The notes under the pieces: model-generated
Told to the model about the DNA's origin: nothing
The model's input: the letters and a program-made list of their open reading frames with translations, nothing else
The model's database searches: none
Assembly (NCBI GenBank): GCA_024711125.1
Contig: JANJTM010000063.1
Coordinates: forward strand, 1-52,644
Source of the DNA: Rhodothermales bacterium
GTDB taxonomy: Bacteria > Bacteroidota > Rhodothermia > Rhodothermales > UBA10348
DNA length: 52,644 nt
Direction: 5' to 3'
Program-made: the position numbers and the translations under genes
In this document: positions 1 to 52,644 of the stretch, piece by piece
Position numbering within the stretch: the first letter of the stretch is position 1
Layout of the letters: the number at the start of each line of letters is the position of its first letter

Positions 1-2
1 AG

Positions 3-572
3 CGGGCCCTCGCCGCGCTCGACTCGTTCGTCACGGCTCCGGGCCTCGTCGTGGACGTACGCGGAAACGGAGGGGGCAATACGCCGTCCGCGTTCATCTC
101 GGCGCTCATGGACCGGCCGTGGCGCTGGTGGGCCGAGTCCACCCCCATGCGCATCGCCCTCTTCGCCGCCGGCGCCGAGGCAGGCTACGGCTCGTCTGAT
201 TTCCGCAGGCCGCACATGGCCTGGCCCTCCGAAACGAGCCCCGGAGAGGGGCGATACCGGGGCCCGATCGCGATCCTGGTCGACGAGGGATGCCATTCGG
301 CGTGCGAGGACTTCGTACAACCCTTCCGCGACAACGATCGTGCGACGCTGGTAGGATCGACCACTGCAGGTTCCACCGGCCAACCGTGGTTCGGCGACCT
401 CGGGGACGGCATGTTTCTCTCGGTCGGAACGAAGCGCGAGGTCTTTCCGGACGGTCGGCGATTCGAGGGAGTGGGCGTGGAACCGCACGTCTTCGTGCGA
501 TTGACCGCGCAGGAGCTGAAAGCCGGTCGGGATGTCGAATTGGAGACTGCACTGGACATCCTGCGTCGCTGA
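3..572 (+). CDS. S41 family peptidase, C-terminal part (5' truncated by window)
   Basis: The frame is open from the first bases, so the gene begins outside the window; the first whole codon is at 3. The visible part starts with the beta-strand motif VVDVRGNGGGN typical of S41 (tail-specific/tricorn-core) proteases. The segment DEGCHSACEDF follows, in which the serine (codon at 297-299) is in the place of the S41 nucleophile, and then GSTTAGSTGQP. This last motif has no lysine where CtpA-type enzymes carry their Lys base, which fits the Ser/His/Glu-type S41 peptidases common in Bacteroidota. Such enzymes are usually exported and cut peptides near the C-terminus. The N-terminal signal and any PDZ region cannot be seen. 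The family call is secure; substrate unknown. Confidence 0.85.
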   Translation, partial: RALAALDSFVTAPGLVVDVRGNGGGNTPSAFISALMDRPWRWWAESTPMRIALFAAGAEAGYGSSDFRRPHMAWPSETSPGEGRYRGPIAILVDEGCHSACEDFVQPFRDNDRATLVGSTTAGSTGQPWFGDLGDGMFLSVGTKREVFPDGRRFEGVGVEPHVFVRLTAQELKAGRDVELETALDILRR

Positions 573-610
573 TACCGAGATTCCGACGGCCCCCCGACAA
601 TCGGCCGCCC

Positions 611-1042
611 ATGCACCAGATCCTCCACGAAATCGAGATCCGCGCTCCGATCGCCGACGTGTTCGACGCGGTCTCGGCCCCCGAGGGACTCGACGTCTGG
701 TGGACCCTGAGCGCATCGGGCCAACCCGTCGCCGGCGAGGAGTACCGGTTCTATTTCGGTCCCGGGTTCGACTGGAACGGCGTGGTGCGACGCGTAAGAC
801 CCGGGACGGCCATCGAGTGGCAGATCACCCGCGCCGACCGGGATTGGCAGGGTACGGTGGTCGGACTCGAACTGGAGGAGGCGGGTGACCGGGTGATCGT
901 CCGGTTCAAGCACACGGGATGGGGAGAGGCGAACGCCCACTTCCGCCGCACGTCGACCTGCTGGGCTCTCTACCTGCGCATCCTGAAGCGTTTCCTGGAA
1001 CAGGACATCTACGTTCCCTACGCCAGGCGGGGCGAGGACTGA
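611..1042 (+). CDS. SRPBCC / AHSA1-like domain protein
   Basis: A 143-residue protein with the START/Bet v1-like pattern: an N-terminal strand with IRAPIADVFDAVS, a WW pair near residue 34 (DVWWTL), central strands, and a long C-terminal helix (CWALYLRILKRFLEQ). AHSA1/CalC-type SRPBCC proteins form a hydrophobic ligand pocket; the ligand cannot be told from sequence. The ATG at 611 is chosen because the fold begins right after it, although the frame stays open further upstream. It lies 38 bases after the S41 gene on the same strand and may be co-transcribed. Predicted cytoplasmic: no signal peptide. Confidence 0.75.
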   Translation: MHQILHEIEIRAPIADVFDAVSAPEGLDVWWTLSASGQPVAGEEYRFYFGPGFDWNGVVRRVRPGTAIEWQITRADRDWQGTVVGLELEEAGDRVIVRFKHTGWGEANAHFRRTSTCWALYLRILKRFLEQDIYVPYARRGED

Positions 1043-1111
1043 CGCCGGGCAGGCCGGGGGAGGGCGCGAGGCAGCCGCCCGGAACGGCAGGAGCCGCCCG
1101 TCGACGGTCGT

Positions 1112-1498
1112 CTATGCGCGAGACCGGGCGGGCACGGCGTAGTATCCCACGAGAAGGCCCTGGGCAATGAACAGGAGGAAATGCGGATGCATTCCGTGCC
1201 CCAGGTACGCCCACAGCCCGAAGGCCAGCGTGGCGATCGCGACCACTGCGGGCGCGGAGCCCGGAGGAGCGGTACGACGCAGGCTGGACCACGCGGCCAG
1301 GATGACGATGGCGCCGAAACCCGCCATGGTGAACGATCCGTACAGCCACCCGATCTTCAGTCCCGTGACGGCTTCGCCATCGACCGAGGCTGCGGCCAGC
1401 ACCGGTTCGAAGGACGGCCAACCCATGAACGCGTGCGGGATCGCGGACAGCAGAAGGGTGCAGCCGGCCACCAGGCCGACGATGGCTCGCGATTTCAT
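1112..1498 (-). CDS. small four-helix integral membrane protein, unknown family
   Basis: 128 residues starting MKSRAIVGLV. About four hydrophobic segments (near residues 5-24, 48-70, 82-99 and 104-121) are separated by short polar loops, with HGMHPHF before the last helix. I do not recognise the family. The ATG at 1498 is preferred over an upstream in-frame codon because the extra 13 residues are proline-rich and precede a natural membrane-insertion start. It lies 51 bases downstream of the YgjV-type gene, so it is probably the last gene of the minus-strand run beginning at 8413. Confidence 0.6.
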   Translation of the reverse strand: MKSRAIVGLVAGCTLLLSAIPHAFMGWPSFEPVLAAASVDGEAVTGLKIGWLYGSFTMAGFGAIVILAAWSSLRRTAPPGSAPAVVAIATLAFGLWAYLGHGMHPHFLLFIAQGLLVGYYAVPARSRA

Positions 1499-1549
1499 GG
1501 GGTCAGCGGTTGGCGGAGGGCCGAAGGTACCGGCCACGATCGAAACGCG

Positions 1550-2068
1550 CTACACCCCCACCAGGCGCTGCTGCTTCCAGGTCCACCAAAGCATGTACCC
1601 GCCGCTGGCGATCGTCAGCGCATCGCTCGACAGCCCGGGGATGGAGCCTACGATCAGGTTGTGCCCCGTCCAGAACGGCACGCAGGCCAGGAGCAGCGCG
1701 CGAAAGCGCAGCACCTCGGTCTGGTAGCGCCCTATGCTCGTCACCGCCATCGCGATGGAGGCGAACACCGACGGCCACCCCTGCCAGGACAGGGCCAGGC
1801 CGAGCGCGATGACCGGCAGCATGCCGAGATAGATCTTCCGAAAGCCCGGCCGGGTCCCCAGGGGAATGGCGAGCACGGCCTGGAGGCCGGCGAGGGTAGC
1901 CATGATGGACCCCGTGTACGCCCCGACAAGCACGTAATGGAGGCCGAACAGGAAGGCGCCCAGCGCCTGGCCCCACAGCATGGCCGTGCGACCGCGCAGG
2001 AACGGCCAGAGCACGTTCAACGCGACGCCCGAAAACCCCAGCAGGTTGGGAAGCAGTGCGGTTTCCAC
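1550..2068 (-). CDS. YgjV-type inner membrane protein
   Basis: 172 residues, almost wholly hydrophobic, with about six predicted membrane segments. The start (LLGFSGVALNVLWPFLRGR), a mid-protein FGLHYVLVGAYTGS and a helix followed by GRYQTEVLRFRALL resemble the Imp-YgjV family, whose E. coli member is about 180 residues; function is not established. Its start is 10 bases after the GH127 stop on the same strand, implying co-transcription. Family call from remembered pattern only, so moderate confidence. Confidence 0.6.
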   Translation of the reverse strand: METALLPNLLGFSGVALNVLWPFLRGRTAMLWGQALGAFLFGLHYVLVGAYTGSIMATLAGLQAVLAIPLGTRPGFRKIYLGMLPVIALGLALSWQGWPSVFASIAMAVTSIGRYQTEVLRFRALLLACVPFWTGHNLIVGSIPGLSSDALTIASGGYMLWWTWKQQRLVGV

Positions 2069-2078
2069 GGAATACCGC

Positions 2079-4127
2079 TCAGGACTTCGGCTGGTAGATG
2101 AGCGGAAACGCGGCGATGCGCAGCGTCGACGCTCCGTAGGGGATCAGCGTCAGGGTCTCCGGCTCGCCGGGAGGGAGCCGTACGGGGCTGGGCGGAAGTG
2201 GCCCGGCCGCGGCGTTGTACTCCTTCCAGGCATCGATGCGGCGCCCCGCGGCGAGGATCCGGATCGGGGCCGTCTCCCGTGTCCAGGGGTACGCCGCACC
2301 GGCGAAGCCCGGTGTCGCGTCGGCCGCGGGCTCGCGTCGCAAGATCTCCAGCGAGGACGAGGGATCGTCCGTGTCGAGCAGGAGCCCGTAGTTCCACGCC
2401 TGCGCCGGGTGGAATTCGACGTGCATGGTTCCGATCGAACCCGGTTCGAGGCCCACGGCCCGGGAGGCGTCCTCCCGGCGCTCCCCTTCGACGTCCAGCG
2501 CGAACAGCAGGGGCCCACGTTCGACCGCGACCGAGCGTTCGTGCCACCGCGACACGGCGATCGGAAGGTCCATGACGAGTTCGACGACGTCGCCGTCGCT
2601 CCACGTGCGGTCGATGACCGCGAACGTGCCGGCCTCGGAAGGCACGCCGGCCGCGGTTCCGTTGAGCGTCAAGCCCACCGACGTGGCCCACCCGGGCACG
2701 CGAAGGTGGAGCGGGAACGCCACCGGGGCAGATGTCGAGATCGTGAACCGCACCGAGCCCTCGAACGGGTAGTCCGTCTCCTCGCGCAGCGTGATCGGGA
2801 CGGCGCCGGTGCCGACCGTGGTCGTGACCGTGGAAGGGCCGTACACCGGAGCGGCCAGTCCACCGCCCGGCGCGCGCAACCACATCGTGCGCACGTACTT
2901 CGGCCAACCCTGGTGCAGGTTCGCGGTGCAGCACGGATACCCGGTCAGGAGGCCGAAACACGTCGCGTCCTCGTATCCCGTCACGAAGATCTGCTGGTGC
3001 TCGTCGGCGATGCGTACCTGGTTGACCTGCTGGAAGTACTGCCGGCCCGTATAGTCGGGCAGGGTCATGGTCGGAAGCGCGTTGTACGCCACGCGCTCGA
3101 GCCGGTCGGCGAAATCGACCCGGCCGGTCAGCCCCACGAGGTACTCCAGCGAGTACATGAACTCGACGACCGCGCAGAGCTCCGTTCCGTGCGTGGGGTC
3201 GGTTCCGTGCAATTCCTCGTCCCCGGTGAACATCCCGATGGGCAGCCCGTGCTTTTCCATGAGCCCGGCGAGGCCGCGATCGACCGCGTCGAGGTACTCA
3301 AGATCGCCCGTCTGCCGGTACTGCACGGCGGGCTGCTTGACCGCCATGGCGACGTTCACCACGTGCGTACGCCAGTAATCGTCGGCCGTCTTCCCTGCCG
3401 CGAAGTCGCCGGTCCAGTCGTCGGTCCGGTCGAAGAGCGCCTGCCCCAGGTCGAGCAATTCGCGGTCCCCCGTCAGGTCGTACAGCCACTGCACGCTCGC
3501 CTGGTTCTCCCCGCCCCGCGCCTTGCCCCAGCCCGTCCACCGGTCGAGCGGTTGGGACGGAAGCATGGATGCCTGGTAGCGGAAATACTTCCGCATGAAC
3601 TCGATCACGCGCTCGTCGCCGGTCGCCTCGTGGTGCTGCTGCAGCACCTTGAGCATCACCATGCGCGGCCACCAGTCGGCCCGGTTGAGCCGCTGTTCCT
3701 GCGGAAGGTTCTCGGTGCCCGGCCCCTCGGGGGTCGGACCGAAATAGCCGCTCTCCTGCTGCGAGGCGAGCGTCCACTCGATGTACGGGCGCGCCTTCGC
3801 GACGAGCGCCGAATCGCCGAGGATGTGCGCCAGCGGCACCAGGCCGTCGAGCCAGTAGGGTCCGCGTTCCCACGCGTCCCCGTCGCCCCCGACCCAGCCG
3901 TTGCGGGGTCCGACCGTCGGATACCACTCGTCGAGGTGCCCCGTCATGCCGCTCGCCATGTTCTCGAGCTCGGTGCGCAGCCACCCCTCGGGGCGGACGT
4001 GCCCGAGGGGTAGCGGCGCGTACGCGGGTTCGACGAGCGGCGCCCGGCCCATGGCGGGATCGCGCGGCGGTTGGGCGGTGCAGCCCGCGACGAGGAGCAG
4101 GACGATCAGGGCCGGGGAGGTGCGCAT
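2079..4127 (-). CDS. GH127-family lipoprotein (beta-L-arabinofuranosidase-like)
   Basis: 682 residues with a lipoprotein signal (lipobox LVAGC, Cys16), so probably outer-membrane or periplasmic. The body matches the GH127/DUF1680 (alpha/alpha)6 barrel: WWPRMVMLKVLQQH near 152-165, GTELCAVVEFM with Glu316 and Cys318, and the paired cysteines Cys399-Cys400 in GYPCCTANLHQGWPK. In characterised GH127 enzymes a Glu, a Cys and a Cys-Cys pair bind zinc and one of the pair is the nucleophile; all are present. A beta-sandwich C-terminus follows. Expected role: removing arabinofuranose or related sugars from plant or algal glycans. It sits 7 bases after the S33 gene. Family confident, sugar specificity not. 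Confidence 0.85.
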   Translation of the reverse strand: MRTSPALIVLLLVAGCTAQPPRDPAMGRAPLVEPAYAPLPLGHVRPEGWLRTELENMASGMTGHLDEWYPTVGPRNGWVGGDGDAWERGPYWLDGLVPLAHILGDSALVAKARPYIEWTLASQQESGYFGPTPEGPGTENLPQEQRLNRADWWPRMVMLKVLQQHHEATGDERVIEFMRKYFRYQASMLPSQPLDRWTGWGKARGGENQASVQWLYDLTGDRELLDLGQALFDRTDDWTGDFAAGKTADDYWRTHVVNVAMAVKQPAVQYRQTGDLEYLDAVDRGLAGLMEKHGLPIGMFTGDEELHGTDPTHGTELCAVVEFMYSLEYLVGLTGRVDFADRLERVAYNALPTMTLPDYTGRQYFQQVNQVRIADEHQQIFVTGYEDATCFGLLTGYPCCTANLHQGWPKYVRTMWLRAPGGGLAAPVYGPSTVTTTVGTGAVPITLREETDYPFEGSVRFTISTSAPVAFPLHLRVPGWATSVGLTLNGTAAGVPSEAGTFAVIDRTWSDGDVVELVMDLPIAVSRWHERSVAVERGPLLFALDVEGERREDASRAVGLEPGSIGTMHVEFHPAQAWNYGLLLDTDDPSSSLEILRREPAADATPGFAGAAYPWTRETAPIRILAAGRRIDAWKEYNAAAGPLPPSPVRLPPGEPETLTLIPYGASTLRIAAFPLIYQPKS

Positions 4128-4134
4128 GGAGGGT

Positions 4135-5160
4135 TCAGAGCGCGCCCGCGTCGACGTCCCTGATGAAGGAGATGAGGCCGGCGGCGTAGGTCGCCTCGTC
4201 GTCCCACATGGCCATGTGGCTGCCGTTCGGGCAGTAGAGATAGCGTCCCTTCGGGAGCTGGGTCGCCATCCACTCCATGTACTTCGGGTCCATCGTGTCG
4301 TGCTCGGCGCCGATGACCAGCGTCGGAACGCCGATGTTGGGCAGATCCGCCGAGCGGTCCCACGTCTCGAGGCGACCGGAGATGCCGAATTCCGACGGGC
4401 CCTGCATGAGCTTGTAGACGTGGTAATTCATGTTCGCGAACGCCCGGTTCACCGCGTCCGGCCATGTCTCGAGCGGCATACGCAAGACGTGTTCGACGTA
4501 GTAGTACCGGTTGAGCAGCTCGGCGTAGCGGGGATTCCCGAAGTCGTTCGCGGCCTCGAGCGCCTGGATTTCGGCCAGCACGTCGGGCGGAAGCTGCGGA
4601 CCCAGTACTTCGGCAGCGTACCGGTCATACTCGGGGCAGCTCGCCATCATGTTCGAGATGATGAGCCCCTTCAGGTGCTGCTGGTACTTCAGGGCGTATT
4701 CGGTAGCGAGGATTCCGCCCCAGGAGTGGCCCAGCAGGTAGAAATTGCTCGAATCCAGGCCAAGCGCCTGTCGTACCTGTTCCACCTCCTCGACGAACCG
4801 CTCGGTGGTCCAGAGGTCGTCGTAGCTCGATTGCAGCGAGTCCGAAAGCGACAGGAAGAGCGAGTCGTTGCCGGCCGTGCCCGTGCGGTGCGAGCCGAGC
4901 TGGTTGTAGTAGTAGTACTCGAAGCCCTCGTTCGGGAAGTGCCGGTCGAGCACTTCGAAGTACTCGCTCGTCGCGGCCGGCCCGCCGTGGAGCAGGAGCA
5001 CCTTGATCTTCGGGTTGTCGCCGACCTTGCGTGTATAGACCTCGAATTCACCCATCGGGGTCGAGATCGGGATCATGCGTTCGGCGGGGGCCACGGGAGC
5101 CGGCGCCGGGGCGCCGCATGCGGCCGCGAACATCGTCACGGCCAGGAGGACGTTCTTCAT
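4135..5160 (-). CDS. proline iminopeptidase-like alpha/beta hydrolase (S33), lipoprotein
   Basis: 341 residues from ATG 5160. The signal ends in a lipobox (FAAAC, Cys15). The S33 features are in order: LLLHGGPA oxyanion region (residues 55-62), GHSWGG nucleophile elbow with Ser136, Asp278 in IGAEHD and His305 in NGSHM. The cap region carries the acidic EYDRYAAEV/NRYYYVEH pattern of proline iminopeptidases, which release N-terminal proline from peptides. Lipidation and the neighbouring M28 peptidase suggest extracytoplasmic peptide trimming. An upstream in-frame ATG (5187) would add nine residues before the signal and is less likely. Confidence 0.85.
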   Translation of the reverse strand: MKNVLLAVTMFAAACGAPAPAPVAPAERMIPISTPMGEFEVYTRKVGDNPKIKVLLLHGGPAATSEYFEVLDRHFPNEGFEYYYYNQLGSHRTGTAGNDSLFLSLSDSLQSSYDDLWTTERFVEEVEQVRQALGLDSSNFYLLGHSWGGILATEYALKYQQHLKGLIISNMMASCPEYDRYAAEVLGPQLPPDVLAEIQALEAANDFGNPRYAELLNRYYYVEHVLRMPLETWPDAVNRAFANMNYHVYKLMQGPSEFGISGRLETWDRSADLPNIGVPTLVIGAEHDTMDPKYMEWMATQLPKGRYLYCPNGSHMAMWDDEATYAAGLISFIRDVDAGAL

Positions 5161-5196
5161 CGCTTCTGGGCTGGGTGGGTGATCCAAGGCGAGGCG

Positions 5197-6747
5197 TCAG
5201 CGCGGGGTGCGCTGCGGCGGCCGGCAGGTAGGCCAGGCGCGCGGCTGTCCGGTGCGCGGATCGGTCGGCAGCAGGCCCTTGACGCGACCGGTCCGCTCCG
5301 GGTCCTCGCTCGCCATGTACGCCAGCATCGCGGCCAGCGTGGCGTTCTCGGCCAGGTCGTCGAACACGATCTTGTCGTACGTGTCGCGGTTCGTATGCCA
5401 CGTGTACTGGCGGTACTCGTCGTAGGGCGACTGCAGGCGGAAGGAGGGCAGGCCCGCGCACACGAAAGACGTATGGTCGCTGCCGGAGTTGGCCTGCGGT
5501 CCGGGCACCTCGATCAGCGTGCGCTCGCGGATCGTGGAGGGCACGGCGGCCATCCATTTCGGAAGAAACTCGGCCGAAGACAGCAGGCCCTGGCCCTCGA
5601 TGCGTTCGAACCGCCATGTGCCGTTGTCCTGGTTGAACGCCACCTGCAGGCCCTCCATGACCTCCGGATGATCGTCGCGGAACGCGGCCGAGCCGATCAG
5701 GCCCATCTCCTCGTTCGCCCAGTGGCCGATGAGGATCGTGCGCTTGGGATTCGGATAGGTGGCCTTCAGGATGCGCGCGGCCTCGAGCATCGTGAGCGAA
5801 CCGGTGCCGTTGTCGAGCGCACCCGTCGCACCGCCCCAGGAATCGAGATGCGCCCCGAGGAGCACGTACTCGTTCGGCTTCTCGGATCCGCGCATCTCGG
5901 CGACGACGTTGAACTGGGGTACGACGCCGAGGTCGCGCGAGGTCGCGTTCACCCGCAGTTTCGGCGCATGCCCGCTCTCGAGCAGCCGGAAGAGCAGCCC
6001 GTAGTCCTCGCACGAGAGGTCGAACGACACCGCCTTCTGCGACTGGGCCGAGAAGATCTTGTTGACGCCCCATCCGCCCGACCACTGCGAGGAGACGAAT
6101 CCGGCGACCCCGACGGAATCCAGTACGGCCGTTCGACGGCGGAAGTCGGCGACGGGTTGCCACCGTTCCTCGACCGCCCGCCGAAGCGCGGCCCGTTCCT
6201 CGTCGATGTGCTGCACGGTCTCCGGCCGGGCATTAGCCTTCAATTCCTGGGGCGCGCGGCACATCGGCTCGGGCGCGGATACCATCACGAATTTTCCGCG
6301 GGCCGATGCGAGCCAGGCCGCCGCGGTCTCCTTCGACAGCCCGGCCGGCGGCATCACGACCTCGGCCTCGACCGGTCCGTCGGTCGCGGCGCTGTACGAC
6401 AGGAGCTCCGCTTCCAGCGACTGCAGGCGCGGCGCCACCAGGTCGACGTGCAGGAATCCGGCGTCCCATCCCCGCCAGGTTCCGACTTCCTCCTTGCGGG
6501 CGGTGACACCCCACGAGGCGTAGGTATCCAGCAGCCACCGCTGGGCCTGGTCGAGCTGCGGTGAACCGGCGAGGCGGGGTCCCACGACGTCGATCAACTG
6601 GTGCCCGAGCGAGCGGGTCTGCGACTCCACGACGCCGGTCTGCCACATGGCCTTGATGACCGGATCGTCGGTGGGGAAGTGCTGGGCCGACACGGGGAGG
6701 GCGGCGCAGGCGAAAAGGACCAGGGCGGTCAGGCGGCGAATGCGCAT
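5197..6747 (-). CDS. M28 family zinc peptidase, secreted
   Basis: 516 residues starting MRIRRLTALVLF, with a signal peptide cut near VSAQ (residue 21). The M28 metal centre is complete in the second half: His300 in GAHLDSW, bridging Asp312 in ALDNGTG, catalytic/metal Glu356-Glu357 in WANEEMG, Asp374 in NQDNGT, and a late His in SGSDHTSF. The region before it (about residues 110-270) is the PA-like inserted domain often seen in secreted M28 aminopeptidases and carboxypeptidases. An ATG 26 codons upstream would put a charged stretch before the signal and is rejected. Neighbouring esterase and S33 genes are 55 and 36 bases away, consistent with one transcript. Confidence 0.88.
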   Translation of the reverse strand: MRIRRLTALVLFACAALPVSAQHFPTDDPVIKAMWQTGVVESQTRSLGHQLIDVVGPRLAGSPQLDQAQRWLLDTYASWGVTARKEEVGTWRGWDAGFLHVDLVAPRLQSLEAELLSYSAATDGPVEAEVVMPPAGLSKETAAAWLASARGKFVMVSAPEPMCRAPQELKANARPETVQHIDEERAALRRAVEERWQPVADFRRRTAVLDSVGVAGFVSSQWSGGWGVNKIFSAQSQKAVSFDLSCEDYGLLFRLLESGHAPKLRVNATSRDLGVVPQFNVVAEMRGSEKPNEYVLLGAHLDSWGGATGALDNGTGSLTMLEAARILKATYPNPKRTILIGHWANEEMGLIGSAAFRDDHPEVMEGLQVAFNQDNGTWRFERIEGQGLLSSAEFLPKWMAAVPSTIRERTLIEVPGPQANSGSDHTSFVCAGLPSFRLQSPYDEYRQYTWHTNRDTYDKIVFDDLAENATLAAMLAYMASEDPERTGRVKGLLPTDPRTGQPRAWPTCRPPQRTPR

Positions 6748-6802
6748 GGCGGCAGGAGCGTTTGATTCCGTCAGGTAGACAAAATAGTCCTCGGCGGGCG
6801 GC

Positions 6803-8413
6803 TCAGTACCTCCACCCGGCGACATCCGCCCCGGGGGGTGCGTTGCGCACGATGTGCTCGGCCATGATGCGCATCAACTCGTCGCTCCCGAACGGTCGCC
6901 AGCCGTGCCCACCCCGCTTCCCGTACGTGAAGGAGCCGGCGTAGTGCGGGTCTGTCGTGGACTCGAGGAATTCCTCCATGTGGTAGACCCCGAAATCGAG
7001 GAAGAAGTTGTCCATCAGGCCGACGTAGGTGTGCAGCTTTCCGACCAGTTTCGGGCCGAGGGTCGCCCAGTCCCGTTGCAGGATGTGGCGCAGGTCGTAG
7101 TGCTCGCGCCAGTACTCGGCGACGGACGGATCGATGGTGCCCGTGGCCTTGTCGAAGAGCGGCTTGAAGTACCCGTCGTCGCCGACCGGTCCGAAGACCG
7201 CGCTCCAGATGTCGAGCTGCTCGCCCGAGCGGCCCTTCGTTCCGTTGACGAGTTCCATGCGGTTGCGCTGCTCGGACGTGAGCAGCGCTTCGCCCGTCAG
7301 GTGGTCGCGTGTATTGATGATCGGCGCGCGATACCACTCCTTCTGCCGCCAGAACGCGTTCGTATCCTCGTAGATGTTGATGCCTTCCACGTTGCGGAAG
7401 TCGAGCGGGTCGGGCGCGAACGCCCACGATCCGCCGTAGAAGTCCGGGTAGAAGACCTGGAGGGCGAAGGCCTCCCAGCCGCCCGTGGATCCGCCCGTGA
7501 GCGTGCGCGCCCACCCTTCCGGGATCGCGCGGAATCGCCGTTCGAATTCGGGGACCAGTTCCTGGTGGATCGCGTCGCCGAAGGGTCCGCAGTTCGCCGA
7601 ATTGACCGCGTACGAATCGTCGAAATACGGGCACGGGTGCTGGATCGTCACGGCGAGGAACCGCGGGAAGCCGTCTCCCGTCCACGCGTCGAAGAACTCC
7701 GAGCCCTCCCGGAAGCCGAACGGCGGGCGCAGCGAGAAGTGACCCTGGTTGTAGACGGTCGGGTAGCGGACCCCGGGGTGCTCGTCGTAGCCTCTTGGCA
7801 GCAGCACCGTCATGCCGAGGAAGATGTCACGCCCCCAGAATTCCGAAAGGATGTCGCTGCGGATCTTGAACCGCCTGACCCACTCGGTATCGGGTGGAAT
7901 CTCGGCGGGCGGCATGACCCGATCGACGGACAGCCAGACGGTTTCCCTGGAGGTCGGGTCGAAGTCGATGGTTTTCGGAACGCTGTACAGGTTGCCTTCG
8001 GAAACGCGCCAGTCCTGCCCCTCCCACCGGTCGTCGTGCATCCAGAGCACGTGGCCGTCGCTGCGCCGGAACTCGCTGTAGCGGCTGATGACGGCCTGGA
8101 CACGGTACGTCCCGGCCGGCAACTCGGTGAGGGAGCGCGGCGGGTAGCCGAGAACGGACGCGTCGAACGTCACGTGTTCCTCGGGCCCGAGGTTTTCCAC
8201 GTCGACGCCGAAGAAGGGTACGCCGTAGCGGCCGACCTGCAATCGCGGCTCCCTCGTGTCGTCCCGGGCGAATACCAGGAAGACCCGGCCCGTGAGCGGG
8301 CCTCCGTCGACCACTTCGTCGTACGAAACCTTGAAGACGGGCCCGTTCTGGCCGTAGGCAGGGAGCAGGGGCAGCAGCGCGAGGGCGACGAGGAGCGAAA
8401 AGCGGCGGTTCAT
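6803..8413 (-). CDS. secreted esterase, enterochelin-esterase/esterase-D-like fold
   Basis: 536 residues with a signal peptide (LLPLLPAYGQ, cut near residue 21). Residues 25-190 form a beta-rich N-terminal domain. From about residue 195 the alpha/beta-hydrolase part begins (TVLLPRGYD, then YPTVYNQGHF). The nucleophile elbow is GGSTGGW with Ser309, and GKRGGHGWRP near residue 508 offers the catalytic His. This order matches the Esterase-D/IroE-like family that includes feruloyl and other esterases. Given GH127 in the same run, a carbohydrate-esterase role is plausible but is inference. It is the first gene of the minus-strand run; its promoter should lie in 8414-8540, shared with the divergent flavoprotein gene. 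Confidence 0.75.
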   Translation of the reverse strand: MNRRFSLLVALALLPLLPAYGQNGPVFKVSYDEVVDGGPLTGRVFLVFARDDTREPRLQVGRYGVPFFGVDVENLGPEEHVTFDASVLGYPPRSLTELPAGTYRVQAVISRYSEFRRSDGHVLWMHDDRWEGQDWRVSEGNLYSVPKTIDFDPTSRETVWLSVDRVMPPAEIPPDTEWVRRFKIRSDILSEFWGRDIFLGMTVLLPRGYDEHPGVRYPTVYNQGHFSLRPPFGFREGSEFFDAWTGDGFPRFLAVTIQHPCPYFDDSYAVNSANCGPFGDAIHQELVPEFERRFRAIPEGWARTLTGGSTGGWEAFALQVFYPDFYGGSWAFAPDPLDFRNVEGINIYEDTNAFWRQKEWYRAPIINTRDHLTGEALLTSEQRNRMELVNGTKGRSGEQLDIWSAVFGPVGDDGYFKPLFDKATGTIDPSVAEYWREHYDLRHILQRDWATLGPKLVGKLHTYVGLMDNFFLDFGVYHMEEFLESTTDPHYAGSFTYGKRGGHGWRPFGSDELMRIMAEHIVRNAPPGADVAGWRY

Positions 8414-8540
8414 GGCAGGCGCGGATATGGAGCGTTTTGTCCCAATTCGATCTTAACCTGTGCGATCGGTGGATTCAAGGGTTGCCCGCGCCCGCGCGAG
8501 ACCCTAGACTCACGCCCGCAACCGAAGCCCGGAGGGCAAC

Positions 8541-9959
8541 ATGACGGCAGCGATGGGTCTTCCGACCATCATACAGGGCGGAATGGGGGTGGCGGTTTCG
8601 GGCTGGGTGCTCGCAAACGCCGTTTCGTCGGCGGGGCAGTTGGGCGTGGTGTCGGGCACGGCGCTCGACGCGGTACTCGCCCGGCGCCTCCAGGACGGCG
8701 ATTTCGGCGGGCACGTACGTCGGGCCATGGAGGCGTTTCCGCTGCGGGACATCGCCGACCAGGTGATGGCGAAGTATTTCCGGCCCGAGGGGCGCGGGGA
8801 GGGCGAGCCGTACGAATTGGTGCCGATGTTCCGTCGGGGCGCGAACCGATTCCGCGACGGGCTGACGACGCTCGCGAATTTCGTCGAGGTGTGGCTCGCC
8901 CGGGAAGGACACGGCAACCCGGTCGGGATCAACTACCTGACCAAGATCCAGATGCCCACGCTGCCGTCGATCTACGGCGCGATGATGGCGGGCGTCGACT
9001 ACATCCTGATGGGCGCGGGAATTCCGAAGGATATCCCGGCCGTGCTGGATCGATTCGCCGAGGGCGGGGGGGCGACGCTGAAACTCGACATGGAGGGCAC
9101 GGCCGACCCCGAGAAGGACGTGCTGCGCTTCGATCCCGGCGACATCGGAGCCTCCGGTCCGCAGAAGCGGCCCCGGTTCCTTCCGATCATCGCCTCCAAT
9201 TCTCTCGCGACCATGCTCGCCCGCAAGGCGAGCGGACGCATCGACGGATTCATCATCGAAGGGCCTACGGCGGGCGGCCACAACGCGCCCCCCCGCGGCA
9301 AGAAGGTCTACAACGAGAAGGGCGAGCCGCTGTACGGAGAGCGCGACGTGGTCGATCTCGCCCAGATCGCCGAGTTGGGGCTGCCCTTCTGGGTGGCGGG
9401 CGGCGCCGGGCGGCCGGGCGTGATCGCCGAGGTGCAGGCGGCGGGCGGGACGGGGATCCAGGTCGGTACGCTGTTCGCCTACTGCGACGAGTCCGGGCTG
9501 ACCGACGAATACCGACAGACCGTCATCCGCCGCAGTCTCGAAGCGCCCGTCGAGGTACGTACGAGCGACACCGCCTCGCCGACCGGATTCCCGTTCAAGA
9601 CCGTGGACCTGGCCGAGAGCGTGTCGGACGAGGCGGTCTACGAGGCGCGCACCCGCATCTGCGACCTGGGATACCTGCGTACGCCCTACCGCGGCGACGA
9701 TGGGCGGCTCGACTATCGTTGCGCGTCGGAACCCGTGGACGACTTCGTCCGCAAGGGCGGAAAGGAAGAGGACACCGTCGGGCGGCGCTGTCTGTGCAAC
9801 GCGCTGATGACCAACGTCGGGCACGCCCAGGTGCGACCGGACGGGCGCAGCGAGCCTGCCCTGCTCACCAGCGGCGACGACCTTTCGGTGCTGGCGCGCT
9901 TCCTGAAGGGCCGCACCCGGTATTCGGCCCGCGACGTCATCGACTACCTGCTGTCATGA
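8541..9959 (+). CDS. nitronate monooxygenase-like FMN oxidoreductase (NPD/PfaD-like)
   Basis: 472 residues with a TIM-barrel flavoprotein pattern: PTIIQGGMGVAVSG at the N-terminus, EGPTAGGHN (about residues 247-255, the family histidine), VAGGAGRP and GIQVGTLFAYC for phosphate binding of FMN. The protein is longer than typical nitronate monooxygenases (about 320-370). Its extra C-terminus carries four cysteines, Cys374, Cys394, Cys417 and Cys419, in a spacing that could bind metal or an Fe-S cluster. A GGAGG ribosome site lies just before the ATG. The stop overlaps the next ATG (ATGA), so the two are translationally coupled. Substrate unknown; nitroalkane oxidation is the family default only. 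Confidence 0.8.
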   Translation: MTAAMGLPTIIQGGMGVAVSGWVLANAVSSAGQLGVVSGTALDAVLARRLQDGDFGGHVRRAMEAFPLRDIADQVMAKYFRPEGRGEGEPYELVPMFRRGANRFRDGLTTLANFVEVWLAREGHGNPVGINYLTKIQMPTLPSIYGAMMAGVDYILMGAGIPKDIPAVLDRFAEGGGATLKLDMEGTADPEKDVLRFDPGDIGASGPQKRPRFLPIIASNSLATMLARKASGRIDGFIIEGPTAGGHNAPPRGKKVYNEKGEPLYGERDVVDLAQIAELGLPFWVAGGAGRPGVIAEVQAAGGTGIQVGTLFAYCDESGLTDEYRQTVIRRSLEAPVEVRTSDTASPTGFPFKTVDLAESVSDEAVYEARTRICDLGYLRTPYRGDDGRLDYRCASEPVDDFVRKGGKEEDTVGRRCLCNALMTNVGHAQVRPDGRSEPALLTSGDDLSVLARFLKGRTRYSARDVIDYLLS

Positions 9960-10921
9960 AAACCCGGATGCTCGCGCTGGGCGGCCTCGACGCCGCGCCA
10001 GGAACCCGTCGGCAGGGCACCGTCGACGTCACCGCCGCCGGAATCACGGTTCCGTTGCCCGTCTTCCTGGTCAACGGGGCCGGTGAAGGGCCGACCCTGG
10101 TCGTCACCGCGGGCATCCACGGCGGGGAATACCCGTGCGTCGAGGCGGCGGCCCGGTTCGGGCGGGCGCTCGACCCCGCCGTGATTTCGGGCCAGGTCAT
10201 CGTCGTTCCGAGCGCGAACCCGGTCGCCTTTCGCGCCCGGGCGATCTACGTGACGCCCCCGGACGGCAAGAACCTCAACCGCGAGTTTCCCGGTTCGGCA
10301 GGCGGAACGTTCACCGAGGCCTGGGCCCACTGGCTGTTCGAAAACGTCCTCCGGCAGGCCGACGCGTACATCGACATGCACGGCGGCGACATGATCGAGG
10401 CGCTCGTGCCGTTCACGGCCTGGAACCGGACCGGCGACGCCCGCATCGACGACGTGGCGCGCCGCATGGCCGAGGCCTACGGCATAGTGCACGTCGTGGA
10501 GCGGGATCTCGAGGGCCTCTACGGCATGACGCACGCCGCCGCGGCGCGCGTCGGCGTCCCGGCGATCCTGACCGAGGCCGGCGGACAGGGCGTGTGGGAC
10601 GAGGAATCGGTCCGCATCCTCGAAGAGGGCTGTCACCGCGTCCTGGCCGAGCTCGGCATGGGACCGGCGGTCCCGGGCGCGGTCGAGCCGGTGGTCGTGC
10701 ACCCGGGCTGGACCTGGCTGCGGTCGGAACACGACGGGCTGTACTACCCCGCTGCCGCGGTGGGTGACGTCGTGGAAGCCGGGCAGGACCTGGGCCGCCT
10801 GGCCAACCTGTGGGGTGAGACGCTGCAATCCCTCACGGCTCCGGTCGGCGGGCTCGTGCTGTTCCAGGTCACCTCGCTCGCCATGAACACGGGCGACCCG
10901 CTGCTGGCGATCGCGCACTGA
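9956..10921 (+). CDS. M14-type succinylglutamate desuccinylase/aspartoacylase family protein
   Basis: 321 residues, no signal peptide. Zinc ligands are visible: His55 and Glu58 in GIHGGEYP and His142 in IDMHGGD; the NLNREFPG substrate-binding loop lies near 106-113, and Glu207 in ILTEAGG is in the catalytic position. A C-terminal small beta domain (residues 230-321, with HDGLYYPAAAVGDVVEAGQ) is the usual biotinyl-like tail of this AstE/AspA group, which hydrolyses N-acyl amino acids or amides. It begins inside the stop codon of the NPD-like gene, so the pair probably acts on one compound class. The end of the gene forms part of the palindrome shared with the converging gene. Confidence 0.85.
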   Translation: MKTRMLALGGLDAAPGTRRQGTVDVTAAGITVPLPVFLVNGAGEGPTLVVTAGIHGGEYPCVEAAARFGRALDPAVISGQVIVVPSANPVAFRARAIYVTPPDGKNLNREFPGSAGGTFTEAWAHWLFENVLRQADAYIDMHGGDMIEALVPFTAWNRTGDARIDDVARRMAEAYGIVHVVERDLEGLYGMTHAAAARVGVPAILTEAGGQGVWDEESVRILEEGCHRVLAELGMGPAVPGAVEPVVVHPGWTWLRSEHDGLYYPAAAVGDVVEAGQDLGRLANLWGETLQSLTAPVGGLVLFQVTSLAMNTGDPLLAIAH

Positions 10922-10930
10922 ACCCGCGGT

Positions 10931-10933
<3 letters not shown>
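10919..10933. repeat. palindrome made of two converging stop codons
   Basis: TGAACC-CGC-GGTTCA is a perfect 6-bp inverted repeat whose outer triplets are the stop of the plus-strand M14 gene (10919-10921) and the stop of the minus-strand fusion gene (10931-10933). No T-run follows on either strand, so it is not a classical intrinsic terminator, though it may form a short RNA hairpin for both transcripts. Confidence 0.4.
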
Positions 10934-12538
<1,605 letters not shown>

Positions 12539-12578
12539 GCCCCAAGGTAACCATCGCGGCGCACCGGCGCCGCCCTCG

Positions 12579-15023
12579 TCACGAAGCTCCCAGCGGCTCG
12601 GACGGCCCCGCGACCCGAAGCTCGAGCCTGGCCTTCGCACCGGACGGGCCGCCCAGGGCCGCGTCGAACCGCACCGTGTGCGCGCCCGGCCCGACCGTGA
12701 GGCCTTCCGTGTCGACGGGCACCGTGAGTCGGGAATTCCACGTCGCCGAGTAGACGGTCGCCGTCGTCCCTCCGCGGTACACGAGGTGCTGGCTGTCGGC
12801 GAGCGACGCCGCGATCGACACCGGTCGGCCGTCCACTTCCAGCACGATGCCATGGACCGTTCCGCCCGAAGCCGTCACCGTGAAGGCCAGGGGTTGCGCA
12901 CCGCCCGGGTTCTCGACCGACAGCGCCACGCCGGACGGCTCGCCCGGCTGCCGCTCCCGGGCCTCGAATTCGGCGCGCGCGATCGTGATCGGGGTGAGCA
13001 GCCAGGCTCCCGGGCCGGTTTCTTCCAGGTGGAATTCCCCCGAAACGTCTTCCATGCGCTTCTTCTGCTCGACCGAGAAGGCCCCGGCCATGCGGGCCCT
13101 CTCCCAGCGACCGAGCGCGGCGAGTATCGCGTCGGAGGCACCGTTCTTCTCGAGCGCCTCGAACGACGTGTAGAAGGCGTATCCGGCGTCGTAGGCCGCA
13201 CTCCGCGCCAGCATCCACTCGATGTCCTCCAGGCTCGTCTCGGCCCGCATCGAGAACCAGCCCAGCATGCCCGGCATGTAATTCCGCCGGAAATAGGCCT
13301 GGTTCTTCATCCGGTACTCGGTCTGGCTCTCGCGGAAGCCCGCGTACCAGGGCTCGCCCCAGTTCATGCGCGAGTAGATGTGCCAGAAGAAGTGCGACGT
13401 GCGGCTCGCGTCGGCGATGTAGTGCTCCCGGATGTCGGGCGAGAGCGCGTCGTACCAGGCCTTCGTGAACAGGATCTCGCCGTAATTGCCCATGCCGGTC
13501 GAGCGGTTGCCCTCCAGGCCGTCGAACGAGATCTGCCTGAGGCCGGCCCGGTTGAAGAGGTCGGCGATGCGACCGGCCATCTCGTCACCCAGTTCGGGCG
13601 TCGTGAGGAACGTGCGGTAGCCATGGTCGGCGAGCATCCCGATGTCTGCTCCGGCATCGTGCTCGGCGGCCGTCGTGCCGTAGACGCCGCGCTCGACGCC
13701 CGTCAGGCGCCAGGGAGCCTCGGACGAGACGCCCGAGTAGCGCACCAGTTCAGTCCCGATGACCGCGGTGAACAGGTTGTTGTTACCCGTCTCGACGAAG
13801 TAGGTGGGGTCCTCGATTGCGATTTCACGGGCCGTCGCATCGACGGAAGCCGACAGGCGCGTCGAGCCCACGCGCGCGAGCCGGGGGTCGGGCTCGGGCG
13901 TGACGTACGGGTCGTTCGTCGTGATGAAGTTCGACAGCGTATGGACGCCGACGTGGATTCCCCGCGCCTCGGCCTTCGCCACGGCGGCGGCCAGTCCTTC
14001 GACGCCGTTCGGGAAGTACCGTGGGCGCAGCTGGAAATGCCCCCACGTCTCGAAGGCGTCGCCGTGGTAGAGGTAGCGCAGGCCGGCCTTCTCGACCACC
14101 TCGATAGCCCGGTCCACGTTCGATTCCGCGAAATCGAGGATGACGTAGGCGGCCGACGCCGAGCGCGACGTCTTGCCCCACTCGCCGTCGATCATCGGGT
14201 GCGGAAGGCCGTGTGCCTGCTCGATGAGCCCGATCGTCTCGAGGGCAAGCGAGTCGGGCACGCCGAAGAGCGCGATCGAGGAGCCGATGACCCCGCCGTC
14301 GTCGTAGGCGGGTGCCACGTACTTCGTGCGCCCCCAGTTCTCGACCACGCGTTCGGCCGACCGGTTGCGGGTGTACGCCTGGAGCGTCGAGCCGAAGGTG
14401 TCGGGTTTGGCCGCCTCGACGCGGTACAGCACCTCGCGCTTGCCGGCCTCGGTCAGGTCATTCGGGTCGCCGCTTTCGAAGATGTCGATCTGCGGCATCG
14501 CGTCGTTCTCGTTCCACGGCCATCCGCCGAGCGTCTTCGGATTCAGGGCCTGGAGGCCGATGGCCCATCCGCCGCCGCGCACGACGCCGACCGTTTCGCC
14601 GATCGTGTCGCCGAGGGTGGTCGGGAACGGGCCCCACGCCACGAGATCGACGGCGCCCGAGGCGTCGGACCCGTCGGCGTTCTCGAGCCGGTCGAGGCGG
14701 AACCAGACGTGCCGCATCCGGGACCCGGTCACGACCGTCGCCCGCATGCCGTTGTCATAGGTGAGCACCAGCGCGGTGTCCTCGAGCGCGGCCGCCACCG
14801 GCTTTCGGAATTCGCCGCCGATACGAAGCTGCAGCAGGGTCGCGTCACTCCTTGCCGGGAGGAAGTCGGGGCCGCCGGGGGCCATTTCAAGCGCGTGAAT
14901 GCGTCCTTTCGCGTCGAGCGCGATCTGGAACCCGTCGGCAGAGAACGTGATCGAACGCGTGCAGCCCGTGCCGAGGACGGCGAGGACAGCGAGGACGAGG
15001 GCGAGGAGAATCGGTCGGCGCAT
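12579..15023 (-). CDS. large lipoprotein of unknown function, glycoside-hydrolase-like appearance
   Basis: 814 residues with a clear lipoprotein signal (VLGTGC, Cys21). I do not recognise the family. Residues 25-230 look like a beta-sandwich N-terminal domain. Residues 280-560 alternate strands and helices with phrases seen in TIM-barrel glycosidases: YVILDFAESNVDRAIEVV, YLYHGDAFETWGHFQLRP, RGIHVGVHTLSNFITTND and RQISFDGLEGNRSTG. The last could place acidic catalytic residues (Asp, Glu) at a strand end. The C-terminal 120 residues are again beta-rich (VDGRPVSIAAS, GPGAHTVRFDAALGG), as in carbohydrate-binding or sandwich domains. A surface polysaccharide hydrolase or lyase is the best guess. 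It precedes the GNAT-nitrilase gene by 40 bases. Confidence 0.65.
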   Translation of the reverse strand: MRRPILLALVLAVLAVLGTGCTRSITFSADGFQIALDAKGRIHALEMAPGGPDFLPARSDATLLQLRIGGEFRKPVAAALEDTALVLTYDNGMRATVVTGSRMRHVWFRLDRLENADGSDASGAVDLVAWGPFPTTLGDTIGETVGVVRGGGWAIGLQALNPKTLGGWPWNENDAMPQIDIFESGDPNDLTEAGKREVLYRVEAAKPDTFGSTLQAYTRNRSAERVVENWGRTKYVAPAYDDGGVIGSSIALFGVPDSLALETIGLIEQAHGLPHPMIDGEWGKTSRSASAAYVILDFAESNVDRAIEVVEKAGLRYLYHGDAFETWGHFQLRPRYFPNGVEGLAAAVAKAEARGIHVGVHTLSNFITTNDPYVTPEPDPRLARVGSTRLSASVDATAREIAIEDPTYFVETGNNNLFTAVIGTELVRYSGVSSEAPWRLTGVERGVYGTTAAEHDAGADIGMLADHGYRTFLTTPELGDEMAGRIADLFNRAGLRQISFDGLEGNRSTGMGNYGEILFTKAWYDALSPDIREHYIADASRTSHFFWHIYSRMNWGEPWYAGFRESQTEYRMKNQAYFRRNYMPGMLGWFSMRAETSLEDIEWMLARSAAYDAGYAFYTSFEALEKNGASDAILAALGRWERARMAGAFSVEQKKRMEDVSGEFHLEETGPGAWLLTPITIARAEFEARERQPGEPSGVALSVENPGGAQPLAFTVTASGGTVHGIVLEVDGRPVSIAASLADSQHLVYRGGTTATVYSATWNSRLTVPVDTEGLTVGPGAHTVRFDAALGGPSGAKARLELRVAGPSEPLGAS

Positions 15024-15143
15024 GACGCAGTGCAGGGATTTCGGCGAAGGTAGGCATCCGCGCCGACTCCGGGGGGCGGCTCGACGGTTTCCGGCGGCTC
15101 CATTACATTGCGCCGCCCCCCACCCGTGCCGTTTGCCCGAACC

Positions 15144-17576
15144 ATGCCGTCACGCCCCAGCCGCCGGATTGCCGCCGCCGCGCTCGCCGCCGTCGCAGCG
15201 CTTTCGCTGTCGGCCTGTACGTCGGGCCACGAGGTCGATTTCGCGACCGAGGTCCGTCCGATCCTCAACGCCCGGTGCCTCAAGTGCCACGGGGGCGTCA
15301 AGCGGGCCGGGGGCGTCTCGCTGCTGTTCCGCGACGAGGCCCTGGCGAAGGGGGAATCGGGGCGCACGCCGATCGTGCCGGGCGACGCCGACGCGAGCGA
15401 ATTGATGCGCCGGATCCTGCACGAGGACCCGGCCGAACGCATGCCGCGCGACGACGACCCGCTCACGGCCGAGGAGATCGACGTGCTGCGTCGCTGGATC
15501 GACCAGGGGGCGGAATGGCAGCCGCACTGGGCGTTCGTGGCTCCTTCCGAGGCTGAGCCGCCCGAGACCGACGGCGCCTGGGGGGACGGGGGTATCGATG
15601 CGTTCGTGCTCGCACGACTCGAGGCCGAGGGCCTGGAGCCTTCGCCCGAGGCCGACTGCGACGTCCTGGCACGCCGCGTGGCGCTGGATCTGACCGGATT
15701 GCCGCCGACCCCGCAGCAGGTCGGGCGGGTCTGCGAGGGTGGCTACGAGGCCGTGGTGGACGAACTGCTGGCCGATCCGGCGTACGGCGAGCGCTGGGCC
15801 GGCATGTGGCTCGACCTGGCACGCTACGCCGATTCCCAGGGGTTCGAGAAGGACGGCCCGCGCTCGATCTGGCGCTGGCGGGACTGGGTGGTGACGTCGT
15901 TCAACGACGACAAGCCGTTCGACCGGTTCACCGTGGAGCAGCTCGCGGGCGACCTTCTGCCCGACGCGACCGACGAGACGCGGCTCGCCACGGCCTTCCA
16001 CCGCAACACGATGACGAACGACGAGGGCGGAACCGACGACGAGGAGTACCGCTCGGCCACCGTCATCGACCGCGTGAACACGACGTGGGAGGTGTGGCAG
16101 GGTTCGACCTTCGCCTGCACCCAGTGCCACGGGCACCCGTACGACCCCTTCCGCCACGAGGAGTACTACGGGGTCTACGCATTCTTCAACCAGACCGCCG
16201 ACTGGGACCAGACGAGCGAATTCCCGACGCTGGATTCGTTCGACGAGGGGCGGCGCGCCGAGGGCGAGCGCCTCGTGGCCGCGATCGCCGACGTGGAGGC
16301 GCGGATGATGGAGGCCGTCTCGACGCCCGCCATGGACGCCGAAATCGCGGCATGGACGCAGCGGCTGGGCGACCCCGCCGAAACCGGGCGCGTGCAGACG
16401 TTCTGGCAGAACGAGCTGCTGCGCGTGGTCGGCCGGCCCGATTCGATGCGCTCCGGGGCCGACCGGGCGTTCCTGCGCTACGTCTATGCCGAGATCGCCG
16501 ACGCGACCGAGCCCCTGCGCAAGGAGCGCGGCGAGCTGTACCGCGCGTACTGGCCGCTCGAGCCGGTGCGTACCCCCGTGCTTCGCGAATTGCCCGCCGG
16601 CGCGCGGCGCGCCACGTACGTATTCGACCGCGGCAATTTCCTCGTGCGCGGACCCGAAGTGGCACCCGCCGTTCCCGCTTCGATGCCGCCGTTGCCGGGT
16701 GATGCTCCGCGCAATCGCCTGGGCCTCGCCGAGTGGCTCGTTTCAGACGGGAACCCGCTGACCGCGCGCGTCCTCGTCAACCGGTTCTGGGAGCAGCTCT
16801 TCGGAACCGGCATCGTCGAAACGGTCGAGGACTTCGGAACGCAGGGACTCACTCCGTCGCATCCCGAGCTGCTCGATTGGCTGGCCATCCGGTTCCGCGA
16901 ACACCACGCATGGAGCGTGAAGGGCCTGCTGCGCGAGATCGTGACGAGCGCCACCTACCGGCAGTCGTCCCGCGTGACGCCCGATCTCCTGGAGCGCGAC
17001 CCGGCGAACCGGCTGCTCGCCCGCGGTCCGCGCTTCCGCCTGTCGGCCGAGCAACTCCGTGACCAGGCGCTGGCCGTGTCGGGCCTGCTCTCCCGGAAGA
17101 TGTACGGACGCCCCGTGATGCCACCGCAGCCGGAGGGAATCTGGCGGAATCCGTACAGCGGCCTGCAATGGGTCACCGCCACCGACGAGAACCGCTATCG
17201 GCGTGCGCTCTACACGTTCTGGCGTCGCACGGGGCCGTACCCGTCGATGATGGCGTTCGACGCCCCGAGCCGGGAGGTATGCGTTTCACGCCGCATCCGC
17301 ACGAATACGCCCCTCCAGGCCCTCGTGACGCTGAACGACCCGGCGTTCGTGGAGGCGGCCGAAGCCCTGGCAGAGCGCGTGAAGCGCGAATCGGCCCCGG
17401 CGTCCGGGGCGCGCGATCTCGCCGCGGCGGTCTACCGGGCGGCACTCTTCCGCGAACCGAGCGCCACGAAACTGGACGCCCTGGCCGAGGTCGCCGAGTC
17501 GTCGCCGGGCGACGAGGGCCTGCGGCTCGTCGCCAACGTGGTCCTCAACCTCGACGAATTCGTTACCAAGGAGTGA
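15144..17576 (+). CDS. DUF1549/DUF1553 cytochrome-c-motif lipoprotein (PSCyt1-type)
   Basis: 810 residues from ATG 15144. The lipobox is LSAC (Cys25). A haem-c motif, Cys45-Leu-Lys-Cys48-His49, opens a planctomycete-type cytochrome domain (FATEVRPILNARC), ending near residue 125 at LRRWIDQGAEW. DUF1549 follows (about 145-370), including a second CxxCH at Cys325-His329, then DUF1553 (about 515-790) with NRFWEQLFGTGIVETVEDFG and RRIRTNTPLQAL. Such proteins are abundant in Planctomycetes and Verrucomicrobia, nearly always next to a DUF1501 gene as here; they are thought to be extracytoplasmic redox or hydrolytic proteins of unknown substrate. A TTG 12 codons upstream is a less likely start. The stop is separated by two bases from the next start. 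Confidence 0.9.
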   Translation: MPSRPSRRIAAAALAAVAALSLSACTSGHEVDFATEVRPILNARCLKCHGGVKRAGGVSLLFRDEALAKGESGRTPIVPGDADASELMRRILHEDPAERMPRDDDPLTAEEIDVLRRWIDQGAEWQPHWAFVAPSEAEPPETDGAWGDGGIDAFVLARLEAEGLEPSPEADCDVLARRVALDLTGLPPTPQQVGRVCEGGYEAVVDELLADPAYGERWAGMWLDLARYADSQGFEKDGPRSIWRWRDWVVTSFNDDKPFDRFTVEQLAGDLLPDATDETRLATAFHRNTMTNDEGGTDDEEYRSATVIDRVNTTWEVWQGSTFACTQCHGHPYDPFRHEEYYGVYAFFNQTADWDQTSEFPTLDSFDEGRRAEGERLVAAIADVEARMMEAVSTPAMDAEIAAWTQRLGDPAETGRVQTFWQNELLRVVGRPDSMRSGADRAFLRYVYAEIADATEPLRKERGELYRAYWPLEPVRTPVLRELPAGARRATYVFDRGNFLVRGPEVAPAVPASMPPLPGDAPRNRLGLAEWLVSDGNPLTARVLVNRFWEQLFGTGIVETVEDFGTQGLTPSHPELLDWLAIRFREHHAWSVKGLLREIVTSATYRQSSRVTPDLLERDPANRLLARGPRFRLSAEQLRDQALAVSGLLSRKMYGRPVMPPQPEGIWRNPYSGLQWVTATDENRYRRALYTFWRRTGPYPSMMAFDAPSREVCVSRRIRTNTPLQALVTLNDPAFVEAAEALAERVKRESAPASGARDLAAAVYRAALFREPSATKLDALAEVAESSPGDEGLRLVANVVLNLDEFVTKE

Positions 17577-17578
17577 GC

Positions 17579-19090
17579 ATGACGCGACCGGAACACGAAC
17601 GACGGTTGGCCCTCCAGGCCATGACGCGGCGCCACTTCCTCGGCACGTTCTCGACGGGCGTGGGCGCCGCCGCGCTGGCGACATTCCTCGGGGCGGAACG
17701 AGTGTTCGCCGGGACCGGGACCGGCGCGACGGGCACCGGAACGGCGGGCGGCTCCCTCGGGGCCGCCGCCGACCCCCTGCTTCCGCGCGCCCCGCATTTC
17801 GCGCCCCGGGCCAAGCGGGTCATCTTCCTCCACATGGCCGGGGCGCCGTCCCAGCTCGAACTCTTCGACTACAAGCCCGAACTCCAGCGCCTTAACGGCC
17901 AGCTCTGCCCGGAATCGCTGCTCGAGGGCAAGCGTTTCGCGTTCATCAAGGGCGTTCCGAAGATGCTCGGACCGCAGGCGACCTTCCGTCGGCGCGGGCA
18001 GTCGGGTGCATGGATTTCCGATCACCTACCGCACCTGGCCGAGGTTGCCGACGAGATCACGTTCCTCAAGGCGATGCACTCGGACCAGTTCAACCACGCG
18101 CCGGCGCAGCTCCTGATGCACACCGGCAGCCCGAGGCTCGGCCGGCCGAGCATGGGGTCGTGGGCGGTCTACGGGCTGGGAACCGAGAACCGCAACCTTC
18201 CGGGCTTCGTCGTGCTGCTCTCCGGAGCGAACCAGCCCGACGCCGGGGCCTCGGTCTACGGAAGCGGGTTTCTTCCGACCATCTACCAGGGGGTGCAGTG
18301 CCGGAGCGAGGGCGATCCCGTGCTCTTTCTCTCGGATCCCGAGGGCGTCGACCGGGAGGAGCGCGCGCGAACGATCGAGGCGATCGCCCGGATCAACCGG
18401 GAGCATCACGCCGAGGTCGGCGATCCGGAGATCCTGACCCGCATCGCGCAGTACGAACTCGCCTTCCGCATGCAGATGGAGGTGCCCGACGCGATGAACC
18501 TCGCCGAGGAGCCCGAGTGGGTGCACGCGATGTACGGCACCGAGCCCGGAAAAACGTCGTTCGCCAACAACAGCCTGCTGGCGCGGCGGCTCGTCGAGCG
18601 GGGCGTCCGGTTCGTGAACCTCTTCCACTGGGGCTGGGACTCTCACGGCGCCGGTGCCAGCGAAGCGCTGAACGTGGGCTTCCTCGACCGGTGTCGCGAA
18701 ACCGACCGGGCGGCCGCGGCGCTCATCGCCGACCTCAAGCAGCGCGGCCTGCTCGACGAGACGCTCGTCGTCTGGGGCGGAGAGTTCGGTCGCACACCCA
18801 TGCTCGAGAACCGGTCGGGCCAGGACAATCCGTTCGTCGGGCGCGACCACCACAACGAGTGCTACACGATGTGGATGGCGGGAGGAGGAGTCAAGCGCGG
18901 CTTCACCTGGGGCGAAACCGACGAGATCGGGTACCAGGCGGTCTCGGGGCGCGTGCACGTGCACGACCTGCAGGCGACCATCCTCCACCTGCTCGGATTC
19001 GACCACGAGCGCCTGGTTTTCCCGTTCCAGGGGCGCAATTTCCGCCTGACCGACGTGTCGGGACGGGTCGTTCGCGAGATCCTCGCCTGA
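17579..19090 (+). CDS. DUF1501 (sulfatase-like) Tat-exported protein
   Basis: 503 residues. The N-terminus has a twin-arginine signal (TRRHFLGTFSTG followed by a hydrophobic run) and then an unusual Gly/Thr-rich spacer (residues 42-58). The DUF1501 core is visible: HMAGAPSQLELFDYKP, FLKAMHSDQFNHAPAQ, VYGLGTENRNLPGFVV, WDSHG near residue 357, VVWGGEFGRTP near 398 and GRDHHNECYTMWMAGGG. DUF1501 belongs to the alkaline-phosphatase/sulfatase fold. The Asp, His and Glu residues in these motifs are candidates for metal binding, but activity is not established for the family. AAGGAG, overlapping the preceding stop, lies five bases before the ATG, so translation is coupled to the DUF1549/1553 gene. 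Confidence 0.9.
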   Translation: MTRPEHERRLALQAMTRRHFLGTFSTGVGAAALATFLGAERVFAGTGTGATGTGTAGGSLGAAADPLLPRAPHFAPRAKRVIFLHMAGAPSQLELFDYKPELQRLNGQLCPESLLEGKRFAFIKGVPKMLGPQATFRRRGQSGAWISDHLPHLAEVADEITFLKAMHSDQFNHAPAQLLMHTGSPRLGRPSMGSWAVYGLGTENRNLPGFVVLLSGANQPDAGASVYGSGFLPTIYQGVQCRSEGDPVLFLSDPEGVDREERARTIEAIARINREHHAEVGDPEILTRIAQYELAFRMQMEVPDAMNLAEEPEWVHAMYGTEPGKTSFANNSLLARRLVERGVRFVNLFHWGWDSHGAGASEALNVGFLDRCRETDRAAAALIADLKQRGLLDETLVVWGGEFGRTPMLENRSGQDNPFVGRDHHNECYTMWMAGGGVKRGFTWGETDEIGYQAVSGRVHVHDLQATILHLLGFDHERLVFPFQGRNFRLTDVSGRVVREILA

Positions 19091-19139
19091 CACGCCGCGC
19101 CGCCCGATTTCCAGATCCTTACGAAGCTCTCGCGTCCCG

Positions 19140-20645
19140 ATGCCCCGCTCGCTCCCTTACGCCCGCATGTTCACGACCCGGGTGCTCCTGGCCATCGCGC
19201 TCGTCGCACTCTACGCCCAGGCCCTGCTCCCGGGGGGCGATGCGTCGGGCCTGGCGCTGCTTTTCGGGCGGTTCCATCCGCTGCTCGTGCACCTTCCCAT
19301 CGGCCTGCTCGTCGGCGCGCTGGGTCTCTTCTGGTGGAATCGGCTCGGCTTCGGCCTTGCGGCCGCACCGGCCGTGGCGACGCTGGTGCATCTCGGCGCC
19401 TGGGCGGCGGTCGCGGCGGCCTGGGCGGGTCTCGACCTGGAGGCCGGTGGTGGATACGGCGGGGACGGGGTGCTCTACCACAAGATCGCGGGCATGGCGG
19501 TCGCTACGCTCGCCGTGGCGGTGGTCTTCCTCGACTACGGTCGACTGCGGCAGGGCATCGAGGGCGTACACACCGCGCCGGTAACGCGTTCCCACAAGCT
19601 CGCCTCGCTGCTGCTCTTCGCCGCGCTCGTCGTTGCCGGCCACCTGGGCGGAAACCTGACCCACGGCCCCGATTTCCTTGCCGAGCACATGCCCGGCCCG
19701 CTGCGCACGCTGCTGGGCGGCAGCGGGCGGGTTGCGTTCGCGTCGATCGAGGACCCGGGCAGCCTCCCGGTCTACGCGGCGCTCGTCCAGCCGGCGCTCG
19801 ACGCGCGCTGCGTATCGTGCCACGGAGCCTCGCAGGCCAAGGGCAAACTGCGGCTCGACACCCCCGAGGGTCTGATCGCGGGCGGAACCAACGGCGAGGT
19901 CATCGTCGCCGGACAGCCGGATGCCAGCGAACTGGTGCGGCGCATCCGCCTTCCGGCGTCGCACGAGGAGGCCATGCCGCCGGACGGCCGCGCCGGGCTG
20001 AGCGTCGCCGAGGCCACGCTCCTCGAATGGTGGATCGAAACGGGCGCGTCGTTTGACCTGACGCTTCAGGACGCCGAACAGACGCCGCAGGTGTCGTTCG
20101 TGCTGCAGGGGCTCGGAATCGGTGCGTTTCCGACCGGCATCTACGCGCTCGACACGGCGCCCCCCGATTCGACGGCGCTCGTGCGGCTTGAGGCGACGGG
20201 CATATCGGTGTTGCGGCTGGGGGAATCGGAAGCCTATGTCTCGCTGCGTTGCAGCCGGTCCGACGTCTGCCTGACCCCCGAACAGGTGGCCGCCATCGAT
20301 CCCGTCGCCGCCCAGGTCGCGTGGCTCGACCTTTCGGGCACCGACGTGGACGATGCCGGCCTGGCCGTCGTGGAGCGGCTTCCCCACCTCGAGCGGCTGC
20401 ACCTCCAGCGCACGCGCATCACCGACGAAGGCATTCGCCGGCTCGTCGGGCGCGAATACCTCACGTACGTGAATCTCTACGGAACGGCCGTGACCGATTC
20501 GGCGCTGTCGGTATTGGAAGGTCTGCCGGCGCTGGAGTCGGTCTACCTGTGGCAGTCGGGGGTCAGTGTCGAGGGGGCCGCGCGACTGCGGGAGCGGCGC
20601 CCCGGGCTGCTCGTGGATACCGGGGCCGCGGCGGGGGGGCAGTGA
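19140..20645 (+). CDS. membrane protein with haem-c motif and leucine-rich-like repeats
   Basis: 501 residues in three parts. Residues 10-170 hold about five membrane helices with conserved-looking histidines (FHPLLVHLPIG at 45-55, LYHKIAG, SHKLASL, GHLGGNLTHG), the pattern of DUF2231-like membrane domains. Residues 205-300 form a cytochrome-type domain with Cys224-Val-Ser-Cys227-His228 and a distal MPPDGR that could supply the methionine ligand. Residues 375-490 show leucine-rich-like repeats (VAWLDLSGTDVDDAGL, LERLHLQRTRITDEGI, LTYVNLYGTAVTDSAL, LESVYLWQSGVSVEGA), about 24 residues each. It lies 49 bases after the DUF1501 gene and looks like the membrane anchor or electron exit of that module. 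An ATG nine codons later is an equal start candidate. Confidence 0.8.
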   Translation: MPRSLPYARMFTTRVLLAIALVALYAQALLPGGDASGLALLFGRFHPLLVHLPIGLLVGALGLFWWNRLGFGLAAAPAVATLVHLGAWAAVAAAWAGLDLEAGGGYGGDGVLYHKIAGMAVATLAVAVVFLDYGRLRQGIEGVHTAPVTRSHKLASLLLFAALVVAGHLGGNLTHGPDFLAEHMPGPLRTLLGGSGRVAFASIEDPGSLPVYAALVQPALDARCVSCHGASQAKGKLRLDTPEGLIAGGTNGEVIVAGQPDASELVRRIRLPASHEEAMPPDGRAGLSVAEATLLEWWIETGASFDLTLQDAEQTPQVSFVLQGLGIGAFPTGIYALDTAPPDSTALVRLEATGISVLRLGESEAYVSLRCSRSDVCLTPEQVAAIDPVAAQVAWLDLSGTDVDDAGLAVVERLPHLERLHLQRTRITDEGIRRLVGREYLTYVNLYGTAVTDSALSVLEGLPALESVYLWQSGVSVEGAARLRERRPGLLVDTGAAAGGQ

Positions 20646-20660
20646 CAGCGGGCCGTCGGC

Positions 20661-21476
20661 TCAGCGTTTCGACAGCGACTGCGGGTACAGCGGTGACGAC
20701 AGGACGAGCTGGACGAGGCGGGGGAAGTGCTGCCCGAGGAACCGGCCGAGGTGGCCGTGGCCGGTGAACGTGTAGTGTCGGCGCCGATGCCTTATTGCGC
20801 GCATCATGACGCGTACCGCGCGTTCGGCCGGCCACATCAGCGCCGCCGGCCTTGGGTCCTTCGCTTCCGGCCGTAGCCGGTTGAAGCGGTCCACGCGGCC
20901 GATGTCGCTTTCGACGAATCCCGGGTAGATCGTCGTACAGGTCACGCCCGAGCCGTGCAGTTCCACCGACAGGGCCTGGCCGATGAAACGCACCGCCGCC
21001 TTGGAGGAGCCGTACGGAGCCGTTTCGGGGGACGGGACGAAGGCCGCGACCGAGCTGAGCAGGACCAGCCGGCCGCGTGTTGCACGCAGGTGCGGGATCG
21101 CGACACGCGCCGTCTGCGTGAGCCCGACGACGTTGACGTCGTACTGCCGGCGCCAGTCGTCGGCCCGGAGGTGCTCCACGCGGCCCGTCACCCCGAACCC
21201 CGCGTTGGCGATCGCCACGTCGAGACGCCCCCACCGCGCGACGACGGCGGTCACGGTGTCTTCCAGCGAACGCTCGTCGGTCACGTCACAGGGTACCGCG
21301 AGGGCCTTGCCCCCGGCGGCCTCGATTGCGCTCACGACGTCCGTGAGCAGTTCGGCGCGCCGGGCCGAAACCGCCACGCGGGCCCCCTCGCGCGCGAAAG
21401 CGAGCGCCAGGCCGCGACCCAGCCCGGCGGACGCCCCGGTGATCCAGGCTACCTGCCCTTCGAACGTCGCGCTCAT
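20661..21476 (-). CDS. short-chain dehydrogenase/reductase
   Basis: 271 residues. The Rossmann cofactor motif TGASAGLGRG lies at about 14-23, NAG near 91-93, a serine in LLSSVAAF and the catalytic YGSSK (Tyr and Lys) near 157-161. The spacing is that of classical SDR oxidoreductases. The C-terminal extension (WPAERAVRVMMRAIRHRRRHYTF) is the kind seen in SDRs acting near membranes on lipids or hydrophobic alcohols, but the substrate is not predictable. The ATG at 21476 overlaps the stop of the MFS gene (ATGA), so the two are translated together. Confidence 0.85.
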   Translation of the reverse strand: MSATFEGQVAWITGASAGLGRGLALAFAREGARVAVSARRAELLTDVVSAIEAAGGKALAVPCDVTDERSLEDTVTAVVARWGRLDVAIANAGFGVTGRVEHLRADDWRRQYDVNVVGLTQTARVAIPHLRATRGRLVLLSSVAAFVPSPETAPYGSSKAAVRFIGQALSVELHGSGVTCTTIYPGFVESDIGRVDRFNRLRPEAKDPRPAALMWPAERAVRVMMRAIRHRRRHYTFTGHGHLGRFLGQHFPRLVQLVLSSPLYPQSLSKR

Positions 21477-22969
21477 GCCGCGGAATCCTCGACGCGCAGC
21501 ATCAGCAGGGCCGCGACGACGAAGCTCGCCCCGCCCGTCACGAGGACCCAAAGCGCCTGTCCGCCGAACACGTGGACGAGCAGTTGTCCGTACACGGTCG
21601 AGGCCGTGATCTGCGGCAGCACGATGAAGAAGTTGAAGATGCCCATGTACACGCCGAACTTCGCCGACGGCAGGGCATCGGTCAGGATCGCGTACGGCAT
21701 CGACAGGATGCTGGCCCAGGCGATCCCGATGCCGACCATGGGAACAAGCAGGACGATGGGCTCCCGGATGACGGCGAAACTGGCCAGCGCCACGCCTCCG
21801 GCCACCAGCGCGGCCATGTGGGTCGCGCGTCGTCCGATGCGGCGGGCGACCCACGGCAGGGCGAACGCGACGAGTGCCGCGACCCCGTTGTAGGCCCCGA
21901 ACAGCACGCCCACCCAGTCGGCGCCGTCGTTGTACGCGGCCGACGTCGGATCCGTGGCGCCGTAGACGTGGCTGGTGACGGCGGCCGTGGTGTAGAGGAA
22001 CATCGAGAACAGCCCGAACCACGAGAAGAACTGGACCCAGGCGAGGCGCTTCATCGTGTCGGGCATCTGCAGCAGGTCCGAAAACACCTCGACGAACCCC
22101 CGCGGTCCCCGCTCGCCACGCGCCATACCGCCCGCGGCCGCCAGCAGGAGCCCGAAGATGATCATGCCGAATCCGAGCAGGTACATCTCCTTCTCGAACT
22201 CGAGCGTCATCACGAGCACGGTCACCACGGCGCCCGCCACCACCCATGCCGGCGTGACGGAGAAGAAGCGCTCGGCCGGCAGGATCTCGTGACGGGGGGC
22301 CGTCGCCGCCACCGGCTCGTGTTCGGCGTGCCGCTCCAGTTCCTCGGGCGGGTACTCCCGCACGCGGAATACCGTCCACCCGACCGCCGCGAGGAAAACG
22401 GCGGCGCCGGTATAGAACGCGTACATGACCGAGGGCGGAATTTCCCCGGGTGGAGCCGTGTTCTCGACCCCCAGGACCGAAGCCAGCATCCACGGGAAGA
22501 GCGACGCCACGACCGATCCGATCCCGATGAAGAAGGTCTGCATCGCGAAGCCCATCGTGCGCTGTTCGCTCGGCAGCATATCGCCCACGAACGCGCGGAA
22601 GGGCTCCATCGAGATGTTGATCGACGCGTCGAGGATCCATAACAGGCCCGCTGCCATCCAGAGTGCCGATACGTTCGGCATGAGAACCAGCGCGATCGAG
22701 GACAGGATGGCGCCGCCGAGGAAATACGGACGGCGCCTTCCGAGACGGTTCCACGTGCGGTCGCTCAGGTGCCCGATGATGGGCTGCATGACGAGCCCGG
22801 TCACGGGGGCGGCGATCCAGAGGATGGCAATCGAGTCGATCTCTGCGCCGAGCGTCTGGAAGATGCGGCTCAGGTTGGCGTTCTGCAGGCCCCAGCCGAA
22901 CTGGATGCCGAGGAAGCCGAAGCTGACGTTCCAGATCTGCCAGAAACCGAGGCGGGGCTTGGCGGACAT
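21473..22969 (-). CDS. MFS sugar transporter, SLC45/MalT-like
   Basis: 498 residues with about 12 membrane segments. The first loop has the diagnostic MFS motif GHLSDRTWNRLGRRRP (about residues 66-81), and QFGWGLQNANLSRIFQTLGA in helix 1 resembles the sucrose/maltose (SLC45/GPH-related) group of MFS carriers. A long central loop (about 210-245) separates the two halves as usual. Likely role: proton-coupled uptake of an oligosaccharide across the inner membrane. Coupling to the SDR suggests a shared small pathway, but the partner enzyme does not identify the sugar. It starts 144 bases downstream of the NmrA gene. Confidence 0.8.
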   Translation of the reverse strand: MSAKPRLGFWQIWNVSFGFLGIQFGWGLQNANLSRIFQTLGAEIDSIAILWIAAPVTGLVMQPIIGHLSDRTWNRLGRRRPYFLGGAILSSIALVLMPNVSALWMAAGLLWILDASINISMEPFRAFVGDMLPSEQRTMGFAMQTFFIGIGSVVASLFPWMLASVLGVENTAPPGEIPPSVMYAFYTGAAVFLAAVGWTVFRVREYPPEELERHAEHEPVAATAPRHEILPAERFFSVTPAWVVAGAVVTVLVMTLEFEKEMYLLGFGMIIFGLLLAAAGGMARGERGPRGFVEVFSDLLQMPDTMKRLAWVQFFSWFGLFSMFLYTTAAVTSHVYGATDPTSAAYNDGADWVGVLFGAYNGVAALVAFALPWVARRIGRRATHMAALVAGGVALASFAVIREPIVLLVPMVGIGIAWASILSMPYAILTDALPSAKFGVYMGIFNFFIVLPQITASTVYGQLLVHVFGGQALWVLVTGGASFVVAALLMLRVEDSAA

Positions 22970-23113
22970 AGGGAATGGACGTGGTTCGGCGACAAGATAC
23001 CCGACGCCCGGTTCGAACGCGATGCCGCCCCCCCCAGGAACGGCGAACCGCCCGCCCGCGCGCGGCGGACAGGCGGTTCGACCGCAGATCTCCGGGAAAG
23101 CCGGCGCTTCCGC

Positions 23114-24058
23114 CTACTGGAGCGGAATGCCGGCGGCGTTCTTCGCCAACCAGGCGTCGAACGATTGCAGGTCCGGGTTCAGCGAGCGCGCGAACGTGAG
23201 GTCCCGCCGGGCCATGAAGGTGTCGGCGAACTCCGTGTAGAACTGGAACATGTTGCCCAGGTCGTCGGCACCCGGGAATCCGAACGAGCGGTACACGTCG
23301 TGCGGAATCGCCTGGTAGGTCACGGCGCGGCCGAGCGCCGTGGACAGCGAGGCGGCCATTTCGGCCCCGGTGAGGTGTTCGCCGGCGATGCCGACGGTCG
23401 TGCCGATGGTGCGTTCGCCGGCCTTGAAGACCCCGAACGCGCACTTGCCGATATCCTCGGCGGCGATGCCCGAGAGCCTCGCGTCGCCCATCGGAAGCGC
23501 GAACACGAGGTTGCCGTCCGGCCCGGGCTTCGGTCCCATTCCGAACTGCGCGAGGTTCTCCCAGTAGAACGACGTGGCCAGCAGCGTGACCGGGAGCCCC
23601 AGGCTCACGAAGTACTGGTCGGCCGCGCCCTTCTCGTCGAAATGCGGCACCTTGTACTTCTCCATCAGGGTCGGCATGCGCCCGTCCTCGAGGGGGATGT
23701 ACTTGCGCGTGTCCTCGAGGGTCGACCAGACGACGTGCTTCACGTCGGCCTTCTTGGCCGCGTCGGCGAGCACGCGGGCGTGCGCCGCCTCCTTCTCGGG
23801 CGAGAAATGCGCCCAGTAGAACGTGACGCAGAACGCGCCGTGGGCACCCTGGAACGCGCGCTCGATGCTGCTCGGGTCCTCGAGGTCGCCGGCGACGACT
23901 TCGGCGCCCAGTTCGGCAAGAGCGCGCGCCTTCTCCGAATCCACGTCGCGGACGACGGCCCGAGCGCGGAACTCGCCCTCGGCATCGGCCTGGATCGCCC
24001 GTACGAGGCTTCCGCCCTGGGCTCCCGTCGCGCCGACAACGGCAATGATCTTCTTCAT
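23114..24058 (-). CDS. NmrA/HSCARG-like NAD(P)-binding protein
   Basis: 314 residues starting MKKIIAVVGATGAQGGS, the glycine-rich NAD(P) loop of NmrA-type atypical SDRs. Further family features are AVVRDVDSEKARAL after strand 2, GDLEDPSSIERAFQGAHGAFCVT, VVWSTLEDT in the place of the active-site Ser, and KGAADQYFVSLGLPVTLL. NmrA-like proteins sense or reduce with NADPH; many lack the SDR Tyr-Lys pair, as seems to be the case here. The gene is preceded by two operator-like palindromes (24072-24121) directly upstream of its start, so it is probably controlled by a repressor not encoded in this window. Confidence 0.85.
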   Translation of the reverse strand: MKKIIAVVGATGAQGGSLVRAIQADAEGEFRARAVVRDVDSEKARALAELGAEVVAGDLEDPSSIERAFQGAHGAFCVTFYWAHFSPEKEAAHARVLADAAKKADVKHVVWSTLEDTRKYIPLEDGRMPTLMEKYKVPHFDEKGAADQYFVSLGLPVTLLATSFYWENLAQFGMGPKPGPDGNLVFALPMGDARLSGIAAEDIGKCAFGVFKAGERTIGTTVGIAGEHLTGAEMAASLSTALGRAVTYQAIPHDVYRSFGFPGADDLGNMFQFYTEFADTFMARRDLTFARSLNPDLQSFDAWLAKNAAGIPLQ

Positions 24059-24071
24059 GTGCGGCTCCCTG

Positions 24072-24121
24072 ATAGTTGTTTGGACAACAGATGATACAAC
24101 AATAGTTGGGCAAACAACTAT
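24072..24121. promoter_or_regulatory. two operator-like palindromes upstream of the NmrA gene
   Basis: Two sites share the core TAGTTG-N6-CAAC. Site A is 24072-24091 (ATAGTTG-TTTGGA-CAACAGA, half conserved; it also contains GTTGT-TTGG-ACAAC). Site B is 24102-24121 and is a perfect 7-bp palindrome, ATAGTTG-GGCAAA-CAACTAT. Their centres are 30 bases apart, about three helical turns. The outer arms (24072-24082 and 24111-24121) are themselves a perfect 11-bp inverted repeat. The block is AT-rich against its surroundings and lies 14-63 bases before the NmrA start. The likely binder is a dimeric HxlR-, MarR- or TetR-type repressor; which one is not decidable here. Confidence 0.7.
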
Positions 24122-24258
24122 ATACCGTCACGTATCCGCCGCACCTGCGGGTCGGAACACGAATTCCTTCATTTCCTTCGTACAGCACTACGTGGTGGTG
24201 TGTCTGACCGTGATCCTCCGGCTCCGGGTCCGGACGCCATCGCCACCGTACGATCCTG

Positions 24259-25593
24259 ATGCGCCCAGCCACCCTGTTCCCGGCCGTCGCCCTCGTCGGG
24301 CTCCTGATGCATCCGCTTCCGGCGGCGGCGCAGGCGCCGGTGCGCACGTTCATACCCGAGGGGCCGTCGCCGCCCCAGACCTTCGGCGTATCGGCGGCCT
24401 ACGACGGGCAGACGCTGCTCCTGGGCGACGACGCGACCAATGCCGCGGGATTCCAGGGCAGCGGAACGGTGTACGTCTTCGAGCGCCGGGATGGCCTCTG
24501 GCTGAAGCGGGGCACGCTGGTGCCGTCAGACTTCTTCCACGGCATCTCGTACGGTCGAGCGATGGCCGTGCAGGGCGACCGCATGCTGATCGGTGCCCCG
24601 GACGGACGGGGAGCGGTCCCCCAGGGCGGTGCGGCGTACCTGTTCGAGCGCATCGACGGGTTGTGGACCGACCTCGGCAAGATCCTTCCGACCGACATCC
24701 CGACCGGCGAGGGATTCGGCGGATGGCTCGATCTCGACGGCGACATCGCGGCCATCGGCACCGAGCGCGGCGCCGCGTACGTGCTCGAGCGCAGCTCCAC
24801 CGGGGTGTGGAGCATGGAACTGCTCGACGTCGTGCGCGAACCGAACTTCAACTATACCGACGTGTCGGTCTCGGGGCAGCGCATCGCGGTCGGTCGATGG
24901 AACCGCGGCGTGCGCATCTTCCGGAGGGACGGTGCGCGGTGGCTTTTCGAGGGCGAGATCGCCGTGCCCGGATTGATGGGCATCTCCTTCCGCGATCCGT
25001 ACATCCTCGCGACCACGGACCGGAAGGCGATCTTCCTCGAGCGCGGGCACCGATCCTGGCGCACGGCTGCGACGTTCGACGCGCCTGCAGGGGACGAAAC
25101 CAGTTTCGGAACGGGCCGGTCGCTCGACTGGCCGTGGGCGGTCGTCGGCGGCGCCCGGCGGGCGTACCTCTACGTGCACGACGGGCGGACGTGGCGGTTC
25201 GAGCGCACGGTCGTTCCCCCCACGCCGGGGGTGTCGTACTCCGACGGCAACCAGCTGGCCGTGGTCAAGAACGAACTCGTCTACGGCGATCGCGGCGTGC
25301 GCACGGCGTGGCTCTACGACCTCGGGTTCGCCGCCACGGGGGTCGATCTTCCGGGTGAGACCGCGCACTCGGTCGCCCCGAACCCGTTCGCCGCCGAGGC
25401 CCGGGTACTCGGTCGCACCGACGCCCACCGTGCCGAACTGTTCGACGCACTCGGACGCCATGTCGCCGACCTGGAGAGCGACGGAGACGCCTGGCGCATC
25501 GACGGCGTGAACCTCGCCCCCGGCCCGTATTTCGTCGTGGTGACGGGGCCTGGCGGACGGCGCACGGTTCCGCTCGTGCGCGCGGCGCGTTAG
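24259..25593 (+). CDS. FG-GAP/beta-propeller-like secreted protein with type IX sorting domain
   Basis: 444 residues. A signal peptide (residues 1-26, ending PAAAQA) is followed by repeats with the theme G-x-aromatic-GxSVA/DGDRMLIGAPDGRG...AYLFER (about residues 45-350), which resemble integrin-alpha FG-GAP-like propeller blades. The last ~72 residues start VAPNPFAAEARV and continue FDALGRHVADLE, IDGVNLAPGPYFVVV and RTVPLVR. This is the pattern of the type A Por/type IX secretion C-terminal sorting domain, so the mature protein should cross the outer membrane and be attached to the cell surface. No catalytic residues are evident; an adhesion or binding role is a guess. It is transcribed away from the NmrA gene. 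Confidence 0.8.
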   Translation: MRPATLFPAVALVGLLMHPLPAAAQAPVRTFIPEGPSPPQTFGVSAAYDGQTLLLGDDATNAAGFQGSGTVYVFERRDGLWLKRGTLVPSDFFHGISYGRAMAVQGDRMLIGAPDGRGAVPQGGAAYLFERIDGLWTDLGKILPTDIPTGEGFGGWLDLDGDIAAIGTERGAAYVLERSSTGVWSMELLDVVREPNFNYTDVSVSGQRIAVGRWNRGVRIFRRDGARWLFEGEIAVPGLMGISFRDPYILATTDRKAIFLERGHRSWRTAATFDAPAGDETSFGTGRSLDWPWAVVGGARRAYLYVHDGRTWRFERTVVPPTPGVSYSDGNQLAVVKNELVYGDRGVRTAWLYDLGFAATGVDLPGETAHSVAPNPFAAEARVLGRTDAHRAELFDALGRHVADLESDGDAWRIDGVNLAPGPYFVVVTGPGGRRTVPLVRAAR

Positions 25594-25645
25594 GCGCGCT
25601 TCATCGGGCCCCCTTCGACGGATGGTTACGCCCGCTTCATCGGGC
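25590..25645. repeat. 36-bp-spaced direct repeat of the ettA 3' end
   Basis: The 20 bases at 25626-25645 (the complement of the last codons of ettA, PMKRA-stop) recur at 25590-25609 with 18 identities, 36 bases away. Read on the minus strand, the outer copy would again encode PMKRA followed by a stop. Each copy also contains a short hairpin (GCCCG-CTTCAT-CGGGC in the inner copy). It lies between two convergent genes and overlaps the last codon of the plus-strand gene. Confidence 0.55.
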
Positions 25646-27302
25646 GATACTTGATCCGGTGGGGCTGGTCGGCGTCGAGGCCGAGGCGCTTCTTCTTGTT
25701 CTCCTCGTACTCCGAGAAGTTGCCGTCGAACCAGTAGACCTGGCTGTCGCCTTCGAACGCCAGGATGTGGGTCGCGACGCGGTCGAGGAACCAGCGGTCG
25801 TGCGAAATGACCACCGCGCACCCGGCAAACGTCTCGAGCGCGTCCTCGAGCGCCCGGATGGTGTTCACGTCGAGGTCGTTCGTCGGCTCGTCGAGCAGGA
25901 GCACGTTGGCGCCTTCCTTGAGCACCTTGGCGAGGTGGACCCGGTTGCGTTCCCCGCCCGAAAGCTCGGTGACCTTCTTCTGCTGGTCGGTACCGCTGAA
26001 ATTGAACATGCCGACGTAGGCCCGCGAATTGACCTCGCGGGTGCCGACCTTCATGATGTCGACGCCGTCCGAGATCTCCTGCCACACCGACTTCGTCGCG
26101 TCGAGCGGACGGTTCTGATCCACGTAGCCCAGCTTGACGGTTTCTCCGACCCTGATCGAGCCGGCGTCGGGCGACTCCTGGCCCGTGATCATGCGGAAGA
26201 GCGTCGTCTTGCCGGCGCCGTTGGGTCCGATGACGCCGATGATCCCGCCCGGAGGCAGCGAGAACGTCATGTCCTCGACGAGCAACCGGTCGCCGTAGCC
26301 CTTGGCCACCCCGGTGCACTCGATCACGTTCTGGCCGAGGCGCGGTCCGTTGGGAATCGGGATTTCGACCGACTCGTCCCGCTTTTCCTGCTGCTGCTCG
26401 AGCATCTGCTCGTAGGCCGCGATACGGGCTTTGCCCTTGGCGTGGCGTCCCTTGGGGGAAAGGCGCACCCACTCGAGTTCGCGGTCGAGCGCCTTCTGGC
26501 GCTTGGAGGCCTGCTTCTCCTCGACGGCAAGGCGGGCCTTCTTCTGCTCGAGCCACGACGTGTAGTTGCCCTCGAACGGGATGCCGGAGCCGCGGTCGAG
26601 TTCCAGGATCCAGCCGGCCACGTTGTCGAGGAAATAGCGATCGTGCGTGACGGCGATGACCGTGCCTTCGTAGCGCGCGAGGTGCTGCTCGAGCCAGGCG
26701 ACCGACTCGGCGTCGAGGTGGTTCGTCGGCTCGTCCAGGAGCAGCACGTCCGGGTTCTGAAGCAGCAGGCGGCACAACGCGACACGGCGCTTCTCGCCTC
26801 CCGAGAGCGGGCCGATCTTCATGTCGGCCGGCGGGCACCGCAAGGCGTCCATCGCCATTTCGAGCTTGCTGTCGATATCCCAGGCGTTCAGGTGCTCGAT
26901 CTTGTCCTGGAGCTTCGCCTGCTTCTCCATGAGCGCGTCGAAGTCGGCGTCGGGATCGCCGAAGGCCTCGTTCACGGCATTGTATTCCGCGATCAGCCCG
27001 ACGGCCTCCGCAGCGCCCTCCTGCACGATCTCGAGGACCGTCTTGTCGGGATCGAGCTGGGGTTCCTGCGGAAGGTATCCGAACGAGACCCCCTTGTTCG
27101 ACTCGATCTTGCCCAGGTAGTCCTGGTCGAGGCCGGCGATGATCTTCAGCAGGGTGGACTTGCCCGATCCGTTCAGGCCCAGCACGCCGATCTTGGCGCC
27201 GTAGTAGAACGAGAGGTAGATGTCCTTCAGGACCTGCTTGTTCGTCGACTTGTAGATCTTGCCGACGCCCAGCATGGAAAAGATGATCTTCTGGTCGCTC
27301 AC
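25626..27302 (-). CDS. ettA: energy-dependent translational throttle protein EttA (ABC-F)
   Basis: 558 residues from a GTG at 27302; E. coli EttA is 555. Two complete ABC domains are seen: Walker A GLNGSGKST and GPNGAGKTT, signature LSGGEKRR and LSGGERNR, Walker B plus LLLDEPTNHLD and LLLDEPTNDLD. Between them a charged inter-domain linker holds KQASKRQKALDRELEW. The arm-like insertion in domain 1 (about 95-135) separates EttA from other ABC-F proteins. EttA binds the ribosomal E site and gates early elongation according to ATP/ADP ratio. The GTG start matches the family N-terminus (SDQKIIFSMLGVGKIY); an ATG 12 codons earlier is possible but adds unrelated residues. Confidence 0.93.
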   Translation of the reverse strand: MSDQKIIFSMLGVGKIYKSTNKQVLKDIYLSFYYGAKIGVLGLNGSGKSTLLKIIAGLDQDYLGKIESNKGVSFGYLPQEPQLDPDKTVLEIVQEGAAEAVGLIAEYNAVNEAFGDPDADFDALMEKQAKLQDKIEHLNAWDIDSKLEMAMDALRCPPADMKIGPLSGGEKRRVALCRLLLQNPDVLLLDEPTNHLDAESVAWLEQHLARYEGTVIAVTHDRYFLDNVAGWILELDRGSGIPFEGNYTSWLEQKKARLAVEEKQASKRQKALDRELEWVRLSPKGRHAKGKARIAAYEQMLEQQQEKRDESVEIPIPNGPRLGQNVIECTGVAKGYGDRLLVEDMTFSLPPGGIIGVIGPNGAGKTTLFRMITGQESPDAGSIRVGETVKLGYVDQNRPLDATKSVWQEISDGVDIMKVGTREVNSRAYVGMFNFSGTDQQKKVTELSGGERNRVHLAKVLKEGANVLLLDEPTNDLDVNTIRALEDALETFAGCAVVISHDRWFLDRVATHILAFEGDSQVYWFDGNFSEYEENKKKRLGLDADQPHRIKYRPMKRA

Positions 27303-27444
27303 GGGTATCGCCTGGGGAATACGTTCAGGGCAGCCCATATGAATCCGGGCCGCGCGACGAAGTTCTCGGGATCGCGCGAATCCCTTGCAGAAACGTGCAT
27401 CCGGGGTCCCGCCGGGGGCCAGCGGGGGACCACCGGGCTCGGGT

Positions 27445-28143
27445 TCAGGCCTTCCGCAGCAGCCAGCCGCCGTACAGGAAGCCCGTGAACCAGCGGAATA
27501 CCGGCTCCAGTCCTGCCTCGCGCGCGTGTTCGAGGATACGGTCCTCGCCGACGTAGACGATGCCGCGCTCGAGCCGATCGACGAAACGATCCCGTGCCTC
27601 CCCCGTCAACCCCCTTCGCTCGAAGAAGGTGTACCAGGCGTCCAGCGCGGTTCCGAAGCCCGGATGGTCCGGGTCGCCGTGAAGGTCGAAGAGCACGACG
27701 TGTCCGCCGGACCGTACGCGATGGGCGACCGAGGCCAGCAGTTCGGCCTTCGGCCCGTCGTCGGGCAGGAAGTGCATGACGTTGTAGACGGTGGCGGCGT
27801 CGAAAAGCGGCTCACGTGGAAGCTCTGACGCGACGCCGCATACCAGGTCGAGGCGCGATCCCAGCGCATCGCGGTGGCGGATGCGTTCGCACCGCGCGAT
27901 CATCTCGCGGCTGGGATCGACGCCCGTGATCCGGCAGTCCGGGAACGCCGGCGCGAAGGTCTCGATTTCGCGCCCGGTGCCGCAGCCGACGACGAGAAGA
28001 CGTGACGGAGCCCGGCCTGCGGCGCGCAGCAGCGCGACCCCCGCGTCGAAGATCTGGTCGTAAGCCGGTATGACCGTGCGGGCGATGAAGTCATACTCGC
28101 GCCCGTAGTCGTCGTCGAAGTCGAAGGCGCGGTGGTCTTTCAT
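27445..28143 (-). CDS. class I SAM-dependent methyltransferase
   Basis: 232 residues starting MKDHRAFDFDDDYGREYD. The SAM motif I is VVGCGTGREIE (about residues 50-60), with the acidic end of strand 2 at GVDPSREM and motif IV at FDAATVYNVMHFL. This is a small cytoplasmic methyltransferase of the Methyltransf_25/tRNA-mo5U34-like kind; the substrate is unknown. It begins 10 bases after the stop of the HEAGH membrane protein gene and is probably co-transcribed with it. The longer open frame upstream is antisense-like and discarded. Confidence 0.82.
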   Translation of the reverse strand: MKDHRAFDFDDDYGREYDFIARTVIPAYDQIFDAGVALLRAAGRAPSRLLVVGCGTGREIETFAPAFPDCRITGVDPSREMIARCERIRHRDALGSRLDLVCGVASELPREPLFDAATVYNVMHFLPDDGPKAELLASVAHRVRSGGHVVLFDLHGDPDHPGFGTALDAWYTFFERRGLTGEARDRFVDRLERGIVYVGEDRILEHAREAGLEPVFRWFTGFLYGGWLLRKA

Positions 28144-28153
28144 GCTCCGAGGT

Positions 28154-28729
28154 TCAGAAGACGCCCGGCCACTGGGGTTCGGGCAGGTAGTCGGGTTCGG
28201 TCCGCATCGTAAGCGGCAGCAGGACGGCCCGCGCGAAAGCCAGGAGGCCGAGGCCGAAGAACAGGAACGCGATCGCCTGGTCCTGTTCGAGCATCCCGAA
28301 CCGTCCCAGCATCGTGTGCCAGTCGTGCAGCACGCGGTCTCCGCCCAGGAGCGGAAGGACCTGGGCGCGGGCGTCCGCGGCATAAACGCTGATGTTCACC
28401 AGGTTGTGCCCGAGCCAGAATAACGAGACCTGGACGCCGAATCGGTAGTCGTTCCGGCGGAAGTGCCATGCCATGAGCAGCGGTACGAAACACTGCATCA
28501 GGGTTCCGCCCGCGAGCATGGGGTAGGTGCCGAACGGCCGCAGGAAGAGATGACCGGCCTCGTGGAGGAGGAGGTCGGCGTTGTCGAGCAGGGTAAACGT
28601 GCCCCGGTTGGCAGCGAACCACAGGCAGGCGGGGAGCAGGACCAGTGATCCTGCCCAGTTGCCCAGGCGATTCCTCCAGGGCACCGACGACCGCGAGGGG
28701 GAGAGGCGCGGGTGCATGGCAGTGACCAT
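28154..28729 (-). CDS. membrane protein with HEAGH zinc-protease-like motif
   Basis: 191 residues from ATG 28729 (ATGs at 28747 and 28717 are alternatives). About five membrane helices are predicted. The first loop carries NADLLLHEAGHLFLRPFG, an HExxH motif at a helix end, as in membrane-embedded or peripheral zinc proteases. A later LGHNLVNISVYAADARAQ in a following helix could supply a third ligand, but the NxxPxxG/LDG motif of M50 site-2 proteases is absent. I do not recognise a named family. The gene ends 10 bases before the methyltransferase start. Confidence 0.65.
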   Translation of the reverse strand: MVTAMHPRLSPSRSSVPWRNRLGNWAGSLVLLPACLWFAANRGTFTLLDNADLLLHEAGHLFLRPFGTYPMLAGGTLMQCFVPLLMAWHFRRNDYRFGVQVSLFWLGHNLVNISVYAADARAQVLPLLGGDRVLHDWHTMLGRFGMLEQDQAIAFLFFGLGLLAFARAVLLPLTMRTEPDYLPEPQWPGVF

Positions 28730-28817
28730 GGAATGTGATCCCTTCATCGGCCGTCGTGAACCGGGAATGAAGCCGCGAACCGTGAATTCGCGCCGGTGCG
28801 GTTCACCCCCGAAACGA

Positions 28818-28852
28818 CGGCGGGCGGGAAGCCCGAAAGCCCCCGCCCGCCG
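28818..28852 (-). terminator. strong hairpin downstream of the S46 gene
   Basis: Perfect 11-bp inverted repeat CGGCGGGCGGG / CCCGCCCGCCG with a 13-base loop, located 24 bases after the S46 stop on the minus strand. A short T-containing tail (TCGTTT) follows on that strand rather than a long U-run. Likely terminates or stabilises the S46 transcript. Confidence 0.5.
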
Positions 28853-28876
28853 ATGGTGCGATTGCGGAACCGCCGC

Positions 28877-31051
28877 TCAGCGCATCTGCGCGTCGGCCTC
28901 GGCCTCGGTCGCGGCGAGTTTGCCCGCCTTGAGTTCGAGCACCATGCGATCCATGTCGTAGATCTCGTCCAGGGCCTCCATCATGCCACGCGAGTCCACG
29001 GCGACGGCACGCGCGCTCTCGGTCTGGAAGATGAACGCGGAGGGCAGCGACTCGATGTTGCCGTCGAAGATCAGACCCACGACCTCGAGGTCCTTGTTCA
29101 GGAGAGGAGACCCGGAGTTGCCGCCGATGATGTCGTTCGTCGTCGCGAGGTTCATCGGGGTCGAACGGTCGAACGTCGGCGGGGCGTTGAGCCAGCGCTG
29201 GGGCAGGTCCCACTCGCCGGGCCCTTCGGCGCGGGCGGCCATGCTGTAGTAGCTGTTGTACAGACCGTGGAAGGTCGTGTACGCCGGGGCCTTGGTGCCG
29301 TTGTAGTCGTACGACGCAACGCGGCCGTCGGCGATGCGCAGCGAGAACGTGGCGTCCGGCGGGCGCGACGTTCCGTAGATGTCGTACCGCGCGCGTCCGT
29401 GGCGGGCGTTCAGTTCCTGTTCCTGCGCCTGCAGCCCGGCGAAGGCGCTCTGGAACGCCTGGAGCCGGTCCATGAACGGGGCGACCAGGGCGATCGCCGG
29501 ATCGTCCATCGTGAGGGTTCCGGCTTCGAGGGCAGCGCGGGTCTTCGCCTGCGTCGCGAGCGGCGAGGCCTGCAGCACCGCGCGCGCCGCATCGGCGGGC
29601 GTGCGGCCGGCGAGGGCCTGGAGCACGCCCGGATCGTTCGCGCCGAAGTACGTGACGAAGTCGTTCAGACGCGCGGCAAGGAAACGCTCGTCGATACGCG
29701 GATCCTGGTCCGGCGCGTTCTCCAGCGAACGGCGCAGGTTGGCCGCCGCGTCGGGGCCGCCGGCGGCGAGCTGCTTGAGGTACCCGTGCGCGATGACCGC
29801 ACGACGTACCGTGGCGCTCGACAGGGCGCCCGGCCCGGCCATCTGGAGGAACGCCCCGTATTCGGCCGCGAACTTGCGCTTTTCGACCTGCAGTGCGGCG
29901 AGATCCTCGACGAGCGTGAGGTAGGGCACGTCCACGTCGGTCGAGATCTGGTCCCGGTATTTCTCACGCAGGTCGTTCACGAACTGCGCCTCGGTATCGG
30001 CGCGCTTGGTCATGATGACCGGGTCATTGAGGCCCTTGACGCGTCCGCGGTAGAGCTTCTGCGAGTTCTGGAGGCCGAAGATCAGGTTGAGGAGATTCTC
30101 CTCCGGCTCCATGTCGTAGACCTCCTTCAGCGCGGCGATGCGCGAGTCGAGGACGGCGAGCAGACCCTTCTCCTGCACGTCGCGCCGCCACTCGAGCTGG
30201 GCGACGGTCTCCAGGCGCAGCGTCGAGCCCGGGTTTCCGATCACGAAGACCGGGTCGCCTTCGCGGCTGCCGTCGGCGCTCCAGCGGAAGTAGTGTTCCG
30301 GCTCATACGGCTTGCCGTCCTGGTATACGCGGAAGAACGTCATGTCCAGGGCGTAACGCGGGTACGTGAAGTTGTCCGCGTCGCCGCCGAAGAAACCGAG
30401 CTGCAACTCGGGGGCCATCACCAGGCGCAGATCGCCGAAGCGCCGGAACGTGTACGCCGAGTAGCGACCGCCGCTGTAGAGCGAGATCACCTGGACGACG
30501 TAGCCCGCTTCGGTGCCGCCCGCGGCGGCGAGAATGCGCTGTTGGGCGGTCTGGATCGCCTGCTGGCGGGCCGAGGCCTTCTCGGCGTCGGTTTCGGCCT
30601 GGTCCACGGCGGCATAGATCTCGTCGGTTACGTCCTCGATGGCGACCAATTGATCGACGTAGAGGCCGTCGACCTTTCGCTCTTCCTCGAGCGACTTCGC
30701 CATGAAGCCGTCGGCTGACAGCGACTCGCCTTCGCGGGTCACCTGGGTGACCGAGTTGCGTCCGCAGTGGTGGTTCGTCATGACCAGCCCGTACGGCGAT
30801 ACGAACGAGGCGGTGCAGTTCGGCAGGCGCAGGGCTCCCAGGCGCGCCTTGGTGAACCAGGCCTCATCTGGCGTGAAACCGTAGAATTCCTGCATTTCGG
30901 CGAGCGGGGGGTAGTCGAACGTCCACATGCGGCCGTTGTCGTACTTGCCGGCGCGCACCTGGGAGAGGTCGGTCTGTGCGAAGGCCGGCAGCACGAACAG
31001 GACGGCGAACAACGCCGTCGCGACTACGCGGCGAAAGGGGAGACGCAGCAT
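28877..31051 (-). CDS. S46 family dipeptidyl-peptidase (DPP7-like)
   Basis: 724 residues from ATG 31051, the usual S46 length. A signal peptide ends near AFAQ (residue 26). The chymotrypsin-like triad is present: His95 in VMTNHHCG, the Asp of GGDADNF (224/226) and Ser646 in GGNSGSP. The residue that sets P1 preference in this family (Arg in DPP11, Gly in DPP7) is Gly664 in IFDGN, so removal of dipeptides with hydrophobic rather than acidic P1 is expected. A helical domain occupies about 290-560. Typical of Bacteroidota that feed on peptides, acting in the periplasm. An ATG 21 codons upstream precedes a non-signal stretch and is rejected. Confidence 0.92.
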   Translation of the reverse strand: MLRLPFRRVVATALFAVLFVLPAFAQTDLSQVRAGKYDNGRMWTFDYPPLAEMQEFYGFTPDEAWFTKARLGALRLPNCTASFVSPYGLVMTNHHCGRNSVTQVTREGESLSADGFMAKSLEEERKVDGLYVDQLVAIEDVTDEIYAAVDQAETDAEKASARQQAIQTAQQRILAAAGGTEAGYVVQVISLYSGGRYSAYTFRRFGDLRLVMAPELQLGFFGGDADNFTYPRYALDMTFFRVYQDGKPYEPEHYFRWSADGSREGDPVFVIGNPGSTLRLETVAQLEWRRDVQEKGLLAVLDSRIAALKEVYDMEPEENLLNLIFGLQNSQKLYRGRVKGLNDPVIMTKRADTEAQFVNDLREKYRDQISTDVDVPYLTLVEDLAALQVEKRKFAAEYGAFLQMAGPGALSSATVRRAVIAHGYLKQLAAGGPDAAANLRRSLENAPDQDPRIDERFLAARLNDFVTYFGANDPGVLQALAGRTPADAARAVLQASPLATQAKTRAALEAGTLTMDDPAIALVAPFMDRLQAFQSAFAGLQAQEQELNARHGRARYDIYGTSRPPDATFSLRIADGRVASYDYNGTKAPAYTTFHGLYNSYYSMAARAEGPGEWDLPQRWLNAPPTFDRSTPMNLATTNDIIGGNSGSPLLNKDLEVVGLIFDGNIESLPSAFIFQTESARAVAVDSRGMMEALDEIYDMDRMVLELKAGKLAATEAEADAQMR

Positions 31052-31162
31052 GGCGAATGGATTCAGGTTGGCGGAAGGTGCGGAAACCCCGTAATGGACG
31101 AAAAAACGGGACACCGTTCCGACGGAACTCCCGTACGTCCGACGTAGGGGAATACCGGGGGG

Positions 31163-31200
31163 CGAACCCGCAGGTTCGCGGCTTCGCGGCGATTTCGCCG
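31163..31200. other. pair of hairpins in the S46 leader region
   Basis: CGAACC-CGCA-GGTTCG (31163-31178) and CGGCGA-TT-TCGCCG (31187-31200) are two perfect 6-bp hairpins close together in the 214-base gap between the S46 start and the end of the small lysine-rich gene. They could be a terminator for the upstream small gene or part of the S46 mRNA leader. No long T-run follows on either strand. Confidence 0.35.
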
Positions 31201-31265
31201 AGAGGTCGGGGTGGGCCGTGGACCGGAGGGATCGACGCCGGCCCCGGCTTTCCGGTGGCGGTCCG

Positions 31266-31430
31266 TCAGTCCCGCGGGCTGTCGGTCCTGGTTTCGGAGG
31301 GGCGTTCGTCCGGCTCCGATGAAGCCGAGTCGCCGCGGCGAGCAGCCTTCTTTTCCTCCTTCTCGGCCTTCTTCTTCTTCTTGGCGATCTCGCGCTGGCG
31401 CTTCTCGTAGCTGAAGTTCTGACGGGCCAT
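31266..31430 (-). CDS. small lysine-rich conserved-looking protein
   Basis: 54 residues: MARQNFSYEKRQREIAKKKKK, then AEKEEKKAARRG and an acidic/Ser-rich tail ending SPRD. The N-terminal theme NFSYEKRQRE(I/L)AKKKKKxEK recurs in small uncharacterised proteins of many bacteria as I remember it; no function is known to me. It is strongly basic at the front, probably helical, and could bind RNA or ribosomes. It sits alone between the DUF885 gene (69 bases upstream) and the S46 gene on the same strand. Confidence 0.65.
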   Translation of the reverse strand: MARQNFSYEKRQREIAKKKKKAEKEEKKAARRGDSASSEPDERPSETRTDSPRD

Positions 31431-31499
31431 CGGGGGTAACGGGGATGCTGGCGGGGGGCGCGAGGCGCAATCTAGCGCATCGGCACGGCGATCGTGCGC

Positions 31500-33143
31500 T
31501 CAGTCGTTCAGAATGGCGCGGACGGCTGCGTCGTCCCCGGTCATCTCCCACTGGATGAGCGACACCGGGATGAGGCCGGACGCGTTCAATTCGTCCACGA
31601 AGCCCTTGATCGTGAAGGCGTCGCCCTGCCGATGCTGGACCTGGAGCAGCAGTTCCTGGAGCTGGGCCTTGCCCGCCAGGTAGCTCGAGCCGTAGCCCGG
31701 CTGCTGCAGGTAGAGATGCTGCTCGAACCAGACGAGGTCGCTCTCGGCCGACATCCAACCCCGGGGCGTCCACGCGGCGGCGAATTTCGTGGCATCCTCG
31801 AGCGTGTACTCGTTCGAGTGCATGTAAAGACCCGCGAGGGCCCGGGCAGCGCGCTGGGCGATCAGGATCTGGATCAGTTCCTTCGCGCGCGGCGGGTCAT
31901 CGAACAACCCCGCCTGCATCATCCACTCCTCCCACGCCGTGGACAGCCCCTCGGAACGCGAATCCCAGATGTTGAACAGGAGGGGAGTCGCGCGGATAGG
32001 GCTCTCCGGGGGATCGTTCTCGAGCCGGGCGAGGTCGATCCAGTGGTTGCCGTGCGTGCGCATGGCGTACGGATTGCGGTATTCGACCTGCGAGAAGAAC
32101 GACTGCGGGCCTCGGTCGGAGAACCGTCCGATGCGTTCCTCGAGGGCGGGAGCGAACCAGTCCTCGGTCGTCACGATGCCCTGGGCTTCCATCCAGGCCA
32201 CGTACCGTTCCGAAACGTCCCCCATGACGCGCTCCCACTCGTCTGCCGACGCGACGGTGGCCAGGGGCTCGAGCTCCCGGTTCCGGTTCTCCTGGAACCG
32301 CAGCGCGGTGTAGGCGCGGGCCAGTTCCTCCTTGTGGATGCGCACCTCGTCGGCCCACGTGTAGGGGCTGAGATGCACGTGGCGAAGGTACCAGTCGTAG
32401 TTCTCGCGTCCAATGCCCGACGGCCCGGTCTTCGAAGCCGTGCGCTCGTCCAGCCAGCGCGACAGGTCGCCGCTCGCCGCTGCCGCGGCCGCGACCGCCT
32501 GGTCGAGCTCGGCGCTCGTTCCGGCCACGCGCTCGCCGAACCGCTCGAGGTCGGTGCGCTGGGCATCCAGCGCCTTGACGCCCATGAACCAGAGGTCGCG
32601 CTGGTTGCCGGTGAGGTTGGTCTTGGCCGTTTCGAGGAAGGCCGGGATGCGGGCGATCTTCGCGGCCAGGTCGGCGGCCGCCTCGGGCGACAGCGGGTAG
32701 TCGACCTGCCAAAGCTCGATGACGCCGGACGGGGTCGGGCCCTCGTGCTCCGGCGTGTCACTCTGCGACGGCCAGACCTGCACGTAATACGCCGGGTTGT
32801 TCTCCCACGGGCGCAGCACGCGGTGGTCGAAGTCGAGGCCGTTCATTTCGGCCTGGACGAGGTGCCAGTCAATGCGTTCGGCGACGCTCCAGCCCGTCGT
32901 GTCGAAGGACGCCAGCAGCCTTCGCCAGTTGGCCAGGTCGGCGTGCTGGGCCTTCATGGCCTCGACGGAGTAGTCGGGCACGCCGTTGACGGCAGGCGGG
33001 GCCGCGAACGCGCGCCAGGCGCCGAAGAACGCGACGAGTTCGTCGTGCGTGGTGCCGGCGGGAGGCGTCGGCGATTCGGACGGCGCTCCGCACGACAGGG
33101 CAGACAGCGCGAGGACCAGCACGGAGAGGCGGAGGGTTCGCAT
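31500..33143 (-). CDS. DUF885-family lipoprotein
   Basis: 547 residues from ATG 33143, with a lipobox (ALSC, Cys18). The body is largely helical. Motifs in order: DWHLVQAEMNGLDFD, VDYPLSPEAAADLAAKIARIPAFL, GIGRENYDWYLRHVHLSPYTWADE, YRNPYAMRTHGNHWIDL and, near the end, LYLQQPGYGSSYLAGKAQLQELL. The last corresponds to the helix with P-G-(Q/Y)-(A/G)-(C/S)-(S/A)-Y-x-x-G seen in DUF885 proteins, a zincin-related group. However, a canonical HExxH is not visible; IHKEELARAY lacks the second His. Family assignment moderately sure, enzymatic activity doubtful. The open frame upstream of 33143 is antisense-like. It lies 34 bases after the NTF2-like gene. Confidence 0.7.
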   Translation of the reverse strand: MRTLRLSVLVLALSALSCGAPSESPTPPAGTTHDELVAFFGAWRAFAAPPAVNGVPDYSVEAMKAQHADLANWRRLLASFDTTGWSVAERIDWHLVQAEMNGLDFDHRVLRPWENNPAYYVQVWPSQSDTPEHEGPTPSGVIELWQVDYPLSPEAAADLAAKIARIPAFLETAKTNLTGNQRDLWFMGVKALDAQRTDLERFGERVAGTSAELDQAVAAAAAASGDLSRWLDERTASKTGPSGIGRENYDWYLRHVHLSPYTWADEVRIHKEELARAYTALRFQENRNRELEPLATVASADEWERVMGDVSERYVAWMEAQGIVTTEDWFAPALEERIGRFSDRGPQSFFSQVEYRNPYAMRTHGNHWIDLARLENDPPESPIRATPLLFNIWDSRSEGLSTAWEEWMMQAGLFDDPPRAKELIQILIAQRAARALAGLYMHSNEYTLEDATKFAAAWTPRGWMSAESDLVWFEQHLYLQQPGYGSSYLAGKAQLQELLLQVQHRQGDAFTIKGFVDELNASGLIPVSLIQWEMTGDDAAVRAILND

Positions 33144-33177
33144 GGCGGTGCGCGGGGCTTCGGTGGGGGCGGGCGAT

Positions 33178-33690
33178 TCAGGATCCCGCCGTCGTATCGG
33201 CCGAGGCGGCGTCGAACGCGCGGATCTGCGCGACAACCGAATCGGCGATTTCGTTCGGAATGGGCATGGACAGGTTGTACTGGGCGATGCGCCAGTCGCC
33301 GCCGACGCGGACCAGCACGCCGCTTCCGCGCGTCGTGCCCATGGACGCGTTCTGCAGCATCTCGTCGAACCACGCGGTGCGGCCGTCATCGGCGACGAAC
33401 ACGTGCCGTTCGGTCGACGCATACTTCCATCCGCCCCGCTCGAACCGCGGTCGGGCGTAGGCCTCGAAGGCCGGCCGCTCCCACCGCTCCCAGTCATCCG
33501 TTCCGAGAAATACGGCCTCCGGGGCGAAGAGCGCGAAGTAGGCTTCGTAGTCGCCGCGGCCCGCGGCGTCATGGAAAGCCGTGAGCACCGAATCGATACG
33601 GGCCCCGGCGTTCCCGGACCCGGGCTCGGGCGCCGAAGTGCAGGCGGCCACGGCCAGCGTGCCTGCCAGCAGGATGGCGGCGGATTTCAT
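33178..33690 (-). CDS. NTF2/SnoaL-like domain lipoprotein
   Basis: 170 residues with a lipobox (AVAAC, Cys17). The rest follows the SnoaL/DUF4440-type cone fold: IDSVLTAFHDAAGRGDYEAYFALFAPEAVFLGTDDWERW, then a strand-rich half ending GVLVRVGGDWRIAQYNLSMPIPNE. Such domains bind small hydrophobic ligands or act as isomerases; no catalytic residues can be assigned. The ATG at 33690 overlaps the RidA stop (ATGA), giving translational coupling. Export by lipidation is unusual next to cytoplasmic RidA. Confidence 0.8.
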   Translation of the reverse strand: MKSAAILLAGTLAVAACTSAPEPGSGNAGARIDSVLTAFHDAAGRGDYEAYFALFAPEAVFLGTDDWERWERPAFEAYARPRFERGGWKYASTERHVFVADDGRTAWFDEMLQNASMGTTRGSGVLVRVGGDWRIAQYNLSMPIPNEIADSVVAQIRAFDAASADTTAGS

Positions 33691-34076
33691 GGAGCAGGGG
33701 GGATTTCGGCGATGCACTCGATCTCGACCGGCGCGTCGAGGGGATTCGAGCGCACGGCGATGGTGGATCGGGCAGGGCGGTGGTCGCCGAATACCTCGGC
33801 GTACACGGCGTTCATGGCCTGGAAATCGGCCATGTCGCGCAGGAAGACGGTGGTCTTGACGACGTCGTGCAGCGAGCAGCCGGCCGCCGCGAGGACCTCC
33901 GACAGGTTGGCCAGCACCCTGCGCGTCATCGCGGACACGTCGCCCTCGATCATGCGTCCGGTGGTCGGGTCGATCGGCGTCTGGCCCGAGCAGAAGAGGA
34001 GGTTGCCCGCGCGCATCGCGTGGCTGTATGGACCGATGGCGGCAGGTGCGCCGGGGGCGGATACCGGGGTGGGCAT
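33687..34076 (-). CDS. RidA family enamine/imine deaminase
   Basis: 129 residues, E. coli RidA being 128. It begins APAAIGPYSHAMRAGNLLFCSGQTPIDPTTG and shows the RidA pattern of ANLSEVLAAAG, VVKTTVFLRDMADF, an Arg in PARSTIAV (the carboxylate-binding position) and EIECIAEIP. It hydrolyses reactive 2-aminoacrylate-type enamines made by PLP enzymes, working as a trimer in the cytoplasm. The start is 5 bases from the TPR-like gene's stop and the stop overlaps the NTF2-like start. Confidence 0.92.
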   Translation of the reverse strand: MPTPVSAPGAPAAIGPYSHAMRAGNLLFCSGQTPIDPTTGRMIEGDVSAMTRRVLANLSEVLAAAGCSLHDVVKTTVFLRDMADFQAMNAVYAEVFGDHRPARSTIAVRSNPLDAPVEIECIAEIPPAP

Positions 34077-34081
34077 GGCGG

Positions 34082-35398
34082 TCAGTCGATGAGGTCGAGT
34101 ACGTCCCGGTACATGCGCTCGGCGAGTTGAGACGACAGCCGGTCGGCAAGCTGGAGACCGAGTTCGTCGTCCTGTCGCGCCCATTCCGCCGGGTCGAATT
34201 GCCTTCGTTCGCGGTCCGAAAGGTCGAGGTCCGCCGGATTCCGCCCGAAAACGGCGCGGGTGAATCGGTCGGTCACGTCGGCCTCGACCGCACGTTCGGC
34301 GCGCACGCGCCCCGTTCGAACGTCCACGACGCGGTACTCGACGCGGGCGAAGAAACGCACCTCGAGATCGCGCCGCGTGTAGGTGGTGTCGGCGCCGCCA
34401 CGGCCGCGAAAACGGGCCCGGACCGATTCCTCGCGGCGTACCCGCTCCGTGCGTACGAATTCGACGCCCTCCCCGGTCGCGACGAAGTCCACGTCGAGCT
34501 GTCGCCCGGCGTCGGCCATGCGGTTGCGGTCGATGATCCGGTCGTCGATTCGCTCGACGCGCACGAACCGGCGGCTCTCGGCCGGGTCGAGCAGTACGAT
34601 GAAGGGCGATGGCGTCTCGCGGCGGTCATCCGCGAGCGACTGGTTCATATCGTCCCGTAGCCGGGGCGGGGCGGCCCGGCGAAAACTCTCGGTCTGCCAG
34701 AAGGGAAGCACCGCCAACGTGCGCACGCCTTGGGCGAGCGCCGACGCCCATACCCCCCGGGCCTCCTGCTCGAGTGCGCCGTTGGTCGAATCGAGCGAAG
34801 CCACCGCGTCGCCGGCCTTGTCGTATGCCGATCGGAACCGCGCCGAGGCCATTTCTGCGCGCGCCCACTCGAGGAGTGCGCGGGCGCGTTCGGCCACGAC
34901 GTCCCGGCGAACGGCACCGGTCACGGCGTACCGTTCGAGCGCCTCGTCGTAGGCCTCGACCGCCTTGTCCCAGTCCCTGCGTGCCTCGGCCGCGCGCGCG
35001 CGGTCCCGGAGCGCTTCCACCGCCCGGTCCACGAGCCGGGAGCGCATGCGATCGAATCCGGTCGGAAGCGTGAGCGCGACCCCTACGGCGCCGGCCGCGT
35101 CGACGAGTCGGCGCAGCCGGTCGAGGCGGTCCACGCCCGACGCGGGGTCTCCCGATTGGTCGAGAGTCCGGGCCTCGTCGAACAGTTGGGTCACGGCGCG
35201 GGCCCCGACGTCGGCGAGGCGGTCGGCCGCACCATCGTACGAGCGGTCGCGCTCGAGCACGCCGATGTAGGCTTCGGCCGCCTCGACGAAGCGGCCCTGG
35301 GCCTCCAGTTCCCCGGCCTTGTCGAACCGCTTGGACGTCGTGGCGCACCCGGAGAGGAGCAGGACAGCGAGAAGGAGGACGAGGGGGTTTCGGCGCAT
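34082..35398 (-). CDS. TPR-like lipoprotein, unknown function
   Basis: 438 residues with a lipobox (LLSGC, Cys18). Residues 25-230 are helical and repeat-like: AGELEAQGRFVEAAEAYIGVLERD and EARRDWDKAVEAYDEALERY are TPR-type helices. The second half (about 240-438) is a mixed fold with TLAVLPFWQ, FIVLLDPAESRRFV and RFFARVEYRVVDVRTG, resembling the alpha/beta domains of secretin- or LPS-export-associated lipoproteins that mention 'CsgG-like' features, but I cannot assign it. It is the first gene of a tight run with RidA and the NTF2-like gene. Confidence 0.7.
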   Translation of the reverse strand: MRRNPLVLLLAVLLLSGCATTSKRFDKAGELEAQGRFVEAAEAYIGVLERDRSYDGAADRLADVGARAVTQLFDEARTLDQSGDPASGVDRLDRLRRLVDAAGAVGVALTLPTGFDRMRSRLVDRAVEALRDRARAAEARRDWDKAVEAYDEALERYAVTGAVRRDVVAERARALLEWARAEMASARFRSAYDKAGDAVASLDSTNGALEQEARGVWASALAQGVRTLAVLPFWQTESFRRAAPPRLRDDMNQSLADDRRETPSPFIVLLDPAESRRFVRVERIDDRIIDRNRMADAGRQLDVDFVATGEGVEFVRTERVRREESVRARFRGRGGADTTYTRRDLEVRFFARVEYRVVDVRTGRVRAERAVEADVTDRFTRAVFGRNPADLDLSDRERRQFDPAEWARQDDELGLQLADRLSSQLAERMYRDVLDLID

Positions 35399-35477
35399 GG
35401 GGTCGGGGAGCCGTTCCGATGGGCGACTCCGTTCGAGGCAGGATTCCGGAAGATCCGTCACCTGCTCCCGCATCGCA

Positions 35478-35505
35478 ACGTCCGTTCGGACCGACGTCCG
35501 TTCGG
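35478..35505. repeat. 16-bp tandem repeat in a divergent intergenic region
   Basis: ACGTCCGTTCGG occurs at 35478-35489 and 35494-35505, a period of 16 bases, in the 199-base gap between the TPR-like lipoprotein gene (minus) and the S9 gene (plus). The spacers ACCG and TCGG make the block partly self-complementary. It could be a regulator site or simple slippage. Confidence 0.5.
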
Positions 35506-35597
35506 TCGGCCGCACCAGTGCGCCCGGCGACCTATTTTGTCGACGTGTCCCGCGCCGCCTGCCGCACAAGGCGGCGTCTCACCTGTCCGAGCCAGCC

Positions 35598-37931
35598 ATG
35601 AGAATCCTCCTCGCGTTCCTCGTTCTCGTCCTCGCAGTCCCCGTTCACGCGCAGAACCTCACCGAAGCCGACTACGCACGCGCCGAGCGGTTTCTCGGCC
35701 CGAACATGGCGTCGCTCGTGTATCGGGGCTCGGTCCAGCCGAACTGGCTGTCCGGCGACCGGTTCTGGTATCGATCGACGACGGGAGAAGGAACGGCCGA
35801 GTTCGTCCTGGTGGATCCCGGGCGCAAGCGGCGTGCTCCCGCATTCGACCACGTCAAGCTGGCCGCGGGCATCCAGGCCGCCGCGGGAGGCTCGGTGTCG
35901 GCCGACGCCCTTCCGTTCACGACGTTCACCTTTTCCCAGGACGAGCGGTCCGTGACGTTCGACGTGGACCGTGACCGGCTGACGTGCAGTCTGCGCAACT
36001 ACCGGTGCACCGTCGAAACGGGCGCGGGAGCGGGTCGCCAGGCGGGTCCCGTCGGAATGCGTGGCCGGTTTGCCGGGTTCGGTACCGAGATCGACTCGCC
36101 CGACGGCACGAAGACCGCCTTCGTGCGCGACCACGACCTCTGGGTGCGCGACAAGGCTACGGGTGCCGAGACGCGGCTCACCACCGACGGGGCAGAGGAC
36201 TACGGGTACGCGACCAACAACGCGGGCTGGACGAAGAGCGACCGCCCGGTCCTGCTCTGGTCGCCCGACTCGAAGAAGATCGCCACCTTCCGGCACGACG
36301 GACGCGGCGTCGGCATGATGTACCTGGTCTCCACGAAGTCGGGACATCCCGAACTGCAGGCCTGGAAGTACCCGCTGCCGGGCGACAGCCTCATCTTCCG
36401 CATCGAGCGCGTCGTGATCCACGTCGACGAGCCCCGCGTGGTTCGCCTGCAGATGCCGCCCGACGACCACCGCTCGACCATCACCGACCACATCGTCGAC
36501 GGCGGCGAGTGGGTCGACATCGAGTGGAGCCCTTCGAGCGACCGCCTGGTCTTCGTCTCGACGTCCCGCGACCACAAGACCGAGGTCCTGCGCGTCGCGG
36601 ATCCGGAGACGGGCGCCGTGCGCGACGTGCTGACCGAGGTCGAGGACACGTTCTATGAATCGGGATTCGACGTCGTGAACAACCGGCTCGTCGACGCGAC
36701 CGACGAGTACATCTGGTACTCGCAGCGCGACGACTGGGGACACCTCTACCTCTACGACCTGGCCACGGGCGCGCTCAAGAACCGCATCACCAGCGGCGCC
36801 TGGAAGGTGCTCGCCATCCGCCACATCGACGAAAAGGCACGCCGAATCTGGTTCACGGGTGCCGGCCGCGAGCCGGGCGACCCCTACTTCCAGTACCTCT
36901 ACAGCGTGAAATTCGACGGCAGCGACCTCAAGCTGCTGACGCCCGACAGCCTGAATCACCAGGTGACGTTCTCGCCGTCGATGCGATACTTCATCGACGT
37001 GGCGTCGGCGCCGGCGATTCCGCCCACGATCTCGCTGCGCGACGCGAACTCGGGCGCGCTCGTCTCGACCCTCGAGACGGCCGACATCTCGGCGCTCGTG
37101 GCGGCCGGGTGGAAGGCCCCGATCCCGTTCGTGACGAAGGCCCGCGACGGAGAGACCGACCTCTACGGCCTGATGTACACGCCGACCACGCTCGATCCGT
37201 CGAAGAAGTACCCCGTCCTCAACTATATCTACCCCGGTCCGCAGACCGGTTCGGTCGGAAGCCGCTCCTTCACGCCCGCGCGATCCGACAAGCAGGCCGT
37301 GTCGGAACTCGGGTTCGTCGTCGTGGAACTCGACGCGCTGGGCACTCCCATGCGCTCGCACTCCTTCCACGCCTATTACTACGGAAACATGGGGGACAAC
37401 GGGTTGCCGGACAACATCGCCGGCATCCGCGAGCTGGCCGGCCGCCACGGGTTCATGGATCTCGACCGGGTCGGCATCTGGGGGCATTCGGGCGGAGGCT
37501 TCGCGTCGACGGCGGGCATCCTGCGCCACCCGGACTTCTACAAGGTGGCGGTCTCGGGCGCCGGAAACCACGACAACGCGTCGTACGAGGACGACTGGGG
37601 CGAGAAGTGGCAGGGACTGCTCGTGCGCAACGAGGACGGAACGACGAGCTACGACAACCAGGCCAACCACCTCATCGCCGGAAACCTCAAGGGCAAGCTC
37701 CTGCTCGCCCACGGCGGGCTGGACGGAAACGTGCCGCCGTACAACACCCTGCTCGTCGCCGAGGCCCTCATGAACGCCGGAAAGGACTTCGACATGCTCA
37801 TTTTCCCGAACTCGGGCCACGGGTTCCGCCAGGGCAACTACTGGACGCGCCGGCGGTGGGACTATTTCGTGCGCCACCTGCTCGGGGTCGAGCCGCCGAA
37901 GGAATACGTGATCGGGGCAGGCTCGAGGTGA
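35598..37931 (+). CDS. S9B-type prolyl dipeptidyl-peptidase (DPP-IV-like)
   Basis: 777 residues, signal peptide ending near VHAQ (residue 19). The N-terminal two-thirds form the DPP-IV-type eight-bladed propeller (for example EWVDIEWSPSSDRLVFVS). The C-terminal third is the alpha/beta hydrolase with Ser631 in GIWGHSGGG, Asp709 in HGGLDGNVPP and His741 in NSGHGF. DPP-IV enzymes remove X-Pro dipeptides. With the S46 peptidase this gives the Bacteroidota-style periplasmic dipeptide release system. The start ATG at 35598 directly precedes the signal; the frame upstream is open but unlike a protein N-terminus. The stop overlaps the GTG of the M24 gene. Confidence 0.92.
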   Translation: MRILLAFLVLVLAVPVHAQNLTEADYARAERFLGPNMASLVYRGSVQPNWLSGDRFWYRSTTGEGTAEFVLVDPGRKRRAPAFDHVKLAAGIQAAAGGSVSADALPFTTFTFSQDERSVTFDVDRDRLTCSLRNYRCTVETGAGAGRQAGPVGMRGRFAGFGTEIDSPDGTKTAFVRDHDLWVRDKATGAETRLTTDGAEDYGYATNNAGWTKSDRPVLLWSPDSKKIATFRHDGRGVGMMYLVSTKSGHPELQAWKYPLPGDSLIFRIERVVIHVDEPRVVRLQMPPDDHRSTITDHIVDGGEWVDIEWSPSSDRLVFVSTSRDHKTEVLRVADPETGAVRDVLTEVEDTFYESGFDVVNNRLVDATDEYIWYSQRDDWGHLYLYDLATGALKNRITSGAWKVLAIRHIDEKARRIWFTGAGREPGDPYFQYLYSVKFDGSDLKLLTPDSLNHQVTFSPSMRYFIDVASAPAIPPTISLRDANSGALVSTLETADISALVAAGWKAPIPFVTKARDGETDLYGLMYTPTTLDPSKKYPVLNYIYPGPQTGSVGSRSFTPARSDKQAVSELGFVVVELDALGTPMRSHSFHAYYYGNMGDNGLPDNIAGIRELAGRHGFMDLDRVGIWGHSGGGFASTAGILRHPDFYKVAVSGAGNHDNASYEDDWGEKWQGLLVRNEDGTTSYDNQANHLIAGNLKGKLLLAHGGLDGNVPPYNTLLVAEALMNAGKDFDMLIFPNSGHGFRQGNYWTRRRWDYFVRHLLGVEPPKEYVIGAGSR

Positions 37932-39310
37932 GGACGGCCGCGTTCCTTCTGGCGGTTGCCGTCGCGGCGTGCGGCCCGGGGGCAACGGAGGTGCCGCCTG
38001 CCCGCGGTCCCGTGGCCGGAACCGGGCCCGTCGTCGCGGCCCCGGCCGACGAACTGCGCGCGCGCCGCGCAGCCGTGGCGGCCGCGTTGGGGGAAGGGAC
38101 GCTCCTCCTGCGCGCGCGGGCGTCCGAAAAGGAGATGGAACAGCCGTCCTGGATCCAGGACCCGGACTTCTACCATCTCTCGGGGGCCTGGCACGCGCCC
38201 GGCGCGATCCTCGCGATCGAGGCGCCGGTAGGGCGAACGACCCTCTTCGTCGCGCCCCCGCCCGTGTCCTTCGGGGTCCCGGTGGCGGCGCTGGACCTGG
38301 CGGCCGACGACTCCCTGGCGATCCGGTACGGATTCGACGCCGTGCTCCCGACAGCGGGATTTGCGGAGTGGGTGCGCGGAAGAGCCTCGCAAGGGCCGCT
38401 CTGGCACGCCGGGCCGCGTTTCCCCGAGCCTCCGGGCGTACCGGACGGCATGGACCGGGTGGACGGCCGCCACGCGCTCTGGGTCGAGAGTCTCTCGAGC
38501 CTGGTACCCGGCGGCGACTTCCGTCCGTCCGGTGCCGTGCTGGCCCGGGCCCGCTGGGCCAAGTCTGACGTCGAGGTCGCGCAGCTGCGCCGCAACGCCG
38601 GCCACTCGGCCCGCGCGCTGGAAGCCGGCATGCGGGCCGTCGCGCCCGGGACGACCCAGCGGCGTGCCGAAGCGGCGGTCGTCGCCGCGTGCCTCGAGGA
38701 CGGTGCGGCCGGCCCGTCCTTCTGGCCGTGGATGGCGTCGGGCGAGAACGCGCACTTCGATCGGCTGGTGCGCTCGTTCTTCGACTATTCCGGCCTCGAC
38801 CGGGTCCTTCGGGCCGGCGAACTGGTCCGTGCCGACGTCGGATGCATGGCGGGCGGATACGGAGGCGACGTCGGGCGCACGGTGCCCGTTTCCGGTGCGT
38901 TCTCCACGGAGCAGGCGCGCGCCTGGGACCTGCTCGTGGCCGGCTACCGCGCGGGAGTCGCGGCGATCGGCCCGGGGGTTCCGCTCGATTCGATCCGTGC
39001 GGCCAGCCGGCGCGAGATCGCACGGATCGGCGCTCGGGACCCCGATCTCGCGGCGCTCGCCGAAACCATGAATGCCCCGGTCGGCGGCGTCGACTGGCAT
39101 ATCCATGGCGTGGGTATCGAGAGCGGAGAGGCCCCGCAACCCGTGCTCGTGCCCGGCGCCGTGATCGCCTACGAGCCCATGTTCTCGTTCGGTCCGGACG
39201 CCTATTACCTCGAGGACATGATCCTCGTCACGGACGTGGGCAGCGAGGTGCTCACCCCGGGTCTGCCCACGACGGCCGCCGAAATCCGGTCGTTCCTTCG
39301 GGCGCGGTAG
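37928..39310 (+). CDS. M24 family Xaa-Pro aminopeptidase-like lipoprotein
   Basis: 460 residues starting at a GTG whose last two bases begin the S9 stop (GTGA). The signal ends at a lipobox (AVAAC, Cys15). An aminopeptidase-P N-terminal domain (about 40-200, with FYHLSGAWHAPGAIL) is followed by the pita-bread M24 domain. Metal ligands are visible: Asp303 in VRADVGC, Asp314 in GGDVGRT, His393 in WHIHGVG, a Glu in AYEPMF and a last Glu in YYLEDMILV. The enzyme should release an N-terminal residue before proline, which complements DPP-IV. Coupling of the two genes supports a joint proline-peptide pathway outside the cytoplasm. Confidence 0.88.
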   Translation: MRTAAFLLAVAVAACGPGATEVPPARGPVAGTGPVVAAPADELRARRAAVAAALGEGTLLLRARASEKEMEQPSWIQDPDFYHLSGAWHAPGAILAIEAPVGRTTLFVAPPPVSFGVPVAALDLAADDSLAIRYGFDAVLPTAGFAEWVRGRASQGPLWHAGPRFPEPPGVPDGMDRVDGRHALWVESLSSLVPGGDFRPSGAVLARARWAKSDVEVAQLRRNAGHSARALEAGMRAVAPGTTQRRAEAAVVAACLEDGAAGPSFWPWMASGENAHFDRLVRSFFDYSGLDRVLRAGELVRADVGCMAGGYGGDVGRTVPVSGAFSTEQARAWDLLVAGYRAGVAAIGPGVPLDSIRAASRREIARIGARDPDLAALAETMNAPVGGVDWHIHGVGIESGEAPQPVLVPGAVIAYEPMFSFGPDAYYLEDMILVTDVGSEVLTPGLPTTAAEIRSFLRAR

Positions 39311-39427
39311 GGGATCCTCCGACAGCGATGCCTCCGGTCGCTGTGTACTTTCGGTCCGTCATTCCCGGGTGCCCGTCATGGTCCGGAAAGCCGGCCGGCG
39401 TGCCCCGGTTCACCCCCGGAGGTACCC

Positions 39428-40006
39428 ATGATCCAGCGACTCGCGCTGTGCGCGGCTTTTCTCGCGATCGTCCCGGTCGCCCAGGCCCAGTTTTCCACCG
39501 CCGGCCTCTCGATCCGCCCGCACCTCATCGCGGCCGGCTGGACCGTCGAGGACGTCGACATCGATTCGGCGACGGGCGGCGGCCTCGGCCTGGGGGTCTC
39601 GTGGGGCTTTTCGGAACTCGTTGCGGCCTACGCCGAACTGTCCGGCGTGTCCGTCCAGGGCGATGGCGACATGTACGGGCTCGCGCACTTCGATCTCGGT
39701 GCCCGGTTCACCTTCGTTCCGACGCGGGACCGCATCAAGCTGTTCGCCAATGCGGCGCTGAGCGGACGTTCGGCGCCGGAGGCCGACACGGGGTCGCAGG
39801 TTCTCGAGCTCGTGGGGGCCGGCCTCACCGTGGGCGCCGGCCTCGAGTACCGTACCTCGCGGCCGTTCGGGTTCCAGTTCGACGTCCAGGCGACGATGGG
39901 CGAGTACACCGACGTGAACGCCGCAGGATTCGTGCGTCCGATCACGGTGAACTCGACCTCGGTGCGCGCCAACTTCGGCGTCGTCTGGTACCCGGGGCGC
40001 AACTAG
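39428..40006 (+). CDS. outer-membrane beta-barrel-like protein
   Basis: 192 residues with a signal peptide (cut near AQAQ, residue 21). The mature part consists of alternating amphipathic strands rich in Gly, Phe and Tyr (LGLGVSWGFSELVAAYAELSG, FDLGARFTFV, LFANAALSG, LTVGAGLEYRTS, FGFQFDVQATMGEY) and ends in an aromatic-containing strand (NFGVVWYPGRN). This is the OmpA-N/OMP_b-brl eight-strand pattern. A strong ribosome site GGAGGT lies five bases before the ATG. Function unknown. Confidence 0.75.
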   Translation: MIQRLALCAAFLAIVPVAQAQFSTAGLSIRPHLIAAGWTVEDVDIDSATGGGLGLGVSWGFSELVAAYAELSGVSVQGDGDMYGLAHFDLGARFTFVPTRDRIKLFANAALSGRSAPEADTGSQVLELVGAGLTVGAGLEYRTSRPFGFQFDVQATMGEYTDVNAAGFVRPITVNSTSVRANFGVVWYPGRN

Positions 40007-40037
40007 GCCACCGGGTCGCGCCGGCGCGCGGGGCTGT

Positions 40038-41564
40038 TCAGAACTCCCCGGAATTGCTGACGAACGCCAGGCGCTTCGAGTCGGGTGACCACGACGGCAC
40101 GTTGATCGTGCCCTGGCCTCCGTACACGTACGCGATGACGCGCGGCGCCGCGCTGCCGTCGGCCGGCACCAGGTTGAGCGTCACGTGGCGGTAGAACGGA
40201 TGCTCTGACGGGGCGACGTCCGGCCCGTACGCCAGGTACGCGACCCACCGGCCGTCCGGCGAGATGTGCGGAAACCAGTCGTTCGTCGCGCTCTCGGTCA
40301 TGCGCTGCGCATCCGCGCCGGTTGCGCGCATGCGCCACAGCTGCATCGTGCCGCTGCGCACCGAGTTGAACCAGATCCACTCTCCGTCGGGCGTGTACTC
40401 GGGACCGTCATCGAGGCCGGGGCTGTCGGTCAACCGCGTTTCCGCACCGCCTTCCACTGGGATGCGGTACACGTCGTAGTCGCCGCCGCGCAGCGCCGTG
40501 TAGACGAGGTGCTTGCCGTCGGGCGACCACCCGTGCAGGTACGAGGGACCGAACTCCGTCACGCGCTTCGGAATGCCGCCGGTGACGGGCACCGTGTACA
40601 CGATCGACTGCCCGTCGGCGTCCTCGGCGTGGTGGCTGATCGCGAGCATCGACCCGTCGAACGAGAGCACGTGGTCGTTGTTGTTCGCCGTCGCGAAGTC
40701 CGTGTCGATGCGCGAGGTCTCGCCCTTCGCCAGGTCGAACCGCCACAACAGGCCGTCCCGGTTGAAGATCAGCGCCGCGCCGTCAGGCGTCCAGTTCGGT
40801 GCCTGGATCGAGCCCGGGTCGGAAAGGACGATCGCCCGGTCGCCGGACGACACGTCGAGGATCTCGAGCCGGCTGCCCAGGAAGTCCTCGTAGGGCGTGA
40901 AGCCCGGCTCGGCCGGCTTGACGAAACGGACCTGCGAGAATCTCGCCGTTTCGAGGCGGGTCGCGTCGTGCGAACACACGAAAAGCCCGACGTACAGGCT
41001 GTCGCCCGTCGGAAAATCGTCGAGACGCACCGAGCGCAGCGGCTCGCCGAACCGCGCGAACGACGCCGTGACGGTCGAGCCGGAGCGCTCGATCTGCACC
41101 ACGTCGGGCGCATGCATGCCGGACTCGAAGCCGTCGACACGGATCTCGGCGGTCTCGCCGCCGGACTCCAGGCGGTACTGGAGCGCCGCCAGGCCGTCCC
41201 CGTGCACCGCCGCGTAGGCGGTGGCGTCATCCGCGCCGAGCCCCGTGCGCAGCAGGACGCCGAATTTCCGGTGCTCATGGCCGCCGGCCTCGGGGAAACT
41301 CCCGCGGGCGCGCAGTACGAAGTCCCCACCGACCTTCTTCCATGCAAAGCGGAAGGCGTCTTCCGTTCCCCACATGTTGGCTCCCGCGCCGGTCAGCTCG
41401 ACGACGTCCGGGTCCTGCCCGAGGACGGTTGTGCCCGCGAGCCCCGTCGAGCCGATGTCCTGTACGCCCTCGAACGGACCGATCGGTGCTGGTTTCATGG
41501 GTTCGGCCGGCCGGCACGCGGCGACGGCGAGGGGGACCATCAGGAACAGGACCCTGGAAGTCAT
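40038..41564 (-). CDS. TolB-like beta-propeller lipoprotein with DUF1349-like domain
   Basis: 508 residues. A lipobox (AVAAC, Cys17) precedes a concanavalin-like domain (about 50-225, FRFAWKKVGGDFVLRARGSF and DDATAYAAVHGDGLAALQYR), similar to DUF1349. A C-terminal propeller of PD40/TolB blades follows (about 240-508), each with the theme APNWTPDGAALIFN, LHGWSPDGKHLVYT, PEYTPDGEWIWFN, PHISPDGRWVAYL, VPSWSPDSKRLAFVS. No peptidase domain is attached, unlike S9 enzymes. It probably recognises a glycan or protein at the cell surface. Confidence 0.78.
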   Translation of the reverse strand: MTSRVLFLMVPLAVAACRPAEPMKPAPIGPFEGVQDIGSTGLAGTTVLGQDPDVVELTGAGANMWGTEDAFRFAWKKVGGDFVLRARGSFPEAGGHEHRKFGVLLRTGLGADDATAYAAVHGDGLAALQYRLESGGETAEIRVDGFESGMHAPDVVQIERSGSTVTASFARFGEPLRSVRLDDFPTGDSLYVGLFVCSHDATRLETARFSQVRFVKPAEPGFTPYEDFLGSRLEILDVSSGDRAIVLSDPGSIQAPNWTPDGAALIFNRDGLLWRFDLAKGETSRIDTDFATANNNDHVLSFDGSMLAISHHAEDADGQSIVYTVPVTGGIPKRVTEFGPSYLHGWSPDGKHLVYTALRGGDYDVYRIPVEGGAETRLTDSPGLDDGPEYTPDGEWIWFNSVRSGTMQLWRMRATGADAQRMTESATNDWFPHISPDGRWVAYLAYGPDVAPSEHPFYRHVTLNLVPADGSAAPRVIAYVYGGQGTINVPSWSPDSKRLAFVSNSGEF

Positions 41565-41833
41565 GGCTCGAACCTCCCTTGACTGAGGAAAGCTACGGGT
41601 CGGCACCCGGATTGCCGGGGCGGTCGGCAGGATTCGGAGACGGTTCACACGGACGCCCCTACCGTTGGCCGGGGCCTGCGCACGGTTCACCCCCTGCGTC
41701 GCCGGTCCGGCGCATCCCGGGCGGAAGGGCTTCCGTAGCGGGACGAGGTCCGGACACGACGCCGAAGCTCCTTGAAGCCAGACGGTCCGGTCTCCACAAG
41801 CTTCTGTCCCACAACACGTTGGAGGGTCCCGGC

Positions 41834-42304
41834 ATGTCAACGATCCGTAAATCCCACACTGCCGCCGGCGTCCTGCTCGCCGCCGCCCTGCTCCTCACCT
41901 CCCTGCCCGCTGCGGCCTCGAACGGCTCGATAGCCGAGCGCCTCGAGGAGGCCCGCGTCCTGCTCGAAACCCGCGCCTCGACGCTCGGTGCCGCCCAGAT
42001 CGAAGCGATCTCGTCGACCGTCGGCGAAGCGCTCGAAACCGCCCACTACGGCCTGCAGACCTCGGCGCTCCGGCTCGTCATCACCTACGCCGACGAAGTC
42101 GAATTCAGCCGCACCACGGTATTCGACGTCGTGCGCCTGTATCGTGACCACAAGGATGACCGGGTCCGCCGCATGGCCGTCGTCGCCCTCGGCGAGATGA
42201 ATCACGCCTGGGGCAATGACATGCTGAAGCGCTCGCTGCGCTTCGAGAAGAGCGCGCCCGTGAGGCACACGATTGCCGCGGTGCTGGCCGAGGCGAAGGG
42301 CTGA
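41834..42304 (+). CDS. secreted HEAT-repeat-like protein
   Basis: 156 residues with a signal peptide (residues 1-28, PAAAS). The remainder is helical with HEAT-like pairs: GLQTSALRLVITYADEVE, then VVRLYRDHKDDRVRRMAVVALGEM and LRFEKSAPVRHTIAAVLAEA. Small exported proteins of this sort appear as stand-alone helical scaffolds; no activity is evident. A GGAGG element lies eight bases before the ATG at 41834, fixing the start. The 269-base gap to the divergent TolB-like gene should contain both promoters; I see no clear consensus there. Confidence 0.65.
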   Translation: MSTIRKSHTAAGVLLAAALLLTSLPAAASNGSIAERLEEARVLLETRASTLGAAQIEAISSTVGEALETAHYGLQTSALRLVITYADEVEFSRTTVFDVVRLYRDHKDDRVRRMAVVALGEMNHAWGNDMLKRSLRFEKSAPVRHTIAAVLAEAKG

Positions 42305-42355
42305 CCGAAGGGCCCCGATTCCTCCGGCCGCACGCCCCCAGCCGCCGGATCGTGA

Positions 42356-42393
42356 CGAAGCCCCGGACGCGTCCCATCGCGCCCGGGGCTTCG
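42356..42393. terminator. hairpin between convergent genes
   Basis: Perfect 11-bp inverted repeat CGAAGCCCCGG / CCGGGGCTTCG with a 16-base loop, lying between the HEAT-like gene (plus, stop at 42304) and the SASA-type gene (minus, stop at 42424). CCCGTTTCC follows on the plus strand. Positioned to act for both transcripts. Confidence 0.55.
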
Positions 42394-42423
42394 CCCGTTT
42401 CCGTCCGACTTGCCGTGGGGGGC

Positions 42424-44358
42424 TTACCAGGAATCCGTCCTGAACGGCCCCGCCGGCAGCCCGTCCCCGTTGTAGAGATTCGCCCGGTCGGGGTTGTTGC
42501 CCCAGGCGTAGCGAACGGCCACCGGCGAAGGCACCCGCGGCGAGGACACGACGACCTTTCCGTCCACGATCGACGCGGCCGCCCAGACGAACCGGCGGTT
42601 GGCGCCCGCGATCGCGAAGCCTTCGATCGGAATACCGGCCCCGGCCGAGCCGTCGGTGCGGCGGCCGACGAGGCCCTGGCCGAAGTGGTCGAATTCGACG
42701 ATGATCGAGCCGCCCTGGATGGTGTGGGCCTTGTAGGTCGGGCCCGAATAGACCAGGTTCTCGCCGTACGCGAGTTGGCGCGCGGCGAGGGCGAGCCGCT
42801 TGCCGACGTCCTGCTTGTTGCGGGGATGGATGTCGTCGGCCTCGCCGATGTCGATGAGGATGGCCTGGCCGGTGTTGGCCACGGACAGCGTGGCCGTCTG
42901 GGACTCACGAAGCACGGCCCAGCCCGACTCGGCGGGCTCAGGGTCCGGCGCCATGAAGTTCGCGAGCTGCGCCCAGAGGAAGGGGAAGTCGCCGACGCCC
43001 CAGCGGGTGCGCCAGTCGGCGATCATGGCGGGGAAGAGGTCGCGGTACCGCACGGCGTCGGCGTTGCCGGCGTTCGACTCGCCCTGGTACCAGATCGCGC
43101 CCTTGATCGGGAAGGGCAGGAAGGGGTGGATCATGGCGTTGTAGAGCCCGACCGGCACCTGGTTCTTCGCGGCCCCCGACGACACGCGCACCTCGCCCAG
43201 CCGGAACAGCCACCCGTCGAGCCCGCGCCGGGCTCCGCCAGCCTCCAGGTACACCTGGTCGGGCGAGCCTCCGATGCCGCCGCCTCCGCCCGTGTCCTCG
43301 ACGCGGATCGCGACGACGTTGCGGCCTTCCCGCAGGGCCGACGCGCTGACGGGGTATACGCGCGGCTCGTTCCACGCCATCTGCATGCCCCCGACCTCGA
43401 TGCCGTTGACCCAGGTCCGGTCGCTGTCGTCGATCTGGCCGAGGCCGAGCGTGACGCCCGCTGCCGCCTGGTCGGCGGTCAGGTCGAACGCGACGCGGTA
43501 CCACGCGATGCCGTCGACGCCGTCGAACCCCTGGGATTCCCACATGGCAGGGACCACGATCGGCGCCCACGGCGCTTCGTCCAGGTCAGGCACGGCCCAG
43601 ACCGCCACGCTGTCGACCAGGCCCTGGTCCACGGTCGGGATCTCGCCCAGACGCGCGCGGATCGCCCCCAACACGGCTTCGGCCCGGGCCTCGTCGGCCG
43701 CCACGATCGAATCCATGTCGGCCTGTGTGAAACCCAGCGCCTCCATGCTCATCCACGGCTCGATGCGGCTTCCGCCCCAGGAGGTATGCAGGATGCCGAT
43801 CGGCACCTCGGTCGCCGCGCGCAGCTCGCGGGCGAAGAAGTACGCGACGGCCGAGAAGTCGCCGACCTGCTCGGGCACCGCGTAGGTCCACGGCCCTCCG
43901 GTGACCGTGTCGACCGGCGCGGCAGCCCACGTGTGCGGAACGTACCACTGCCGGATCATGCGGTCATTCGCGGCGGCGATCTCGGCCTCGGCGTCGCGCG
44001 AGCCGGCCACGGGCCACTCCATGTTCGACTGTCCGCTCGCGACCCAGACGTCGCCGACGAGCACGTCGCGAACGACCTTCGAATAGCCCGGACCCTCGAT
44101 TTCAAGCTCGTACGGGCCCCCGGCCTCGCGCGCGGGCAGCTTCACGGACCAGCGCCCCAATGCGTCGGCGATGCCGCGGCTCTCGTCACCCGCGAGAGAA
44201 ACTTCGACCTCCGTGCCCGCGGGAGCGGTACCCCAGACAGGGATTTCGTGGCCGCGCTGCAGCACGACACCGTCGGTGAACAGCAGCGAGGGGCGGATGT
44301 CGGCGGGCTCCGTGCAGGCGGAAAGCAGCAGGGCGGTGGCCAGGGCGATACGTTTCAT
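42424..44358 (-). CDS. sialate O-acetylesterase-type (SASA/DUF303) lipoprotein
   Basis: 644 residues with a lipobox (LLSAC, Cys15). The SGNH-type esterase is split by an inserted GH2-like jelly roll, as in SIAE relatives. The nucleophile is Ser111 in VASGQSNMEWP; the jelly roll spans about 275-400 (IAWYRVAFDLT and DSDRTWVNGIEVG); then WYQGESNAG and the Asp-x-x-His pair in DDIHPRNKQDVGKRLA (His511) close the site. The family deacetylates sialic acids or plant glycans; the latter fits GH127 in the same window. Secretion by lipidation puts it in the envelope. Confidence 0.88.
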   Translation of the reverse strand: MKRIALATALLLSACTEPADIRPSLLFTDGVVLQRGHEIPVWGTAPAGTEVEVSLAGDESRGIADALGRWSVKLPAREAGGPYELEIEGPGYSKVVRDVLVGDVWVASGQSNMEWPVAGSRDAEAEIAAANDRMIRQWYVPHTWAAAPVDTVTGGPWTYAVPEQVGDFSAVAYFFARELRAATEVPIGILHTSWGGSRIEPWMSMEALGFTQADMDSIVAADEARAEAVLGAIRARLGEIPTVDQGLVDSVAVWAVPDLDEAPWAPIVVPAMWESQGFDGVDGIAWYRVAFDLTADQAAAGVTLGLGQIDDSDRTWVNGIEVGGMQMAWNEPRVYPVSASALREGRNVVAIRVEDTGGGGGIGGSPDQVYLEAGGARRGLDGWLFRLGEVRVSSGAAKNQVPVGLYNAMIHPFLPFPIKGAIWYQGESNAGNADAVRYRDLFPAMIADWRTRWGVGDFPFLWAQLANFMAPDPEPAESGWAVLRESQTATLSVANTGQAILIDIGEADDIHPRNKQDVGKRLALAARQLAYGENLVYSGPTYKAHTIQGGSIIVEFDHFGQGLVGRRTDGSAGAGIPIEGFAIAGANRRFVWAAASIVDGKVVVSSPRVPSPVAVRYAWGNNPDRANLYNGDGLPAGPFRTDSW

Positions 44359-44447
44359 GGCGGTATGCGGGTGGAACCCCCAAGGTAGCGCCCGACGCCG
44401 GATGCGTCGAGTCGGGGAATCGCCCGCACCGATCCGCGTCCGCGGCC

Positions 44448-45389
44448 TCAGTCCACCGCCGGCAGCGCGTCGTAGAACGCCTCCATGCGCGCCCGCATCG
44501 CGGTGTCGGGAAGCTCGCCCATCGCCGCGCCAAGGTTGTCGGTAGCGTGGTGCGGCTTCGTGGTGCCGGGTATCGCCGCCGTCACGGCCGGATGCGACAC
44601 CACGTACTTGAGGAAGAACTGGCCCCATGAGGCGATGCCGAGTTCGTTCGCCCATTCCGGGATGGCGCGGTCGCCGACACGACGAAAAGCGTCGCCGCGC
44701 CCGAACGGCATGTTGACGAGCACCGCGATCCCGCGATCCAGGGCGAGCGGAAGCAGGTCGTCGGCGGCGTTGCGGTTTCCGAGCGCGTAATCCACCTGGA
44801 TGAAATCGACGCCCTGCGAACGGGCCACGGTCGCGAAATCGTCGTACTGGCGGTCGCTGGACGTCGTGATGCCGATGTAGCGCACGAGCCCCGAGGCCTT
44901 CCACTCGCGAAGCGTCGCGAGCTGCACGTCGACGTCGCGAAGGTTGTGCACCTGCAAGAGGTCGACGGTCGCCGTGCCCATCTTCTCCATCGACGCGCGC
45001 ATGCCCGCGATGCCCTCGTCGCGTCCGGCCCGGTCGACCTTGGAGGCCACGAAGAGCCGGTCGCGAAGGCCGAGCTCGGTCATGAACCGCCCGAGCAGGG
45101 CCTCACTGTCGCCGTAGGACGGCGCGGTGTCGACCACGCGGCCTCCGCCCTCGACAAAGGTGCGCAGCGTCTCGCGGTAGTTCGTCAGGTCGCCGTTCTC
45201 GGCCCAGTCGGTGCGGTAATTCCGCATGCCCACACCGACGACCGGGACGGTCTCGCCGGTCGACGGGATGGCGCGCGTGATCAGCGAGCGCGCGGCGACG
45301 GGCACCGAAAAGGCGATCCGGGGAGCGAGGGCAGGCAGCACGGCCGAGGCGGCGCCGGCCTTGAGGAAGTCGCGACGGGTCCAGGTCAT
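44448..45389 (-). CDS. Tat-exported aldo/keto reductase
   Basis: 313 residues. The N-terminus is a twin-arginine signal (MTWTRRDFLKAGAAS followed by a hydrophobic stretch), so a folded, probably NADP-loaded enzyme is exported. The AKR tetrad is visible: Asp and Tyr in VVDTAPSYGDSEALLG, Lys in LFVASKVD, His in LLQVHNL. Barrel end motifs IGITTSS and AIPGTTKPHH complete the family pattern. The start ATG overlaps the preceding gene's stop (ATGA). The substrate is unknown; a periplasmic NADPH enzyme needs its cofactor loaded in the cytoplasm, which the Tat route allows. Confidence 0.87.
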   Translation of the reverse strand: MTWTRRDFLKAGAASAVLPALAPRIAFSVPVAARSLITRAIPSTGETVPVVGVGMRNYRTDWAENGDLTNYRETLRTFVEGGGRVVDTAPSYGDSEALLGRFMTELGLRDRLFVASKVDRAGRDEGIAGMRASMEKMGTATVDLLQVHNLRDVDVQLATLREWKASGLVRYIGITTSSDRQYDDFATVARSQGVDFIQVDYALGNRNAADDLLPLALDRGIAVLVNMPFGRGDAFRRVGDRAIPEWANELGIASWGQFFLKYVVSHPAVTAAIPGTTKPHHATDNLGAAMGELPDTAMRARMEAFYDALPAVD

Positions 45390-46681
45390 GGCTGTGGGTC
45401 GTAAGGTTCGGTGCGCAGACGCTCGTTCGATCGCCCCAGCCACCATCCGGTTCCGACCCAGGCTGCCGCGAGGGGGACCGCGGCGAGTGCGATCGACGCG
45501 ACCGAGAGGCCGAGCGCCGCGAGCCCCGCGTAGATCCAGGCGCTGACCAGGTCCCCGCCGCGGTAGACGGCCGCGTCGATGAAGGCCTTCGACTTGTACT
45601 TCTCTTCGCGTCGGACGACGGTGAACAGGATCTCGCGCGTGGGCTTGGCGATGCCGTACCTCGCGGTACGGTACAGCACCTGCAGCGTGACCAGTACGGC
45701 GAGGAGGGGCCAGGCTCCCACGGCCAGGAAACCGAGGAGCGCGACCAACGGCAGCAGCGCGAGGCTCCACGGCAGGCCGATCCAGCGAATCAGCCGCATG
45801 GTGATCGCCGCCTGGAACGCGATCGTCAGCACGTTCACCCAGAGGTCGATGCGCGCGAAGAACGCGGTGCGCTCGCCCCGATCGGCGAATGCGTCGCCGA
45901 TCAGTTCGGCCTGCTGGAAATACAGGACGGTCGAGGCGAACGTCATCAGGAGGATGTAGGCCGCGATCGTCGTCAGGTAGCGCGAGCGGAAGACCGTGCC
46001 GATTCCGCTCAGCGCCGTGCCCGGCAGCGGCAGGTCGGCTCCCGGATCCGACGACGGACGGATCAGTCCCTCGCGGTGCAGCGCCCGCGCGCACAGGGAT
46101 CCGGCTTCGAGCGGAACGCAGGCGAACAGGAGCAGCACGAACGGTCCGACCCACGAGGCCAGGGACGCAGCGATTGTGCTGCCGAGGATTCCCCCGACCG
46201 AGGCCCCCACGCTGACGAACGCGAAGAGGCGAGCGCCTTCGTCCCGTGAGAACGTATCGGCCAACAGCCCCCAGTACACCGTCACGACGAACAGGGCGAA
46301 CACGCTCGCCCATACGTAGAACACCCGGTCGATCCACGGCCGTGCGCCCTCGGGAAGGATCTCGAGCGCGGCCCAGAACAACACGAGGTTCGACGCGAAG
46401 AACCGGTTGGCGAGCGGAACGAAGACTCCACGGTGCCAGCGCGAAGCCGCCCACGAGTACGCCGGCACCGCGAGCAGCATTACGAAGAACACCACCGTCC
46501 AGAGCACCTGCAGGTTGCCGCGGTCGGCGCTTGAGATCTCGTCGCGTACCGGGCGCACGAGGTAGTAGGCGACGAATATCGCGAACCCGTAAAGCGTCGC
46601 GAGCCAGACGCGACGGGTCTCACCCTCCCGGAGTTCGAGGAAGGGTCGCAACAGGCGGGCCACGGGCGAAGCGCCCGTCAT
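45386..46681 (-). CDS. MFS protein resembling nucleotide (ATP/ADP) translocases
   Basis: 431 residues, 11-12 membrane helices. Motifs such as REGETRRVWLATLYGFAIF, YYLVRPVRDEI, YWGLLADTFSRDEGARLFAFVSVGASVGGILGS and, late, YGIAKPTREILFTVVRREEKYKSKAFIDAAVYRGGD match the Npt1/Npt2 (NTT/TLC) nucleotide-carrier-related family. In obligate intracellular bacteria these import ATP; in free-living bacteria the substrate is not settled. Stop and start overlaps (ATGA) with both the GNAT gene and the AKR gene indicate a single translationally coupled operon. Confidence 0.8.
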   Translation of the reverse strand: MTGASPVARLLRPFLELREGETRRVWLATLYGFAIFVAYYLVRPVRDEISSADRGNLQVLWTVVFFVMLLAVPAYSWAASRWHRGVFVPLANRFFASNLVLFWAALEILPEGARPWIDRVFYVWASVFALFVVTVYWGLLADTFSRDEGARLFAFVSVGASVGGILGSTIAASLASWVGPFVLLLFACVPLEAGSLCARALHREGLIRPSSDPGADLPLPGTALSGIGTVFRSRYLTTIAAYILLMTFASTVLYFQQAELIGDAFADRGERTAFFARIDLWVNVLTIAFQAAITMRLIRWIGLPWSLALLPLVALLGFLAVGAWPLLAVLVTLQVLYRTARYGIAKPTREILFTVVRREEKYKSKAFIDAAVYRGGDLVSAWIYAGLAALGLSVASIALAAVPLAAAWVGTGWWLGRSNERLRTEPYDPQP

Positions 46682-47256
46682 CCGGCCTGGACCAGGGTCC
46701 GGCGCCCGAGGTGTCCGAGCGCCGTGTCGGGGAAGAGGCGCGGAGATTCGAGCACGCCGATGTGGATTTCGGCGGTTCCGCCCTCGTAGGAGGCGACGTG
46801 GCCCTCGAGTTCGTGCAAGCGGTGCAGCAGGCCGCGGCGCTCGGCGTCCACGTAACCGACGAACGTCTCGATGCCTCGGGAAGCCGCGAACCGGCTGAGC
46901 GCTGCGAGCAGGATCAGTCCGAGACCCTGCCGTTGGTACGCGTCGGCGACCGTGATGGCAAGCTCGCCGTAGGCCCAGCGGTCCGGGAGCCGTACGCAGC
47001 GCGCGATGCCGGCACCCCGATCCTCGGGTCCGCTCAGGTCCACTGCGCACAAGGCCAGGTGGTCCTTCTGGTCGACGTGCAGCAGGTAGTCGATCTGGGC
47101 CTTGGTCGGGCGGAAGATCGGCGTCTGGAACCGCTGGTAGAGCGTGGACGCCGACAGCGAGCGGATCCCTGCCACCACGTGCGGGCGGTCCTCCGGAACC
47201 AGCGGCCGAATGAGGACCGGAGTTCCGTTCAGGAGCCGGGTTTCGAAGGGGATCAT
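46678..47256 (-). CDS. GNAT family N-acetyltransferase
   Basis: 192 residues from ATG 47256 (MIPFETRLLNGTPVLIRPL). The N-terminal 'RPLVPEDRPHVVAGIRSLS' followed by SASTLYQRFQTP is typical of the GNAT group often fused to acyl-CoA synthetases or found alone as protein acetyltransferases. The acetyl-CoA loop is AYQRQGLGLILLAALS (about 118-133). First gene of the three-gene overlap operon. An open frame upstream to 47481 is not coding: it runs through the divergent promoter region into the desaturase gene. Confidence 0.82.
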   Translation of the reverse strand: MIPFETRLLNGTPVLIRPLVPEDRPHVVAGIRSLSASTLYQRFQTPIFRPTKAQIDYLLHVDQKDHLALCAVDLSGPEDRGAGIARCVRLPDRWAYGELAITVADAYQRQGLGLILLAALSRFAASRGIETFVGYVDAERRGLLHRLHELEGHVASYEGGTAEIHIGVLESPRLFPDTALGHLGRRTLVQAG

Positions 47257-47316
47257 CGGGGTGGTAGGGTCCGGACGGGCTGCGCCTCGACGGATAAACG
47301 AGCGGCGCGCCCCCGG

Positions 47317-47350
47317 TTTGTGCAGGTTATGCGAAGTTGCGGTAAATTGC
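47317..47350 (+). promoter_or_regulatory. possible Bacteroidota-type promoter of the desaturase gene
   Basis: TTTG at 47317-47320 and TAAATTGC at 47343-47350 resemble the -33/-7 elements (TTTG, TAnnTTTG) used by the Bacteroidota primary sigma factor, spaced 22 bases apart. They lie about 75 bases before the desaturase ATG in the 167-base divergent gap. The second element matches only partly. Confidence 0.25.
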
Positions 47351-47423
47351 CAACGCAGGCCGCTGTTTGTGCCCCCGACGGCGTCTTTTACCACCATTCC
47401 CGGCCGCAGCGGCCCCAGGACGC

Positions 47424-48536
47424 ATGAGCGCCTCCACGGAGACGATGAAGAAGATCCGGTTTCCCCGACCGGATTCCGCACGGTTTGTCAAGGAAGTCAA
47501 GCAGCGCGTCAACGCGTACTTCGAGGAGCAGGGCATCTCGAAGCACGCGAACGCGGCGATGGTCCTCAAGACCGTGCTGATCTTCTCGATGGCCCTCGTG
47601 CCGTACGGGCTCATCCTGAGCGGAGCGTTCGGTCCCTGGGCGATGCTCGCCCTGGCGGTGATGATGGGCATCGGCGTCGCCGGCATCGGCTTCTCTATCG
47701 CGCACGACGCGCTGCACGGCGCCTATTCCGCCAACCCGAAGATCAACCGGGCGCTGGGCTTCGCCTTCGACCTGCTGGGCGCCAACGGCTACATGTGGAA
47801 GATCACCCACAACGTGATCCACCACACCTACACCAACATCCCGGGCATCGACGAGGACCTCACGGTATCGCCGATCCTGCGGCTCTCGCCCCAGGCGCCC
47901 CGCAAGTGGTACCATCGGTTCCAGCCGTGGTACGCCATCCCGGCCTACAGTCTAGCCACCCTCAACTGGTTGTTCCTCAAGGACTTCCAGCAGTTCCTGA
48001 AGAAGGACATCGGGCCGTACCAGAACAAGAAGCACCCGGCCGGCGAGGTTGCGATCCTCGTCGTGACCAAGATCTTCGTCGTCGTCTGGATGATCGTCGT
48101 TCCGCTCCTCGTGCTCGACGTCGCCTGGTGGCAGTTCCTCATCGGCTTCGTCGCCATGCACCTGACGGCCGGCGCGATCCTCGGCATCATCTTCCAGCTC
48201 GCCCACGTCGTCGAGGGCACCGATTACCCCGAGCCCGACACCGAGGGCATGATGGAGCACACGTGGATCCTCCACGAGATGGAAACCACGGCCAACTTCG
48301 CGCACCGCAACAAGCTGCTCTCGTGGTACATCGGCGGGCTCAACTACCAGATCGAACACCACCTCTTCCCGCAGGTCTGCAGCATCCACTACGCGAAGAT
48401 CGCCCCGATCGTGCGGCAGATCGCAGAGGAAACCGGCGTTCCGTACCACCACGCGCCGACGCTGATGGCCGCGTGGCGCTCGCACTACCGCATGCTGAAG
48501 CACCTGGGGCGGAACGACGGGTTGGCCGCGGCGTGA
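47424..48536 (+). CDS. membrane fatty acid desaturase (linoleoyl-CoA/acyl-lipid type)
   Basis: 370 residues with two pairs of membrane helices. The three histidine boxes are complete: HDALH (94-98), HNVIHH (129-134) and QIEHH (309-313, Gln replacing the first His, as in front-end desaturases). NIPGIDEDLTVSP after box 2 also matches the front-end/linoleoyl-CoA desaturase group. No cytochrome b5 domain is fused, so electrons must come from a separate ferredoxin or b5. It inserts a double bond in membrane acyl chains; the exact position cannot be read. The ATG at 47424 precedes a natural N-terminus. Upstream is a 167-base divergent gap, downstream a converging DUF1353 gene four bases away. Confidence 0.9.
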   Translation: MSASTETMKKIRFPRPDSARFVKEVKQRVNAYFEEQGISKHANAAMVLKTVLIFSMALVPYGLILSGAFGPWAMLALAVMMGIGVAGIGFSIAHDALHGAYSANPKINRALGFAFDLLGANGYMWKITHNVIHHTYTNIPGIDEDLTVSPILRLSPQAPRKWYHRFQPWYAIPAYSLATLNWLFLKDFQQFLKKDIGPYQNKKHPAGEVAILVVTKIFVVVWMIVVPLLVLDVAWWQFLIGFVAMHLTAGAILGIIFQLAHVVEGTDYPEPDTEGMMEHTWILHEMETTANFAHRNKLLSWYIGGLNYQIEHHLFPQVCSIHYAKIAPIVRQIAEETGVPYHHAPTLMAAWRSHYRMLKHLGRNDGLAAA

Positions 48537-48539
48537 GCG

Positions 48540-49028
48540 CTACGCCCGGGCCGATTCGGCCCGGATGCGTTCGCGATCGGGGTGCTTGCGGCGGGCGAAG
48601 ATGCCTCCGAAGACACGCACGGCCAGCCAGTAGAGCCGCGCGAGGGCGAATCCGTCCCGTCGCATTAGGTCAAGAAAGAGCCGGTCGGCCTCGGCGCGTG
48701 TGATCTCGTGCCAGGCCAGGTACTGGTAGAGCGCGTCGTGCACGAGCGACGCGGGTCCCGTGCGCCGCATGCCCGTGCGCACGTTCACGATCCCGTCGGG
48801 CGTCCCGATCGTGAAGAGATCCAACACGCTCCACTTGGGGGTGCAGCCGTCCCAGGCATAGCCTGCCGGGATGGTGATCGTGCCGTCCTCGTGGATCGTC
48901 AGCCAGCGCGCGCGGAACGGCCGCCCGACGAACGGCGACTCCACGCGAAACTCCCGGTCGATGCGGTACAGCCAGAGCCCCCAGCGGTCCCGGGCGCGGA
49001 AATCGGGATGGTCGTCGAGCGTCGGCAA
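48540..49028 (-). CDS. DUF1353 family protein
   Basis: About 162 residues if started at TTG 49028; a CTG at 49091, overlapping the PHP stop as CTGA, would give 183. No ATG or GTG exists in frame before the conserved part, so the start is uncertain. The DUF1353 pattern is clear: DGTITIPAGYAWDGCTPKWSVLD, then ASLVHDALYQYLAWHEITRAEADRLFLDLM and a C-terminal LARLYWLAVRVFGG. Members are also found in phages and prophages, where function is unknown. It follows the PHP gene by 59 bases and ends four bases from the converging desaturase. Confidence 0.75.
   Translation of the reverse strand: MPTLDDHPDFRARDRWGLWLYRIDREFRVESPFVGRPFRARWLTIHEDGTITIPAGYAWDGCTPKWSVLDLFTIGTPDGIVNVRTGMRRTGPASLVHDALYQYLAWHEITRAEADRLFLDLMRRDGFALARLYWLAVRVFGGIFARRKHPDRERIRAESARA
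48546..48564. other. hairpin at a convergent gene end
   Basis: CCGGGCC-GATTC-GGCCCGG, a perfect 7-bp stem, starts 10 bases after the desaturase stop and lies within the last codons of the DUF1353 gene. It may serve as a terminator-like structure for the desaturase mRNA; no T-run follows. Confidence 0.35.
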
Positions 49029-49087
49029 CGGGGTGCGGGGTACACCCCGGGAAACGACACCTGCCGGCGCGACGCGACACGGCCGGC

Positions 49088-50278
49088 TCAGCGGGGCTGC
49101 ACGGGCTGCACCCAGGCCTTCCCGGTCTCGCCCTCGCGATACGGGTTCGCCATCGGGCGATCGCTGATCACGGTCGCCCGCACGAACAGCTCGTCGCCGC
49201 GCAGCCGGTACGACGGCTCGTCTCCGGCGACGCGGGCGAACACGGTCGAGACCTCGACCGAATCGGCTCCGGCGCGCCGCGCGCCCACGAACACCGTCTC
49301 GTACGCTACCCCCGGGCGCTCTTCGATATCGAGCGACAGCGTGCGCCCGTCGAAGCGCACGTCCTCCAGCTCGACCCCGCTCGACCCATAGAAATCGCCC
49401 GCCTCGAGCGCCGCGATGAGCGCGGCGGGCGTCAGCTCGGCCGCGCGCACCCGCACCCATCCGCGCCCCGGATTGGCCTTCCCTACCGCCATCTCGTGGT
49501 AGTTGTGCGAATCGTCGGTCGCGAGCCCCAGGAGCAGCGGCAGCCCGCGCGCCAGGCGTTCCGCATTCACCCGGTCCCACATCGCCTCGGTGCCCGGCCG
49601 CGTATCGTCGCCCTCGTTGTGCACGGCCGGATGCCCGTTGTACACCTCGAAAAACCGCTCTCCGACCAGCGGAACGAGGTCCTCCGGCGAAATCGCCCAC
49701 CCAAAGTTCGGATGGTTGATGTGCGGAATCATGGGCTGTCCGGTCGTCTCGCGCTGGTGCAGGACGACGTCGATCGTCTTCTGCAGCACGTCGGTCACGC
49801 TCGTCCCCGTCTGCGGCTCGATGAAGTGCACGAGGTTCGTCGCGTTCACGTGCAGCGGACGGCGCTCGAAGCTGCTCGTGATCTCCTCGCCCTTGATCAC
49901 GAGGAAGCGCCCCGGCCGCTCGAACAGCGCCCGGTACTCGTCGTACGTGCGCAGGCGCGCCTCGAGCGTGTCGCCCCGCTGCCTTGAGGTCGCGCCGAAC
50001 CGGCCCTGGAGGACGTCGTAGGCAGGTCGCCGGGCCGCGTCGATCCGCACCCACTTCTCGCCGTCGGCGATCGTGTTGTGGTCACTGAGGGCCACGAAAT
50101 CGTAATCCCGGTCGGCATACCAGGCGACGACCGACTCGGGGAAGTCGTCCCCGTCGCTCCAGAGCGAATGCGTGTGCAGGTTGCCCTTGTACCACGGCTG
50201 CGTCGAGGCGCAGCCGGCGAGGAGGAGGGCGAGGAGGAGAGGGCGCATCCTTCCGAGGTTCATGCTTCCGAGGCTCAT
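49088..50278 (-). CDS. PHP-domain phosphoesterase-like lipoprotein
   Basis: 396 residues if started at ATG 50278; ATGs at 50263 and 50248 follow in a 15-base tandem repeat and the last gives the cleanest signal peptide. A lipobox (LLLAGC, Cys23 in the long form) is present. The PHP metal site begins with NLHTHSLWSDG (His35, His37), then ALSDHNT, the Glu of IKGEEITS, HINHPNFGW and a late ATDDSHNY. A small beta domain ends the protein. PHP proteins are tri-zinc phosphoesterases; exported versions are of unknown substrate. The first ATG overlaps the vapC stop (ATGA), tying it to the toxin-antitoxin mRNA. Confidence 0.82.
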   Translation of the reverse strand: MSLGSMNLGRMRPLLLALLLAGCASTQPWYKGNLHTHSLWSDGDDFPESVVAWYADRDYDFVALSDHNTIADGEKWVRIDAARRPAYDVLQGRFGATSRQRGDTLEARLRTYDEYRALFERPGRFLVIKGEEITSSFERRPLHVNATNLVHFIEPQTGTSVTDVLQKTIDVVLHQRETTGQPMIPHINHPNFGWAISPEDLVPLVGERFFEVYNGHPAVHNEGDDTRPGTEAMWDRVNAERLARGLPLLLGLATDDSHNYHEMAVGKANPGRGWVRVRAAELTPAALIAALEAGDFYGSSGVELEDVRFDGRTLSLDIEERPGVAYETVFVGARRAGADSVEVSTVFARVAGDEPSYRLRGDELFVRATVISDRPMANPYREGETGKAWVQPVQPR

Positions 50279-50286
50279 GCTTCCAG
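50246..50286. repeat. 15-bp tandem repeat at the vapC/PHP junction
   Basis: Units CATCCTTCCGAGGTT (50246-50260), CATGCTTCCGAGGCT (50261-50275) and the partial CATGCTTCCAG (50276-50286) are near-identical. On the minus strand each begins a GGAAG-ATG-like unit, so three in-frame ATGs for the PHP gene arise from one duplicated stop-start junction of vapC. Length change by slippage would only add or remove five residues. Confidence 0.7.
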
Positions 50287-50676
50287 CCAGTTTTCGAGGC
50301 GAAGACCCCTCACCCGGGCGAATTCCCGCCGGTTGTTGGTGACCAGGGTCAGTCCACGCCGCACGGCCTGTGCGGCTATCAGCGTATCCAACGGTCCGAT
50401 CGGCGTGGCTGCCGATTCGAGCGACGCCCGAACATCGGCATACGCGACCGCATCGTCAGAGTCGAACGGTACGATCTGGATCGGTGCAAGAAAACGCTCG
50501 ACGCGCGCCAGGGTCTGTCCGGGAGCTGAACTCTTTGCCGCGCCGGTGCGCAGCTCAGCCTCCGTCACCACGCTCACGGCCACGTCCGCCCGGCGGTGCG
50601 CGAGCAGTGCGTCGATCACATGGCGATGTCCCTTCAGCGCAAAGATGCAGGTATCGGTGTCGAGCAGGAGTTTCAT
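50275..50676 (-). CDS. vapC: VapC-type PIN-domain toxin ribonuclease
   Basis: 133 residues. The PIN acidic set is present: Asp6 in LLLDTDTC, Glu39/Glu41 in VTEAEL, Asp97 in GPLDTLIAAQA, and Asn114-Asn115 in TNNRREF at the fourth position. VapC toxins cleave tRNA or rRNA to arrest growth when the antitoxin is lost. The start overlaps the vapB stop (ATGA) and the stop overlaps the next gene's first ATG, a continuous coupling through three genes. Confidence 0.9.
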   Translation of the reverse strand: MKLLLDTDTCIFALKGHRHVIDALLAHRRADVAVSVVTEAELRTGAAKSSAPGQTLARVERFLAPIQIVPFDSDDAVAYADVRASLESAATPIGPLDTLIAAQAVRRGLTLVTNNRREFARVRGLRLENWLEA

Positions 50677-50909
50677 TCCAGGGCCTCGCGCCGATCGGTC
50701 TCGCCCTGTTCGGGTCGGCTAAAGTCGCTCGGCACGCCGGTAAATGACTCCACGTACCCTTTCGGCCAGTCATCGACCGGCTCGAGAATGATGGTGTTGC
50801 CTTCGCGATGTACCAGCACTTCGTCGCCCTCGAAACGGAACTCCTTCGGGAGGCGGACCGCCTGGCTGCGGCCTGTCCAGAAGACGCGCGCTCGCTTGGA
50901 TGTGCCCAT
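50673..50909 (-). CDS. vapB: VapB antitoxin, AbrB/SpoVT fold
   Basis: 78 residues. The N-terminal swapped-hairpin DNA-binding domain reads RARVFWTGRSQAVRLPKEFRF followed by DEVLVHREGNTIILEP; the C-terminal 30 residues (DDWPKGYVESFTGVPSDFSRP) form the typical toxin-wrapping tail. It neutralises VapC and should repress its own promoter, where a palindrome lies 25-40 bases upstream (50934-50949). Confidence 0.9.
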   Translation of the reverse strand: MGTSKRARVFWTGRSQAVRLPKEFRFEGDEVLVHREGNTIILEPVDDWPKGYVESFTGVPSDFSRPEQGETDRREALE

Positions 50910-50933
50910 GCCTTATTCAAGATGGTATACGGC

Positions 50934-50949
50934 AATGATAGGTATCATT
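50934..50949. promoter_or_regulatory. palindromic operator candidate of vapBC
   Basis: AATGATA-GG-TATCATT is a perfect 7-bp inverted repeat in the 53-base divergent gap between vapB and the epimerase-like frame's first ATG. GTATAC (50925-50930) is a second short palindrome beside it. Both are placed where VapB, or the VapBC complex, would autoregulate; the site also lies 14 bases before the first possible ATG of the divergent gene, so it could affect both. Confidence 0.55.
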
Positions 50950-51028
50950 ACGTGAGGGAGCAATGCGTGTATCTGTTTTGCCTAAGGAGCCGTATCGTGC
51001 CCGCATTGCAACGAGACCAGCCCAACCG

Positions 51029-52165
51029 ATGTCGACTCGCCGCCAGTTCCTCTCCACCGGACTCGCAGCCGCACCTGTTCTCGCCCTCGGCGCCCTTCCC
51101 ACCCGCACCCGGGCAGTCTCACCGCAGGCTCAGGCCCGCGATGGCGCCCGAAGCATCCTCATCCTCGGCGGCACCGGCTTCCTCGGCCCCCACCTCGTCA
51201 AGAACGCCCTCGACCGCGGGCACACGGTCAGCGTCTTCAACCGCGGACGCACCGTGCCGGCACTCTTCCCGGAGTACTTCGACCGGGTTGAGCACCTCGA
51301 AGGCGATCGGAACGGCGACCTCGCCTCGCTTGTCGGCCGGTCCTGGGACGCCGTCATCGACAATTCCGGCCAGCAGGCCGCGTGGACGCGCGATTCCGCC
51401 CAGCTCCTGAAAGACCGGGTGGACCTCTACGTCTACACCTCCTCAACCGGCGTCTACTACCCCTACTACGGCTCGAACCTCACCGAGGACACGCCGCTCG
51501 TGCTCGAGGCCGGGCCGGACGCCAACGAGGACCTGGCGTACGGCGTCATGAAGGCGCAGTCGGAACTCGAGGCCCGGCGGGCGTTCGGCGACGACCGGAC
51601 GATCGTGGTGCGCCCCACCTACATCATCGGCCCCGGCGACCGCTCGAACCGCTTTCCGTACTGGCCGGCGCGGCTCGAGCGGGGCGGAGAAGTGCTGGTT
51701 CCGGGCAGGCCCGACGACCCGGTCCAGTGGATCGACGCGCGCGACCTGACCGAGTGGATGATCCGCCTCGTCGAGAACCGCACGGTCGGAACGTTCAATG
51801 CCGTGGCCCCGACATGGGAGATGGGCATGCGCGCGTTCGTGCACGGCGTGCACGCGGCGACCACCGCGCCGTGCACTTTCGTCCAGGTCGATGACAACGA
51901 CTTTCTGCTGGAGCACGGCGTGCCCTACGTCGTGCCGTGGATCATGCCGACGCCCGACAACTACGGCTCGGCGCGGGTGAACTTCGACCGCGCGGTCGCG
52001 GCCGGGCTCAGGATGCGGCCGCTCGCCGTAACCGCGCTCGACACCATCGCGTGGTGGCACTCGGATTCCGTGCCCGAAGCGCGGCGGCAGCGGCTCGTCG
52101 AGGCGCCTGATGGTTTGATGGCGCGGGAGGCCGGGATCCTCGCGGCGTGGAGGGCGCGGGGGTAG
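51029..52165 (+). CDS. Tat-exported NAD-dependent epimerase/dehydratase-like protein
   Basis: 378 residues from ATG 51029; an in-frame ATG at 50963 with GAGGGAG before it would add 22 residues ahead of the signal and cannot be excluded. The start MSTRRQFLSTGLAAAP is a twin-arginine signal, so the protein is exported folded. The Rossmann motif LILGGTGFLGPHLVK follows at about 47-61, then DLASLVGRSWDAVIDNSG, VYTSSTGVYYP (the Ser/Tyr region, with YGVMKAQSE holding Tyr-x-x-x-Lys), VVRPTYIIGPGDRSNRFPYWPARL and VQWIDARDLTEWMI. Related Tat-dependent epimerases occur in several phyla; substrate unknown. Confidence 0.85.
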   Translation: MSTRRQFLSTGLAAAPVLALGALPTRTRAVSPQAQARDGARSILILGGTGFLGPHLVKNALDRGHTVSVFNRGRTVPALFPEYFDRVEHLEGDRNGDLASLVGRSWDAVIDNSGQQAAWTRDSAQLLKDRVDLYVYTSSTGVYYPYYGSNLTEDTPLVLEAGPDANEDLAYGVMKAQSELEARRAFGDDRTIVVRPTYIIGPGDRSNRFPYWPARLERGGEVLVPGRPDDPVQWIDARDLTEWMIRLVENRTVGTFNAVAPTWEMGMRAFVHGVHAATTAPCTFVQVDDNDFLLEHGVPYVVPWIMPTPDNYGSARVNFDRAVAAGLRMRPLAVTALDTIAWWHSDSVPEARRQRLVEAPDGLMAREAGILAAWRARG

Positions 52166-52187
52166 GGGCGGAACTGCGGTCGCGGGG

Positions 52188-52242
52188 GGCGGAGCGGGCG
52201 CGGGGTTTCTAGTCGCGGTCGGCGGAGCGGGCGCGGGGTTTC
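52188..52242. repeat. 33-bp tandem repeat, two copies
   Basis: A 22-base core starting GGCGGAGCGGGCGC and ending GGTTTC is found at 52188-52209 and, unchanged, at 52221-52242, a period of 33 bases, in the non-coding region after the epimerase-like gene. The reverse frame over it is open (Arg/Pro-rich) but has no protein-like features. Confidence 0.6.
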
Positions 52243-52348
52243 CAGCCGCGGTGGGGCCGGCGCGCAGGGAAGGGGCCAACGAGGCCGCGGGGGTGGGACG
52301 GCGAGCCCGTGGTCGGCTGCAATCTGGAAAAAAGCCCGCAAATTCCAC

Positions 52349-52364
52349 GTTGAAACGTTTCAAC
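52349..52364. promoter_or_regulatory. LacI-type operator-like palindrome
   Basis: GTTGAAACGTTTCAAC is a perfect 16-bp palindrome with a central CG step (AAACGTTT core), the hallmark of LacI/GalR-family operators. No LacI-family gene is in the window and the target gene would lie beyond the right end, or the site is part of the repeat-rich island. Confidence 0.4.
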
Positions 52365-52420
52365 CAGCGCAAAAACGTCGAAAAACGCCCCGATTTCCAC
52401 GTTTTTGCCCCCGAAATGGC

Positions 52421-52448
52421 GCGAAAACATGGCATTTCGCCCGTTTTT
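52421..52448 (+). terminator. weak intrinsic-terminator candidate
   Basis: GCGAAA-ACATGGCA-TTTCGC (52421-52440) is a 6-bp stem followed by CCG and five Ts (52444-52448) on the plus strand. It lies about 255 bases after the epimerase-like stop, far for a terminator of that gene, so it may serve another transcript. Confidence 0.3.
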
Positions 52449-52460
52449 ACACATCCCGGC

Positions 52461-52644
52461 TCACGAAGTGACTCCAGGGCCGGGGGCAGGACCCCGATTT
52501 GAGCGCGCACCCGCCCGCACAGGGCCCCAGGTGGGTGCCTTGGGCGCCGCGCCCGACCCGTCCGGCTCCGCGCCCGGCCCGACCGACGTTGCGCACCGCT
52601 ACACCACGAGCTTCGCCCGGAACCCTCGCGCCGCGTAGTACGAC
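52461..52644. other. no recognisable feature
   Basis: GC-rich sequence up to the window end. A plus-strand open frame crosses it but is Pro/Ala/Gly-rich with no family resemblance. I see no gene, RNA or repeat here, though a gene could begin beyond the end. Confidence 0.4.

Follow-up and report, generated by a model that had tools for sequence, protein, structure and literature searches.

The stretch of DNA analysed here, referred to as the window, is the whole of contig C80 (52,644 bases) in a genome of 3.79 Mb assembled in 81 contigs, and 93% of it was called coding by a gene caller based on codon usage. Its last called gene encodes a member of the NAD-dependent epimerase/dehydratase family (Table 1), the product of which has its nearest titled relative (62% identical) in a Gemmatimonadota bin, while four other titled matches, 35-43% identical, come from other phyla. 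The end of this gene is separated from the start of the element described below by 157 bases; the GC-rich stretch between them holds two 23-base direct repeats, 33 bases apart and 87% identical (52200-52255). On the minus strand at 50275-50909 lie two small overlapping open reading frames, which by eye we take to resemble a PIN-type toxin and an AbrB-like antitoxin. An AT-rich island with an abrupt change of composition had been reported after the last gene in an earlier note on this DNA, and GC content is indeed 49% at 52310-52449 compared with 68.4% for the window. AT-richness alone is not unique to this place, as 100-base windows below 52% GC also occur at approximately 24021-24200, 27191-27300 and 50881-51020.

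The perfect 16-mer palindrome, the inverted repeats and the direct repeat that the earlier note had listed in the island were all recovered (inverted repeats I1, I3, I11 and I16; Table 1). The window contains four perfect 16-mer palindromes, so one alone is not beyond chance, and the eight inverted 7-mer pairs of the island were equalled in 47 of 2000 dinucleotide shuffles. The self-match of the island at 52 bp (0.568) was reached in none of 2000 shuffles. The island is real and not a product of chance.

Table 1 Features of the island and its neighbouring gene, in window coordinates.
Feature	Position	Strand	Evidence or remark
Neighbouring gene, NAD-dependent epimerase/dehydratase family	51029..52165	+	Pfam PF01370, E 4.3e-15; last called gene
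Dispersed element, palindrome-variant copy	52322..52455	+	R1 match; 10.4-bp power 26.4
Left end module CTGGAA...TTCCACG (TGGAA/TTCCA half-sites)	52324..52349	+	Ungapped alignment with other copies
52-bp direct repeat, first copy (D2, spacing 52)	52329..52351	+	Partner at 52381-52403
16-bp perfect palindrome GTTGAAACGTTTCAAC	52349..52364	.	Occupies the place of the first CCCC-AAAA-GGGG module of canonical copies
Central module, inverted half-sites ACGTCGAAAAACG / CGATTTCCACGTTTTTG	52371..52407	.	I3, 93% complementary
Right module CCCCCGAAATGGCG...GTTTTTACA, end of array	52408..52451	+	Alignment with other copies

The unexpected part of the element is a helical phasing of A/T and G/C, which the earlier note did not mention and which is far stronger than the repeats listed there. 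A/T was coded as 1 and G/C as 0, and a sliding 130-bp scan was normalised such that random sequence scores near 1. The A+T periodicity at 10.4 bp had a power of 26.4 at 52321-52450, a value reached by none of 2000 shuffles (shuffle maximum, 12.95), and the island is the sole place in the window above 9 at this period. The AT-rich stretch at 24021-24200 (45-51% GC per 100 bases) showed no 10.4-bp phasing above 9.

A genome-dispersed repeat element had been among the candidates of the earlier note, and this proposal was borne out in the organism's own genome. A nucleotide search with the island returned six further places, and a search with one of these six copies gave 54 pieces at E<=1. R1, a sequence-only model built from 32 canonical and five palindrome-variant copies, matched 126 pieces at E<=1, which were merged by hand to 58 distinct places at E<=0.01, 43 of them strong (E<=3e-18). 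The single genomic copy that the earlier note had named as pointing to chance was therefore not what the own-genome search found. The copy in the window, itself among the 37 rows from which R1 was built, scored 69.9 bits (E 3.2e-19) on the plus strand and 46.9 bits on the minus strand, matching both because the element is nearly self-complementary. The island is almost certainly one copy of a helically phased dispersed repeat. When the element core was written as a degenerate pattern and searched for exactly, genome_contigs (from which the own genome was possibly left out) gave no match, such that the words of the element look lineage-specific. Elements lie within approximately 0.7 kb of a contig end in C12, C23, C33 (both ends), C55, C56, C71, C78 and C80, suggesting that the repeat breaks the assembly.

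The element is about 135 bp long and is organised around half-sites (TCGAYRTWTT and relatives) of alternating orientation, spaced 28 and 24 bases to give a unit of 52 bp, or five helical turns. Once orientation was fixed, the consensus read TGG(A/G)AT..GGCC at the left end, CGACGTATT-gg-CCCC-AAAA-cGGg-gAATATGTCGA-cttt-c-GGCC-c-TTTt-TCGAcgTtTT-a-CCCC-AAAA-cGGGC-AATACaTCGA in the core, and GGCC followed by the right end TTTTCCA after it, with 11 columns invariant among 37 copies. The spacing of the core is strict: an ungapped template was in register with 37 of 40 loci, with almost no core indels, the visible exceptions being a left-end indel of one base and a single gap in row L055. The statistics on the 32 canonical copies omit L057, which holds no element under the template, and L016 and L026, in which the template is off register; these last two are palindrome variants, and the remaining five of that type were kept apart from the canonical set. 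Pairwise identity among the 32 copies averages 63% and does not exceed 77%. The 14-mer core of the palindrome occurs at seven genomic places (six exact and one with a mismatch), all within elements, and the palindrome that the earlier note called LacI-like is a module of this seven-copy subfamily.

The phasing is a property of the whole family. Mean A+T power at 10.4 bp was 5.25 in the 32 canonical copies versus 0.25 in their shuffles, and 4.11 versus 0.28 in five palindrome variants, with 10.40 bp as the best period of the family. When 40 rows were scanned individually, the 39 real copies, that of the window included, lay at 13.3-31.3 and the false row L057 at 5.1. When 400 kb taken from three large contigs were scanned, three peaks exceeded 12, all of them family members, and seven control periods gave none; nothing outside the family was as strongly phased in those 400 kb, a sample that was not blind, as copies were already known in C81 and the element-bearing 20 kb of C49 lay outside it. 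In 67 of the 97 core columns, the A/T fraction is either 85% or more or 15% or less. Exchanges within a class (A<->T or G<->C) account for 0.462 of the differences between pairs of copies compared with 0.333 expected from composition, in a comparison whose pairs are not independent, and the A/T or G/C class is conserved in the linkers too, where bases are not. The polarised columns and the excess of within-class exchanges suggest that block type (A/T versus G/C) is kept, seemingly more than base identity. In five palindrome variants, including the copy in the window, the replaced stretch is off the canonical phase (r 0.03-0.44). A second 52-bp array in the same genome (L050 1421-1560; G000:C40 about 24820-24959) carries another word, TTCAACTCC..AAGTTGAA, with a CCCC-AAAA-GGGG linker, and its further matches in 782 kb of own-genome sequence were only weak (E 0.002 and weaker). 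Despite its 52-bp repeat, its 17.3-bp component (15.8) is stronger than that at 10.4 bp (4.4).

The elements are intergenic. We mapped 61 places, comprising 57 of the 58 (C1:9526 was left out), the second array at L050 and three R1 places with weaker matches (E above 0.01), and in none of them did the overlap with a called gene exceed 30 bases, the offset having been corrected in this count for L068 and L076, where the matches stand at contig starts. The 36 strong copies (power >=12) with both neighbours known fell at 14 convergent, 17 tandem and five divergent junctions. Convergent junctions were thus enriched relative to sampled junctions (14/36 versus 40/310; Fisher p 2.7e-4), and divergent ones were not depleted (5/36 versus 37/310 of all sampled junctions, p 0.79). 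Sampled junctions with gaps of at least 150 bases (n=57) included two convergent and 22 divergent ones, a comparison that is not clean because the element itself lengthens the gap. Of the 79 gene ends flanking strong copies, 50 are three-prime and 29 five-prime, and the regulator-dense promoter that the earlier note had considered is not supported for the family by these ends. No clear strand preference relative to tandem genes was found in the 17 cases read by hand (10 same, seven opposite). tRNA genes, six in total, were seen near elements in five of 43 loci scanned (L058, L063, L080, L055 and L112).

A further reading is that one sequence-specific regulator binds the elements as arrays of paired operators, its half-site being TCGAYRTWTT, with a LacI-type site in the variant. 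The strong conservation of the half-sites, with their invariant columns and alternating orientation, agrees with this, as does the core AAACGTTT, which we take to resemble LacI/PurR operators. We regard it as quite improbable, since the elements show no upstream preference (29 of 79 flanking ends are 5'), the A/T and G/C classes are kept even in linkers without base conservation, and the palindrome was not found outside arrays. A free-standing palindrome upstream of genes, a trait of LacI-family operators, was not found in the own genome at up to one mismatch, and a LacI-controlled promoter was rejected, all seven palindromes being within arrays. A search for parS at up to two mismatches gave no match in the window and 400 kb of the genome.

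The inverted repeats of the aligned copies, together with the excess of 3' over 5' gene ends nearby, could also point to a structured RNA, as the earlier note had suggested, or to a transcription terminator at gene 3' ends. This is highly improbable. Covariation across the inverted arms was not found in the 32 canonical copies, in which, for the candidate stems tested, Watson-Crick and G-U pairs occurred as expected from independent columns; in the clearest stem case (columns 85-118), G-C was found in 20 and G-G in 11 of 32. RNAalifold gave six pairs over 143 columns with a covariation term of -0.13, and high mutual-information scores at columns 13/17/21 are an effect of the one-base indel at the left end and not of pairing. 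A search of the window against Rfam returned no match, and RNA structure was rejected. Taken with the lack of a clear strand bias, these results indicate that the symmetry belongs to double-stranded DNA.

Among 27 genomes of the family, own included, R1 had matches at E<=0.01 in six. Three of these (G011, G012 and G024) have one weak match each, with a highest locus power of 7.0-9.7, and were taken as chance. The two remaining relatives, G009 and G018, belong to another genus of the family, g10. Their arrays are built from different words, such as AGGTT..TGGAACCT and TACATGGAATG..TTCCACCTAG; they match themselves best at offsets of 51-52 bp, and those with a power above 12 have periods of 10.3-10.6 bp. 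R1 itself carries the phasing, so the arrays found in relatives are not an unbiased sample of it. G009 gave 10 matches; at five of the loci (L095, L098, L103, L104 and L105) the power stays below 10 throughout, and L093 and L101 are two matches to one array. The third g10 genome, G014 (88% complete), had no R1 match. Wider searches, own genome included, gave matches in four of 114 genomes of the order (E<=1e-4) and, with stricter filters, in two of 394 genomes of the phylum (E<=1e-5). Nine relatives, G009 not among them, were sampled for periodicity (88-122 kb each) and showed no 52-bp array among the listed peaks, although at the density of the own genome such samples would miss the family about one fifth to one third of the time; G034 and G010 had one peak above 12 each (13.6 and 12.2). 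No description of such a repeat was found in searches of open-licence papers.

In G018, the array forms the right end of a repeat of approximately 290-330 bp present at five places (L089, L094, L096, L097 and L100), mostly 92-98% identical with one pair at 87%, which is probably a small mobile element and looks to have moved recently. G043, from another family, holds three islands (L220, L221 and L222) that are 99-100% identical over 132-157 bases and show 10.3-10.4-bp phasing (power 19.8-26.4) without the 52-bp unit. These islands apparently stand at contig ends, and one lies close to an open frame with a match to part of a DNA methylase family. Both sets of copies, as well as the several own-genome elements at contig ends, are consistent with a short mobile repeat, MITE-like or BIME-like, that has no cellular role and whose phasing would come from the origin of the 52-bp unit or the needs of a transposase. 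We consider this improbable for the family at large. Near-identical, recent-looking copies, a trait of MITEs, were found in G018 and G043 only; the 32 own-genome copies are old by their identities, and yet core spacing, A/T versus G/C class and the excess of within-class exchanges are kept in them, all of which decay should erase. The Y1 transposase (PF01797), the only transposase searched for, was not found in the genome (99.3% complete), five of 14 control genomes being positive, and a RAYT-driven REP was rejected as Y1_Tnp is absent from the genome.

We infer that the elements act by shape, as double-stranded DNA. With about five A/T-rich and five G/C-rich blocks in each 52-bp unit, A/T steps would recur every 10.4 bp on the same face of the helix, and DNA of this kind is expected to be curved or easily wrapped round a protein core, with the A/T minor grooves facing inward as they do in nucleosomes and gyrase complexes. 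By analogy with known wrapped sites, we tentatively propose, at somewhat less than an even chance, that the element is a DNA-wrapping site with gyrase as the likeliest protein. The C-terminal pinwheels of GyrA would wrap the arms, and the central GGCC would serve as the 4-bp gate segment. Recruited between genes, and between convergent ones especially, gyrase may remove transcription-driven supercoils or fix the borders of topological domains, a role parallel to proposals made for BIME-2 elements in E. coli and for the strong gyrase site of phage Mu. Two proteins of the genome match GyrA C-terminal repeats, one with six repeats and the other with three, and were taken as GyrA and ParC, respectively.

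The gyrase motif mapped in E. coli by Topo-seq has a length of 130 bp and is symmetric about the cut, with two 47-bp flanks that are GC-periodic at 10.75 bp and nucleosome-like, and gyrase cuts are enriched in BIME-2 elements (PMC6379681). The motif is taken up again in a later preprint (PMC12393610), and another report gives GC preferences at 10-11 bp for gyrases of three species (PMC12324340). In the wrapped right arm of the strong site of Mu, A/T minor grooves face the protein (PMC11626157). In our 10.4-bp scan of Mu, the right-arm region of the strong site stood at the 99.7th percentile with a power of 6.8, and three places unconnected with the known site scored higher (9.5, 8.4 and 8.1). 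In pSC101, the stretch 4680-5272, which we take to hold its gyrase site, had a power of 6.0 (99.6th percentile), with four places above it. Given these higher-scoring places, the periodicity yardstick is a weak one. Between sucB and sucC of E. coli, where a BIME-2 site lies, there was no 10.4-bp signal (2.7, 95th percentile). With GGCC placed as the stagger, only +1G/+4C and +6T of the preferences in the three-species report fit, whereas -2A, -4G and +8C do not (PMC12324340).

What stands against gyrase is, above all, the period of 10.40 instead of 10.75 bp, the phase that runs unbroken across the centre, where the E. coli motif has a distinct core of 36 bp, and the behaviour of the family A/T-G/C profile as a filter on Mu, in which the cut site had an r of 0.187 (96.5th percentile) and was not a top site. 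The phase break of the palindrome variants, the stronger 17.3-bp component of the second array and the divergent junctions, which are no rarer at elements, are further points against it. The 10.40-bp period and the unbroken phase would suit bending by any core, and a second possibility is that a different nucleoid protein, be it of HU/IHF type, a bacterial histone or a lineage-specific protein, wraps or bends the phased DNA in place of gyrase, in chromosome packing or at domain borders. The half-site words that differ between genera while the geometry stays, as if protein and word had changed together, agree with such a protein. We judge it somewhat unlikely; the histone-fold families PF00808 and PF09123, the only two models by which bacterial histones were covered, have no match in the genome, and histone-fold proteins were rejected.

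Compared with known systems, the element shares with the E. coli gyrase motif and the Mu site a symmetric length of about 130 bp, a helically periodic alternation of A/T and G/C and a nucleosome-like preference (PMC6379681, PMC11626157). It differs in its period and in being multi-copy and repeat-built, and gyrase binding to it is predicted; its profile did not single out the Mu cut site, and its phasing, 13-31 in 39 copies, is far stronger than at the Mu and pSC101 sites. Like BIME-2 and REP sequences, it is dispersed, intergenic, palindromic and modular, but it has a 52-bp helical unit, no stem covariation and no Y1 transposase in its genome, and the BIME-2 at sucB-sucC lacks its 10.4-bp signal. 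BOX and ERIC are modular intergenic repeats, and the element resembles them and MITEs in being short, non-coding, multi-copy and modular, the copies in G018 moreover looking mobile. It differs from all of these in the spacing kept in old copies. Phased A-tracts of bacterial genomes have a periodicity near the helical repeat, which in E. coli is concentrated in intergenic DNA (PMC516772); they form a diffuse genome-wide statistic, whereas the periodicity described here is concentrated in a discrete repeat.

Returning to the wrapping site, a broader version of this proposal, which we hold to be doubtful, is that a bacterial lineage carries dozens of nucleosome-like positioning sequences on its chromosomes, selected for helical A/T-G/C phase and not for bases, such that genera may swap words but retain the 52-bp unit of five turns, and that gyrase or another wrapping protein docks on them at fixed points and sets the borders of supercoiling domains. 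Gyrase sites in bacteria are degenerate and difficult to recognise from sequence. With a phasing that is, by our measure, roughly two- to fourfold that of the Mu and pSC101 yardsticks, the family would offer a test of whether DNA shape alone can recruit a wrapping enzyme, and the detector, a 130-bp window scored for 10.4-bp power, is simple and usable on any GC-rich genome. Conservation of block type above base identity would make the family a natural experiment on indirect readout, and it would also test whether chromosomes carry fixed topological borders.
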